From: Venturia oleaginea
Taxonomy: Eukaryota > Ascomycota > Dothideomycetes > Venturiales > Venturiaceae
Length of the DNA: 64,000 nt
Direction: 5' to 3'
Assembly: GCA_013176395.1 (NCBI GenBank)
Contig: JABMLP010000018.1
Coordinates: 930,001-994,000 of the forward strand
Shown: piece after piece, positions 1 through 64,000 of the stretch
Layout: each line of letters begins with the position of its first letter
Numbering within the stretch: position 1 is the first letter of the stretch
Notes under the pieces: generated by a model
The model's input: only the letters and a program-made list of their open reading frames with translations
Told to the model about the DNA's origin: nothing
The model's database searches: none
Made by a program: the position numbers and the translations under genes

Positions 1-1747
1 GTGAAGGAAAGGACACATCGAGCGTTTTAAAGTGGAGGAAAGGATCAAGCTCATGGCTGCCATCTTTCGTCGTCAGTGGCAGTCGTCCGTGGGTAAACGT
101 GACCTATGCTAACAACTCAACATCATTTTCACAGTTGTCGAACGAGAAAGAGAAATATTGCGGAATTGTTTTGGACCGAATTGCCAGAACATCGCAGGTG
201 ATCCCAATGCAAGAAGGGATCAATGCGACGGTGCTTAGAACAAAATTGGATATACTTACCAGAGCTACCATGAGCCGGATTTATTTTCTCACTGTCAACA
301 GTCGTTTGGGCTGGTGAGAATTACACCTCCTGTCAAGACAGACGAGGCTAGATATTACTAAATGCGCACTCAGAGTGGGTACACGAAACTTTAAGCCAAC
401 CACGGATTCGGTACAAAACAGGACGCCACCTCGCACGAAACATATCGAAGCGACGGAAATTGTCGAAATGGCCTACATAATCGATCAAACGCCAATCATC
501 GAACCGAATAAACCAGCAAGCCACATGACTCCCACTTACCGAACGGAAATCATCAGACATTGCGTACGCAATATACCAACCCTCCAAAACTGCTCAATAA
601 ACTTACAAATGATAGACCTCCACTGTCATGACTATGGCGATGAAAACCATCGAGAGTCTACAGAACCGATTGCGCTTTCCTCCCTTTCCTCCTCTTCTCG
701 AATCCATCTTGTTCATCATTGATCGGTACTGTTCAGGAATAATTAGGGATGTTTTGAAGACTCTGTTTGTCTTGGTTCTACTCGGAGATATGGTTGTGGC
801 TGTTTTTCTCGGGGGTGTTCGCTGTTTCGGAGGGTAGTGATGGGATTCTGGGGCTTGGTGAAGGGGATGGGCCGATAAGTGAGAAGGGTTTGGGGGTTGA
901 CTAAGGGAGGGGTGGTGATTGGAGGGGAGAGAAGTGAGGAAAAGAAAGAGAAGAGAAAACGTGAGGGGAGGAAGAGGAAGAATGAATAACTTGGTTCGTC
1001 ACTCTTGGGTGCATGGGTTTGGGAGTGTTGGTGTTGTATTTGGGTGCGGGTATTGATAGAAGCGAGTGGAGTGAATGGTAGGACGCGGGAAGAGTTTAAG
1101 GAAGACATCCGTCCTAGGAAGTAGGATGATGGATGCTGAGCTGATTTGTTAGTAGGAGATTGAGATGAGAATTTGATGGGAATTGGATAGGTTTGTATGG
1201 AAAATAATGCGTATATGCTTTGATTGCGAAAGTGATATGCTGATAAGCTAAGCTATAGGGTCTCTGCCTCCTTTCATCTGTTCAGGGGAAGATGAAACGT
1301 AAGTGTGGCCCTGATGTGCAAATCGGAAAGAGGCGCTCGGATTCGATCGGCCTTTGCCAGTGTCTATGATACAGTTTTTCGGTGTGCTAGAGGTTTGATA
1401 AACGTTGCTGGACAGGAACACTTCTGGTATGTTTGCCCATCTCGATGTCTAAGTTCCCCACCACTGCTTACAAAGAGAACTCACAGTTTGAACACAAGCC
1501 TTAAGCATCAAGTGCATTCCACGCGTCCGCCTGCCTGCTCAAATTCACACAAGCATGCCTGAACTAGCCGCCCAAATCGAAGCGCTCTTCTACTTGCACT
1601 TCTGCTCTCGCCAACCCCACGTACTCCCATCTCGAAAGACGAGTTCAAAGCGTGGTGCATGAAATATGCCAAACGCAATATAGTCCTTATTTTCCACGAG
1701 ATCCCAGCACTGCAGAAGATGCTTTTGAACTCCAGATCCTACATCGA
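1..1747. other. Gene-poor left edge
   Basis: Only short open stretches on both strands. Between about 840 and 1000 the plus strand is strongly purine-rich (GGGAGG/GAAGAG runs), which creates an artificial open frame on the minus strand. No domain, RNA gene or repeat is recognised. Confidence 0.5.
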
Positions 1748-2167
1748 ATGGTACTCCAGAGACACGAAGAGATTAGAAATGTACGAGCCTCGCTAAAACG
1801 ATTTCGCACGTTACCGGATAAGCTGAAGCTGCTCATCTTGGAAATGACCTTCACGAGGGATAAAATGAATGCAGAACTCGTGGTTCTGATGAACGAGACA
1901 AGTTCGATGTTCTTACGTTTCGACATTCGAACATTTTCCCCCGCTCGAATATGCTCCGATATTAGACTACTTCATTCTCGTTTCGATATAGGTGTACATT
2001 CCGCAAAGGTCTGGTATGAGAAAATTAGGAAGGTTACCAAATTGAGGCCTGCTGTAGAGACGATGCGAGAGACGTGGTCGAAGTGGATTGATGAATGGAT
2101 TCACGAGTATGCAGTTAGATATGACCGTGTTTGTCCTATTGGGCTTTATGCAGGGGGGAGCTGCTAG
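1748..2167 (+). CDS. Hypothetical protein, 139 aa
   Basis: An uninterrupted frame starts at the first ATG (1748); it stays open upstream to about 1652 but without an ATG. The product is basic and mostly helical in composition (RNVRASLKRFRTLPDKLKLL near the start, KVWYEKIRKV further on) with no signal peptide and no recognised motif. Possible in-frame upstream exons could not be settled. It could be a lineage-specific gene or a chance frame; neighbouring sequence is decayed, which argues for caution. Confidence 0.3.
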   Translation: MVLQRHEEIRNVRASLKRFRTLPDKLKLLILEMTFTRDKMNAELVVLMNETSSMFLRFDIRTFSPARICSDIRLLHSRFDIGVHSAKVWYEKIRKVTKLRPAVETMRETWSKWIDEWIHEYAVRYDRVCPIGLYAGGSC

Positions 2168-2688
2168 AGATAAGAGGAGAGGCAGAGGAGAGAGACGGGA
2201 GAAGGCGAGCAGCCCAGTCATTCGGAGAATGGGAGCCAAGGAGGCTGAAAGGCAAAAGAAGCAAATACGATGTGGAGGTTTGATCATCTCTCAAATTCGT
2301 CCACAGTCAAATGATAGCTGGCAGCTCTGTCCCGTTCCACATTCAGGATCAGCTAGGCCTTTCGTAATGGAGTTTGTCAATCCCAGATCGATATCGATGA
2401 ATTCCTAGCAAACTGTTAAGCAGAATCGCTGGAAATCGGCAGTATCGGTCTCGAATTGAGATTTTTCGTGGAAGGAAGGTTCTAGTTAAGGTAGTTTTCC
2501 CATTTTTCGTGGTGGCGCGTCTTCCAAACAACGACAACAAAGTTTGTTCACGCAACATCACCACTGCACCCATGATCAGCTTAAATACCTTGTAGCGTAC
2601 AGCCTGAACAACCGTAAAGGTAATACTCACCTCGGTTTACTCACGTGCATCTTTAACGCGTCCATAGTTCTGTCCAAACACCGTCACA

Positions 2689-3156
2689 ATGTCACCACCA
2701 AACCTCCTCACCATCCCACGCGAACTCCGCCAGCGCATCCTCAAGATCACGCGTCCCGACTACGATCTACGAGTCAACTGCAAGCCCACCTTCATAGGTT
2801 GTAAATTCGTCCCCGAATACACGCACAAGGAGACATCGAAATGGGTGCGCAACCTCTGTCTAGTCAATTCGGAAATTGCGCAGGACATGGTTTGGGTTCG
2901 AGAGCAGTGGTTCAAGCGTGGCGAGAAACTGGCCAGAAAGTAGAAGGGCAAGAAGAGGACCAGAATTGGAAGTACGTGGACTAATAAGAGTAGGAGGGCT
3001 GAGAAACAGAGAGTCGCTGAGAAGTGTAAGGCAACGTTGAAAGCGCAGCACCCGTTGTTTGAAGAGAATTCTCAATTCGCGTACAGCAAGCAAATAGGTT
3101 GGATTGCGCATCTCAGAGTGGTTCCAGACAACTGGATGAGGGAGTTGTGTGCATAG
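2689..3156 (+). pseudogene. Decayed F-box-like gene with in-frame TAG
   Basis: The ATG at 2689 opens a protein whose first residues (NLLTIPRELRQRILKI) match the short F-box-like signature L-x-x-[IL]-P-x-E-[IL]-R common at the N terminus of large families of filamentous ascomycete proteins; these bind Skp1 or have unknown roles. The frame hits TAG at 2941-2943 after 84 codons but then stays open for another 70 codons of basic, protein-like sequence to a second TAG at 3154-3156. Reading the first TAG as a former CAG restores a continuous frame, so I infer a nonsense mutation in a once longer gene rather than a genuine 84-residue protein. Confidence 0.5.
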
Positions 3157-3786
3157 GGATGGGCAGGGTTCTTGATGAATGTTGGCGGTCAGGACCAATT
3201 TTTTGCAATTGGACGTCTGGGTTGTCCTGAGCTGCGGGCAAATGTGACGTTCGAGGGAACAGCTTTCTAGTATTATTGCCGAACTTGTGTGGTTGCTAGA
3301 AGTTGAGGACACCAGACTAGACGAGAGGTTAGCAAATGAAGGTGGGCTATGTAGAAAGTACATGCCTGGTAACTACTCCCACCATTTGTGACCAATTCAC
3401 CTCCAACCATGGTTCTCTAACTCCACTCCGACGGAAATGAATCCCTGGCAATTCACAAAATCAAACTTACCAAGGACTCTGAAGCCTCAATCTCAGTCTG
3501 GTGACTTTGATATGAATCCAGGACTTTGAAGTACCACCTAGGTACCACTCACTTTCTTCTCCACACGCTTCATTCACCTATCTCCAAACCCTTCTCCACA
3601 CCCATCGCTCACCCATCGCTCACCCATCTCCGGTCCACCTCCTCTCCCATCCACCATAAACCACCCTCCAAGCCAAACTTCACCCCAACAAACCCAAAAA
3701 GCAACCCCCCAAACCCCTCCGACACGATCTCACCATCAACCCCACCACGCTCAAAATCGCCTGTCTCACCTCCACCCTCCAAAAGC
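3157..3786. other. Intergenic, C-rich low complexity
   Basis: No gene recognised. From about 3590 to 3780 the plus strand is C- and A-rich with almost no G (many CCC/CCAAA runs), which produces spurious open frames on both strands. Confidence 0.5.
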
Positions 3787-3799
3787 AAAAAAAACAAAA
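3787..3799 (-). terminator. RNA polymerase III terminator for tRNA-Gly
   Basis: On the minus strand, 24 nt after the last acceptor-stem base of the tRNA at 3824-4004, the sequence reads TTTTGTTTTTTTT. Runs of four or more T terminate RNA polymerase III, so this is a strong terminator correctly placed for that gene. Confidence 0.75.
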
Positions 3800-3823
3800 T
3801 TCCCATCCTATCACGCACCATTC

Positions 3824-4004
3824 GCAGAAGACAGGATTCGAACCTACATATACCACACTCGTTAGTTACTATCCTTCACAGCTTGCTTGAAAGGATGGTT
3901 GGTGGAGGGGCAGATGAAATGTAGATACGTACCCGTGTCCCCCCGTGATTCCCGCAGAACGAGCGCATGGGAACGGGGTACCTTAACCACTAGGCCACTC
4001 CTGC
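3824..4004 (-). tRNA. tRNA-Gly(CCC) with two apparent introns
   Basis: Read on the minus strand, the cloverleaf folds fully once two segments are removed. Acceptor GCAGGAG pairs with CTTCTGC (one G-U); D arm GCCT-AGTGGTTA-AGGT; anticodon stem CCCCG/CGGGG with loop TTCCCAA (anticodon CCC at 3969-3971); variable loop GGAC; T stem ACGGG/CCTGT with loop TTCGAAT. The mature length is 71 nt, usual for tRNA-Gly. Intron 1 (3947-3967, 21 nt) sits after position 37 and contains GGGAA complementary to the anticodon region, as canonical tRNA introns do. Segment 2 (3844-3932, 89 nt) splits the T stem and carries GTACGT at its 5' end, a CTAAC branch-like site 17 nt before its 3' end, and TAG, i.e. the signals of a spliceosomal intron. 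The A box (TGGCCTAGTGG) and B box (GGTTCGAATCC) are both intact in the DNA. A T run follows the gene. The alternative is a pseudogene with an insertion, but the stems show no decay. Confidence 0.75.
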
Positions 4005-4606
4005 TTTTGTTAGGGAGGGGTGGTTGAGTTGGAATATGTAGTTATGAGGGAGGAGGGGGAGTAGGATTGAATCGAGATGGGTGGTGACCTGGAAATGCGG
4101 GATAAGTGAGTGGAGAGTGATCGAGCAGAGTAATGGGTGGATAGGATAGGCTCACTGAGAAAGGGCAACGATGGTGACGGACGTGAATGACATTCACTTC
4201 CTCCATGTACTTCCTTCGAGAGTTGAGGCGATACATCTTGAAGTCGTTAGCAACGGCAGCGTCAAGATGCCATAGATGGCGATGATCATAACGAGAAGAG
4301 GGATTCGAAGAGCCATCGATTAAAGAAGCCGCTAGTCTTACAACACGTAGAAATTCCTGCTGCCAGCAAATGTGTATCCCAGATCCCGGCCGCAAGTTAC
4401 CCATGATGGAGTACACCCAGATGTGTCATACAGTATTTCAAGTAATCCCATCATGCCCGCCGTGTCCACCGTGCCCGCTGTCCAGCGAATATCGAGAGAG
4501 GTATGAAGTATCGGGAAAGTAGAAAATGCCCATTCAAGTGGGTGTCATTGTTGAGCGCAGGCAAGTAGTGTCGTTAAGTATGTGGTGGGACAGCAAGCAC
4601 TCCGCT

Positions 4607-5088
4607 TTACTCCTCGTCCTCATCCTCGTCGGCAGCGCCCTTGTTCTGATAGGATAGTTAGTAATGTAGGCTTAGGATAGGAGATGAGTGAACCTACGGC
4701 GTATTCCTCTTTCTCACGCTCGTATCTCTCCTTGTCCTCTCTAGCCTTCTTGTCGTATGGCTCCTTATCTTTGGGTGTCAACTCTTTCCACTTCTCTCCG
4801 AGTGCCTTTCCGACCTCGCCTGAAGATTGTTAGTGCTGACTTGTAAGAGTGAGATGTGTGACGAAGCTCAACATACCAAACTTGATACCAGGATTCTCCT
4901 CACGAACTTTATCACGGTTGTCGTTGGCGAAGAACATGTACGCCGACAGTCCTCTCTTTGGCGCATTAGGGTCTGAATCAAGTGTCAACGTCTGAGCGTA
5001 TGAACGAGGCACGTTGCAAACTCTAACCCTTCTTGCGCTTGCCCTCGACCTTGGACTTGGCTTTGCGGGCTTTGACCTCCTTAGGCAT
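4607..5088 (-). CDS. NHP6: HMG-box non-histone chromatin protein Nhp6
   Basis: A small architectural DNA-binding protein that bends DNA and assists FACT and nucleosome remodelling in the nucleus. Four exons on the minus strand: 5028-5088, 4877-4972, 4698-4819 and 4607-4645, giving 105 aa, the usual length. The introns begin GTTAGA, GTATGT and GTAGGT and all end in CAG; phases agree. The start [11 protein letters not shown] is a basic tail, followed by the single HMG box ([20 protein letters not shown], then an [13 protein letters not shown] segment and a charged helix) at about residues 21-92 and a short acidic C-terminal tail (DEDEDEE). The acidic tail is typical of filamentous-fungal orthologues and absent from yeast Nhp6A. 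Identification is firm from sequence pattern. Confidence 0.95.
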
Positions 5089-5962
5089 GATTGCTCTGGA
5101 GACTAGAACCAATTAGTTGAAGCTTGAGCGTGATTTGGGTGAGAAGTGGCTGTGCGTTTGAGTTGTTTATGCGGTAGAGATGATTGAGGAGTAGGTGCTG
5201 AGCGCAAGATGATAGACGCGCAACTTTGAAGTGGAGCCAAAACAATGAAGACCACTCGTGACATTGAGGGCGATGGTCAAGTGAGAAGAAAAGCTTGCGC
5301 TTTCAATCGTGGTGGTGTTGAGAAAGGATTGTTGAAGACGCGCAGTGAGTGAGCGCGACAAGGCCGCGTTGATAGTGACTGAGAGCCAAACAAGGCTCCG
5401 GTCGGCTCACATGACCAGTTTTGGGCTCAATTGCAGAGAGATGGACTTACCAATGTTACGCGACCGTGATATGGTGTTTTTGAAGCTGATGCGACTGTTG
5501 CGTTGGAAGTCAGTTACAATGCGCGCTGCGAAAGGCTGAACGGTTGTGTGAAGGGCGCAACGACGACGACTTCCAAAGACACGATGTTGAAGGAAGTTGG
5601 GAAAAACAGAGGCAGGATGAAGGAAAACAAGGTCAAAGACGCGCGGATTTGCAAGAAAAAGACGCGTATTTGAGTGTGTGAAGGTGTTGAGGAATTGCGT
5701 ATGGGAGGTACACTCACTGTATAGAGGTGGATTGGTAGTGAAGGCTCTCACTGTGAGTTTGTTAGAGAGGAATTTGGTGGGAAGAGTAGAGAGGCAGCAG
5801 CTTTGGGAGGGCAAGAGCAACAAGCGACCACGCAGATTGGAGCCCGAGCTTGACGCTAGCGGGTAGTATACTGACTACTGACGTACTTGGCGAAAGTGTT
5901 TGTTTACAAGCTGCCACTGTCGCTTCTCTTCTTCTTTGAACTTCGTTCGTATTCGAAGTGAC
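5089..5962. other. Upstream region of NHP6
   Basis: Lies 5' of the minus-strand NHP6 start and presumably holds its promoter and 5' UTR. Short open frames on both strands look like chance. An inverted repeat CTTCG-8 nt-CGAAG occurs at about 5941-5958. Confidence 0.4.
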
Positions 5963-6026
5963 ATGTTATTTTCATCCGATCCATATGTTATTTTCATCCG
6001 ATTCGTATGTTGTTTTCATCCAATTC
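5963..6026 (+). repeat. Imperfect triple direct repeat (~22-24 bp units)
   Basis: Three adjacent copies of a unit reading ATGTTATTTTCATCCGAT, the last diverged to ATGTTGTTTTCATCCAAT. No coding context. It could be a local slippage product or a cluster of binding sites far upstream of NHP6. Confidence 0.7.
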
Positions 6027-6759
6027 AGCAGCATTGAACATGATCAGTAGGATCATTCAAAGCAACACGTGCAAGCCGCACGAAGTCGGATCAGGAGATG
6101 CTGTCGAGCCTGTCTGTTCCGTGGACAGCATCGCGTCGATAAATACCGCTTACCAAGCTTCACATCGCTCCGGTATTGTATAGCTCGGTCCAATCTGTCT
6201 ACTGCAAATCACGCACGACTGAACAGCCTCTCCTTTCAGTTGTCTCTATGTTATAATAATAATACCAATGCCATGATCTCTCCCGTTGCCTTTGCATCGT
6301 CGCCGCTTTGCCGTACTCAGCTCGCACAAACTGCATGCTCACGGGCAGCTTGCATCATCAATTTGTGCGCGGGCGTGGGCGTGGGCGTGTCAGGTCCCAG
6401 CACCACCCAACCTAAGCTGAAGCAAGATGAGAAAGACGGGGCGAGCCAACGTCAAAGGAACAAGGAACTGTCCACATGTGATGCTGGTTGCGAGGCCATC
6501 TCCTCACTGTGCGCCTCTGCACGAGTAGCATGGGAGTATTCGTCATCCAGGCTCTGGCCTTCTCTTGGTAGATAGTTTGAGAGACAGCAAGCTCTGCAAA
6601 GGGGTTTGGGCTTGCAATGGATTCATCTGATGTACTTGATTAGCCTACCTTGGTTGCAGCCAGCCCCTCAAAAGCACCAATCTTGACAGGCAGCGTAGCG
6701 TAGCGACTCACTACGAAGCTGGAACATGTACGAGTCCCCTGATCCCAACGCCTGCCTCG
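6027..6759. other. Intergenic, nothing recognised
   Basis: No convincing gene. It contains a short GGGCGT triplet tract at about 6371-6389. An open plus-strand frame at 6069-6575 has the composition of random GC-rich sequence (many Cys, Arg, Ser) and no motif. Confidence 0.4.
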
Positions 6760-6774
6760 CTACATCACCCATTG
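6760..6774 (+). repeat. Left 15-bp direct repeat (candidate target-site duplication)
   Basis: CTACATCACCCATTG here is identical to 8379-8393. Between the copies lies a 1604-bp segment. It is followed directly by a (ATTG)n tract (6771-6794, sharing its first ATTG with the repeat). Confidence 0.6.
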
Positions 6775-7293
6775 ATTGATTGATTGATTGATTTTATCCT
6801 ACTCGGTTGCAGCCGCTTAATCACGCAGCTATGTCCGGTTAGGAGGACTTCATCAGACAGCCGACACGTGATAGATTATATAATCCACCGCGCCCCACTT
6901 CGCCCCGTTCACTGAAACAAGACCAGCTGTCCCCTCCGTCCTCCCTCTTTTCCCTTAACCAGTATCTCCAAATGCCCGCTGGCTCTTGTAGATACTGGTT
7001 ATTCTGCTAGTATATCTGTGCTATGTAGACTCAAGAGGCAATGCCTCGTGTTTCGCTATCCTTCTACCTACAGTCTCCCTCTAATGCTCAGCTTGTCTAT
7101 CTGTTTCGCCTTATCCCTCAAGGCCAATGGGTTCCCTAAGTATGTTTCTGCTTGTGAAAGTTGCCTTGCACCAGATTCCTATGCGGCGGTGTATTTGGTT
7201 GTGTGATGCTGGAGACAATAGTAACCATCGTAGTCGTGATTTCGCTGCTTGGGTGTGATACTCCGGGTATGCCCGTGGACGAGGCTGTCTGGT

Positions 7294-7995
7294 AGCTGCC
7301 GTATTGTATGGCGCCGATCGTGCTATAGACCTGCCGTCTTATAGTCGGAGCCTATCTGCTGCTAGTCGCTCTCCCTACTTGCTATATCGCGCTCCTACTC
7401 TTGCCAATGCCATAACTGGGACGCAACAGTCTGGGGAGAGGCTCAAGGCTACGTCTGCTGGCTTGTAGGGAGGGGATTTGCCGCCAATAAGCTCCTTCTA
7501 TACGTCCTTACTGCTTACTGTGTTGCGCACCTACTCTTGCCAATGCCATAACTGGGACGCAACAGTTTGGGGAGAGGCTCAAGGCTCTGGACATCAGCTT
7601 GCAGCAGGACGGTTTGCGGAGACGATAGTAGATGAGGTTCTCTAGCAGCTGCCGTATCGTGTCGCACCGATTGTGTTGTAGACCTGTCGTCTTATAGTCG
7701 GAGCCTATCTGCTGCTAGTCGCTCTCCCTGCTTGCTATATCGCGCACCTACTCTTGCCAATGCCATAACTGGGACGCAACAGTCTGGGGAGAGGCTCAAG
7801 GCTACGTCTGCTAGCTTACAGGGAGGGGATTTGCCGCCAATAGGCTCCTTCTATGCGTCCTTACTACTTACTGTGTCGCGCACCTACTCTTGCCAATGCC
7901 ATAACTGGGAGGCAACAGTTTGGGGAGAGGCTCAAGGCTCTGGGCAACAGCTTGTAGCAGGACGGTTTGCCAAGACGTTGGGAGAGGTTGTCTAG
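7294..7995 (+). repeat. Nested tandem repeat, ~353-bp period with 136-bp inner duplication
   Basis: A ~53-bp core containing CTCTTGCCAATGCCATAACT and, further on, GGGGAGAGGCTCAAGGCT occurs four times, starting at about 7398, 7534, 7751 and 7887. The spacing is 136, 217 and 136 bp, so a unit with two inner copies has itself been duplicated (period about 353 bp); copies one and three share distinctive flanks, as do two and four. A partial third outer unit begins near 7991. Copies differ by only a few bases. The frame is not preserved across units, so it is probably not a repeat-protein gene, although copies two and four each end in a similar open stretch (QCHNW[DE]ATVWGEAQGSG). Confidence 0.8.
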
Positions 7996-8060
7996 TCGTT
8001 GCAGTGGTGTGTGGTGCCGATTGTTGCGCACCGGGCGTCTGGTGTTTGAGTTGTGTTGAA

Positions 8061-8378
8061 GGTATTGCCGTTCTAGCAGTGACTCGTCGACTCGGAGCGT
8101 TGCAGTGTCATCTGGGGTGATGGACTAGCCGGGAGATAGTGACTAGATGGTTGCTGTTGTCTTTGGTGGACGCATCGTTCGTGTAGCTTGCTCATGTATT
8201 CGTCTGCTTGCTCTGCCGTGGCCGCGACAGCGACTCTAGAGATATCTCATCGACGCTGAGGGACGCGCGATGGCCTCTAGAGGCCGGAGCGGCCACTGGC
8301 AGAGGTGTTTTGATGATCCTTAGATGATACTTCTGTAAATTCCAAAAATTGAGTTCTCGCTGTGTGTGCTGTTTTGTC
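8061..8378. other. Right part of the 1.6-kb segment
   Basis: No gene recognised. It contains a 14-bp palindrome GGCCTCTAGAGGCC at about 8272. Confidence 0.4.
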
Positions 8379-8393
8379 CTACATCACCCATTG
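8379..8393 (+). repeat. Right 15-bp direct repeat
   Basis: Identical to 6760-6774 (CTACATCACCCATTG). It marks the right boundary of the candidate inserted segment, about 107 bp before the HAD gene start. Confidence 0.6.
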
Positions 8394-8500
8394 TTTACCA
8401 ACTCCTTTTCGTTGCGCCAAGTGATATGGCACGTGATTTTGATCATCCATGACTCCTTGAACCACCATCAATTACTAGTACTACCATCACCATCCATCCA

Positions 8501-9683
8501 ATGTCACCAAAGCTGGTGACTAATCTTAAGCAGAAACATCTGCTTCTTACATTCGACGCTTTCGGCACCATTTACAAGCCTCGAACCTCCATTGCCGCTG
8601 AATACGCGAGAATCGCGAAACAACAAGGCATCCAACACGTGAACGAAGAGGAACTTGCCGTCTCCTTCAAGAAAGGTATTAGTCCGTGTGATAGAAGTCG
8701 ATAAGATGACGCTCAAACATTCCCGCAGCTTTCAAGTCAGTGTCGAAGCAGTTTCCCAATTATGGTAAGGCTGTAGGTATACTCCAACAACGTCATGCAA
8801 ACAACAAAATGAAATAACAAATCCTGTATGCAGGCAGGGTTGAGGGTCCATGACTGGTGGACTTATGTATGACTATTGTTACATCGCAACGATTACAAGT
8901 CATAACAAATTTCAGGTTATACGCGATTCTTTCAAATCAGTAACATCGACACCAATCACCCAGTCTTCTATCAGTCGCTTGATGACAGACTTCGGTGGCA
9001 GTAGATCCTACTGCCTCTTCGACGACGTACTACCTTTCTTCGCATATCTAAAGGACAAGGATTGCAGTGGACCTGAGCGTGCTCAAACTCCGGATTGGCC
9101 ATGGAAGTCGACGACTGTGGGTATAATCACCAATTCTGACTATCGAGTCCGGGCAGCTCTGAAATCACTTGGGCTCAAGGTGTACGATAGACGGGACCAG
9201 GAGCTAGAGAACGCTCTCTATCGACTGCGCGCTGTCCATCCAACTTCGACAGGTATGGGATCACTTGGGCTTGGGCTTAAGGTGCACGATAGACAGCACC
9301 AGAACCTAGAGAACCTCAGCTCTGATATTAGCTTCGTTACAACGAGTTATGCCGCTGGTGTTGAGAAGCCAGACGCGGAAATTTTCCAGTACGCGCAGAA
9401 ATCGTTTTCTAGACTTCCCTCGTCGGCAGAAATATCAGGCGCAGATATTGTGAAGGTTCATGTTGGAGACGACCTCAAGAAAGATGTTTTTGGAGCTATG
9501 GACGCGGGCTGGACTCCCATCTTCCTCGACAGAGAGGCCAAATTTCGAGATGAGAATGAAGGAGAGAAACAAGCGAACTTGACTGTTTCCGTCACACACC
9601 CTGTTACTAATGAAGAGAAGAAGATCAGCCGGATCAAGGATTTGGGCGAACTACGGTTGGGGCTGTCGTTTACCAATTTCTGA
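8501..9683 (+). CDS. HAD-superfamily hydrolase (HDHD3-like), internal duplication
   Basis: Likely a cytosolic phosphatase-type hydrolase of unknown substrate. Four exons: 8501-8675, 8729-8764, 8838-8866 and 8916-9683, with GT-AG introns and consistent phases, giving about 335 aa. HAD motif I is LTFDAFGTIY (nucleophile Asp19), motif II IITNSDYR, motif III the Lys of AGVEKPD, motif IV VGDDLKKDVFGA. Exon 3 encodes the conserved cap-side stretch GLRVHDWWTY. Odd feature: a stretch reading SLGLKVYDRRDQELEN is repeated about 95 bp later as LGLKVHDRQHQNLEN. The second copy runs into the normal family sequence, so the first copy is an extra insertion of about 32 residues or part of an unrecognised intron. 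The ATG at 8501 is the first in frame and precedes the motif I strand directly. Confidence 0.8.
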
Positions 9684-10109
9684 TCTGCCGCATCTCTGAT
9701 CTTGTGCAGATCAACTCACGACCGTTTATCGCTATCGATCTACATCTAGCAAGAATATTTCCCAGATCAGGCTCGATCATGAATCAGAGTGCTCTAAGTC
9801 AATATGTACCTTCGAATGTCAACTGGAGCACCGAGGCCCTTGATTTTGAGGGGACCCGTTTGCCTCGTTCAATTGATCTTGCAATCGTCTGGGCCGCCAA
9901 CGAGAACATTTCCCACTAGCTTCACCCACTTTTGAAAATTTCCCACTGCTTTAAGAATCTTAGTGACCACAAATCAGCTAGTTGACACCCTCAACGATAT
10001 CGTGGAAGCAGTGAGCAGTACGGCTCTGCCGAGCTACGATAGCGGCGCCTTGCAAGATCCGGATCATTTCATCAAATCCAGCGACGACAAAGACAAATTT
10101 CACTCAAAC
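9684..10109. other. Intergenic
   Basis: Nothing recognised; contains a near-repeated AACATTTCCCAC / AAATTTCCCACT pair around 9905-9945. Confidence 0.4.
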
Positions 10110-11024
10110 ATGAGGGCGCCGACGAATCAGCCGATGAATGCTTCTAGCTCGGCTCGCCCGGACGGAGCAATGAGCGATCCGACCCTCACAGCCGTCTACG
10201 ACGCTGGACTTTACAATGAGGAGCTATCTATAGACGACGACATCGACCAAAGCCACAAATATACTCCTCCTTTCAAAGGTGTAGATCTTCCTATCCACGA
10301 CAAAACCAGCCCTGGTGATTCGCCCTTCCGATTTCTCGACCTTCCGACGGACATTCGACTGTGGTTCTACGAAATTCATCTTGGCAGTCATGGGAACTCG
10401 ATTACATTGATCAGTGGATCTACCAAGCCGATGCCTCTTCCCGCTGTTGGAGTGAACTTGCTGCGCACTTGTCGTCAAGTATACGAGGAAGCCAGAAACG
10501 TCGTTAAGAGGTGGCCTGTAACATTTGTTACCCAAGTCAATACTATTCTTGGCGATCTAATGTCCTTGGGGTTGTGTTCATTTGCTAGAAATTACGATGG
10601 AATTTGCTTGCTACGTCTACTTTGCGGTTTCGAAGGTCTCAAAAGGGGGTACAATGCTATGTCCTTCCCGCCATTGTCATTCCAGAATGTCTACTTCCGC
10701 TACCATACCACTGTTCTGCGACTTCGACTCCGGCGCTCTCGAAAGCAAGCATTGGATTTTGGTCGTGTTTTAGGGCCCTTCAAAAATTACGAGGCAGAAG
10801 TCGCGGGAGCATTGAAGGCTGCTTTTCCTGCGCTGGAAATCTTGGAATTCGAACTTGGCGAACAGCATATCAAAGATTCAACGATTATGAAGGAGCTAGT
10901 CCGAGTCTCGAAGTGTGTTCCCAAGAAAATCAGAATTGATGAACATCCTCGAGTTCGCGGACAAATAAATTCTCTTACCGCTCTCTTCGACTTTTCGCTG
11001 CCGGACCGTCACACAACGCCGTAA
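10110..11024 (+). CDS. F-box-like family protein, 304 aa
   Basis: Start chosen at ATG 10110; the frame is open further upstream but has no ATG. After an ~80-residue variable N terminus comes FRFLDLPTDIRLWFYEI and then NLLRTCRQVYEEARNV. This pair (short hydrophobic F-box-like helix, then the [LI]L-x-TCRQ-[IV]-Y-x-EA motif) defines a very large, fast-evolving group of filamentous ascomycete proteins of unknown function. Nothing C-terminal is recognised. Intron-less here. Function cannot be assigned beyond possible Skp1 binding. Confidence 0.6.
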   Translation: MRAPTNQPMNASSSARPDGAMSDPTLTAVYDAGLYNEELSIDDDIDQSHKYTPPFKGVDLPIHDKTSPGDSPFRFLDLPTDIRLWFYEIHLGSHGNSITLISGSTKPMPLPAVGVNLLRTCRQVYEEARNVVKRWPVTFVTQVNTILGDLMSLGLCSFARNYDGICLLRLLCGFEGLKRGYNAMSFPPLSFQNVYFRYHTTVLRLRLRRSRKQALDFGRVLGPFKNYEAEVAGALKAAFPALEILEFELGEQHIKDSTIMKELVRVSKCVPKKIRIDEHPRVRGQINSLTALFDFSLPDRHTTP

Positions 11025-11135
11025 AACAGAAATTTGAGGCAACTATTCAGCCATCATTTTTGTTTCGCTAATTTCGAGGACCACTGCAACGCGCTTACTG
11101 GATGGGGACGTTCAGTTGACCACGTCACTCATACC

Positions 11136-11645
11136 ATGGAGCTCTTTTTCGAGTTGGACTTATGTTGCGCAACGCCTGGTAGATCATCATGTAAAACCTC
11201 ATTAGCCCACAAAGCGCAAAGTTTACGTCGCGTCTTTCTCCTGTTCGGAGGCTTACACACCATTCGGTTCTCTTTGTGTTCCCAAACTCATACCCAAATC
11301 GAGTTTAATGTTCGACACGAGTCCATGATCGATTTCTGCAAGCGTCTAAGAGGCATGCGGAACATGCTCAAGAACACTGTGGAGAATGTACCGAAGCGCA
11401 TCACCTTCGAGTTTGTCAATAGCTTGGAAGTCGGTTTCGAGATTGACGGACCGCGCCAAGTCCTGGACCTCAAAACCCTTGCTGGACTTGGGACAGATGA
11501 ATTTACCAAGAGATTTGTCGAGGACGTTGAGGATACTGCAGCATGGTGTGAGGAAAATCGCCGTTGGTTTGCAATGCCTAGGAAGGTACATCGTCAATGG
11601 ACAGCGTGGAAACGCGCGGGAAGTTCTCGTAGAAGAGAGCATTGA
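11136..11645 (+). CDS. Hypothetical protein, 169 aa
   Basis: Open frame from ATG 11136, starting 111 bp after the F-box-like gene on the same strand and ending in a basic tail (WTAWKRAGSSRRREH). It may be a separate small gene or the 3' part of the preceding one displaced by a stop. No motif is recognised. A minus-strand frame overlapping 11578-11892 is considered a shadow. Confidence 0.35.
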   Translation: MELFFELDLCCATPGRSSCKTSLAHKAQSLRRVFLLFGGLHTIRFSLCSQTHTQIEFNVRHESMIDFCKRLRGMRNMLKNTVENVPKRITFEFVNSLEVGFEIDGPRQVLDLKTLAGLGTDEFTKRFVEDVEDTAAWCEENRRWFAMPRKVHRQWTAWKRAGSSRRREH

Positions 11646-12119
11646 ATAAGCGCTGTTCAGATCTGGCACACCAATTTCTGGACAACATTCGTGAGCCGAG
11701 GTATACAAGAGCCAGAAACCAACTCAAAGGATCATGAATGTCATTTAAGTGACGGACGTCTACAGGGATAAGAGACATGAATACCGGTAGCACCCGATCG
11801 TCACTCCTCCAAACATTTTGATACCTTGACGAAGAACAACCCCGAAGAGACAAGTCTGAACTGAAAGCCCAGGGCCACGAAGAGATGGCCAACGAGGAAA
11901 TTACGTTCTCCTAGCCGCGTCAGGCAGCAAAAAAACAGGACGTTTGCCATGGCTACTCGGGAATTTGATATCCCTTGCTTCTATGGATAGGCGTAGAAGA
12001 GAACATTCGCCTCAGAGTCGCTTCACACCAGGATGGCTATGAAAAAAGAAGGATCATGTGGAAGTTGCTCGCGGGAAAGAACGTTGTGCCAACACAATGC
12101 AAACAGGACATCAAACGTA

Positions 12120-12179
12120 ATCCACCATCGAGAGGTACACACCACGGAGCGGTACACATTTTCGTATCCTCATCAATTA
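12120..12179 (+). repeat. Left terminal inverted repeat
   Basis: 60 bp, 56 of 60 matching the reverse complement of 13891-13950; TA at 12118-12119 outside. Confidence 0.93.
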
Positions 12180-12219
12180 CTCTATTATGCACCAATAAAT
12201 CTCTCATTTTTAAATATTC

Positions 12220-13883
12220 CTATCTATAATTCTGACAGTTGATTGCAAAATGGTCACCACTGCGACAAATAAAACAAGTAATTACAATGTTCTCCTCTTC
12301 ATTTGGTGGTTCTTCCTCAATATAAGGCTCTTGATCAACCTAGTTACTGCTGATAACCGAAGCTTCTTTAGAAAGTTGAAGTAAGCTTGAGCCCTCTGCA
12401 ACAGTTAAAGCGCTTGACTGACTAATATATCTCTTTTTTAGTTGCCTCTTTCGCTTCTGCCTCTCATTTGCAGCCCTTAATTTCTCATTTTCCGCAGCTA
12501 GTAAAGCGGCGCCTTGCATCGCGATCTGGCAGCCCTTGACAAGCTGATTAAGGGCCTGATCTGTTGGTCTTGGTGGACTTTTGAACGTCTCTTAAGATAG
12601 CCTTTGATTGTAGCTACCTGTAGCTCTAACTGGGTTAGATTCTGAGGTGTTTCTGGTTGCCATTGCTCTTGGTTTGCGGCCAAGGGCGCTGTAGGGGTAG
12701 ATGGCCTAATCTGGATGGTTGAAAGTACCTGATCTGGATCAAAAGGTACGAGACCGGCAGCAGTGAAGCTGCGATGAATATTGCTTAGTGTGAGGGCACT
12801 AATTCGAGCAATTTTAAAGGCGTGAAGGAACTCAATTTTGTCGATATGATTTATGCCAAGCCTCGTATATTCCGAGACTTGGTGGCCGTAGGTACGCTTG
12901 AGGACCGAAAAACAACCAATATCGAGAGGTTGAAGAAGATGTGATGAATGCGGTGGCATACAAAGAGTAATGATCATCCGGTCTGCACAAAATTGATCAA
13001 AATCTGGCGTTGCGTGGCTGCCGTGGCCATCCAGAATTAGTAGTCGATAACTACCAACCTTTCTTGCAGCTGTATTTGGCTCGAAAACCTCTTTTAACCA
13101 ATGTAATCCAAGCTTGTCATTAGTCCATCCATTTGTACTCAAAGCGATTGTCCAATCAGGCGATAAATTGTTGTTTTCGTACCAAGATGATATATGTACC
13201 TTGCCTTTGAAGATCACCATCGGCGGGAGGCTCCAACCCAGCGCATTGATCGATTCGATTGCCGTAACCCATTCGCGATCGCCAGGCTGTAATTGAGGGG
13301 GTCTGCCACGCCTATCTGAGGCAGTAACTACGCGTGAGGTACTTGCAAGGCCCATTGCAAAGCCAGTTTCGTCGAAGTTGTAGATATCGTTATTGAGGAT
13401 GCCGTATTTAGCGATTGTGTTTTGTACAAGCCGAAACCAGGCCCCAATAAGGGCTGGATCTTCGCATCTTGCCCTTTGATTATCGTAGCTGCGTGAATAT
13501 CGCGATATGAGGCTAGGGCGGCGGTTGATGTATCGCTGAGGCCAATTGACACCGATTGTGCAATCTGAGCCTACACGCTGCTCGAGTACGATTTTTGCCG
13601 CATCGCGTACCCCAGTAACGGTCAATGGATAACCTCTTTCATCCATAGATAGTATCCAATGCTCAACGACCTCCTCTTCTGTATCCGTAAGCTTTTGGCA
13701 ATTTGGGCGCGAATCGACGCGTGAAGCGCGTCCGCGAAGGCGGGAGGCAAGGGAAGTAAATGGGACAGAATAGGCATCAGCGGCCCTTCGAATACTTGGA
13801 AAATGGCCTTTCAAATAAGCGTCATGAGCAAGGAGTAGTTGACCCTCTTTCTGGGCCTTTGTATTGACTAGTTGTGGTGGCAT
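12220..13883 (-). pseudogene. Fot1/pogo-type transposase, frameshifted and with a stop
   Basis: Starts at ATG 13883 (MPPQLVNTKAQKEG). The N-terminal helix-turn-helix/CENP-B-like region ends near residue 130. The catalytic domain shows YNFDETGF, LLILDGHGSHAT and PPHSSHLLQPLDIGCF, supplying the three catalytic Asp. The uninterrupted frame ends at 12498 after 461 codons, but the natural C terminus continues in another frame: one A appears to be lost from the A run at about 12579-12582. The recovered frame runs through a charged coiled-coil-like segment, meets an in-frame TAG at 12340-12342, then encodes a CCHC knuckle (C-x2-C-x4-H-x4-C) and ends at 12220. There are therefore two independent lesions. 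The zinc knuckle tail is known from several fungal Fot1-class transposases. Confidence 0.88.
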
Positions 13884-13890
13884 TGTGGTT

Positions 13891-13950
13891 TAATCGATGA
13901 GGATACGAAAATGTGTACCGCTCGGTGGTTTGTACCGCTCGATGGTGGAT
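13891..13950 (-). repeat. Right terminal inverted repeat
   Basis: 60 bp partner of 12120-12179; TA at 13951-13952 outside. Confidence 0.93.
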
Positions 13951-13989
13951 TAAGTTATTATTAATGAGTAAGGTTGTAAGAATCGGCAT

Positions 13990-15104
13990 TTAGAAGTCCC
14001 ACCTTTGTCGTCGATTGATATTGTTTGTATACCAACTAACAGCTTGCTCTATGCTAGCTTCGGTGTGGGCACCATCCAAATACCATTCAACACTCTCTTC
14101 GGTGATGGTTTGAAATCTTCCAGGCCAGGAGAAAGAACGTATGCCAGTGATTGCGTCTTCATTCATCAGTAGCGTCCCAGCTTCACGCCAGAGCCAAGCG
14201 CGAACGGCCGCCAAGGCCAGGGAACAATTGAGCTTTTGAACATATGGCTCCAATAAAGAAACATTGTCAGGAAGTTGTGGATCAACTCCAACAAATTCCA
14301 GTACCACTTGCTTCTCTTCTGCTCGCTCCTTCAGAACATGAGCTACGGCTGACACTTGGCTGGACGAGAATGCCAGAGCTCCACGTTTCAATATTCCAGC
14401 TTTATGCCAGGCAATTTCCTGGATGGAGGGGCCTAGTAAATGTACGTGGTCTAATTCGATTGACGTGATGACAGTCACAGTTGGAGCATCAACGATGTTA
14501 GTCGCGTCGAATTGCCCGCCTAGATGGGTCTCGTATATGGCTATATCCACGTCTTCGGATAGAAACACATGATATGAGACTAGCGTCAGAAGTTGGAGGT
14601 ATCTTGGAATGTCAAGAACTGGTGTGAGATTATGCGGAGTCCGGTCCCGAACTTCGAAGAACCTTTTCGTAAACAGGTCCTCATCTATTAGAGTGCCGTT
14701 GATCTGAATCCTCTCGCGTACGTTTCGGATGTGGGGAGAAGTATAAAGGCCAACCTTGGATGGGAAACCGTTCGAGGTTCCACAAGCCTGAAGTAGGAAA
14801 GACATGAAGGCACATGTACTGCCTTTTCCTTTCGTCCCTGCAACGTGTATAATTCTTAACCGTTGCAGATGGTGATTCTAATCTAAATTAGCATGTCAAT
14901 TACTCGCGATAGCGATTGTCGCACGGAGTAACCGATCATTCCGAGCCACTTTTCCATGTCATCAGAGCCTCGCATATCGTCTAATGTCTTCTTGGGGGCT
15001 GCTCTTCTTCTACTGTTATGGCAATTGATGGCATCCTAAGTGAAGTGAGGTCAATATAAGGCTTGCTCGGTGTTGAGTTCGCGTACCTTATAAGTCCGGT
15101 CCAT
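13990..15104 (-). pseudogene. Folylpolyglutamate synthase, 3'-truncated
   Basis: FPGS (Mur-ligase family) adds glutamates to folates in cytosol and mitochondria. Three exons on the minus strand: 15087-15104 (MDRTYK), 14925-15035 (DAINCHNSRRR onward) and 14877-13990. The ATP-binding loop HVAGTKGKGSTCAF and the later LGGQFDATN, SIELDHVHLLG and WYLDGAHTEASIEQA motifs are all present. The frame stops at 13990 after about 338 residues, directly after the DGAHT motif where a family member would continue for roughly 130-160 more residues. The transposon terminus is only 39 bp further on, and I do not recognise the missing C terminus on the far side of the element. The second intron starts GTGCGA, an uncommon donor. 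Probably a dead or secondary copy; an intact FPGS is expected elsewhere because the enzyme is essential for methionine and purine synthesis. Confidence 0.8.
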
Positions 15105-15595
15105 GGTTGAGATTTGAGAGTGCAATCGCCAAGGTTCAAGCTACGGTCGGAGATAAGGTACTTCAAGGTCACGTGGTCACGTGTAAAATGGAGTATTACG
15201 GGTCACATTGTTGAGCGCCAACCTATCGACATCTGCCCTTCTAATGGGATAGAATTACAGAAATGCAAGCTATGTGGTCTCGCCGGACAGATTACCGAGG
15301 GGTACAACAAAATCGTACTTGTTATTGGAGCCGAAGAAGGAGTAATACACATCAAGGGGGACGAGCGGATACTCATCAGACATGGAGACATTGTATATTG
15401 TGTAGGAGCGAAGATAGGGTCAGTATATGACCAACGTAGTGGGAATTCATGGCGCTCACAGCTGTGTGTTGAATGGCACCCCGAAAGAAGTGATGCCAGC
15501 TCTTCACGCACGTAAGTCCCCATGCCTGGAATGAAATGACGAGGCCCTATGTCGCATTTTTCAGATGTTGCCAAGGCCTTCCTAGCTTGTTCCTC
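15105..15595. other. Intergenic upstream of FPGS
   Basis: Presumed FPGS promoter. A plus-strand open frame (15114-15515) has no recognisable motif and is probably fortuitous. Confidence 0.4.
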
Positions 15596-17283
15596 TTACC
15601 CCAACTGGAAATATACCGCAGCCTGGAACTCGAAGATCTTCCCAATGTAGTAATTGCCATCTGTGAAGGTCTCGTACTTTTCTGCAAAAGCAGAAGCTTT
15701 CTGGAAGTGATCAAGGGCGGCAGAGTACTCGCAGTTCTTCAGCGAAACGCGTGAGAGGCCTAGGAGCGATCGTACGTGACCAAGCTGGTCGGCCACGTCA
15801 GGGCTTTTAATGTTATCATACATGGCAGATAGTTCGGAGCAGATATCGACTGCTTCAGCTAATTTGCCTTGGATGATGAGAGCTTCCGCCAAGGGTAATA
15901 GCAGTCGTCTGTACGGCTTACTTTTTCCATTTCCATCTAGCGTGAGCTTATTGACATGATCCCTCACTAGCCTCTCGGCTTTGGTAGGTGTTCCCAATTC
16001 GCAGTAAATATCAGCTAGATGATGCATGATATGGAATCTGCAATTTTGTGTTGGCTGAAGGCTCGATAGACACGTCTCTAAGCAATTTAATGCATGACTG
16101 AAATCGCCTTGGTATCGGTAAACTCTCCCAAGAGCAGTTTGTTTTAAGCGGAGAATCGAGAGCTCTAAGAGAGTCTGGCCTCGAGGACTCCAACTGCCCG
16201 CATATTCCTACGCGCTTTTGAAGTCTCTTCGAAGGATGGCGTTCTCTGTCTGTGAGAGAAGCAAACGACCGTAACAACAATGCAGTCTAATGTCTGGTGT
16301 TTCTGGATCCACGCCTCTTAGCGCTGCTTGCACAATCTCTTCAGATTTGATATGCTCTCCTCGAAACCGTAGTAAGCAACTTTGTCTGTCCACGATAGCT
16401 AGTCTCAGATAGCTCGGCAAGTCCTGTGACTGAAGTCGCTCTAGTATTGCGAGCATGTCCCATCGAGAGGTGGAGCAGAGCCTCGATGCTGCCAACATTG
16501 CCTCAACAAAGCTGTTACGAGTAGGCCCTTGAAGTCTAGAGGGAGGAAGTTGTTCAAAGAATGGTTAGCATTGTTCAAGATAAGGCAGCAGTGCCATTCC
16601 TATACTTTGAAACCTATATTTGGTCAACTCCAGTTCTGTATAGCGTTAAGAATCCCTTACCTCTCATGTAGAATATCTTTTCTTGGGTAGATGTGGCTCA
16701 AAAATGTCAAGAGTTGTGTATGGCACCATTCACTGTCTTGTGGGCTATCAAACGACCCTGGGAAGGATATTTCGCCTTTTATGAAAGAATTGACTGCGTC
16801 ATTGAGGTAATGTTGCTCCGAAAAGAGAAAGGCGAGATTCTCATCGAGATTAGCCATGGAGAGTTGTTGATGAGTGATAATTCCGTGCTCCCCCCACAGC
16901 TTTTGAGGTATGGCCCACATAGCGAGCACATCTACGGGAAGCTTCGACAACAGAAACGCTAGCGGTAGAATTTTTGCGCCGCCAGAGGACACGGTATTGG
17001 AGCTCTGACGAGCTTGTAAACCCAACTGTCCTGAGTATCCGTCCGCCGGCCCTGGGTTATTTTGGCCTAGATTACGAAAATATTGAGTTACCTGGGCATG
17101 ACTCTGCGGAGTGCTGGGATCTGGGTAAGGCTGCTCTCCACGCTGAAAACGTTCGTTTGGGACAGCAAATTCATTTTGCCAAACCTGGAGAAGCATTTGC
17201 GTTGCTTTTTCGCTGTAATTGAGATGACCGCAGATCTGCTCTAGACTCTTGGCTGTTAGGACGACACCAGCAAGCTTTGGCAT
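15596..17283 (-). pseudogene. TPR-like repeat protein with in-frame TAG
   Basis: Minus-strand gene of at least two exons: 16661-17283 and 15596-16535, joined by an intron with GTAAGG donor and TAG acceptor and matching phase. Exon 2 reads through helical repeats resembling tetratricopeptide units (LADIYCELGTPTKAERLV, LAEALIIQGKLAEAVDIC, LLGLSRVSLKNCEYSAALDH), ending at 15596. A single TAG at 16208-16210 interrupts exon 2; the frame is open and protein-like on both sides, and CAG-to-TAG is the simplest explanation. The frame may extend 5' beyond ATG 17283 through an acceptor (TTTTAG) just upstream, joining it to the unit at 17478-18209. Function unknown; TPR proteins act as scaffolds. Confidence 0.55.
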
Positions 17284-17477
17284 TTGGCTCACCTAAAATC
17301 CGACCCCACCAGAACTTTCAAGATGCAAGGGAAAGCGAAGCATAATCCTCCGTTTCTGTGTGGGTTTGCGTACTTGCTACCCAGGAGGTGCTTTATTGTG
17401 AACTGAACAGCCGCTTCGCGAGCAGCACCGAAAGGTACGTACAAGCTCAAAGGATTCCCATCTTGGAATTTCAGTGA

Positions 17478-18209
17478 CTATATAGGAAAGTGGGTTGGTC
17501 GGTACTCACAAGTAAAAAAGATATCGAAGCAGCTCGTACCCCATTGACTTTGGAGCAGAGATGAGGACACTTCGTTAACAAACTGGGTAGCATAACGAAG
17601 ATTAGATGCACCTGTGGAGGACTCTATCGCAAATATCGTGCTCAGTCTCTTGTCGACCTGCAAGGCTGTCCATTTTCCAGACTTGTGAAGTAGTATAGCC
17701 CATGAGCCGACAATAAGCTGTTGGATATTCCGCACTCGAAGCGACATGTTTTGGTTCTCGGCGAAGGACAAGCTTTGATCGGAATACAAATTGAAGCGTT
17801 GGAATGGATCGAGTTTCGTGGGATCTGCAGAGCCTTCAAAGCCAAACACGGCCCTGTTATGAATGGCATTGAACGACCACAACCACTGCTGCGCGTTCCA
17901 GATAGTCCAGTTTTCTGCTCCAGGAATCTTCCCAAGGAAGGCATCCAGCTCTTTCTGACGTGCTCCGATAGCTTTTGTGAGAGGTCCACATGAGGGTGGT
18001 TGAGGCTGCTATGTTACTTGTGGTTGAAGAGGCTGTGGTTGTTTTGTTTGACGAGGTTGGAGCTGGTGTTGGCATTGTGATTGTGGTTGCGGTAGATGGC
18101 GCATGTAACAATCCTCTACAATGTTTTCCAGGCAGGCTATGTAGGCTCGATCGGTGCTAGAAAAGCTTTGGATAAGGCGGCCCTTGGCGCGTGCCTTCAT
18201 TCTGACCAT
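17478..18209 (-). pseudogene. Unrecognised protein frame interrupted by TAG
   Basis: ATG 18209 (MVRMKARAKGRLIQSF) leads into a Gln/Pro-rich linker, meets TAG at 18009-18011 and continues in the same frame as DAFLGKIPGAENWTIWNAQQ and on to 17478. Near the end the sequence SWAILLHKSGKWTALQVD, and later GTSCFDIFFTCEY, faintly recalls the His/Asp/Cys segments of C48 (Ulp1-like) peptidases, but the expected His and Asp are not in place, so no activity is claimed. A GTGAGT donor at 17509 suggests that the last residues before 17478 are intron and that the gene continues towards 17300 (open stretch SLKFQDGNPLSLYVPFGAAR). May be the 5' half of the TPR-like gene next to it. Confidence 0.35.
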
Positions 18210-18673
18210 GATTCAATGTTGTTGTTGTGAAGGAATGGATGTGACGATGGAGAGGTAGTGCACGCTAATCTTATTGTAGTACAACGAGCTCGTCGTAAAG
18301 GCGCCCAATCAGCAACTTTCATTCCCACAAGCGAGGGTGGAGCCATTTTCCATCCCACTTTGAAGTTTGCAGCCAAGATTGGTGCGATTCCCTTCTTCTC
18401 TTGCCTCGACAGGGAACGTGCCTTGGAAGAGTCGGAATCTGTGTAGACATGCTAGTCAATGAGCGATAACGAATTTGGCAATAAATGGTTGCCTAAGACA
18501 CTACCAGATACGTCTTCTCCGCTCCCCATAACTGAATACGACCGACCCAAGATTAGGATTGAAATGATATGATGCAGGGGGAGGCTCGCCTACATAGCTA
18601 AAGCCTATGGTTGGCGGTATCGAGTCATGTCTTCGCACGTAGACGTGTCGTGTCTCCTCACAATTACAGCAGA

Positions 18674-19252
18674 TCAGCCTGCATGGCTCATCAATATCGT
18701 TGGGATTCGCGACATGGTTCCCTTTTTCGAAGAAAGTGTTGTGTTGAACCATGTGAATCGATTCGATCTTGGAGGGATGTATAGGAAACGCCGTTCGAAT
18801 AGGCAGAATCCTGGCGGCCGCCCGTGTGAAGAATTCGGCGAGATTAGAATTGTAAACTTGTAAAAGCTATCAAACTTACTATAGACTATTGCCGCATTTT
18901 CTTCTTCCTCGAAAGAGAATATCATCCTGAAGGGATGACAAGGGACTGTGTATTTGTAGCCGACCATCGTGAAAAAGCCTTTAATGTCTGTGACCGGACG
19001 GAAAGCTGGGATAAGACTGCGTATGTTTTGAGAGAACTCGTATAGTGCTACTTCCGCATAGCCGATGTCGTTCGCGGTCAACCTTGGGACAGCAGGGTTG
19101 AAGTACGAGGAAGTCCAGTAGAAGCTTTCACATTCAATATCAATCAAGATAAGGAATGGCTTGAGGGGTATAATTTCGTTTTTGAGTCTATAGAGCGCGA
19201 GTCTGGGGTCCTCGATCATATGCTTATCAAAATCTTCGTCAACTTCGAACAT
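18674..19252 (-). CDS. Hypothetical protein, partial model
   Basis: Open minus-strand frame of 192 residues from MFEVDEDFDKHMIEDP; upstream the frame is open for about 20 more codons (NDTIELLYLPNILIFLINT) and is probably preceded by an exon. The composition is that of a real folded protein (many aromatics, few low-complexity runs). No family recognised. The end is uncertain: the segment after EEEENAAIV may be intronic. Confidence 0.4.
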   Translation of the reverse strand: MFEVDEDFDKHMIEDPRLALYRLKNEIIPLKPFLILIDIECESFYWTSSYFNPAVPRLTANDIGYAEVALYEFSQNIRSLIPAFRPVTDIKGFFTMVGYKYTVPCHPFRMIFSFEEEENAAIVYSKFDSFYKFTILISPNSSHGRPPGFCLFERRFLYIPPRSNRFTWFNTTLSSKKGTMSRIPTILMSHAG

Positions 19253-20881
19253 CGTGTTGATGAGAAAAATGAGAATGTTGGGCAGGTAAAGAAGCTCTAT
19301 GGTATCGTTAAAGTTAATCGAGGATCATAAAATGCATATGCTAGGTTACGCGGATTCATGCATAGAACCAGGGTTGGTAACTTCTCCAGTGCAGGAGAGG
19401 TACAGAACTGCATTCCTCCAGCCAATGCATGATCATGCACTACATATTGTTGAGTCCTTCCGTTATCGTCTTCGACTCTTTCTGGCCGTAAAATGGGAGC
19501 TTCTTCGAGACGGCCAGCTTTTCCGCAAATTGATCGATCAAATGCCAATGCTGAGTGTTCGCTATCGGGCTCTAGAAGGACTGACAAATCAGTATCAAAG
19601 GAACTGGTTCCTCCTGAATCCGTTTCAGAAAGTCGCTTGTGTATATTGGTCCCATAACACTTCCTTTCTTCATCTAGTTTCCATTCATCCCAAAGTAGAT
19701 GCGTTGCTTGACACACAATGCCTCGTTCCAATCCAGCTTCAACCTGATCATTCGATTCAGACACTGCACCTTTGCATATAAATGGCAGCGAAAGCACTTG
19801 GGCAGTGCTATCGGTGCACAGTGTCTAATGATGCTTCCCTGTTGCGCGTCTGACTGAAAACTGTGAATTTTCAGCGCTTGCTCGTATGTCGTAGTCATCT
19901 ACTCACAGTTTTGAATTGTGCTTTATACTCCTGACCATCTTTGCAATGGCGCTGAAATTTCCTATCACAGGTTGTGCTCGTAGATGCTCTGTCAGATGCG
20001 CCATGCTTTGCATATTAGAAGCAAAACCTTCCCGCTCATTTTCAGTGGAGTTAGGATACCATTTATCAGCATCCCTAAGCACAAGCGACAACAACTGTAA
20101 CGGAGTCAGGCTGTACTCGGCTCTCAGGAACGTGGATTCGGTAACCAGCTCATCTTACATCGCTCGAGCAAGGAAAATCATCTCGTTGTTGCGAGTTGTA
20201 GAGCCTTATCAGGTTGTTCTGCCACCTTTCTTCGTTTGTGACCTCGTCGTGTAGGTATTGAGGCATGGTCTCGCCATGCACGACCCCGTAAATGAACTTG
20301 AGATGGACAGGAATGGGCATTGTACCATCTGGGAAAATGAATGGCTACCCAAGATCTTGTTCATTCTAGGACAATCTTCTCGGCCTTGCTCAAATCAATA
20401 AGCCCCTCGGACTCCGGTTTCTGTCATGTCTGTCATAAAATCGTTTCTCTGGTAATCAGACATGACCTCGCCGTGCATGATAGCATATATGAGGGCCTCT
20501 GAACGATGTTAAAGCTCCAACTTGACAATCATAACCGAGGCAGAGACACATAGCCTTGGTAGCGTAGCAAAGTCGATCCATCGTGGCAAAGCGGTGCTTA
20601 GTGTTCCAGTTGCAGGTCTTGATGAGAATACGTGAAGTGACTGGTTTTCAAAGAAGACGGAAGAGAGGTGGCAGAGAGGTGGAATGGAGGCGTGGGCGGT
20701 CGAGTCTCGAGATCAAAGGTGATGGCGATGGCTTAGGTTCTACACGGCCCGTTCCGCTTTCGGCATGCCGGTCTGACAGTTTCCGATGACTTTGATATCA
20801 AAACTCATTATTCTCCTCTCATATTGACTTGGAGATCCAGTTGATTTACTATACAAATAGCCAGCTGCAGTGGCTGAAGTT
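19253..20881. other. Unresolved minus-strand coding remnants
   Basis: Several open minus-strand stretches (19297-19797, 19674-19898, 19903-20094, about 20150-20350, about 20410-20580) look like exons of one or two genes but cannot be joined without stops or shifts. A GTGAGT donor follows KHNSKL at about 19906. Two segments share a related motif, FIYGVVHGETMPQYL and LIYAIMHGEVMSDYQ, roughly 190 bp apart, suggesting an internal duplication. No family recognised. Confidence 0.35.
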
Positions 20882-22440
20882 ATGGCAAACAACGATCCGT
20901 CGAACCTGGGGAACATCCCAAATATCCTCACTGAAGAGTACGCCCTCCAGCAGGACGCGAATGATTCCCTCAGGCATCTACGGAATGAATTCAACATACC
21001 AACTCGGGGAGATCTGAAACGAAAAAGAGCAAAGGATGAGCCAGATACCGCGGGAGAAAATCGTCTTCCTTCTACCTATCTCTGCGGAAACTCTCTCGGT
21101 CTACAACCAAAACGAACACGCGAATACATCAACTCATATTTATCAACATGGAGCAAATTGGGAGTGTACGGTCACTTCAAGCCTCTCGAAGACCAAGTGA
21201 CCAAACCATGGGTCGACATCGACGACCAAGCGAAAGATGCCATGTCAAAAATCGTGGGAGCATTGCCAAGTGAAGTAGCAGTCATGCAAACCCTTACAGC
21301 AAATCTACATCTGCTTATGGCAAGTTTCTACAGGCCGACAAAGGATCGATGGAAGATTATCATAGAAGGAAAGGCATTCCCAAGTGATCATGTAAGCTAC
21401 GTCCTCCCTCGTACATTACGCGAGCTAACTATTGCTCAAAGTATGCCGTCTACTCACAACTTGCCCACCATAATCTCTCTCCAACAGATGCCCTCGTCCT
21501 GATAGAACCCTCCGATTCAGAAGCCCACAACTTCTCCACCCAACATATCCTCGACACCATTTCAGCGCATGCTGATACAACTGCACTTCTCTTACTACCG
21601 GGAATCCACTATTACACAGGCCAATACCTCGATATCAAATCAATAACGTTCTTCGCCCAGTCTAAAGGCATAACAGTAGGCTGGGACCTCGCACATGCAG
21701 CTGGAAACGTACCAGTCCAGCTCCACGACTGGAACGTCGATTTCGCGGCTTGGTGTACGTACAAATATATCAATGCAGGGCCAGGCAGTATTGCAGGACT
21801 GTTTGTGCACGAGAGACATGGGAAGGTGAAAGCCACAGAGGGGGAAGAAAGCAAATATATACCACGGTTGAGTGGATGGTGGGGCTCTTCAAAATCCACT
21901 CGCTTCCAAATGGACAACATCTTCCTCCCTATTCCAGGAGCAGCAGGTTGGCAGCTCTCCAACCCCTCTGTATTCGACTGTACCAGCGTACTTGCCAGCT
22001 TGAGCGTATTCAACATGACAACCATGCAATCACTGCGAGAAAGAAGTCTAAAATTAACAGCCTACCTCGATTACCTCCTCAACAACTGGAATCTAGAAGA
22101 GCGCCTTCGATGTTACACCATCCTCACACCCTCCAACCCAGAAGAAAGAGGCGCACAACTGAGTGTACGGCTCGAAGAAGGATTACTAGAAACAGTCATG
22201 GAAGTACTGGAGGCAGAAGGTGTGGTTCTCGATGAGCGAAAACCAGATGTCATAAGAGTGGCACCCGCACCTCTCTACAATACCTACGCCGATATATGGC
22301 GGTTCATGAGCGTCTTTGAGAAAGCCTTGAAGGCGGCCAAAGACAAGAAATCTACATCAACCGGTGCGACGGCAGATGGAGCAGGTGGCACAATGGTGGA
22401 CGGCCCAAGTAAGAAAGGAGGATGGAGTAACGTCACCTAA
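20882..22440 (+). CDS. BNA5: Kynureninase
   Basis: Cytosolic PLP enzyme of the kynurenine pathway that cleaves 3-hydroxykynurenine to 3-hydroxyanthranilate and alanine on the way from tryptophan to NAD. Two exons, 20882-21391 and 21442-22440, joined at SDH|YAV by a 50-nt GTAAGC...AAG intron; 502 aa. Start taken at ATG 20882 ([11 protein letters not shown]); the frame extends four codons further to a GTG. Motifs: [14 protein letters not shown] near the N terminus, [11 protein letters not shown] (PLP-binding Asp about residue 252), and [15 protein letters not shown] with the Schiff-base Lys about residue 278. The C-terminal tail ([14 protein letters not shown]...) is a low-complexity extension. 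Convergent with POL1. Confidence 0.96.
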
Positions 22441-23005
22441 CTAAGCCCTTTGAAATCATATACACGTACGAAAGCATTCGATGCGAAAAGTCCTTCCAAG
22501 TAATCTCATACTCTATAACAAAGATAACTTTGCGATGTACAAACAGTAAGTACGTGGTGATTTCAATCTCCATCCCGCCATGTTTTGCGATCAAGGTTGT
22601 CATATCAACAGCAACAGCAACAGTCTCTAATAAAAGGGGAGCCTGTCCATCTTGAAATTCGCAGGCTGACAAGATAGCATACAACCCCAAGAGGTACACA
22701 AAAAGCGGTAGATTTCCTTTTTGCAACTTTTATTTCTCTTCCATCTCTTTCAGAAGATTGATTGAGCGGCACAAGTGCGCAAGAACATGAGTATACTTAC
22801 ATGACTTCAGATCAACCTCGAAAAGAGGGCGTCTTCAGTTTCCAGACACTTGAAAGGGGCAACGAATTATTGAAACAAACTATCATGGCAATTTACTGTG
22901 CCATTACCAAACACCACCCTCCCATGCAAAAGACGCACACCACCACCAACATCATCCCAAAAACGCTCCCAATCAACAAAAATATACCACCCATACAGCC
23001 AGTAC
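22441..23005. other. 3' region between convergent kynureninase and POL1
   Basis: 565 bp serving as the 3' UTRs of both genes; short open frames only, nothing recognised. Confidence 0.5.
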
Positions 23006-26000
23006 CTACAACGCAAACCGAAATAAATTCCCCATACTAACCCACTGCCGTCCATTCCTCGCCAAAAACTCCTTAACAACAGCCCTCACAGTCCCAAACC
23101 TAAGCCGATTATGCTCGGCAAGCAACCGAACCTCATCCTTCCTATCCCCCTTAAGTACACCCTCCCTCGCCATCGTCTCCACCTTCTCCCTAGCCCTCTC
23201 AACATCAAACATACTCCCCAGAAACAGGAGCTGGTTATAAAGTGCCTTCTCCGTATATTCCTGTTGCATACGTCCAAGACAACCCATACCCAATCCCTTA
23301 GGACCGAGACAACGGTGTCCATAGACGCAGACTTGGCGGGTACGGTTACCGCATTGGGGGTCGTCACAAATGAGCCGGTTGGCGTAGTAGCGGGAGATGT
23401 GTTGGCGAACTTGAGTTTCCAGTTGTGCAACGATGGTTATGGTTGGGAGAAGACGTTGACACGCAGCATTGGGACATTGAAGGCCGTCGTTTGTAACGAC
23501 GGCTTCTTGCCGTTCGTCTTCTGTTCGGGTGGTCGGTGGGACGATACCACGGAAGTCGAAGGAAGATTTACATGCCAGACATCTCAGTTGCAATGGCAAT
23601 GCTTCCTTGAACCTCACAGAGTCGGGGATTTGAGACTCAAGAGGCTGCAACTCTTCTGCCCGGCTGGACGAAGTTGCCGAGACGGTGCTGACGCGGTATT
23701 TGCTCGTATCCAAGCCCAGACAATCAGCAAGTTGGGTGATATTCGTCCCGCTGATCGGCGCGCAAAGACGTTCAACTGGCGGCAGAATCTGTTTGTGTAG
23801 ATAGTAGTCGATATCCGGTTTTAGTCCAGAATCGGCTTTGAGGATGTCTTCGAGAGGGTAGGCGTTCTTTGCTGCTGCCTCCGCAGAGCCATTGCTTTGA
23901 CCTGTGATGATGAAGGACATTACGTCTTTGGCTTTGATATTCTTGCCCTTTGCGATTTGACGGAGGGCGACTTGGACGGAAGGCATTGAACCGCCATTGG
24001 GGTATTCTTTTGGTGCTTTTCCAAGTTGGGTGAAGATCGTGTAGGCTTGGACTGGAACTTGATAGTCACGCATGCGAGTGGCGAGGGCTCGGAGATATTC
24101 GTGTATATTCTCGACAACGGTGTCCGGTTCATCGCCGGAGAGCAAGAAGCCGAGGAGTTTCCTTAAATGTTGTTAGCAGTGTAAGCAATGAAAAGCAGAG
24201 TTTACTCACGATGACGTTTCTTTTGAAAGGGCGCAGTATTCTCGCCGTCTCATATCAAGACCTTTGACCTCGAGCTTCTCAACAAACTTGCCATCAATTT
24301 CGACCATATTAATAGCAGCATACTTCTTCTTAGCGTGCAACAAGATCCGACGGAACACATTGTCAATATCGATCTCAAGAAGTCGGTAGCGCTCGTTGAC
24401 AGCCTTCTTGAAGCCTCTTCCAATCGCGAGTGCCTCCTGGATGTTGTCTTTATTCGTGTTGATCATGACTGAATCAGTATCACCATAGATGACACGAAGC
24501 GAATCCTGTTCAGCAAGCTCCTTGGTGCTCTGCAAAATCTCACGGCCTTTGTATGTTGTGAGCATGGCCAGTGGTCGAGCGTAGAATCGAGACTTGGTGT
24601 AACCCAAACAGCCATACATGGAGTTGGCTGTGAGTTTGAGGGCAAGTTGTTTAATGTCATAAGTAGCAAGCTGGTCTGGAGTGGCCGTCTTATCCTTCAT
24701 CAGTTTCTTGACTTCTCGTCGACGATTGACAAGAGTAGCAATGAGCTTCGGGAGAATTCCAAGGGCCTGATCTGCTGGAACATCTGGAACCTGTTCTTCA
24801 TCTTCGCGCAGGTTGGCGCGTTCAACTGTGGTGAAGCAAATGTTGTACTCCTGGATGATCGATGGGTACAAACTGTTGAAGTCCATGACCAGGATGAACT
24901 TGTCATAAAGGCCCTTTTCAGGCTCAAAGACGAGACCCCCCTTGAACTTGTCTTTCTTCTTCGCGTCGACGCCTTCCTCGCCATCGGCTGGCTCTTCTTC
25001 GATCTTCTGCTTTCCTTTGCCCCAAATCTTGTCCGGGCAGATGTACTTGTTGCGATGAAATTCGTGTAACAGAATGTACTCGTTTCTTTCAGCCCTCGTT
25101 CCACTCAATGTACGAGCCCATGAGTTACCGGCAAGATTGGTGAGGACTTTCGTCAGAGGCAGCATTTGTGTCTTAATGGCAATCGCGGCAATGAAAAAGG
25201 TGTCGGCCTCGCAGTGCTGGACATAGTTCATCAGGCCTTCCCTCTCCAAGGCCCATGTTTTGAGAACAGCTTCGTTGTCGAGTTCCAGTCGTACGTGGTT
25301 CTTTCCAAGTACCAGTTCACACATCTCGTTCAAACTCCATGACTGGCACTTCATCATGAGCGATTTCCCCATGTCGTTGGCTAAATCAACGAGAAGCCGA
25401 CCAGAGGCCAGTTGTCGTTCAGCAAAGAAGCTGCCACCTCCTCGCCCAAAGTTCTTAGGCCAGTCGCTTCTTCGAACACGGCCAATACGATGCCAGCCTG
25501 GAGTTTTTCGTTCTTTCATTCTGCTTAGAAGAATACCAAAATCGACATCATCAAGCTTATGACCCATGAGGACGTCTGGATCCATCTTCGCTAGAATGGC
25601 CATAAACTTGCTAAGAAGATCTCGCTCGTTTTTCTCCAACATAATCGTTCCCTTATGCTTGGGAACCTCGAGTTTTTCGAAACCTGTGGGATATGCCTCC
25701 GCGATAGGATGCATGATAGTAAAGCTCTTGCAGGGCATCTTCTCAGGCGGTGTCGTGTCTCCAAGGATAACATTCTCGTATATTCTGGCACTGATCATTA
25801 AGATTTCCTGTTTGTTGTTCTCTGAATTGAAGGTGGTACGCAGAGCAAGGCTCATCAGGGTCAAAGGCGGCACGTCCAAGTTATCTGATTCGCCCAGGGT
25901 GGATATGTGTTGTGGCTGATCAACCAAGAGTTCTAGCTTGCACCAGGAAGCGTTGTTGAGGGCTTGGAAATTCGCGCCTTGGATGTTCAGCCAGCATGGG

Positions 26001-27568
26001 CCCATAATATTCTTCCAGAGAACAAATTGTTCGAAAAGCGAGGTGTTGGTGCCAAAGACGTGTGAGAAGGTCTCTCCCGTGAGGTCATTTGAGAGTCCTT
26101 GCTTGTCGTATGGATATAGCAGCTTCAGATAGTCGGCCTTCTTTGGGATTCCTGGTATTTCAAATGCATATTTCCTCTCACAGGGCTTGATTTTGAATTG
26201 GCCCACTCTGAGCTTGCTCATGATGCCATCCACTTCGTTGTAGACGTCGCTCATGCCAATCTCCTCATCAGTCGGCTGTCCATGTTTTTGGCGGAATTCT
26301 CTTGGGAGAAAGAACAATTTCCGCAAAATGTTATCGACCTTAACAAAACAACTGACGAAATTCCCCGTGCTCTTATTCTTAACCTTTCCGAACAGACACA
26401 AACTCCCGAGAATTTCAGTGTAATCAGTCCAGAAAAAGTTGAGACTCCCGTCCTCTTCCACAGCATGTTGTGGATTTAGTTTGCCTACATTCGACGCGAC
26501 CTGAGGTCCAACAGGGCTGTTCATAACGTTCAGGCTTTCATTCAGTCGATTCCAAGCGGAGGCATCGACAACTGGTCCCGCAGGCGAAGAAGGGAATGCT
26601 GTCGGTTGTGGTGCAGCTTTGAACTTTGGAGCGGGTCGCTTTCCAGACATGTTGATCGATGCTCCAGCAAATACTGACTGGCCAATTGGTTGTGCAATAT
26701 CAAGGCCATCATCTTCCTCCTCTTCCTCGACTTTAACAGCCGGTTGCGATCTTCGTTCAACGGCTTTCATGACAGGAGAAGAGGGTAGCAGGTCGCTCAT
26801 GAACACATCGTCCTCCATAGGGGTATATCCGTCATCGTCGTCCATCGTAGCCTCGGCGGGAAGTGAGTCCACGGCGGCCGTTTGACTGGAGTCTATTCGA
26901 GAGGAGAGTTTTGGTTGGCGTTTCATTATTGGAGAAAGGACTCGAGTTTTCCGTCTGTATTCGTCCTTGACTGGTTTCATGCGAATAGCAGGACGGCTCG
27001 GTACGTTAACATCGACTTCTCCGAGCAAATCTGCCATGAACGCGTCGTCATCGGCGGTCTTGACGGGCTATTAGGTTGTCAGCTCTTAGTCCATAACCCC
27101 GAGAGATCATTGTACCTTTGATTTGGGTGCCGTAGTTGTGACCTTGGCTGTGAAATAATTGCTGATGCCATTCTTGATCTTCTTCTTTTTTTCATCGTCC
27201 TCTTCCCGTTTTCGTTTGGCTACCAGAACGCGTCAGTACAGTCTTCCCATTGCAATATGCACCGATTTTTGCATACCGGCCGTTCCCCGGGGAGTATTGT
27301 CCTCTTCTTCACTTGAATAGCCAGCGCGACGGCCATCTTCCCAATCCTCTTCCCGGCCATCGTCGGCATATCCTTCGCCATTGTCGTCGACAACGAAGTC
27401 GTCCTGGTCCAGACGTCCCCTCACAACTTTCTTGTAGCCCTCTTCATCGACCTCATCATAAATGTTGACTTCTTCCTCGACTTGGTAATCGTTGTCGCGT
27501 TTCCCCCCAGCGCGGGCTTTCTTGAGTTTTTCGAGCTGAGCTAAACGGGCTGCTCGTTTGGAGGACAT
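23006..27568 (-). CDS. POL1: DNA polymerase alpha catalytic subunit
   Basis: Nuclear B-family polymerase that with primase lays down RNA-DNA primers for replication. Four exons on the minus strand: 27277-27568, 27116-27219, 24210-27067 and 23006-24161; phases agree, giving 1469 aa, almost exactly the yeast length. The N terminus (MSSKRAARLAQLEKLKKARA) is followed by an acidic linker. Catalytic motif A DFNSLYPSIIQEYN is near residue 858, motif B KLTANSMYGCLGYTKSRF near 944, and motif C YGDTDS near 990. The C-terminal domain has two Cys clusters (LRCLACKSS...GLQCPNAACQ, and LICDDPQCGNRT with VYGHRC), the zinc and B-subunit-binding region. The last intron (24162-24209) has an AAG acceptor. The gene shares a 340-bp upstream region with REX2. 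Confidence 0.98.
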
Positions 27569-27908
27569 TATAAAGATGGGCAATGGGTTAAGATGGCATA
27601 TCAGGGCGTAAAGACAGCGGACGAGGCAAATGGGCCGTGTTGTTTTGTTGTTTTGTTGTATGGCTGTTTGGTGCGCGAGTCGAAAGTGAAAGCAAGGAAC
27701 GACTTTGACGGTTGGCAGAAACGCGTCGCGTGAAGTCACTATTCTAGCGTGTTCTGCCGCCAGACGGGCACTAACCTTTTGCTCCACCAATTTCAAACTA
27801 TCACCCTTCACGAAATTCCAGCTCACCAGCATCTCGATTGTCTTGGACTTCAAACTCACAATACCATTCTATCATCTCCATCCGAACATCGAATGAGATA
27901 ATCACAAT
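27569..27908. promoter_or_regulatory. Shared divergent promoter of POL1 and REX2
   Basis: 340 bp separate the start codons of two divergently transcribed genes, so both promoters must lie here. The sequence contains ACGCGTCGCG at about 27720. ACGCGT is the MCB element bound by MBF (Mbp1/Swi6) at G1/S in yeasts, and POL1 is a classic MBF target; a second ACGCGT lies in the first POL1 intron region near 27230. Occupancy in this fungus is inferred, not shown. Confidence 0.5.
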
Positions 27909-28556
27909 ATGCCGGAAGCCCAATCAAGAGATCCACTCGTTTGGATCGATTGCGAGGTGAGGCAGTTTAATCCTTGATAATACGGGCAAAATGTTCTAAC
28001 AAAGTGCCTGCAGATGACCGGCCTAGACTTGAAAAACGACGAGATTATCGAAATTGCGTGCATTGTGACCAACTGGAACTTGGATCCCATCGATCTACCA
28101 GGTTTTGAGGTCACGATTGGACAAACAGAAGAGAAAATGGCTTCAATGAACCCGTGGTGCATCGAACACCATGGAAAGTCTGGTCTAACGGCCAAAGTCA
28201 TCGCATCAACAACGACCCACCAACAAGCAGCTGACCAGCTTCTTGCATATATCAAAGCCCGCGTTGCCAAAGCTAGGACGGCGCTCCTGGCGGGCAACTC
28301 TGTACATGCAGACCGCGCGTTCTTCAATGCTGAGCCAGCCTACGCTGAGGTCATGAATCATCTTCATTATCGTATTCTCGATGTTAGCTCGATAAAAGAG
28401 GCCGTAAGACGCTTCTCACCGCAAGAGGTACTGGCGCAGATTCCGAAGAAGAAAAAGGCCCACACTGCAATGGAGGACATTCTCGAGAGCATTGCTGAGA
28501 TGCGCTACTACAGCAAAAAGATATTCCAGAAAAACACAGAGCCAGCTACCTCATAG
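27909..28556 (+). CDS. REX2: Oligoribonuclease (DEDDh exonuclease)
   Basis: 3'-5' exonuclease that degrades 2-5-nt RNA fragments, mitochondrial in yeast. Two exons, 27909-27956 and 28014-28556, with the intron placed inside the first catalytic motif (WIDCE|MTGLD); 196 aa. Exo I DCEMTGLD, Exo II GNSVHADRAFF, Exo III HTAMEDILESI (His and Asp) are all present. The isoform lacks an obvious long mitochondrial presequence; an upstream start was not found in frame. The length is close to bacterial Orn (about 180 aa) plus a short tail. Confidence 0.95.
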
Positions 28557-29581
28557 CAGTCTCCCAATACGAGATCGATATTGATAAATTTCTGGTATAT
28601 GTATTCGGGATGTCGCCAGAAAATCATCAACATCGAAACGGAGCTAAAATAGTCGATACAAAAGCCAGCCTAATACCTCCCAACAAAGACAAAAGAGAAC
28701 AAATTCCATTCTAACACCATCAAACTCAAATAAGCTTCCTCAAAACATTAGGCTGTAAGCCGAGCAGTACCCCCAAACTCTCCTCGCATGCTCCTTATTA
28801 TATCTCATCATCTGCAACAAACCCGCAAGGGTGACTACATTCCCATACCTCAACGTCTCTTTCGTAACCTCACTAATCAAATCCATAGTACCATCATTCG
28901 TCATCACAGCTTTATCACCTGAATTGTCTGTCATTGAGAGAGTGGCAGGGGCGTGCGCCCAATCCCATCCGCTAAAATTGGAATTCCCAATCCCACCCTC
29001 TCCATCAATCTAGGCGTTGGAACAGAATTATGCGGTATCAACGCTACCACGGCTTCCATTTCTTGATCCTCAGCCGGTAGAATCGGGGAATGCGCACTGC
29101 CTAGGGAGCTTCCCCATGTACCTAGTCTCTTATATCGAAACGGTCGTATTGATTTAGAGATAATTAAGGCCCCGTCGCAGGGTGTTCGGATCTGATCGAA
29201 GGGTTTAATATCTTATCGTATCTTCCCGCGCGAGGCACCGAAGCCTATGAAGTCGACGCTGAGACAGGCGATTCCTGCGTTGACGCGAAAGTGGGTGTAG
29301 AAAACAATGAACATGTATAAAAATTCGGGAAGAAAGTCCCCAATTTGCAAAAAGGTTAATTACTCTTACGCATTACCTTGCTCTCTAAAAATGCCATCCC
29401 ATCCCCAATACCATGCATAGGCTACAAAGTAGAACCCACAAAAAAAACGCCCAAAATGCCCAACAAAGAATTATACCAGAAGCCCGAACCAAACCAAACA
29501 ATCCAAACCTGCAGAAGAAAAATATCCATATACATAATACCCTTACTTTAAGAAACCTATATACAATTCCCACACGATTTT
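28557..29581. other. Intergenic with a possible small decayed minus-strand gene
   Basis: On the minus strand from about 29010 to 28740 a frame reads NFSGWDWAHAPATLSM, then EVTKETLRYGNVVTLAGLLQ and MMRYNKEHARRVWG, which looks protein-like and is preceded by a TAG acceptor. A second open frame upstream (about 29150-28950, VVALIPHNSVPTPRLM) may belong to the same gene but is in another phase. No family recognised and no full model obtained. The rest (29020-29580) is featureless. Confidence 0.3.
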
Positions 29582-31808
29582 TTAAAAAGCCATAACAGCG
29601 ACAAAAGCACCAGCGAACAATCCAGCAACGGATCCCCCAGTCTTAACGGCAGCATTCGTGGTAACCTGCAACGGTCCCTCAGTCCTGGTAGAAGTGGGGA
29701 TATAAGTCGTTCCAAACCCAGTGTACGTCGACACCGCCGGCGCGGTGTAAATACTGGTCGTCGCGGCGGCAGCAGAGAATGTACCAGCAGCAGGGACTGA
29801 AGAACTAGGGGCAACGGAGACAAGAGTAGCAGGTGCGAGACCAACGGAGGCAGCTGTGACGCCTCCAGTCGCTGGTAGAGTCGTGAAGATGACCTGTGGG
29901 ACGGTTACGGCGGTGCTTAGCATTGTTACTGTTGAAGAAGAGGGGATGGGGAAACCGGCTGAGGGGCCCGTGGCGTAGGTGCAGGGGACTGTGTAAGATT
30001 GGGCGATGGTGATTGTGGTCATTGGGACTGCGATTTGTTGGGTGACTGGCGAGACCGGGGTGCTTGCTGCTGCGGATGGTGTGGTAGCGGCAGCGCACTT
30101 TGAGCAAGGGATTATGCTGGTGGATGTCATGGTAATGGTTGAGATGGAGGGAGTTTTGAGGACAGTGGTGGTGCCAGCGGCGGTTATGGTCTGGCCAATG
30201 GAGCATGAAGAGTATGAGGTGACGACGACTTCGGTGACTGTGCTTGCGATTGGCGTAGACTGGATAGATGACACGGGAGTGGTAGCTGGGGTGGTAGATG
30301 GAGTAGAGGGGGGAGGAGTTCGAGCAGCAGTCAATGGGATGGACTTTGGGCAGTTGGTGATCAAACCAGGGTTCTGAGAAACATGAGCCGCGCAGATACC
30401 GATGAGGTAAGTCAATGCCTTTTGAACTTCAGAGTCATCAGCACCATGGGCGGTGATACACTCAATGACGTTCTTGGTGAAGTCCGCCTTGGCACAGTAA
30501 CATTGCTGGTCGCTGTTGTCTTTGCAGCCGGTCTGGCCGATCCAGGTGTTCAAACATTGGGGAACAACTTCTGGGCATGGAGCGGTCGTTACGGGGACAG
30601 AAGGCTTAGTAGAAGATGGCTTAGAGATGCTGGACGAGAAGTTCGAGCTGCTTGTGCCAGGGCTGACTAGAGTTGAAGATGAAGCCGCGCTAGAGCTTTG
30701 GACGGTTGGCACTAACACGCTCGAGCTAGAAGCCGATGGGGCAAGGGGCGAAAAGATATCTGGGATTGGTGGAAGATTTGAAGTGGTGATGCTTGAAGTG
30801 GTGATGCTTGGAATTGGGATGCTCGAAGTGGCCACATCTGAAACTGGGATGGTAGGAACAGGAATAGAGCAGTCAATTCCGATCGACGTGCCGTTGCTGT
30901 ATCCGCAGAATGGGGTGCTGGAAGTACTAGAGCTGCTAGTCACTGGGTCCACTGGCGTGGATGAAGACGAAGGGAGAACATCGGGTACTAGTTTGCTGCT
31001 GGTTTGAACAGCAGATGACGAAGTTGGCACTGCTGAAGATGAGGTCGGGACAGCAGGCGACGAAGTTGGAGCAGCAGGTACGTCTGGAAGTGGCTTGCTT
31101 ATGGTCGGTACCGCTGGCGATGAGGTAGGCACAGCAGGCGAAGAGCCCGGCTCAGATGATAGAGTTGAGCTGGAGCTAGCCTTTGGGGGTGGGACAGAGC
31201 TACTGGCAGGTGGGCTGCAATCAAAACCAATGGAATGAATCCCAATATCACAGCCACCCTTCGACCCCTGCGGAAGCTGGAATTGAACCTGTTTAGCACC
31301 ACCACACTGGCTGTTCTGAACAATCGTTCCTCCAGCTTTGCAAGGAGTGGTCTGCTTGCAGGTAGAGCCGTCCTCCATCTGGTAGTGGAATTCAACATCT
31401 GTGTCTTCGGAGACAGAGACCTGGTATTCTGAGATGGAGAAATCCTTGTTGGCACCGCACGAGAAGCTTGGTCCGCTACCAGCACCCATTGATCCTTGGA
31501 TGACCTTGCCACCAAAGGTACGCTTCGTCAAGGTGTCACGCTTTCCGAAGCTCGATGTGCACTGAAATCCGCTGAAAGAGTACGAATCATAAGAGCTGAA
31601 GCTCCCTGGGTTTAGATTCGACCAATCGAAACCAGTCTGTTCCTGGGAAGTACATTCGTTGTTGTTGTTGGCTGGTGTTTTGTATGTTGGGGCGTTGGTC
31701 CAACCAGAGAACTATGCAATGTTAGTTGGGTGATTGAATGGAGCAGACCAAACGACTTACTGTAGCGCTGGCCGTGCCGGCAAAGAGTAAAGCTGCGTTG
31801 GTTTTCAT
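29582..31808 (-). CDS. GPI-anchored CFEM-domain surface glycoprotein, 725 aa
   Basis: Exon 1 31761-31808 encodes a signal peptide (MKTNAALLFAGTASA); exon 2 is 31711-29582. After the signal comes an unidentified ~170-residue domain with several Cys (CTSQEQTGFDWSNLNPGSF, SCGANKDFSISEYQVSV, GCDIGIHSIGFDC), then a Ser/Pro/Thr mucin-like linker with PAVPTSS-type repeats. A CFEM domain with eight Cys follows at about residues 390-470 (PCPEVVPQCLNTWIGQTGC, QQCYCAKADF, GICAAHV, ITNC), then a second Ser/Thr-rich stalk and a C-terminal hydrophobic tail (GGSVAGLFAGAFVAVMAF) typical of a GPI signal. CFEM proteins are wall- or membrane-bound and include heme-uptake proteins and virulence-related surface proteins; the ligand here is unknown. 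Confidence 0.9.
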
Positions 31809-33024
31809 GATGAAGATAGAGCTGGTTAGATACTAGAGAACAAGATCAAATACGAAGTAAAGATGGACTATCGAAGCGATGGTGGTTCAGCGAGCTGAAA
31901 GCGAGCTGAAAACGAGAGTAAAGATGGAACTGATGAAATAATAAGCACGACTACTGAAAGAAAGTGTAGATGAAGAAAAAAGACATGACAGGATGGAAAA
32001 GCAGTACTCTTTAAACAAGTCGATACTCCTGAGATGCACAGAAGGAAGTGGAGCATCGATTTGGCATGATTATTGGGTTCAGGTACAAGGTGAAACTACG
32101 AGCGGTCGACATCAGGCTACAGGTCCACTCAGAGGCTCGATGACGGTATAGCTGAGCGAGCAGAAGGTCTATTCTGAGGCCTGGGTGCTGCCCTTCGAAG
32201 GGGTGGATAGACATCCGATCGCTGTTGGCCGTCGGTCTAGTGCAGGACTGCAGGTGGTTTCTTTCGGGACTGGAGGGATGAAACGACCAGGGGTTTTGAA
32301 AAGGCGAATGGTCGGTTCCGAATGCTTTGCGCCACTGCAATCCAAAGGGGCATCTCCCGCACTCACAGCGGCCATGGGCGCCAAAATGTGGCTGCGAGCT
32401 CTGCCGGTCTTGCGGCTCTCGTAGCGCGTGTGGACAGTGGACAGTGGACAGTGGAGGCCGGAGGACCTGGAGGCTCTCCAGACGCTCAGCCAAAGTCAGC
32501 GCATCGCTTTTCATTTCCTTCCAAACAATAGTATTCGACGAGCGCAACATCTACTCACCTTGCTCCACTTCGATGCCGGAAACAGAGGCAGTTTGTGGGG
32601 ACCAGAGCTCGCATTTGGAGACACCTCTATCCCAAAAGCAGGACTCGGGCTCATCTTTCCTTGGGTGCTGTCGTGCTGCCAGGCAAGGCATCGCTCGCAT
32701 CGAGAGGCAAAAATAATGTTTGGTATTGCCCAAGGGGCAGACTTGCATGCAAGAAGATCTCGGGGAAGACGGTAGCGTTTGTCATCGCGCCTATAAACCA
32801 TGTAATACGGAGTACCATCAGATTCAGAACCCACAATCGAGGAAACAATGACACCGCCCGAATTCTATATACCGAAATAAACAGCCGCCACAGCGGCAAG
32901 CAAGCATGCAGACCATGCAACAGAATCCGACATGACCATCATCCTGGAAACATGTTCCTGCAGTAGCTTCCACACAAACAGACCTCAAAGAGTCACCTTC
33001 CCTGTCCCCGCAAACCCAACCAGA
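31809..33024. other. 1.2-kb intergenic region
   Basis: 5' region of the CFEM gene and 3' flank of the kinase gene. It contains a (GTGGACA)3 tract at 32430-32454. Overlapping open frames in several phases at 32170-32900 show no recognisable motif and look like chance in GC-rich sequence. Confidence 0.45.
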
Positions 33025-34800
33025 TCATAAAAGGAAATCCTCCGAAGCCAACAAACTCTCGCTAGCCACAAAAGTGAACCCACCAAAAGGATTCGCCTGT
33101 TGATCAGCCAAACCTTCCTCCAGCGCTTCTGAAAAGCTCTTTCGCGAGCGGCCCGGGCTAACAGCCAGATCCGTGAACTCTTCATCAAAGTTCTCTGCAA
33201 GCTCTGGATCCGTGATCAAGGGCTGAATGGGAGGCTCAACTTCCCGCTTCGCCAGCTTTTCCCAGTCGATGGCTTTGAAAAACCCGTGGTTCTTCATAGT
33301 CGTCAGATCTTTGGGCATGTTGTACCCTAGCCGTTTCTGTGGCTCTTTGCGTAGGAGCCTGATGAGGACATCTTTAGCGTTAGGTCCCAGGAAGTAGGGG
33401 ACAACGAGTTTCTTGTGGACAATGGCTTGCTCAATCTTCGCGTTGTTATTACCTCCGAATGGTGGCTTGCCAGTAAGAAGGTCAAAGGCAAGAGCACCGA
33501 GGGACCACCAGTCAACGGCAAAGCTGTACTCCTTTCCAGCAATAATTTCCGGCGCCATGTAATCCACTGTGCCGAGGAAGGAGTTGCATTTGGCGTCCTC
33601 GTCGACGGATACCTTGGAGAGCCCAAAGTCGGTGAGCAGGAGGTGACCTTCGGCATCCAGGAGACAGTTCTCAGGTTTGAGGTCGCGGTACACGACTCCA
33701 AGGTTGCGGTGCAAGTGCTCCAATGCCAGAATCATCTCGGCCATGTAAAAGGCAGCTGTGGGCTCATCGAACATGCGCTCCATTTTCAGGTGGTGGAACA
33801 ATTCTCCGCCTTGCGCGTACTCGAGAATGAGATACAACTTCTCATGGTCTTGGAAAGCGTAGAAAAGCTTGACAACGAAGGGATGACGATTAACGCTTTC
33901 CAGGATCTGTCGCTCCGTCTTCGTCTGCTCCACAAGTCTCTTGTGCACAACCAGGGACGCCTTCTTGAACTGCTTCTGCGCAAAAAGTCGTCCACTGTTC
34001 TGCTGACGAACAAGGTGGACTGTCCCAAAGGAGCCCTTGCCGAGACACTTCAGTGGCTCAAAGTCTTCAGCTGCCATCTTCCGCACCATTGTGTCCCGCT
34101 TTATGCTGCCCTCAACTGCCCCTAGAAAGGAACGCGATCGAACATCAGGACTGACAAAATCTTGATCCAGAGGAACTTCGTACGTATCCATTTCAGTCTT
34201 GTCGCTGTCACTGCCACTTGACCCAGTGTTTGAGAACTCACGGCAAAGGGTTGGAGGTGTTGCATGTGGTGAGCGATTGCCGATGCTCAGAGAGTCGAGC
34301 TTGAGCTTTAGAGCGCTGATGCCAGAGGGTGTCATTGGTCGCATAGCTGGACTACTGGCAACGCTAGAAAAGTCCCTCCGTGGGCCCATTTTTGGTGTAC
34401 TTGCGACTGAGAAGTCAGACTCCTCTCCCCCCGACCCTAACGGTGTTTGAAATCCACGAATCGTCTGCACGACTGGCGCAGCTGTACCTGTGGCCTGATC
34501 CCTTCTTTTTTTCTTTGCTGCCTTCTTTCGCACTTTCTCAAGATCGAGTTTAACCACATCATTGTTATCCTCGACTATAAGACTGTTCAGTTGCATAGGA
34601 GATTGCGATGCAATGCGAATTGGTGGACTTGCTGCGCTGGTTCGCAAACCGGCGATAGCCCTTGAGGAAGGTCTTAAGGCTTCTAGGCTTCCATCTTGAG
34701 ATTCCTGGCACATACTGCCAGTCCCAGCCGTGTCTGAGCCTGCGAGAGCGCCCGTGGGGATCTCACCCTCGTCGAAGGCGAACATGGTCATCGTGGTCAT
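33025..34800 (-). CDS. AGC-family serine/threonine kinase, S6K/Psk1-like
   Basis: Intron-less, 591 aa from ATG 34800 (MTTMTMFAFDEGEIPTGALA); the frame extends nine codons upstream only through a non-ATG codon. The N-terminal ~245 residues are Ser/Pro-rich and include a basic patch (KVRKKAAKKKRR). Kinase domain about 247-505: glycine loop LGKGSFGTV, Lys in FAQKQFKK, catalytic loop VVYRDLKPENCLL, DFG in LLLTDFGLSK, activation-loop FLGTVDYMAPE. The AGC tail ends with the hydrophobic motif GFTFVAS, the TORC-type phosphosite. Insert and tail pattern fit the fungal ribosomal-S6-kinase-like group (fission yeast Psk1) better than Sch9 or Ypk. Expected regulation is PDK1 on the activation loop and TORC1 on the tail. 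Confidence 0.9.
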   Translation of the reverse strand: MTTMTMFAFDEGEIPTGALAGSDTAGTGSMCQESQDGSLEALRPSSRAIAGLRTSAASPPIRIASQSPMQLNSLIVEDNNDVVKLDLEKVRKKAAKKKRRDQATGTAAPVVQTIRGFQTPLGSGGEESDFSVASTPKMGPRRDFSSVASSPAMRPMTPSGISALKLKLDSLSIGNRSPHATPPTLCREFSNTGSSGSDSDKTEMDTYEVPLDQDFVSPDVRSRSFLGAVEGSIKRDTMVRKMAAEDFEPLKCLGKGSFGTVHLVRQQNSGRLFAQKQFKKASLVVHKRLVEQTKTERQILESVNRHPFVVKLFYAFQDHEKLYLILEYAQGGELFHHLKMERMFDEPTAAFYMAEMILALEHLHRNLGVVYRDLKPENCLLDAEGHLLLTDFGLSKVSVDEDAKCNSFLGTVDYMAPEIIAGKEYSFAVDWWSLGALAFDLLTGKPPFGGNNNAKIEQAIVHKKLVVPYFLGPNAKDVLIRLLRKEPQKRLGYNMPKDLTTMKNHGFFKAIDWEKLAKREVEPPIQPLITDPELAENFDEEFTDLAVSPGRSRKSFSEALEEGLADQQANPFGGFTFVASESLLASEDFLL

Positions 34801-35645
34801 TTTTGCCGCGACCGTAGTATAGAACAATGTGAATCAATTTTGAAGTTCCTAGCGAGTTGCGCGCATCGATTCGGGTTTTAAATAGTAGGCCGCTATTTCT
34901 TTGTCAATCAAAGCGACTCTCAGACCGTTTGCGACAGCCGTACCAGCATAGGTATATCAATGCGTGCCTTTTAATTATGCCCACCTCTTCACGGTGGGCA
35001 GAAAACGACTACCGGCGGGTCGAGCGCAGCAAAAGTTCGGTCGGTGCGTGAATCAAGGCCTGAAATGTCCAAAAGGGAGAGCTTGTCCGAAGCGAAGCAG
35101 ACAGCGTCAGCAGAAGAAGTGGTCTCTGAGGTGTAGATAGGGCCCATGGATGTTACGTTGGTGGTATTTGAACGTTCGTGTATGATCGCCAGGTTACAAG
35201 CCGGCGACTGGGTGTGTATGAGCTGGATGTTGGTGTTTTTTGCTATGTGTCGGGGAGGAAAAGTTGGAAGTTTGCATTGAAGGCTGACTGATCCCTGACA
35301 CTTCCTTCACGTGTGATTGGAATATTTGGAATGCTAAACTGGGTTGCCCCTATGCACGATGCGTCTTGATTGCTTTCACTTTTAGTTCCTACGTGTTTGT
35401 ATATAGTTTGATTGCATCTATGAAATACAGTGTGTATATGGTGGTATCATTAGGTGAGCGGCTCAACCCCCCAAAACGCAGCATTGTTCCTCCTCGCGAT
35501 ACATGTCTCGTCATGTCTCGTCCCGGTCGTGAAGTCATTTCCCGTTTGCTACCAAATCAAAGCTGCCAAAAACCACTCCAATAATACACGTGAAGAATTG
35601 ACAATTTGATCCAAGTTTCTTGTGGCAGATCTCCTCCGTCCTCCT
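34801..35645. other. Upstream region of the AGC kinase
   Basis: 845 bp holding the kinase promoter and the 3' end of the next minus-strand gene. No RNA gene or further ORF recognised. Confidence 0.45.
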
Positions 35646-36983
35646 CTATTTCTTCGCTTTATTAGGCGTTACAGGCAAGGGTACCTTGCTCGGTTCTGGC
35701 TGGTTCAGCACGTCTCCAAGATCCTCCAACACGGCGCTTGGTTTTTCCTCGAGAGCCGAAAAGTCGTTCAGCTTGATTGGCGGTTCGACTTCGCCAGTCT
35801 CCTTTTCCAACACGGTACTCTCATCGATTTCAGACGCGTAATTGGATTCACCATCCGATCCGGCTTCCTCAGCAGAAAGCTTGTCTCTGGCAAGACGCGT
35901 TTCTCTTCCACGCTTATGGCAGTACCAGAAAACAAAGAGGAGGAGAAAGACAGCCAAGCTCATCAGAACATTGGTACCCGTTAGAACGGCAGGAAATCGG
36001 AGCTTCAAAAAGTTGAGAATGCTTCGTAGCATCGTCGCAACAGCTCCCTTCTGGCCCACCAGGGATTTCAACGATGGTATCTTCAAATTGGACCTTGCTT
36101 TCTTCGCTCCAGCGCTGCCTGCCGCAGCCATTTTCGCATCGAAGCCAGGCTTCTCGGAGGTCGCTGCCAATATCTCGGGAGCCAAACCAGCTGTCATTTT
36201 CGCAGGCAAACTCTTGACCAAGGCTTGTAGGAACGGAGGCATCGCAGCGAACAACTTCGCCAATTGTCCTTCGCTCCGTGTGAGCAGTTTCTCCAGATCA
36301 TCATAAGCTGTCGGTACGCCATTCACAATGTCTTTGAGTATCTGCGTGAACTCTTCCATCAGTTTTTGAGACTCTTTCGAGAAACTAAAGGCACGATTGT
36401 TGACGGCCGACAGATTCAGCTGGTCGAGAATGGATGCCATATCTTCCTGCTCTTTCCTCGCCTCAGCGGCAGCGATGTCTTCCTCGATGGTGGTCTTGTC
36501 GCCAGATTTTACAGCGTCGGCTGCGGCTTGTAGGTCGGCAGCTGCGACTTCTTTTCCCTTGCCCTGATAGCTAGTTAGACATGTCTTTGAAGACTTGGAG
36601 ATACTCACCTTTCCGAATCGAATGTTGGGCACATACGACCAGTAGTCCTTTTTTTTCTTCTCATCGGCACTAGCATCTTTGGACTCGTCGATATTGCCTT
36701 CTTTCAACTCGCCTTCTACAGGAGGAGACGTGGGCAGTGGGATCTCATTCGCGCCAGCCATCAAGGCTGTCTGGGCACATCTACCGACAACCTTCTCGCC
36801 ATTGTCTAGGATCACGACTGGCCGTGCTGGAAGCGGAGGTGGCGTCTCCTCGGATGTAATCCTTTCGAGGAATTTTTCATCTTCGTCGTTGAGGACTGGT
36901 TGCGCATCGGCGGAGTGATGTTTCTTCTGCTCGACTTTATGCTCAACTTTACCCTTGAAGGAGTTGAAGTATTGCATGGCCAT
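35646..36983 (-). CDS. Conserved-looking single-span membrane protein of unknown function
   Basis: Start at ATG 36983 (MAMQYFNSFKGKVEHKVEQK). The N-terminal region has a YWSYVPNIRFGK motif followed by a likely 45-nt intron (36564-36608: GTGAGT donor, CTAAC branch, CAG acceptor) that keeps frame; spliced product 430 aa, unspliced 445 aa. A central charged helical region (EDIAAAEARKEQEDMASILD onward) precedes one transmembrane segment near the C-terminal third (NVLMSLAVFLLLFVFWYC) followed by a basic, then acidic, cytosolic tail. No named domain is recognised. The topology (long soluble part, single late TM) suggests an ER or nuclear-envelope anchored protein, which is inference. Confidence 0.75.
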   Translation of the reverse strand: MAMQYFNSFKGKVEHKVEQKKHHSADAQPVLNDEDEKFLERITSEETPPPLPARPVVILDNGEKVVGRCAQTALMAGANEIPLPTSPPVEGELKEGNIDESKDASADEKKKKDYWSYVPNIRFGKVSISKSSKTCLTSYQGKGKEVAAADLQAAADAVKSGDKTTIEEDIAAAEARKEQEDMASILDQLNLSAVNNRAFSFSKESQKLMEEFTQILKDIVNGVPTAYDDLEKLLTRSEGQLAKLFAAMPPFLQALVKSLPAKMTAGLAPEILAATSEKPGFDAKMAAAGSAGAKKARSNLKIPSLKSLVGQKGAVATMLRSILNFLKLRFPAVLTGTNVLMSLAVFLLLFVFWYCHKRGRETRLARDKLSAEEAGSDGESNYASEIDESTVLEKETGEVEPPIKLNDFSALEEKPSAVLEDLGDVLNQPEPSKVPLPVTPNKAKK

Positions 36984-39610
36984 GGTTGATTGAGTGCGGG
37001 GAATCAGGCTGCAGATTTGCGCGCAGAACAAGAGCTGATGAACGTTTCTAGGTTAGTGCTGAGTGCTGACTGTTGTTTCTAGGTTGGCGAGATGGTTTCT
37101 CAAACGCGACTTGAGAATGACGACTTAAATCTTGCACATGCTCGTCGTTCGTTTGATGCTGTTGGTCGATCGATCTTGCTGTGTTGGAGGGGGTCTGCCT
37201 TACGCCACAGCTGACATCATGTGGCGAAACTCCACGAGGATTCGAGATTCCACACCAAACCACAACATCTGTACTATGTCCTCGTTCTCTGATCGAAAGG
37301 CGGCTCCGTATCTAAGAAGATGGCATAATCGGCTCTCCTTGCTGATCTGCTCGAGAATGCTCTTGAACAGTCTCTCCATGTCTCAGACAAATCAAGGCGT
37401 ATGACCGTCATCTCGACGATGAGGTTACACATTCGATCCCGAACGTTTGTCATCTCTTCTCACCAACATCCGATATCTCAATGACAACCTCATCTCAATA
37501 CTGAATTTGCGTGGAATTTATCGGAAAAACGCAATGACTTCGCATCTGGGAGACTACGACAAACGGATCAAATGTTTCAGGCAAGGCGACAAAGGTCAAG
37601 TGGAAGTGATAAACCGCCAGTCGGGCCATTCTTTCCATCTCCCTTGTTAAGGATCCGATCCTTTCAAACTTTCTTTTAGGCCACTCTGCCGCTGAGAGAA
37701 CAGAATCAGCATGTTCACTGTGAGCACTTTGTGTACAAAGCATAGCGAATCTAGACCGATTATTGTCCGAGACTCTCGACAAACATCGAATCCGTTTCGC
37801 ACCTACAAGAGCATACGCATGTCAGTTTGTTATTCGTCAAGTCAAGCCCGCCGATCTTTCAGGAAATTACTGGCACGAGAATCTCCACGAGCCTTACAGC
37901 TTGCTGCGAAGGTGCAGGTGTTTCCAACCACCCATGTCTGGCTCAAGAACCGCGACGACAAATGAAGACTACCTTGACAGGCTGCAGAGGAAAGTGAGCC
38001 CATATTTGATTTACGCTTGTTCAAATCAACATCGATATTGGTAAAGTCCTGGCAATTACAATTCCAAAACTGTCAGAAATTCATCGTCATCGACATGGAC
38101 TTAAGCACTACTCAAAAGAGAGACCCTTTTGGTTTCGAGGTGACATAATTCTTGAATCAACTCGCAAATACACCTTCTCACCTAACAACTCAGTATGGAA
38201 AGTGAAGTGAGATTTGAGGTTTTTGAGGTTCTCACTCTGGTATCAAGAAATTATTAACGGGTCAAACAAAATCTTGTCATTGCAGCCAAAGAGGGGTGTG
38301 TGAGTATCGAACGCGTCGTGCATACAGCTCGAGGGATAGGTTTGCTGGTTCCATCGTCTCTTTGAAGTTTCGAGAAGGTAAAACAGATAAAAATGATCAT
38401 TGCAGAGAAGTGGGACCAATTCAAGTATTGTCACATCTGATTCAAATGAAAGACCCGGCCATTGATACTGTGTAACCTATTAACATCACAGCGAGATCCG
38501 CAGGAAACATCATCATCCCATAAAACTCTGACCAAGTTCGCACTAGATCCACCATGTTAAACCAACAACTGAGGAACTCCATTCCTCCTCACCAACTTTC
38601 AGCTTCACCTTACCCTCAACAACCCAAAAAGAACCAACAGCGTGAGTGGTATCAGTTATAAGGAACCTTTTCGCCACACTAAGACTCTCGCTCACTACAA
38701 ATTTCACACCTGCCGACCACAAGTTATAAAGTCTTCAGGACTATCTTTCATCTTCACTCAACCTTATCAAACCCGATTAGGCAATTTCCTGAAAGTATCA
38801 CCGACCAGGAATCGACATCAGCGGGAGATATTGCAAAGACCATATACTACGTTCTTGCCCTCCTCCCACCCAATCATCAGCACACCCTTTTCACCAGTGA
38901 AATCCACCGACCACAAGGTATGAAGTCTCCTACACCAGTTTTCAACTTCTCTCATCTCATCAGACCCAAACATGCAATTCTTTGAAAGACTCACTGACCC
39001 GAGAATCGAAGTTAGTGAGGGATATTTGAGTAACCACATAACATTCCCGTACCTTGTTCCTACCCGATCGTCACAAATATTTGGTGTTAATACATATGGC
39101 CGCTGATCGCTAATCATAACAGTGCGCACCTGCCATATCCATAACCGACCTGATTATAGGTCGCGCCTCGTGGCTCTCTTTCTTCCAACCACCCAAAACA
39201 ATTCACCACTTCCAGGAAGTGTAAGCACCACGAAGCAGTTGCACATCGGCAAAAAATCCCACCACTATCGCCTCCGACAACCTGCTCTCATTCACCTCAC
39301 CAAAAACCTCTATTCCCTCACAACAATCTCTCTCCCGACGTAAACCAGCCTCACCTCCATCACATTCGTTGCAAGGTAAATATCCCTCCCTGCAATCCAT
39401 CGCTTCTTCATTTTCTGTAAACAACACGTCACGAATTGAACGCGTAGCTAACGCCAATTTCAGACCACGACTCAGACTATCCCACCACTAACAACAAGAG
39501 CCTCCCAACCTTTTTAAATACTCCAAAAAGTAAATCGATATCGAAAAATTTCTGGAAACTAGAACGCTAATTGACTACAGAATTTTAGCACACTCGATCA
39601 CGATTTCAAT
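36984..39610. other. 2.6-kb intergenic region between divergent genes
   Basis: No gene recognised on either strand. The sequence is moderately A/C-rich from 38500 to 39500 and contains a degenerate direct repeat (38715-39090). Both the membrane-protein gene and the SAP-domain gene must take their promoters from here. Confidence 0.5.
38715..39090 (+). repeat. Degenerate ~194-bp tandem duplication
   Basis: GACCACAAGTTATAAAGTCT at 38715 recurs as GACCACAAGGTATGAAGTCT at 38909; the following sequence aligns imperfectly for about 170 bp (for example CAGGAATCGACATCAG against CGAGAATCGAAGTTAG). Divergence is high, so the event is old. Confidence 0.5.
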
Positions 39611-41210
39611 ATGTCTTTCGCAGACGACCTCTCCCTCGGCTTCAATTTCAACGATGATGACGACGACCGCCTCCAAGTCGAATCGGCTGGCGAAGGCGCG
39701 CAAGAAGACGACCTTGCGGATGCAGAGTCTAATGCCGATGACGATGAAGAAGTGAGTTGGTACGTGTCTATGTCACGTAAGTGCGAGTACTAATGCTGTG
39801 TAGTATGACGAAGACTCGTACAATCCAAGCAAAGGCAACCTGGAACGCTCTGTGAGCCTGGCAGCGTCAGAGACTAGCAATCGTGTCCGCGCGAATGGCC
39901 AGGGCTTTGCTCCGCAGCGCGCAATCACCGCCGACCTGGATTCCACCGATGAGCTGATCGTGAGTCTCAAAGAGAAGGGATACAGCAACGACGCCGTCTG
40001 CGCTCAGCTGGTTCGTGAGGGACGCATCAACTACGACAAGAAGACTGTCGGCTCACGGTACCTCCGCTTGAAGAACGCGATCCTCGACCGCGAAGAAGAG
40101 CGCCTCGACGGTGAGCTTACGGACTGGCACGATGGTGAGGACGAGGCATTGCTTAAAGCCGACCAACTCGGTCTGGCCGAGATTCACGACACGATTGCTC
40201 GCACACGGGCCAAGCGCTGGCACCTTGTGGCTAAGAACGTCCAGAAGATCCTCAAGAAAGAGGCAAAGTACTCTCCATCTGCTTGCCAGAAGCGCTTCGT
40301 CGCTCTCCAGCACGGTACTGCTACCATTCCTCCGGAGCTCGACGATGACCCTACGCGTCGTTTCGAAGAGAAGGCCGCACGCGTCCTCGCCGCCCTACAC
40401 GACCAGAAGCTCAAAGATGCGTCTGAGAAGCAGGCTAGAGAAGCCAAGCGCCTTGCCAGCGACAACCTCAAGCTGCAGAAGGCTCTCGAGAAGAAAGAAC
40501 GCGCCGACAAGCGAGCCAAAGATGCCGAAGAGAAGGCCAGAATTGCCATTGAACAGGCTGCGAAGCGCGCACAGTCCGCTAAGGAACTTGAAGACGCCCG
40601 TAAGACCCAAGCTGACCAAATCCAAGCCATGCGTGCTGGCAAACCCAAGCCAGCTCCCATCGCCCGCCCGGCAGTAGTGGTCACACTCAACACAAGCTCT
40701 GATCTTTCCTCACCAGCCCCAGCCAAGGGCAAAGCCAAAGCCAACCAAGGCCCACGCGCCCATCTGCAGCTCAAGGAGCTCAAAGAACTGTGTAGTCAAC
40801 GTGAACTAATCCAGTCAGGCACAAAGACCTCTCTCATTGAGCGTCTCCGCTTCGATGATTCTACCTTTCCCGTCTCTCAGCTAAAGATTCTACTTCAAAA
40901 GCGTGGTGTCTCCACCGACGGCACGCACGACGAATTGCAGGAACGCCTCGCCCAAGCTGACGCGAACAACTCTGTCTGGGGCCAGCGTTTCGCTGGTAAG
41001 ACTAGCAAGACAGGTTCTAGCTCCAAGCGTGATGCTTCTGCTGAAGGCGACGCCCGAGCCACAAAGCGCACTCGCCCTTCTGAAGCTCTGACTGATATGG
41101 CTGCTACTGCTATGGCGGCCTTCAGTGGGGATGACTTTGTGGATTTTAGTGGTGGTAATGATGTCATTGACGACGACGATGACGATGACGACGACGACCT
41201 GGATTTTTGA
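39611..41210 (+). CDS. SAP-domain, Myb/SANT-like nuclear protein, 515 aa
   Basis: Two exons, 39611-39751 and 39804-41210, with intron GTGAGT...TAG. The acidic N terminus (MSFADDLSLGFNFNDDDDD) is followed by a region resembling a Myb/helix-turn-helix domain (ELIVSLKEKGYSNDAVCAQL, GSRYLRLKNAI; later YSPSACQKRFVALQ), a long charged coiled coil (about 220-300, alternating K/E/A), then a SAP-like helix pair (LQLKELKELCSQRELIQSG, then VSQLKILLQKRGVSTDG) that usually binds A/T-rich DNA. The C terminus ends in a run of Asp encoded by a GAC/GAT microsatellite (41168-41205). Probably a chromatin-associated factor; no precise function known. Confidence 0.8.
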
Positions 41211-41761
41211 GAGCCTTTGGCTGACTTTCACAGTTCACAATCGAGCTCCCGTTGCCAGGATGAGATGAGGGTGCGTTTGCGATAGCGATGGCGAGAAAAT
41301 TTATCCTTTGTTAGCTGGCGATTGCGGTATGAGTATTGAACACTTCTTTCTTTGGGCAATGGGCGAAATTGATGGGAAATTTGGAGTTTGCGATTTTGTG
41401 CTTTGGCGGATTATCTTACTTTCACGTTGGTCGTGCCCAGGGACTTGGTCTGTGGGTTTGTAAGGATTAGGATATCACCGACTTCGGTAATGGATGCTTG
41501 TTTGGCCTTTTTCTTGATTGAGTCAAAGAGTTTGCTACTGGTAGTTTTGATGATGTATCGGTTTGAAACGTGGTTGCGTCCGGTCGTGGGTTGTTGAAAT
41601 GCTTCTTCTAAAATCGAGACATTTGAGAAGGGATTTGCTCATGGGCTTCTTCCTTCCTTCCCAGTTTTCTTCGCCTTCGCCAATGACCTTCTCTCCCTCA
41701 CTTGACGTGTAATAATAGCACGACAAGGTGGACAGTTTTGATAGATAGTATTCTTTGAATT
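41211..41761. other. 3' flank, nothing recognised
   Basis: 3' region of the SAP-domain gene; no gene seen. Confidence 0.4.
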
Positions 41762-42021
41762 CTATTTCCCATAACGTAGACATCTTCCTTCTTCCAAGGC
41801 GAGTCGCCTGCTGAATCTGCCTTTCTCCCGACATTCCCGGCAACGGGCATAGCTTTTCTCATCACAGAGGACCCTGCAACTGGGACATATCTTGTTCACC
41901 CAAGACTTCTTCGCATTGCCTTCCTTGAGAAGTGACCTTTCCTTCTCCACTCTCCATGACGAGTTCGGCAAGAAGAACACTTTCGATAGTTCTTATACTC
42001 TGGGGTTTCCCTTCGACAACT
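41762..42021 (-). pseudogene. Out-of-frame remnants of further CxxC-CxxC modules
   Basis: Just beyond the TAA of the gene at 42022-42708 the minus strand still encodes at least two more modules of the same type, in shifted phases: YRKCSSCRTRHGEWRR, then KICPSCRVLCDEKSY with ARCRECREKGRFSRR, and the start of another (EEGRCLRYGK). A pair of compensating single-base shifts around 42010-42030 would account for the first break. The intact ancestor was therefore longer. Confidence 0.6.
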
Positions 42022-42708
42022 TTAAGCACTTCCCTTCTGCTGTCTGCTAAGCTTCTTTTTCTGCCGGCATAGTCGGCAATTTGTGAAGCCTGTCTCATCT
42101 CTTGGGCCTTCGCAATCGATACAAACATTTTCATTCTGTTTCGCATGGTTGGCCCTCCGTCTATTTGCCCGAAGAGCAAGGCAAGACGGGCAATGAGCAA
42201 GCTTCGAGCCTGAGTTGTCCTTCCCACAATCTAGGCATTTTCCTTCCTCAGAACGGCGTTGTCGTATGTTCTGGGCTTGGGATCTACACTTTTTGCACGT
42301 CAAAAAGACTTGCTCCTCTCTGGGCCTTAAGGCGCATATAGTGCACATCGAACCATCGAGTCTTGTTATGCTTCTCCGCTTCCTTACAGCCTCTGCCTGA
42401 CGAGCTCTACAAGACGGACACGACGTGAAATTGCAATCCGGATTTGTCTCAGCACAAACACTGCACTTGCCTTCTTCCATAAGACGTTGTCGATGTAATC
42501 TTCGGTTAAGAACACGTTTTGACATCCCTGTAGCCAGGACTTCTGCTTCTGGTTTTGCGGGTTGGCCATGGTCATAGGCTGAAAAACTCTGTGATTTTGT
42601 GATCTGGAAGGGCAACACAGCGCGCGTGGACGTGAAGATGGGGACCTGGAGTGTTTGCGCGACAGTAGTTGACTGCCGTAGGCGAGAGTAGAGTGAAATA
42701 GTGATCAT
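42022..42708 (-). CDS. Tandem Cys-pair (zinc-ribbon-like) repeat protein, 228 aa, probably truncated
   Basis: Start at ATG 42708 (MITISLYSRLRQSTTV). The first ~80 residues are Ser/Thr/Gln-rich with a possible mitochondrial-like basic start. Then come four modules of about 33-40 residues, each C-x2-C, 8-12 residues, C-x2-C and a basic tail: GKCSVCAETNPDCNFTSCPS, SMCTICALRPREEQVFLTCK, GKCLDCGKDNSGSKLAHCPS, ENVCIDCEGPRDETGFTNCR. The geometry suggests one metal ion per module and a nucleic-acid or protein scaffold. The frame ends at TAA 42022 in the middle of what should be module five, and more modules follow out of frame. No named family recognised; similar repeat proteins occur scattered in Pezizomycotina. 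Confidence 0.6.
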   Translation of the reverse strand: MITISLYSRLRQSTTVAQTLQVPIFTSTRAVLPFQITKSQSFSAYDHGQPAKPEAEVLATGMSKRVLNRRLHRQRLMEEGKCSVCAETNPDCNFTSCPSCRARQAEAVRKRRSITRLDGSMCTICALRPREEQVFLTCKKCRSQAQNIRQRRSEEGKCLDCGKDNSGSKLAHCPSCLALRANRRRANHAKQNENVCIDCEGPRDETGFTNCRLCRQKKKLSRQQKGSA

Positions 42709-43245
42709 TCTTCGTGTTACTTGTTGATGACTGATCGACAGCGATTTTGGACCGTTATCGAGGTGAGGATGGAGGACAGGTGTCTCTGGGCGAGTTTGCG
42801 GACCCAAGACAGTCCAGCGTGGCGAAGTCGATCTCAGCAGCGATGAGGTAGAGAAGTTTTGGAGAGGGCTTGAGGTGAGGTTGCGGATAGAAATGCGACC
42901 CGACCAAACCGAGAATTTTTGGCTTGGCCTCGGCGCTTCCCGATACAGAAATCCCGAGCCTCCATTTTATCTCGAACTGTGAAGATAATGAGTTGGCTCT
43001 ATGAAAGCGAGTTCTCAATGAAGTGAAGTAAGAATGAGTATAGTTGATCGATAATCGGATCTAAAACGTCAGAGCCCAAGTCCAATGAAATGCGCTACAG
43101 AGCAGTCTCTCAGTTTGATGCTCAAGGTTGTCTTCGAGCCAAACGTGAGGATGATTCTCTAAATATCGCTCAAGATTGCAGAAGCTCATCCCTCATAATT
43201 AGGGCAAAATATATTCTGTATAAATATAAAAATACTCAGTCTAGT
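42709..43245. other. Intergenic upstream of the Cys-repeat gene
   Basis: No gene recognised. An AT-rich stretch just before the tRNA (TATAAATATAAAAAT at about 43219) may help polymerase III initiation. Confidence 0.4.
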
Positions 43246-43327
43246 GGGGATGTGGCTCAGTGGTAGAGCGCCCGCTTTGCATCTTGCAATTTGCGGGAGG
43301 CCCAGGTTTCGATCACCTGCTTCTCCA
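43246..43327 (+). tRNA. tRNA-Ala(UGC) with 10-nt intron
   Basis: Acceptor GGGGATG with CTTCTCC (one G-U, one T-T mismatch at the sixth pair), D arm GCTC-AGTGGTA-GAGC, anticodon stem CCCGC/GCGGG with loop TTTGCAT (anticodon TGC at 43278-43280), variable loop AGGCC, T arm CAGGT-TTCGATC-ACCTG, discriminator A. The 10-nt intron 43282-43291 follows A37 and contains TTGCAA, complementary to the anticodon, as expected for endonuclease-processed introns. The acceptor mismatch is unusual but the gene has a good upstream AT tract and a terminator, so I regard it as functional. Confidence 0.88.
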
Positions 43328-43340
43328 GACCTAATAGTCC

Positions 43341-43346
43341 TTTTTT
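43341..43346 (+). terminator. RNA polymerase III terminator for tRNA-Ala
   Basis: Run of six T beginning 14 nt after the tRNA 3' end. Confidence 0.75.
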
Positions 43347-43869
43347 ACTTTATGGTTGGGTGTATGTCTGTCTGTCAAGGGGGAACTTTTGGCGATAGGA
43401 GGAGCATCGAGAAGATCTACTACTGATGTGGGGGGATAAGGAACTTTGTAAATAGATATCCATATGATACGCATACCCATACATTTTTGACACGGCACAA
43501 GTCTGAGTCCCTTTTTGTCATTTTGCCTCGTACAACATCCCCTTTCAGCAATTGGCTCATCTGATGAGCTTGCCGAAGTTTCGACTGATTTTGTTAGCCA
43601 CCAGTAGCATAGAGCGACCTACTTTTCTTTCATTGAATTGGAAAACGAAGTCATATCCCAAGTTAGAATTCACCCAGTCAGGATCGAGATCGATAAACTC
43701 CTAGCAATTTTCCAGATTCGAAATTACCAAAAACTTGTCGGTATCGATCTTGAACTGAAGATGATCAACGGGATTCACGTTTGGTTTGACTCCGTTCCTA
43801 GAGCTCACATTGAATACATCCGTCTTTCTGAAATTGCCAAACTGTTTCATAAGAGAAGAGACAGGAAGA
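43347..43869. other. Intergenic
   Basis: No gene recognised between the tRNA terminator and the 3' end of the aldo/keto reductase gene. Confidence 0.4.
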
Positions 43870-45531
43870 TCATCTGTACTCGCCCCCACAATCCCCCAAC
43901 AACCCAATCAGCTGATCCCTCTTGCTCCTTTCCAAAAGCTCCTGTATAGCGCCTTGATCAGCCTCGTCCAGCTTCCATCCATAGCTTTTCAGATTCTCCA
44001 CGGCATGAGCACTAACTCCCATTCTCGTTCCCACAATAACAGCACCTACGTAATCGAAATCAAGCACCCATCTCGTGGCAACATTGGAGATGGAAACATC
44101 GTGTTTCGTCGCTATTTGCTTCAAAATCTGGAGCAGTTGCTGGAACAGCGCCCACCCGCCCCAATTCAAAATCATCTCGTAGTACTTTCGTTGGGAGGGC
44201 GTGATATCGGTATTGAAGAGTTCGGGTTCGGGTTTGTTGAGCCATTTTTCGGCGATGAAGCCACCGCAGAGCGTACCGTACGTCAGCAGTTTTACGTCGT
44301 GCTTCGTGCAGATCTCGCTCATCTTGAAAGTGGGTCGCGAGTCGACTAGGGAGAATTGCACTTGGTTCGTGTGTATCTTGATGCCCGCATCGAGGACAGT
44401 TTGCATGTGCTCGGTGTCAAAATTGCAGAGGCCTACCATGTGGACTCGTGGATCTTTCTGCAGATGTTCGAGCACGTTGAGGTACTGTGGATCGGAGTAG
44501 AATTGCCAGTGGAATTGTAAGAGGTCAATATGACTGGCAGACATTCTTGCGCATCGTTCGGCAATGTTAGATGATACGATTTCTGCGGTGATGCTGATGG
44601 GGGTAAAAACGCAGTATTTGGTTGCGCCAAAAAGAGAGTCTGGGTTCGAGCATGAGGCTCGAAACTTGCCAAACATAACTTCGGCGTCACCGTAGTGGTC
44701 AGCCATATCGTACGCAGTGAAGCCGCTGGAGGCGTAAGTGAGAAATTGCTGTCGCATTTGGAGTGGCGAGGCTGTGCCCCAGGAAGGACTAGAGAGCTGC
44801 CAGAGACCACAAAAGAGACGAGGGAGGACTTTGTTGTTGGGGAGTTTGAAAGTTTCGATGTGGGAGGCCATGGGAGGAACTGTTGACATGGAGAGCTGCT
44901 GTCCGCTTTGGGCTGAAAGATCTATTGAAGAGATGTTCAGGCCTAAAGATTGTGGGGTCAGAGCAGCTAGACTTCGTTCGAAGATGAAATCCTGATTAGT
45001 TGCGTTCCAGCTTTCATAGCATTGGACGACAGCGTCGAATAGAGACTGAAGGACTAGTTTCTCTTCCTGTGAAGGCGGCCGAGTTCCGGCTGACGTTAGC
45101 AGCGACTTTTGTACCGCAGTCAGAGCCTGAATAATGTCTCCGTCGACGGTAGAGAGCGCATGGAGTAGGCGTTTTGATGACATGGTTGGGAGTTGAATAT
45201 GTGATGCTTGGTCCACGATATTTGTAAGGAGAGGAATGCTCTCATAGCACATGCCACAGCCTAGCATGGTACGTATTCTCTGCTGCGTTGCTTTAAAATT
45301 TTCTGTAACCCCGGCTTCGCTGTCGTCGGCTGTAAAGAGGCTCTCGGAATAAATTGTCAACTTCGTTTTCTTCAGGTAGTTCCTGGTCCGCTCCTCAAAT
45401 AGGGTCGTTACTGAAGGATCTGCGGCGAGCATGGATCGAAGAACAGAACGTAGACCGATAGATGGCATGTTGGAAATGACAGTGTCTACCATCAGATTGA
45501 CGTGAGCCATCTTGGGCTCTGAAGAAGACAT
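43870..45531 (-). CDS. Aldo/keto reductase with extra N-terminal domain, 553 aa
   Basis: Intron-less; ATG 45531 (MSSSEPKMAHVNLMVDTVIS). Residues from about 228 to 553 form an AKR barrel: LPRLFCGLWQLSSPSWG, TAYDMADHYGDAEV (catalytic Asp/Tyr about 275-280), GATKYCVFTP (Lys), HIDLLQFHWQFY (His), and the late RWVLDFDYVGAVIVGTRMG coenzyme segment. NADPH-dependent reduction of a carbonyl is expected; substrate unknown. The first ~220 residues (SIGLRSVLRSMLAADPSVTT, KKTKLTIYSESLFTADDSEA, MLGCGMCYESIPLLTN) are not AKR sequence and are not recognised. They are continuous in frame without an intron signal, so a true fusion is likely. Confidence 0.88.
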   Translation of the reverse strand: MSSSEPKMAHVNLMVDTVISNMPSIGLRSVLRSMLAADPSVTTLFEERTRNYLKKTKLTIYSESLFTADDSEAGVTENFKATQQRIRTMLGCGMCYESIPLLTNIVDQASHIQLPTMSSKRLLHALSTVDGDIIQALTAVQKSLLTSAGTRPPSQEEKLVLQSLFDAVVQCYESWNATNQDFIFERSLAALTPQSLGLNISSIDLSAQSGQQLSMSTVPPMASHIETFKLPNNKVLPRLFCGLWQLSSPSWGTASPLQMRQQFLTYASSGFTAYDMADHYGDAEVMFGKFRASCSNPDSLFGATKYCVFTPISITAEIVSSNIAERCARMSASHIDLLQFHWQFYSDPQYLNVLEHLQKDPRVHMVGLCNFDTEHMQTVLDAGIKIHTNQVQFSLVDSRPTFKMSEICTKHDVKLLTYGTLCGGFIAEKWLNKPEPELFNTDITPSQRKYYEMILNWGGWALFQQLLQILKQIATKHDVSISNVATRWVLDFDYVGAVIVGTRMGVSAHAVENLKSYGWKLDEADQGAIQELLERSKRDQLIGLLGDCGGEYR

Positions 45532-46144
45532 GATTGAGTGCTCGACAGGAGACGGGCGTATCGAATGGTGTCGTAGAACGTGAGAGGTATCGCGATGCGG
45601 GTAGATGGTACCTAAATGTGCGAAATTAACTACACCAACCTCTAGACTGTCAGTGTCGTCCTTTTTCAAATCAATTTATGAGACAGGGTTCTATGATTAT
45701 TCAATCGGTGTGTATCTCGTTGATCTCTGATGGGGCATGTCTACTTGACAGCTCAGTCCTTATCATGTATTCATAAGCTCTTGGTAAGCAAGCTTCGGTA
45801 TGGCAATGCTATCTGCGCTTCCGTCTGATGTTGTGTGCGAGAGGAGAAAGGCCTTGAAGGTGATTTGCACTCCCTAGCTTGAGGTTGCATTAGCGGCGGA
45901 GAAAAGGTTACGCGAGCTCGGCGGAGGGAAATCGGATGGAGGACATGTGATCTTCCTGATGATGAAGACAATCATGATTCATCTGTTCGCCGATGCGTGA
46001 TAGAATCGGAAAGAAAGCCGCGATCCGATAGCTTGGGCATTGGATAAAGAGCTCAGCCGTATGAAGTTGATGGCGAATATGATTTCACACAATCGACGTT
46101 CGGATTCAATAGCCTCACTCTACGACTGAATAACTTCACATTGT
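45532..46144. other. Intergenic
   Basis: 5' region of the aldo/keto reductase and 3' flank of the next minus-strand gene; nothing else seen. Confidence 0.45.
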
Positions 46145-46593
46145 CTATGAGTCCAACGGAACAGCCGTCGTATCCGCATGACTGAAATCCCTCTTCCCAA
46201 TCCTCTCAATCTTCAGCTGTGATTTACAATGGGGATCTGGACAAGCGACTAAAGCATCCGTGCTCATCCAGTCATTCTTATGCGTTGGACGTTGTTTTGC
46301 TGCTAGGAGCGGCATGATTGCTGCTATTCATATTCGTCAGTTCGCAAACCAGAGAAACCGTTTGGGAACAGAATACACACATAGACTGTAAATGCTGAAG
46401 CCTTGATCTTCGGGCAGATGTAACATTTCCCCACGTAGGATGAAATGGTCACCTTCTTTTGCGCCGCAGTAGATTTTTTCCCCTGCTGGGCAGACCACCT
46501 GTGAACGGAATCAGTCGTAGTGGTTCATCGAAAGTTGGCTCTTGGAATAACTACCGAGACTTTGAGGTCGTAGAGCTCGAAGTTGTCGTTCAT
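46145..46593 (-). CDS. TIGR04076 family protein, 111 aa
   Basis: Three short exons on the minus strand, none of which forms a long open frame alone: 46555-46593 (MNDNFELYDLKVS), 46381-46498 (VVCPAGEKIYCGAKEGDHFI, then ILRGEMLHLPEDQGFSIYSL) and 46145-46323 (SAIMPLLAAKQRPTHKNDWM, then STDALVACPDPHCKSQLKIE and RIGKRDFSHADTTAVPLDS). Introns GTAGTT...CAG and GTGTGT...TAG fit the phases. The product matches the TIGR04076 pattern: paired Cys motifs, a GxxFxLRGE segment, the PLLAAKQR block and terminal Cys/His pairs. The family is widespread in bacteria and fungi and has no established biochemical role; the Cys/His set suggests metal binding. Confidence 0.85.
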
Positions 46594-47267
46594 GGTTGTC
46601 TCGGCTTTTTCGAGGGGAGAATGTTTTGTTGGGGTAAGTGTGAGACTGCCGGTAAAAGTCTCAAAATGCTTCCTAAGGTCTTCTCACAAGTAGTCGAATT
46701 GATGAGATATTTGATATGAATCACCTCCCAAACGAAGTGAGTGATTTAAATATATCGAACTCGAGATTCGCAATCTGCACGATATCCGTTTTCCTTACAT
46801 TTTCACCTCTTCTCAGTTCATCCGACACAATTGAAAACATCGACCACAACTTTCGCAATTTTGCCGGTTAGACAAACGTCGAATGTGAATTAATCTGACT
46901 AGAATCAGGTTATTATACAAGTAAATTTGATTTTTCAAGATGGGGCGTAATTCCACCAACTATGCCTCCAGTTTTCCAACCATCTTCTTCATTATTGAAT
47001 TGTATCTGCCATACTCCACCCATCAGATCAGTGAACGACATTCATCTCCATTTACAGCGGCGTAAGCCTGCAACTTCTCCCATCCCTAGTAAGATACTAA
47101 CCCTCTCTCTTGAAGCTCCGGCGCAAGTTGTACAAGAATGTCTGCAATATAGGCTTTGGCAGTAATCTTACCAACCCTGTTACTGACACTGTAGTACGGT
47201 AATCATAGCCAATTGCGCAGAAGACGTGAATTATTTTGAGGAATCTATCCTTTCTTACTGCAGCCTA
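46594..47267. other. Intergenic
   Basis: Presumed promoter of the TIGR04076 gene; further right only short open frames and no motif. Confidence 0.4.
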
Positions 47268-47760
47268 CTCGTCCTTGACCTTTTCTTCTGAACATTCTTT
47301 GAAGTATAGCGAGTGTGTCCGTCTCTTAATCCACCAGGTCACTTGCTGGCCAACACCAAAGTGGAATTCATCGACGAATACGATGTTTCTCTAGTTCTTT
47401 GAGAAATGCGCTTTGTAGCCGCCTCAAATAGGACCTCGTTCTCTTCTACATCAACACAAGTCCTGATGCCCTCATCATCGCAAACTGTCCTATGAATTTA
47501 TTGTAGCGTTTTAGGCCAAGGGTCGTCCTGATTGTGCTGTTGAGTTCGTTCTGCGAGGCTAGCAACTGCCTCAAAATCTTCTCGACTACACTTGACGCCT
47601 TAACATGCAGCGAGGGCTTCAATACCCGAGAGGACAGCGCGTTGTGGGGTTGTAGGGTGAAGGCTATCGTAATGTTTGAGTTCCGGCGGCGGTGTGTGAT
47701 GGCGATATTTGAACTTCTTTCGAGCGGCTGGAGAGGTCGTACCAAGTACAAAAGGCTTTG
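47268..47760 (-). pseudogene. Fossil of a Tc1-like transposase
   Basis: Read on the minus strand, 47388-47268 encodes IVFVDEFHFGVGQQVTWW followed by IKRRTHSLYF, which resembles the first catalytic-Asp region of DD34E Tc1/mariner transposases ([VI]-F-x-DE-x-x-[FH]). Upstream on the same strand (47760-47400) a helix-turn-helix-like region can be traced through several phases with stops. No inverted termini were found. Heavily decayed and unrelated to the Fot1-like element at 12 kb. Confidence 0.5.
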
Positions 47761-48101
47761 AGGATATAGGCTTTTTCACACTCTTTCGAGCAGTGGTTAA
47801 GGCGCATTAATTGAGTGTGTATTGTGATCTTGCTTAAAAGCGGCACTAATAGATTAGTAAGATACACTTCCTCGGACGCGCCTTTTCCACCTCTATCAAC
47901 ACGGCGTCCTTATCTGCCATCGGCTCACTGCTCCCGATTCCGTTCATCAGCATGGCCAAAAAGATGAGTCCTGGCGAGAATGGCGAGAAAGCACTGGGAG
48001 TACCCGATAGCGACGGCGATAACGATATCATGGATAATCCACAACAAGCTGCCTGCGCGCGGCCGCGAGTATCCTTCCAACCCCACTGATAGCTTGTCAC
48101 C
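47761..48101. other. Upstream region of the amino-acid permease
   Basis: No gene recognised; presumed promoter. Confidence 0.35.
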
Positions 48102-50156
48102 ATGCGGGATGATCAAAATTCCCTTGATTTGGGAATTTCGACTTCTGTTCTTGATGATCGCACAACAAGAGATGGTGAGATGGAGGATATTACGCCTCGG
48201 AATGGGTCTAATGAGGTAAAGAGGGATTTGCAGAGGAGACATATCGTATGTTGTCTCCCTTTCATTTGCCTCGCGATACCATCCATTGCTCTCCCTGTCA
48301 CTTCTCAAATACCGGTGTTTGATCCTCCAATTCGAGTTTGGAATCTATAAATCCCTAGCATCCATTTGAACCAAATTGGCAAAACTGGCCATCCATATTC
48401 ATGAAAAGCTTCGAAATGGTGCTGTTTGCCGTATATATGCTGAAGAACATGAAGAACCTTCAGGCGTTTCTTAGAGGCATTCTGACAAGCATTTAGAATA
48501 TGATTGCTATTGCCGGCATGATTGGAACTGGTCTCTTCCTCGCCTCAGGACAAGCGATTGCAATAGCCGGACCGGTGGGTGCCCTATTCGGATACATGGC
48601 AATGGGTCTCATAACATGGGGGATCGCACTCATGACAGCAGAAGTATCGGCATTCATGCCAGTAACAGGCGGATTCGTCAGACACGCAACCAAATTCGTC
48701 CAACCCGCTTTCGGCGCAGCAACAGGATGGAACTTCTGGTACACGATGGCGATTACAGGTCCAGCGGAACTCAGCGCCGCCGCAACTGTCATCAATTTCT
48801 GGGACTCCTCTATCAATCCGGCGGTCTGGTTCACGGTTTTTATTGTGGTTATTATGGTCTTGAATTTTGCGCCTGTTAAGGCTTATGGTGAGAGTGAGGT
48901 TTTCTTCGCTGCGTTGAAGGTCTTGCTTATCATTGGTTTGATCATTGCTGGGCTTGTTGTCGATTTAGGCGGTGCGAGGGGCCAGGAACGACTCGGATTC
49001 AGATACTGGAAATCTCCTGGTCCTTTCAATCCTTATCTAGTACCTGGAAACACTGGCAAGTTCTTGGGATTCTGGTCCACTCTTATTAGCGCAGCGTACA
49101 GCTATGCGAACGTGTAAGTGACACCATTATCAGACACCACCAACAGAGTCACTGAGTATCATGTTTAGCCAGGTTGTCGCTATCGCCGGAGCTGAAACTC
49201 AGAACCCACGAAAGATCATCCCAAACGCTCTTCGAATGACCTTCTTCCGTGTCCTAGTCTTCTACGTCCTCTCCATCTTCGTCGTAGGTCTCCTTGTTCC
49301 CTACAACGACGACAACCTCGGCATCAGCACAGGAACAGCAGAACAATCCCCATTCGTTATCGCCTTCACACGTTCCGGAATCAAGGTCCTCCCCAGTATC
49401 ATAAACGCTATTGTCTGCACTTCAGCTTTCAGCTGCGGAAGCTCCTGTATCTTCCTGGCTTCCCGTACTCTCCTGGGAATGTCAGAGGAAGGACATGCGC
49501 CCAGTCTATTCCTGAAGACCAACCGATTTGGAACGCCTTATATGGCTGTTGCTGCGAGTCTTCTTTTCATGCCGCTTGTGTATCTCGCTCTGGGCACTAG
49601 CAGTAGTGTTGTTTTTGGGTGGTTTGTCAATATCACTACTGTCGCTGGTTTGATTGGGTGGGTGGTCATTTGTGTTACTTATCTGAGATTCTTCTATGGG
49701 ATGAAATATCAGGGTATCAGTCGCGATCGTGGGTCATATCTTCTTGTTTGAAAGCTGTACAAATGCTGACTCAAAATAGGACTACCATACAAAAGTCCGC
49801 TACAACCATACATGAGCTGGGCGACATTGATTGCGCTGACTTCAGTCATTTTGCTCTCTGGTTACAGCGTCTTCTTCCCTGGCAAATGGAGCACTTCCAC
49901 ATTCTTGACCTACTACATCGATATTGCTATATTTATCTGTAAGCAACATCTCCATCTTCAATTGTACTATGAAGTCCTAACAATATGGATAGTTCTTTGG
50001 ACGGCCAGCTGGGCATTTCTCAGGGAAAAGCCAGTATATCTCAAGGATATAGATTTCTCAGACATCCACACCATCGATCAATCAGCACAGGAGGAGAAAG
50101 ATTTCGCAGTTCTGAATCCGGACATGCTGCCATGGTGGAGGAAGTGGCTCATTTAA
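48102..50156 (+). CDS. Amino-acid permease (APC superfamily, YAT type), 547 aa
   Basis: Plasma-membrane amino-acid/proton symporter. Five exons: 48102-48245, 48497-49113, 49169-49728, 49780-49938 and 49993-50156. TM1 follows directly on the hydrophilic N terminus and carries the family signature (RRHINMIAIAGMIGTGLFLA). Further hallmarks: GPVGALFGYMAMGLITWGIA, the EVSAFMPVTGGF loop, NVQVVAIAGAETQNPRK across the exon 2/3 junction, FGTPYMAVAASLLF and the PYKSPLQPYMSW loop; about 12 TM helices in all. The first intron (251 nt) is long for this genome and may hide a small exon. Intron 4 (54 nt; GTAAGC donor, CCTAAC branch) is frame-neutral and stop-free. The substrate cannot be read from sequence. 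Confidence 0.9.
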
Positions 50157-51319
50157 ACTAGTCCAGTAAAATCGACCATGATGGCATACAGCGAGAAAGC
50201 GAGGAATGAATATACCTTCTCCCTCGATCTAAAGTTCTTCTCTCTCCCTCATCAAAATAGACCCTTTTCTTCCCCAAAAGTATATTCAAGAGCTCTCCCC
50301 TCGAGATAGAGACATAGCCTCGCCTCAACATCTTCCCTAACCCTCGCAAAAAACCTTCATGTCAACAATATATAAAGATGTTTCATCCTCCTCCCCTACC
50401 CAGTACCCCATAGCCGCAGAGAAACACCCATTGCACTTCCCTCGCCGCCACAAACGTCACGAAATACATAAGTAAGACGATAGGAACAATGTAAAAGTAG
50501 ATCCAAGTTTCAGTTCTATACAAAGTCTATCATTAACTCTACACACGTCCACCCCATATCGGCAAATCCCCTCTCGATACAAGAAAAGCAGCTATCCTCA
50601 AGCATCTTCTTCAATCTTAACAGGATTTGATACGTCAGTGTTCACGAATAGAATTACCAGAGTGACGGCGGGTATCCGTAACATAATCAATGAGTCAGAA
50701 ATACAGTAGATGGGTGATCATACCTACCTAGCTGCGACCCGCTTACTAGTATATAATAGTCGTGATGAGTATGGTCAAGATCGACATGAAGAACTCCCGT
50801 TAGGCTCAAGAATATCCCTGGATAAGTCGTAAAGTCTTTCCTATCTTTCTACTAGGGGTAGAATACTAGATCGCAACCCACACCGCGTCAATATGAATGA
50901 GAAGTAGCAGACGCATACTAAAGAAAAGATGACGCGATACCCCGAATCAAGCTGGACGTTCGACTAAATTATGGAAAGGTGGGTTGATAGGATACATTAA
51001 AACGGTTATAATAATACAAGTATTTACAACTCAAGAAGCCCAATACCAATCGGTAAGACAGTCCTCCTTCTTCCAGCCCTCTTGGACTCTCTTCTGTTCA
51101 GCGTCCCGACTCCTCAAAATAGATAGTAAGGATAGTCGCGAGATGCTCAAAGTACTGCAGCCGCGGAACAAAACATTATAACCTTCTTGTCACAGGGGCC
51201 CAAGCCGCTTTATATATCCTCTTGAGCCGTAGAGCGAAGCCCTGGACCTACCTCCTCCTGTACGCAATACACCCACAGCCTGTTTCCTCCTCCGACTTCG
51301 CGGAATCATATTTTCTTCA
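50157..51319. other. 3' intergenic region between convergent permease and trehalase
   Basis: 1.16 kb, AT-rich in the middle (about 50640-51030), no gene recognised on either strand. Confidence 0.5.
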
Positions 51320-54300
51320 TTAAACCGCCAGAGCCATGTTCCCCTCGTTACCAATGATCGAAAACTCGGCAACTTTTGCCCCAGAGGTCGATGGGTCCGA
51401 GTCAAGCCTTTGCGCCCCCAAAATCGTAAGCATCGCAAGAACTCCGCTCCAAATAGGAGGGTCAATGATGAACTCCGTAGTGTTGGTGTTGGCATCATAC
51501 TTTGTAATCTCGAGCGCCGCGCTCGCATTGTACGGCTTGGAAACCGTGACATTAGTGGTTGGTACGACTGTAACAGGTTTCGCAGGTTTCCCTGTTTTCT
51601 CATCCGTCATATTGGTGAAGGTGACATTGTATTGCGCCGGCGGTAGATCACCCCAATCGAGTAAGATTTTGTGAATTGGTTGCGGTTTCGCCAACATCTC
51701 GACTGTCAGCGTGGCTGTCTTGTTGGCGGTGCTTGGCTGCCAATTGGTGGAGATAGCACCGTCGACTGCTGCAGAAGGGAACTGTCCGGACATATGATGC
51801 TCTGATGATTTAACATACACGCATTGTGCGATGTTTCCAGCGACTGTCCGGTTTCTGTGGGCCTCCCGATTTGGCATGGTCACAGTTGGGCCTGACGAAG
51901 ACAAGGTGCCTGGCAGCAGGTCACCAACCTTACTGTGCTGTAAGCCCCGTGTGACGGGAATTGGATTGTTGACGTATGCTGAGTTCGCACTGGGTAAAGA
52001 CCAAGAAAAGGGCAGGCGTGTGAGAGTCGTGTGCGTCAGATTGGAAGTCGCATTGATTGCATGGCCCTGCCAATAGATGGTGCGATAATTCAAGTTTGGA
52101 ATAAATGGAGGCAGGTCAGGATCGACATTGAGCGAATCGAGTTCCAACCGTAGGCCCAGAAAGCCAAATATAGCCACTCGAAGAGCACCTCCCATCCCAG
52201 TTAGGAATGGAAAAGCAGGATGAGTACCGCCATTGGCGTTGTAGTTGTCGAGACTTTGTTCCGAATACTCGAACCATGGTTCGCGGATATATGGCTCAGA
52301 GCCGCGGAGAGCGTAGGTATACGAAGAACAGCCCGAGGGAGAGATTCTGTTAGCAACGATACTGTAGACACCATAGGTCATACCAGGCCCGCTCAAGGCC
52401 TGTTTGCTGGCGTAGTAATCGAGATTGATCAGAGCGTTAGGATTGTTATAGTCCAAAAGGTCATCCACCAAGACCACATCTGCCTGCTTGACCGAGACTG
52501 TACCATTCATGGTCTCGTACTCTAGAGTGATGTTGGTCGAGGAATCAATAGGGATACGAATATTTTCCGCCTGATTATCCCAGATCTGCTTGGGATCCAG
52601 GCCAAATCGCGTCCTTAACTTGCTGGCCTGCTTCAAGTGTATCTTGATCAGGACCATGGTGAACGCTGGATTGTCTACATTGTTTGCGTATTCATCCTAC
52701 ACTTAATTAGAAGTTGTCCACTTTCAAAAGGCATTTCTACTTACTGGATCGGTCGCATTGAGCAGCGTGTACAAACCCTTGCCATCGTTCAGTGTCTGGT
52801 TGAAAGTCAAGACGTCCGAATACATGGAGGCCACTGCGTCGTAAACTGGAAAATAAAATTTGCGGAAGTAGTCGTAATCACCAGTTACGATCCAATCATT
52901 GAGCATATTAAGACCAATGTCGCCATTGAGGTGATACTCGTAGTCGAAACATGGTCCAACTCCCGTGCAATTGCCATATCTGCCGCTAGTCCATGAATAA
53001 ATGGCACCTCCCTCCGTGAACTTGGTTCGACTCTTCGTGGTTGATTCTGTTGATTTGATGTTGCAGCTGGGCCTGCGGGAATTGTTTGACTCTGAAATTG
53101 GCAATCTGTTTCGCAGCTTGCGGATGTGAGATCATCAGTCCCGGAGAAATCCAAACATCGGCATCCCAGAAGATCTGACCTGCATAACAGCTTGATCCCA
53201 ACCCACATACAGAAATACTATGAATATCGAGTTTCGTGTTGTTCCCGGCCCTCTTGACAGCGTTTACGCCCACTGTGTTCTGGATAAGGTTGAAGGGATT
53301 GGTTACCGATGTTATTTGCAATTGAACGATGTTCAGGTCTGGTGGCAGCGTCTGATTCTCAGGGTGGACGTAGCTGTCTACAGAGTGTGACGGGAGGACA
53401 ACTTCCCACTCTTTCTTGTGTTCCTGAAGCAGGTCATTGAATCCAAGTTCAGCTCCCGATAGAGATGCTTGGCGTGCTGTAGCTCGAGCGTCGTCGAAGG
53501 CGTCCATCGAAGCTGCACCTACGAATTTCGAGATGATAGTGGTCTCTCCCCGTTTGATTTGCGCTGTGATGGCTGTGGCGATGGAGGATTCATTGGTACC
53601 GATATAGTCCTTGTTTGTGTAGGGCTTTTGGCTCAACACGTCAAGCGATTCGGATCGTAACGTTGAGTAGATATATGCGGTGTCGTTTGCAATCCAGTGA
53701 GGACGTACTGCAGACCAAATAGTCCCATTGTCGACTCCCTTATCCACAAAATCAGTGAATGTTGCGCAATCTCCATTCAACGCGTCAATGATGGTGACAT
53801 TGGTGTTTTGGGTCGCACTGATCTTGAGCTGAACAGCCGCCATGTTTACGAATAACTTGTGCACCAGCATGGTGTACTCAATTCCCAGTGCCACACCACC
53901 CGGAGGTGCCCAAGAGTACGACCAGCTCAATGTCCCTGCTCTGTGATCCATAGTCGTGGAGAAAGCACTGATTTGCGATGGATCAGTCGATGCATTCAGC
54001 ACGTGGCCGTTTGATTCCACCATGAGATTTCCCCAATGCGGCACACCGGCAATCGGACTCTCGCCTCCATATTGCTCCAACCACGGGTAATTCGTTCCGT
54101 TCACGACATTGCCATCTACCGATGCGTAAAATCCGGCAATTGTCGCAAATGTCTGTCGCCGATCGAAAAGTGGCCAGCCATTGATCACGTCGTCTTCTAC
54201 AGGTTTGTCGACGTCAAAGAATGGTCCCAGCGCCGCAACGTTGATCCCAAGATAACCGTTTGCCAGCGATTTTCGAGCCTGGTAATGTGCCTGGTCCAGT

Positions 54301-54425
54301 TTTGTTGTGGTGAGTTGCCAGGCCTGATCGTCCCAAGTGACATTGTACTGTTCTGCCGTACGGTATATCGCTCCGAGAGCTCCTGAGAAGGAGAGAAAGA
54401 GAGCGAGGAGAATGAATGTGAGCAT
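51320..54425 (-). pseudogene. ATH1: Acid trehalase (GH65) with an apparent frameshift
   Basis: Secreted or vacuolar enzyme that hydrolyses external trehalose to two glucoses. ATG 54425 begins a clear signal peptide (MLTFILLALFLSFSGALGA). The N-terminal GH65 domain (YNVTWDDQAWQL, SLANGYLGINVAALGPF) and the catalytic (alpha/alpha)6 barrel start (SSCYAGQIFWDADVWISPGL) are in one frame to FRVKQFPQAQ. The following conserved block (TKFTEGGAIYSWTSGRYGNC, FDYEYHLNGDIG) is in the next frame; the switch falls at about 53061-53070 (GCAGCTGGG) with no splice signals nearby, so one extra base there is the simplest reading. A genuine 48-nt intron (52697-52744, GTAAGT...TAG) follows NATDP|DEYAN. The rest runs to TAA at 51320 with an F5/8-type C-terminal region. 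Total would be about 1018 aa, normal for Ath1. A single-base assembly error cannot be excluded. Confidence 0.85.
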
Positions 54426-55489
54426 GCTGCCTGGAGTATTTGGTTGCTTGTTCGTGTTGGTGGTCACTGTATACCTGGAATATGATCGTCGAAGTTAGAG
54501 TGGTTCCTCAGGAATCGTGGTCGCTTCCGATGCATTCCAGTGGTGTAGACAATATCAACATGCCAGCTATGTTCAATCCGAGCCGAACATGTTTAAAGGT
54601 GGGTATAGGAAAGGCAAGGAGATGGTCGTGAATGAGCGTCACGGGGAGGCGAGGCGGATGACTTCAATTATGGGTGCTAAATGGAAACTATTGACTAACC
54701 TTGGTTACACCGGCAGTAGGCAGTGGGGGTTGCAGCTGACGTTAACAGTCTAGCATGGGTGTGGTGCGTATGATAGGTCAAAACGTTGAGGCAGTTACAA
54801 TGCATACAGAGACAGAGGCAGCTTCTATAACAAAAGTGAGGTCGATCTTTCTGGAAAAACGGTCTTGCATCATCAGCAATACGCTCAGGCCTACGGATAG
54901 CATGTTATTGCGGGGGAGGGGAATGGAAAGTTGGACAATTTGCAGGATATCATCCTCCGTGTACGAAGCGAACCAGCTGTGAAGCAGTCACCGGCGTCTG
55001 CACCTCGTGGAGCATTCTGACTGGGCCGAGTCGGGGAAATCTTGATGGATAGTCTTAGAGGAGAGCTGAGCAGACTGGCTGACTCTGCAGATCCGGACTT
55101 GATGTTGTTCACGAGAGGATTGCTGCTTAGTCTGGAAAGTTGCCAACGTCCAGTCGGAACTTTGTTATTGCGGCTACTCCTCGGCATCTCAAACACGCCT
55201 TTCCGGCTCGGCGTACGTAGGCATGGTTGCAACACCTTTCCTTTTAGAATCCACCATAGACAGGGTTGAGGAATTGAGATGGTTGTACAATATAGATTCC
55301 CTATATCTACATGTAGAAATTTATTCAAATTTTCCAAGACTTCGTTGACAGGTGTATGGAAGACACTACGGGACCCTCCAGCAATCGCTCAATTCCAACA
55401 TAATGATACGGGTTGAATCCAGTCTCCTCCTGGTGCACATTTGACACACATCAACATCCTAACAAGCTTTAAACCCGTCTTTTCGCTCT
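54426..55489. other. Upstream region of the acid trehalase
   Basis: About 1 kb. A minus-strand open frame at 54891-55337 has no start context, motif or codon bias that persuades me. Presumed trehalase promoter and 3' end of the Dap1-like gene. Confidence 0.4.
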
Positions 55490-56105
55490 TCACGCAGCAT
55501 CCTTTGCCTCCCGATGTCCGACAGGCACAAGTTTGCCAACAACCAAGTATTTCTCATTGAACCTCTCTTCCCATCCATGCAATGCCTCCATCTGCTCCGC
55601 GTCCAAATCTTCAAGCTTATCCAACGGGCCTTGTAGGTCTTTGGTCAACATGTCTTCATCAAAACTGCCACATGCCAGACCTCGACTCGCATCGCGCCCC
55701 GCGAAATTGTTGTATGGACCGCCTGGGCCGTAGAAGTTGCGACCGGAGCTTACATCAAAGACTTTGCCGCGAACGGCAAAGTAGACTGGCATGCCGTTTT
55801 GACCATTGTAAGGAAGGAGAGATGGAGGTGTAAAGGTGCGGAAGACGATTGGTGGTGTGGCTTTGGCGAGTTTGGCGGCGGGCTTTGGGCGGATTTGAAG
55901 GTAGACAATGAACGCGAACAGAGTGATGAGAACCAGGTTGATTGGAGTGATCGCTGTGGCGCTGTGTTGATTGTTAGTGACTAAAGTGTTCTATCAGAAC
56001 CTGTCGTTGCTTACGCTTCAGCTGCCAGGGGAGGGTTCGTTGCTGTTGCTTCCGAAGTTAGCACTACTTCTTGATATTGCCGGATGCAGACTCGCCATTG
56101 GACAT
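55490..56105 (-). CDS. DAP1: Dap1-like heme-binding protein (MAPR family)
   Basis: Membrane-associated progesterone receptor family: a cytochrome-b5-like fold that binds heme and supports Cyp51 in ergosterol synthesis at the ER. The main exon 55490-55961 encodes a TM anchor (LVLITLFAFIVYLQI), a linker (PPIVFRTFTPPSLLPYNGQN) and the MAPR domain (VYFAVRGKVFDVSSGRNFYG, PGGPYNNFAGRDASRGLACG, DKLEDLDAEQMEALHGWEER). The intron is 55962-56014 (GTAAGC...CAG). The first exon ends NPPLAAEA, but the nearest ATG (56105, MSNGESASG) is in another phase, so the true start or an extra mini-intron is unresolved; a lost frame is possible. The tail ends KLVPVGHREAKDAA. Confidence 0.8.
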
Positions 56106-56746
56106 TATGCGCGTTGCTCAGTTTGTACCTAAGTTACTTGTGTGTGAGTGCCGAGTGGTGACAGAAGGAGACGTCGTCGTCGTCTTGACTTTAATGCTGA
56201 GCCTCTCGGATCTCAACCCTCCGCCCTCCGCTCCGCTCCTCGTCATCTAGGACATGTAAAGCCCTAAGGTTCCGACAATCTCACCCGTCTATTATCATCC
56301 ACCATCACCAATACTTGCAAGAGTAAACAAAACCTGCGCACCAAGGCACCACCCACCATCTCATCAAAAGCCGACCCAGCCAGCCATCGTGAGATTAAAT
56401 TTAGCGGAACGCGACTAGGAACTCAAGCGTAAAACCGGTCATTCGGCCAGTTCTTTACCTCTAACCAAGCACAATTCCGTCGTGACTGTGACATCATGCC
56501 CATTTCAGCCGGTGGTCTTAAACTCTTAACGCTCTTGCTTCCCATTCTGTACTTTCATAACACTTTCGACCCAAACTTGCGTTGCTCAAAAGACTGATGA
56601 GACCGTTGGCTCCATTACTCTCTCAAGCATCCATTCTACCTCTACCAAGTTCTCAACGGGCACGTTCAACTCCTGACCTCATCACAGTGAGAAAAAGTTC
56701 GAACGTTGCTGATCATTCACCCTCTGACTTATTCAAGAATTTCCTC
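56106..56746. other. Divergent intergenic region
   Basis: 640 bp between the Dap1-like gene and the small Gly-rich gene. Holds both promoters; nothing else recognised. Confidence 0.4.
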
Positions 56747-57208
56747 ATGGCTACCAACCAACCTTCAGGTACTCATGGAGCTGGCGCCGGTCACGGAGTG
56801 TCGACTGTTGGGAACGACGCTGGCAACATCATCAAGCAGACAGCGGCCAAAATTCACGTATGAGATCTTGTTCATGTGCCAGCTCAAGAAACTTACTTCA
56901 AAAAGGGCCTTGGAGAGGCTATTCGAGGCAACTTCAACGCGTTCGCAGACTCTGCCGTGGGAACCGACTCGACCAAGTCACGCAACGTAACAAATAGAGG
57001 CATGGAGGAGATCAAGACTGGCAAGTATCAGGGAACTGGCGCTGGTGTGACTCCAGCCGACACCAAGGCGGACCGTGTGAACCGCGATTTGCAAGGTGAA
57101 GGTGGACATGTTGAAACTGGCGGGTCTACATATAATACAACAGGTACTGCTGGCACTACTGGCACTACTGGCACTACTGGCACTACTACCAGCGACCGCG
57201 TTGTGTAA
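56747..57208 (+). CDS. Small Gly/Thr-rich protein, 137 aa
   Basis: Two exons, 56747-56857 and 56906-57208. The unspliced frame has a TGA right after KIHV; removing a 48-nt intron (GTATGA donor, CTTAC branch-like site, AAG acceptor) joins KIH to GLGEAIRGNFNAFADSAVG, giving a continuous hydrophilic protein that resembles small stress-type proteins of filamentous ascomycetes (GAGE-[AT]-[IL]-RG-x-[FL]-N pattern). The C terminus ends in repeats of GTT encoded by a 9-bp GGCACTACT microsatellite (about 57145-57187). The ATG at 56747 is the first in frame. Role unknown; hydrophilicity suggests a hydrophilin/LEA-like protectant, which is inference. Confidence 0.65.
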
Positions 57209-58193
57209 AAATGGGTTATTCAAGTGTTAAATAGCAGGAGAGTCGATGATGGCTGTCAAGCCTGATGGTATATATCATAAATATTGGCCTTCACTATTCC
57301 TACTGTGGTATTCTAAGCCAATTAACACCCCTTCCTTTTACATACCCCTTCTACTACTCCCGTAGTATAGTATAAATTCGTACAGTGTTTTCGCACTGTA
57401 TACGAGCCTCCTTTCGCTAGTACCGCTACGCTCGGCCAGAAAAGAACTTCTCAAAGGTCTATTTGGGGTAGGAGCCAAAGTCCTGCTAAGAGCAACGCCC
57501 TTACACGTACCCTCTCTTGTAAGCTCGGAGGGTACACCACGTACAAGGTAGTCATACGCTCACTTGCGAGTCGTCTGTCTATATAGCTTAGTACTATTGT
57601 TAATAAGTGAACGCATTGACGGTGGGAATAGTGATGGCCTAAATATTACGATCATTTCTTTCACGAAGATAAAATGCTTTTTCTATTCCTATTGGTGCCA
57701 AGTTGACATGGTTGAAAGGATGATAGAGCCTTGCACATCTTTCTTCCCCGAAATTTCTAAAACCTCACGGTGAGTATGCCATTTGTACAGGCTGGACTTC
57801 TGCCCTCCAATCACAGCGATTAACGCCGTGACCCAGCAGCCTTGTCCAACTTTCCGAGGCAAACCTGTGATAGCCGGTTGATTATCTTGGTGGCGCGAAC
57901 GCCACTAAGCTCCCCTCGACACTCTTCTTGACTGTGACCATTCTTCCCTTGCTTGACTCAATTGAGTAGCAATCGATCGGTCAGAAGCTGGTCCATAGCT
58001 ACAGCCATCTTACTCGCTATTCATCCCGGTTCTTATCTTGTTGACCGCAATAGAAGTGTAACCAAGGACGGATATCTACCCCTCCGAGTTCGCACTCAAA
58101 TTATAAAACACCAAAGAAAAGATATTCTCGAAAGTCGACAACTTCAGAGTTCACAGTCATTGGTGTTGACTTTCTCACGCGACACTTAGTGAC
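57209..58193. other. Intergenic, 1 kb upstream of glycine decarboxylase
   Basis: No gene recognised. It contains two small inverted repeats: ACAGTG-TTTTCG-CACTGT at about 57380 and GTGGCG-CGAA-CGCCAC near 57891. Presumed GCV2 promoter at the right end. Confidence 0.45.
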
Positions 58194-61100
58194 ATGCATG
58201 CTTCACTGAGATTGGCGGCGTTTCGCCCCGCTTGCAGACTCCAGCGCGTCGCACGACCAAGACAACTCACGCTGGCGCGAAGATGCATTGCTAGACCTGG
58301 AGTAAGAACTTTTTACTCGAGCACATCAACCGACAACGACAATGGCACCTCCAAGACGGCTGGCTCAAAGCTATCGCCCTTCACGCCTCTCGATACCTTT
58401 GCTCACCGCCATATTGGACCTTCATCCTCCGAGGCCCAGGATATGCTCAAGATCCTCGATCCTCCCATAGACTCACTCGATGCTTTCATTAAGCAAGTCC
58501 TCCCTCCGGACGTCTTGTCCTCCAAGGACATACATGTTCAAGGACCAAGAAGAAGCACAGAAGGAGAACAGCGTTCAAAAGCAGATGAGGGTGGATACTC
58601 AGAGAGCCAGCTTCTTGCTCGCCTGAAGACAATTGCTAGCAAGAACAAGGTCCTGCGAAGCTATATCGGTTGTGGATATGCCGGGACGAGAGTGCCAGAG
58701 GTCATCAAGAGAAATGTCTTGGAGGGCCCAGGATGGTACACCAGTTACACTCCATACCAGCCAGAGATCAGTCAAGGACGACTGGAGTCGCTGCTCAATT
58801 ACCAGACAATGGTATCTGACTTGACGGGGTTGGCTATGGCAAATGCATCCGTGCTGGACGAGCCGACAGCTGCTGCAGAGGCCATGACTTTGTCCATTAA
58901 TGCTCTATCAACTTCTAGGCAGAGACGGACCAACAAGGTGTACTATGTGTCCGACCTCGTCCATCCACAAACGATCGCCGTTCTTGCTGCTCGTGCTGAG
59001 GGATTCGGTGTCGAGATTCGGGTCGGTGATGTGCTTGCTGATGGAAGCAAAAACATTCAGGACGTAGGAGAGGACTTGATCGGTGTGCTCGTGCAGTATC
59101 CCGATACCCGAGGTGGTGTTGAAGACTTCAAGAGTCTCTCGGACACCGTTCACAAAATGGGAGGAACCTTGAGCGTGGGAACGGATCTGCTTGCATTAAC
59201 TGTTCTCACCCCACCTGGAGAATTTGGCGCAGATGTTGCTTTTGGCAACGCGCAGCGATTCGGCGTCCCATTCGGCTTTGGTGGTCCACATGCCGCTTTC
59301 TTCGCAACTAGCGACAAGCATAAGCGAAAGATTCCTGGTCGTTTGATTGGGTTGTCCAAGGACAGGCTTGGAAACCCTGCTGCAAGGCTGGCTCTTCAGA
59401 CACGAGAACAGCATATTCGACGAGAAAAGGCGACCAGTAACATCTGTACCGCACAAGCGCTTTTGGCCAACATGAGCGCGTTCTACGCTGTCTATCATGG
59501 GCCAGAAGGTTTGACGAAGATCGCGGAACGTACAATCACCATTGCCAGAGTTTTGCAGAAGGGACTACAAGAGCTTGGATACAAGACCGGAAAGGATGAC
59601 AGCCCTGTACAATTCGACACGGTGGTGGTGGACACACCCAATGCGCGAGAGATTGTGGACGTTGCAGTCAAGGAGAAAGGCATTAACTTGCGATTCCTCG
59701 ATTCAACTCACGTCGGTATCACCGTCGATGAGACTGTGGATAAGGCAGATTTGGAGGACCTCCTATCCATTTTCCAAAGCCCCACGAGCAAGCAGATCAC
59801 CTTTGATGTTGAAAAGCTTGCTGAGGAGGTCGGATACTCAGCTCTTGCCACTCCATCCACTTTCAAGCGGACATCCTCTTTCCTCACCCATCCAGTCTTC
59901 AATTCACACCATTCGGAAACTGAGCTCCTGCGTTACATCCATCATCTCCAATCCAAGGATTTGTCACTCGTCCACTCTATGATTCCTCTTGGCTCCTGCA
60001 CCATGAAATTGAATGCGACCACAGAAATGGTTCCTGTTTCGTGGCCAGAATTCTCCTCAATCCACCCATTTGTCCCATCTGACCAGGCCGAAGGCTATGC
60101 AGTCATGATCAAGGAATTGGAGGAAGATCTATCCGAGATTACAGGCTTCCACTCTGTCTCACTTCAGCCTAACTCTGGAGCTCAAGGTGAATTCACAGGC
60201 CTCCTGGTCATTCGAGAGTTTTTGAAGCAACAGCCAGGAAAGAAGCGAGATATCTGCTTGATTCCTGTGTCCGCCCACGGCACCAACCCTGCCAGTGCCA
60301 CGATGGCTGGTATGCGTGTTGTGCCCGTCAAGTGTGACATCCACACTGGCAACTTGGACATGGCTGATCTCGAGGCCAAGTGCAAGAAGCACGCTGAAGA
60401 GCTCGGCGCTATAATGATCACATACCCCAGCACATTCGGTGTTTTCGAACCAGGAGTGAAGAAGGCTTGCGAGCTTGTACACCAATATGGTGGTCAAGTT
60501 TACATGGATGGTGCGAACATGAACGCCCAAATCGGTCTTTGCTCACCTGGTGAAATTGGTGCCGATGTTTGCCATCTCAATTTACACAAGACCTTCTGTA
60601 TTCCTCATGGAGGTGGGGGTCCAGGTGTTGGTCCAATTGGTGTCAAGGAGCATCTCACACCGTTCCTGCCAGGTCATCCGCTTGTCGCCAATGTTGGCGG
60701 TGAAAAGTCCATCCCGCCAGTTTCAGGTGCTCCATGGGGCAGCGCATCCATCTTGCCCATCTCTTGGGCATATATCAAGATGATGGGCGGTCTTGGTCTC
60801 ACTCACGCCACCAAGATCACTCTCCTCAACGCCAACTACATTCTTGCTCGGCTGAAGCCACATTTCCCCATCCTCTACACAAACGAGCATGGTCGCTGCG
60901 CTCACGAATATATTTTAGATGTGCGCAAGTTCAAGGAAACGGCGGGTGTCGAGGCAATTGACATTGCCAAACGTCTTCAGGATTACGGATTCCACGCACC
61001 CACCATGAGCTGGCCTGTGGCCAATACACTCATGATTGAGCCAACTGAAAGTGAGAGCAAAGAAGAGATGGACAGGTTCTGCGATGCGCTGATCAGCATT

Positions 61101-61443
61101 CGCAAGGAGATTGCCGCTATTGAGTCCGGCAAGGTGCCAAAGGAAGGAAATGTACTCAAGATGAGTCCGCATACTCAAGCTGATCTCATCACTGCCGAAT
61201 GGGATAGGCCGTATACTCGAGAGGACGCTGCATACCCGTTGCCTTACCTAAGGCAGAAGAAGTTCTGGCCTTCTGTGACTAGGGTCAACGATGGTGAGTT
61301 TTCTTTCCTTCTTTACCTGTCATATGCGATCATTACTAACATCCGACACAGCTTATGGTGACACCAACCTTTTCTGTACTTGTGCTCCCGTTCAACCCGA
61401 GGAAGACGATATCACTGGCATGGAGGTCCCCACGCCAACCTGA
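58194..61443 (+). CDS. GCV2: Glycine dehydrogenase (decarboxylating), P protein
   Basis: PLP subunit of the mitochondrial glycine cleavage system; decarboxylates glycine and passes the aminomethyl group to the H protein, feeding one-carbon folate. Two exons, 58194-61293 and 61352-61443, joined at VND|AYGD; 1063 aa, a normal length. The N terminus (MHASLRLAAFRPACRLQRVA) is an Arg-rich mitochondrial presequence ending around FYSSTS. The N-half GDC-P domain has FAHRHIGPSSSEAQDML, YIGCGYAGTRVPEVI and GWYTSYTPYQPEISQGRLES; the C-half has MIPLGSCTMKLNATTEM and VCHLNLHKTFCIPHGGGGPG, with the PLP Lys at about residue 799. The last exon supplies the conserved Cys-containing end (NLFCTCAPVQPEEDD). Complete and intact. 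Confidence 0.98.
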
Positions 61444-62207
61444 TACCTTTCACCTCCCAACGCGTCATAATTTAACTGTTCCAATATCAAGGTGCTGATC
61501 ACAGCATAAAACCGGCGTTCAACATCGGGCCTTTTCTTCTCTTTTCTCTAACAGTAGCAGGCGTTTAGACTTGGTTACGGGAGTGGTTCTGGGAATGGCA
61601 TGGTATGGGCGGTCAACAAATTCCTTTTTGAGCGAGATACCTGATATTCAACAAACATCAGCTAGCGTCCTAGCGAAACAACCTGATTAATTCGGCGTTT
61701 GACAATTCGGGAATGAATAAGTACTGGCTTTACAGGAGGGATATGTAGGGTTACTGTTTAGACGACCGATCTTCAACATAGATACGATGGTGGACGGGAT
61801 TTCCAACGGCAAATTCCACTGACTGGTAATACAATCACACTGCTGGGACGAAATTTCGAATCATCCCATTACGTTCAACTATGTGGACCCGTGGAGCCTC
61901 GAAGACATCCCTCTTTGCTTTTGGTTTAACCATTTGAATCATGCTAACAGAACAATCAATGACATAGAGTGTGAACTAAGGTGCTCGATAACAGAGCGCT
62001 GCCTGCACTGTTAATTCGTTATCGAGACCAGACACCCAATCACCACTTGATGCACAGAGCGTAGCTGAGCAATGGTAACACGCATGATCTCATGCTGCAA
62101 TATGGGCTGACATATGATTACTCACCGCGCCACAGGTTGCACGCATCAATTCAGCTCGTATAGACAGCCGCGGCTATATCTTTGGAGCATGTTATCTTCC
62201 GTCATGA
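61444..62207. other. Intergenic
   Basis: 3' region of GCV2. No gene recognised; the part just left of 62208 does not continue the terpene-synthase remnant in any frame. Confidence 0.45.
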
Positions 62208-62489
62208 ATGAACTTCTCTTGTTCCGATGTGCGACTACTTCCTGAACAAATTGTTCATTATGGCCGCATGCCTGCCTGGGGCCCTGGAGATGACATTGAT
62301 AGACGTGTTGGAGTTTATATTGATGGACTTGCTCGATGGGTTCGTGGTAATGATGATTGGACTTTTGAGAGTGAGAGGTATTTTGGCGATGGGGGATTGG
62401 AAATTCGGATTTGGAGAGAGATGGGGTTGCTGCTGAGGAGTAGGGGTATGTGCAAAGATCCGGCTAAGGCTGAATTGGGAATTGGATAA
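62208..62489 (+). pseudogene. C-terminal remnant of a class I terpene synthase
   Basis: The open frame reads GPGDDIDRRVGVYIDGLARW, VRGNDDWTFESERYFGDGGL, EIRIWREMGLLL. The pattern Y-x-x-G-L-x-x-W-[IV]-x-G-x-x-x-W-[ST]-x-E-[ST]-x-RYF is the characteristic C-terminal end of fungal sesquiterpene-type synthases, including the Arg-Tyr pair that contacts pyrophosphate. The upstream catalytic part (DDxxD and NSE motifs) is absent from the preceding 750 bp, so only the last exon or a fragment survives. Neighbour to a CmcJ/AsaB-type gene often found in secondary-metabolite clusters. Confidence 0.6.
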
Positions 62490-62719
62490 GGAGTGGGTGT
62501 GTTAGCAAGATGTCGAATTGAAAGGATTAGGTGTCGTTTAGGCATATAAATTTCTTGTTGTGCGTTTGATAGGAATTAGGCAGGTGTAGATAGGTTTGAG
62601 CATTATAGATCGAGGGATGTGAAATTGGACACCGATGTTCGTTGCTCTAAAACTCTTGAATGATAAGATTATAATCATAGAGTGCTCTCTCTTTATATTT
62701 TGCGACTCGTCCTGACGCT

Positions 62720-63825
62720 TCACTCGTAGAAGACGAGACATCTCACTTCGATAGACTGTCTTCCTGGCGCATCTGTCGGAGTTTGAGGATCAATGAAGGC
62801 ACTGCATCAGTTAGTTAAGTCCGTAGATGAGGTTTTGAAGGTACTCACGTGTGAGGCGTGCAACGTGCCACTCCTTTCTGACCTGAAGGCAAGCCCTCTC
62901 CAAGCGAATCGAAGCACTTGATGAACATTGCCTCTTCAGGGGTCATATCCTTGTAGTAATAAAACTTATGACTGTCGTTTGGCGCGACGGAGAAGGTCTC
63001 TCCCTTGATCTCGTAACCAACTATAGATGTCTCGGAACTTGGATCTGGCAATTGTTCTTTTCCCCTATCGTCGTCGTCGTGTTGGGAATCTTGACGCTTT
63101 GGGTAGAGTAAATCCACTTTTATGAAATCCTTGGGTGAGGTGGTACGCCAATCGATTACGGCGAGTGGAAAGTCGGTTGCTGGATTTGCGATTGGTCGCC
63201 AGACGTTGATGAGTTGATATCGTCCTTTTAACAGTTCATCGGCTTCATTTGGCGGTAGATGTCTTCGAACTCGAGCTTCAGCAGCACTGGGAGTTTGATC
63301 GACATGGACTTGTTGGACTGGCTGTCTTGGTGAGGATTTTTCCCTTCGTCGAATTGTCTGCAATTATGGTTAGTTTGAGCAAGTAACATGGTGAGCCCGA
63401 CTTACATGATCAAATATCACCACCTTCTTCACGCCAGGAAGTTTTGATCGCAAGAGCTGCTCCACCTCTTCATAGTAACCCTTTCTTACAGCCTGGTCAT
63501 CTGTGAATGATTTCTCATTTGCTGAAGAATTGTAGACTGCAAAGCCCGAGGTGTTGACCGAGAATTGGTCTTCTTGCCCCCTTAAGTTCTTGACTGAGCG
63601 TTTGATTCCAGTGCGCCTGAATGAATAACCAGGCCCGTCGACTTTAGACCAAGGCTTCACGAAAGGTTCTTGGCTGTCAACGAAAGAGGTGCGATCAATG
63701 TACTCGAATGTTCCTGAAGTCATATTGAAGGCTGCTCGAGGAGAGTAGGTTGAAAAGGGTTTTCTAGATGATGAAAGTGGAAAAGGTGTGGACTTTGTGA
63801 GTAGTTGACGTTTTATTGCTTGCAT
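62720..63825 (-). CDS. CmcJ/AsaB-type (GA4 desaturase family) oxidoreductase, 336 aa
   Basis: Three exons on the minus strand: 63406-63825, 62849-63357 and 62720-62801, with GTAAGT...CAG and GTGAGT...CAG introns and matching phases. ATG 63825 gives a Ser/Thr- and Arg-rich start (MQAIKRQLLTKSTPFPLSSS) that could target mitochondria; a second Met follows at MTSGTFEYIDR. Family hallmarks: VVIFDHTIRR across the first junction, PVQQVHVDQTPSAAEARVRR, GRYQLINVWRPIANPATDFP, LAVIDWRTTSPKDFI, VAPNDSHKFYYYKDMTPEEA and the closing RQSIEVRCLVFYE. Members are Fe(II)/2-oxoglutarate-like hydroxylase/methoxylase homologues common in fungal secondary metabolism (AsaB in aspergillic acid clusters, CTB9). Substrate unknown. 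Intact. Confidence 0.9.
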
Positions 63826-64000
63826 AAGATGAGGCGGGCGAAGGGATTTGGTGAAGTTCGTGGTTAGTTTCCACCACCTTCGCCTCTCAGGTCTTTATAT
63901 CCCTTCGTACAGTAGAGAGTACCTATTCCCGAACTCAAATCACAATTGCGTGATGAGAAAAGGCGTCCTCGCTGACAAAATGAAAGAGTAGGTGGAAATG
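63826..64000. other. Right edge, upstream of the CmcJ/AsaB-like gene
   Basis: 175 bp, presumed promoter; nothing further visible. Confidence 0.4.

Follow-up and report, generated by a model that had tools for sequence, protein, structure and literature searches.

Candidate spliceosomal introns in many nuclear tRNA genes of a Venturia-like fungus

A tRNA-Gly(CCC) gene in a Venturia-like genome (Dothideomycetes; 46.08 Mb, 61 contigs) carries, in addition to an ordinary intron beside the anticodon, an 89-nt insert in its T arm. Judged from the DNA, this insert is very probably a U2-type spliceosomal intron in a gene transcribed by RNA polymerase III (Pol III), and a dual route of the same kind would apply to many nuclear tRNAs. 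We describe the anatomy of the DNA, its splice and branch signals, the structures restored when the inserts are removed, the conservation of the exons and a comparison with paralogues. Textbook accounts assign mRNA and a small number of other RNAs to the spliceosome and leave tRNA introns to a protein endonuclease. Many tRNAs bearing spliceosomal introns in one genome would break this division, make translation capacity dependent on the spliceosome and mean that Pol III transcripts beyond U6 can be spliced on a large scale.

A tRNA-Gly(CCC) gene with two kinds of intron

The gene lies in a window of 64,000 nucleotides, positions 930001-994000 of contig C10, the whole stretch of DNA that was analysed, and is made up as follows:

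3823..4004, minus strand: tRNA-Gly(CCC) gene with two introns of different kinds (RF00005, 34 bits; ARAGORN; 21 of 21 stem pairs)
3968..4004, minus strand: exon 1, tRNA positions 1-37 (ARAGORN, coordinates checked)
3987..3997, minus strand: A box TGGCCTAGTGG, intact
3947..3967, minus strand: canonical 21-nt intron of endonuclease type after position 37 (ARAGORN; the canonical-intron site of the genome)
3933..3946, minus strand: exon 2, positions 38-52 (ARAGORN)
3844..3932, minus strand: 89-nt spliceosomal-type intron in the T stem (52/53), GTACGT...CTAAC...TAG (ARAGORN, signals)
3927..3932, minus strand: 5' splice site GTACGT of the 89-nt intron
3861..3865, minus strand: branch motif CTAAC, with its A 18 nt from the end of the 89-nt intron
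3844..3846, minus strand: 3' splice site TAG of the 89-nt intron, the G of which also completes the B box
3834..3844, minus strand: B box GGTTCGAATCC, complete with and without the 89-nt intron
3823..3843, minus strand: exon 3, positions 53-73 (ARAGORN)
3787..3799, minus strand: a T4 run 23 nt downstream followed by a T8 run at 28 nt, a candidate Pol III terminator

This two-intron anatomy had been proposed in an earlier reading made without database searches (the sequence-only reading), and ARAGORN bears it out: once 3844-3932 is deleted, the program returns a tRNA-Gly(CCC) cloverleaf with the 21-nt intron. In the spliced form 21 of 21 stem pairs (7, 4, 5 and 5) are present and the invariant bases tested are all in place. 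The unspliced sequence, by comparison, is forced into a single 88-nt intron with a T stem taken partly from the insert. Two details of that reading shift by one nucleotide. The gene is on the minus strand as stated, but it ends with the discriminator at 3823 rather than at 3824, giving a mature tRNA of 72 nt including base 73; and while the GTACGT start, the CTAAC and the TAG end are all in the sequence, the branch A lies 18 nt from the 3' end, not 17. The Rfam tRNA model RF00005 scores the unspliced locus (3823-4004, minus strand) at 34 bits against a gathering score of 29, skipping 118 positions and composing the variable loop and T stem partly from the insert.

The 21-nt intron lies at the canonical 37/38 site, and its GGGAA can pair with the TTCCC of the anticodon loop. 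The 89-nt insert, at 52/53, is outside that site and has the features of a U2-type intron, namely GT with G at position 5, AG at the end, a CTRAY/YTRAY branch motif and the length of an mRNA intron. The predicted junction of the spliced exons joins ACGG to GTTCGAATCC. The intron's last G doubles as the opening G of the B box, so that GGTTCGAATCC is complete both before and after splicing, as the sequence-only reading had recognized. As in a functional tRNA gene, the A and B boxes are unchanged at 11 of 11 bases and a T run follows at +23. In the predicted fold of the unspliced RNA a shifted T stem closes a long hairpin that contains the intron, an arrangement that would place the two splice sites close together. 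An Rfam scan found no group I or group II ribozyme core: the whole window gave two tRNA matches, and 3700-4100 the tRNA only.

The earlier reading had reasoned that an uninterrupted Gly(CCC) gene elsewhere, together with decay of this copy, would mark it as a pseudogene. A genome-wide DNA search with the whole gene returned the gene itself alone, and neither the stems nor the invariant bases show the losses expected of a pseudogene.

Two further features of the window may be mentioned. A tRNA-Ala(TGC) at 43246-43327 (plus strand) has a canonical 10-nt intron only, and an open reading frame at 12501-13889 (minus strand) encodes a transposase with DDE superfamily endonuclease, HTH_psq and Tc5 DNA-binding domains.

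A census of interrupted tRNA genes

A first tRNA search of the genome, blind to splice signals, gave 58 matches and revealed four further interrupted T arms, in Arg(TCT) (L046), Ser(AGA) (L047 and L052) and Ser(GCT) (L049); the Rfam model scored only 63 of 1697 candidates in this search, so it is no census. More loci were reached by combining branch-site with B-box patterns and B-box with terminator patterns and fetching small stretches. The B-box patterns demand a certain form of B box and a nearby T run, and part of the listed places was fetched; the counts below are therefore to be read as 'at least'. Alone, the branch-site and B-box patterns were unenriched relative to reversed controls (18 versus 16, 13 versus 15 and 6 versus 8 matches), and 7, 0 and 1 of the 18, 13 and 6 matches were interrupted tRNA genes. 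It is solely by the tRNA structure upstream that the true cases can be told apart.

For each T loop, our parser tests the removal of at most two GT..AG stretches, each 44-95 nt long, and, optionally, of a canonical intron, and scores the acceptor, D, anticodon and T stems while ignoring branch sites. The final version slightly raises the score for a purine at position 3, for G at position 5 and for any 3' end but GAG; it sees introns up to position 53, with the acceptor stem and everything downstream of 53 outside its view. This approach yielded 84 distinct nuclear tRNA parses, 48 of them without a GT..AG cut, 30 accepted with one or two and 6 rejected. The proportion 30/84 is not an unbiased frequency, as some loci were fetched through intron patterns. 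Overall, the accepted set comprises 40 GT..AG introns in 30 tRNA genes, several of which have two introns and one of which, L080, is a decayed copy. None of 3000 decoys built from dinucleotide-shuffled upstream sequence was accepted. The anticodon called by ARAGORN agreed with the parser in 27 of the 30 genes after splicing versus 3 of 30 before it, so that tRNA finders can miss such genes.

For nine anticodons every parsed gene was intron-bearing, although the census is incomplete: Pro(CGG) and Pro(TGG) (two each), Trp(CCA) (one), Leu(AAG) (three), Leu(CAG) (two) and Arg(TCT), Arg(CCG), Ile(TAT) and Gly(CCC) (one each). Three Pro loci read by hand, one of them (L134) readable only in part, were also intron-bearing. 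Among the 84 parses of this incomplete census there was no intronless Pro, Trp, Leu(AAG) or Leu(CAG) gene. No fungus lives without cytosolic tRNA-Pro and tRNA-Trp, and if the census is fair the interrupted tRNAs must therefore be spliced. It is likely that a large part of the nuclear tRNA set depends on the spliceosome for its maturation, with tRNA-Pro and tRNA-Trp (all those found) and several isoacceptors for Leu, Arg, Ile and Gly among them, and that some of these tRNAs pass through two unrelated splicing machines. Pre-mRNA splicing would then be a condition for translating proline, tryptophan and many leucine codons.

Six further loci were read by hand (L099, L107, L109, L134 in part, L152 and L163). 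Below the parser thresholds were the second site at L077, L090, L103, L134 and L152, of which L134 (partly) and L152 were read by hand as Pro. One locus, L113 (G000:C7:1014030-1014280), was weighed as a second Gly(CCC) gene: ARAGORN reads Gly(CCC) there with an intron at an odd position, and the parse is weak and has no branch site. It was dropped from the accepted set by hand, though its score (16.45) and its 19 pairs passed; this locus may yet be a second Gly(CCC) gene. Both L113 and L090 are tRNA-like, and their long inserts, in or close to the anticodon loop, are neither canonical nor GT..AG.

Other tRNA-like sequences were seen along the way. About 100 nt downstream of Leu(TAG), L077 is a truncated tandem copy of intron and 3' exon, apparently decayed. 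L166, L168, L171 and other listed places have an end resembling the 3' half of tRNA-Tyr and a T run without a recognizable 5' half, and are possibly a tRNA-derived repeat; L131-L133 and L156-L159 are tRNA-like 3' ends without a parse. L050 and L051 are identical tRNA-like sequences with CCA ends and identical 15-nt flanks, one of them near the end of contig C19. Lastly, the small contig G000:C58 (18945 bp), perhaps a mitochondrial plasmid, carries two tRNA-Arg(TCG) genes (L021 and L022) in opposite orientation.

Splice signals and lengths

Within the search range of 44-95 nt, 38 of the 40 introns measure 48-58 nt, one 69 nt and one, that of Gly(CCC), 89 nt, the longest. G stands at intron position 5 in 39 of 40 (the parser requires GT and AG and gives a small bonus for this G) and T at position 6 in 29 of 40; 37 of 40 end in CAG or TAG, ends that a parser bonus slightly favours. 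A YTRAY motif with its A 7-20 nt from the intron end is found in 34 of 36 introns, against a mean of 6.0 and a maximum of 15 in shuffled sequences, leaving two accepted introns without such a site. These 36 exclude L073, L077 and L080, which had been fetched via the branch pattern, and include the window's own intron, the CTAAC of which the sequence-only reading had already pointed out. When the cut sites were left free in 20 single-intron genes, a GT..AG cut was among the equally best in 14, where the summed chances amount to about 2, and another cut scored better in the remaining 6.

The reference form of an mRNA intron (GT..AG, CTRAY) was taken from the three introns of the DNA polymerase alpha (Pol1) gene only, which were checked against a homologous protein:

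27220..27276, minus strand: Pol1 mRNA intron 1, 57 nt, CTGAC, A 13 nt from the end
27068..27115, minus strand: Pol1 mRNA intron 2, 48 nt, CTGAC, A 11 nt from the end
24162..24209, minus strand: Pol1 mRNA intron 3, 48 nt, CTAAC, A 11 nt from the end

Without these introns Pol1 encodes 1469 amino acids, 94.8% identical to the V. inaequalis protein P0001, and a Pol1 fragment likewise had its best match in Venturia inaequalis (95% identical). The Gly(CCC) insert shares the form of all three, in keeping with the earlier remark that it resembles the mRNA introns of this genome. Other open reading frames of the window were tried as references and set aside, as joining them gave ambiguous introns.

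These signals bear on a first alternative, that the inserts are non-canonical bulge-helix-bulge (BHB) introns cut by the tRNA endonuclease and that their GT..AG look is incidental. Archaea, red algae and nucleomorphs do have tRNA introns at unusual positions, and the presence of anticodon-loop introns suggests an active endonuclease in this genome. Those same canonical introns serve as an internal control, however, and none of 19 is GT..AG; the inserts also have the lengths of the Pol1 mRNA introns, and the branch motif occurs in 34 of 36 introns that were not fetched by it. A strict 4-bp central BHB helix was present in none of 27 inserts, though by the same rule in none of the 19 canonical introns either, and the inserts averaged 1.15 pairs versus 1.50 by chance under a rule that does not discriminate. 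Cutting by the endonuclease is, on this evidence, very improbable, and excision by the spliceosome remains the preferred reading.

A second alternative takes the inserts for copies of one mobile element, such as an introner-like element or a MITE, with splice-like ends that arose by chance. Introner-like elements are known from Dothideomycetes, and different tRNA families have insertion sites in common. Nevertheless, 13 introns compared for similarity shared a single 10-nt match (E 0.022), and the whole Gly(CCC) gene with its intron had no other match in the genome by DNA search, which leaves this explanation with hardly any probability; a mobile-element origin would in any case be compatible with spliceosomal removal. 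Exact intron-exon junction patterns had no match in the viral contigs or prokaryote genomes searched.

Intron sites and Pol III promoter boxes

The spliceosomal-type introns occur in the D arm, the anticodon stem, the variable loop and the T arm, at the following sites (numbering from our own reading of the parses):

9/10: Ile(TAT)
11/12: Tyr
13/14: Lys(TTT)
15/16: Pro, Ala(AGC), Gly(GCC)
18/19: Leu(CAG) L108, Arg(CCG)
about 20/21: Gly(TCC), Gly(GCC), Pro L125, Cys
before the 3' strand of the D stem: Leu
26/27: Pro
29/30: Ser(GCT)
variable loop: Trp
50/51 to 53/54: T-arm introns

The B box is kept in all genes of a set of 20, with no fewer than 10 of its 11 bases matching the spliced form; often it is the AG of the intron that supplies the missing G. 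In the same set the distance from A box to B box is lengthened by introns to as much as 192 nt, and Pol III recruitment via the B box is probably retained in the interrupted genes. A run of four or more T was found within up to 40 nt downstream in 19 of 20 genes. The generalization that all introns spare the A box was tried and abandoned: it is true of the 20-gene set (at least 10 of 11 bases), but introns found later at 11/12, 13/14 and 15/16 cut the A box. In the Ser(GCT) genes L049, L073 and L102 exon position 52 is T, and the B-box G at this place comes solely from the intron; their B box would consequently be weaker without the intron.

Paralogues and gene integrity

For some families the genome holds the same tRNA with and without introns, intronless paralogues being L013, L018, L031, L043, L104, L112, L136, L139, L141, L160 and L169; with such pairs nature itself offers an experiment in intron gain. 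Once its 53-nt intron is taken out, Ser(AGA) L047 matches the intronless L013 at 81 of 81 bases, and exon agreement is 78/81 for L052 with L031, 73/81 for L049 with L018 and 77/81 for L073 with L018. Between intron-bearing copies, the exons of Ser(GCT) L073 and L102, with two introns each, agree at 81 of 81 bases and their introns at 0.55 and 0.57, within the shuffled range; the exons of Arg(TCT) L046 and L099 agree at 71 of 72, with introns again within the shuffled range. Nine pairs of introns were compared in all, and a single one, the D introns of L106 and L109, lay above the shuffled maximum (0.68 versus 0.61).

The T stems that pair across the intron differ in sequence between genes (ACGGG/CCTGT, GCGGG/CCCGC, ACAGG/CCTGT, GAGTG/CACTC and GAGGG/CCCTC), and that of Ser(GCT) differs from the intronless L018 (AAGAG/CTCTT) in both strands. 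Of the 20 genes checked, 14 retain complete acceptor, anticodon and T stems together with all the invariant bases tested; the other 6 had some defect or were unparsed in that check.

The intronless paralogues invite a third explanation, in which the interrupted genes are pseudogenes hit by insertions and function rests with the intronless copies. Structural defects are indeed present in at least five of the copies with introns. Defects are seen in L099 (A at position 33), L080 (mismatched stems), L107 (T stem one base short), L109 (a D-stem change), L111 (D-loop GA for GG) and L120 (two mismatches). Against this, the 14 of 20 genes just described keep their stems and tested invariant bases, the exons of several copies are identical or close to those of paralogues, splice and branch signals are unexpected in insertions into pseudogenes, and for several tRNAs, Pro, Trp, Leu(AAG) and Leu(CAG) among them, the parses contain no intronless copy. 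We regard a general pseudogene status as highly unlikely and retain spliceosomal introns as the explanation.

Other Pol III RNAs

Seven U6 matches were found (L058-L064, L064 being partial). Introns of the same form are clear in the 5' part of L058, L059, L061 and L063, and L062 and L063 have a further intron inside the conserved region. The 33 matches to 5S rRNA (32 of 120-121 nt and one of 106 nt) have no introns, and the single SRP RNA match (266 nt) covers the whole model. Introns are accordingly not everywhere in Pol III genes, with the reservation that interrupted copies of these RNAs could be missed.

A proposed route and its relation to known systems

Transcription, spliceosomal excision, the order of the steps and the function of the tRNA are what we infer from these observations. 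In the route we propose, Pol III would use the intact A and B boxes to make a Gly(CCC) precursor with two introns, the spliceosome would cut the GT..AG intron out of the T arm by the lariat pathway, and the tRNA endonuclease and ligase would remove the 21-nt intron beside the anticodon, leaving a normal tRNA-Gly(CCC). The same dual route would serve many nuclear tRNAs, namely those for Leu, Pro, Ser, Arg, Gly, Tyr, Trp, Cys, Lys, Ala and Ile. That this tRNA may need both the endonuclease and the spliceosome had been suggested by the sequence-only reading; it stands as the best explanation, and on firmer ground than could then be known, because introns of the same kind recur in about 30 tRNA genes and at several positions.

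Canonical tRNA introns, at 37/38 and removed by endonuclease and ligase, likewise interrupt a tRNA, and one of them sits in the same gene (3947-3967). The new introns differ from these in lying elsewhere in the tRNA, in being mostly 48-58 nt long and in having a 5' splice site, a branch site and an AG end. The BHB introns of archaea, red algae and nucleomorphs also occupy positions beyond 37/38, several per gene, but are recognized by RNA structure, whereas the signals here are spliceosomal. Fission yeast and other fungi have U6 snRNA genes with mRNA-type introns. These offer the parallel of a spliceosomal intron in a small structured Pol III RNA, as also in the U6 genes of this genome; U6, however, is part of the spliceosome, while here the host is a tRNA, many families are involved and an endonuclease-type intron is often alongside.

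A 2017 paper on fungal U3 names U3 and U6 as the sole small structured RNAs so far known to be often interrupted by introns (PMC5832005). As described there, the U3 snoRNA introns are similar in being short, GT..AG, within a structured RNA and present in some paralogues of a genome and absent from others, and are dissimilar in host RNA and number of families (PMC5832005). According to a further paper, the spliceosome takes no part in the splicing of tRNA (PMC13149111). Among the open-access matches listed, judged by titles and the starts of abstracts, we found no report of spliceosomal introns in tRNA. The spliceosome and its U6 precedent are already known; it is the class of substrate, tRNA, that appears to be new.
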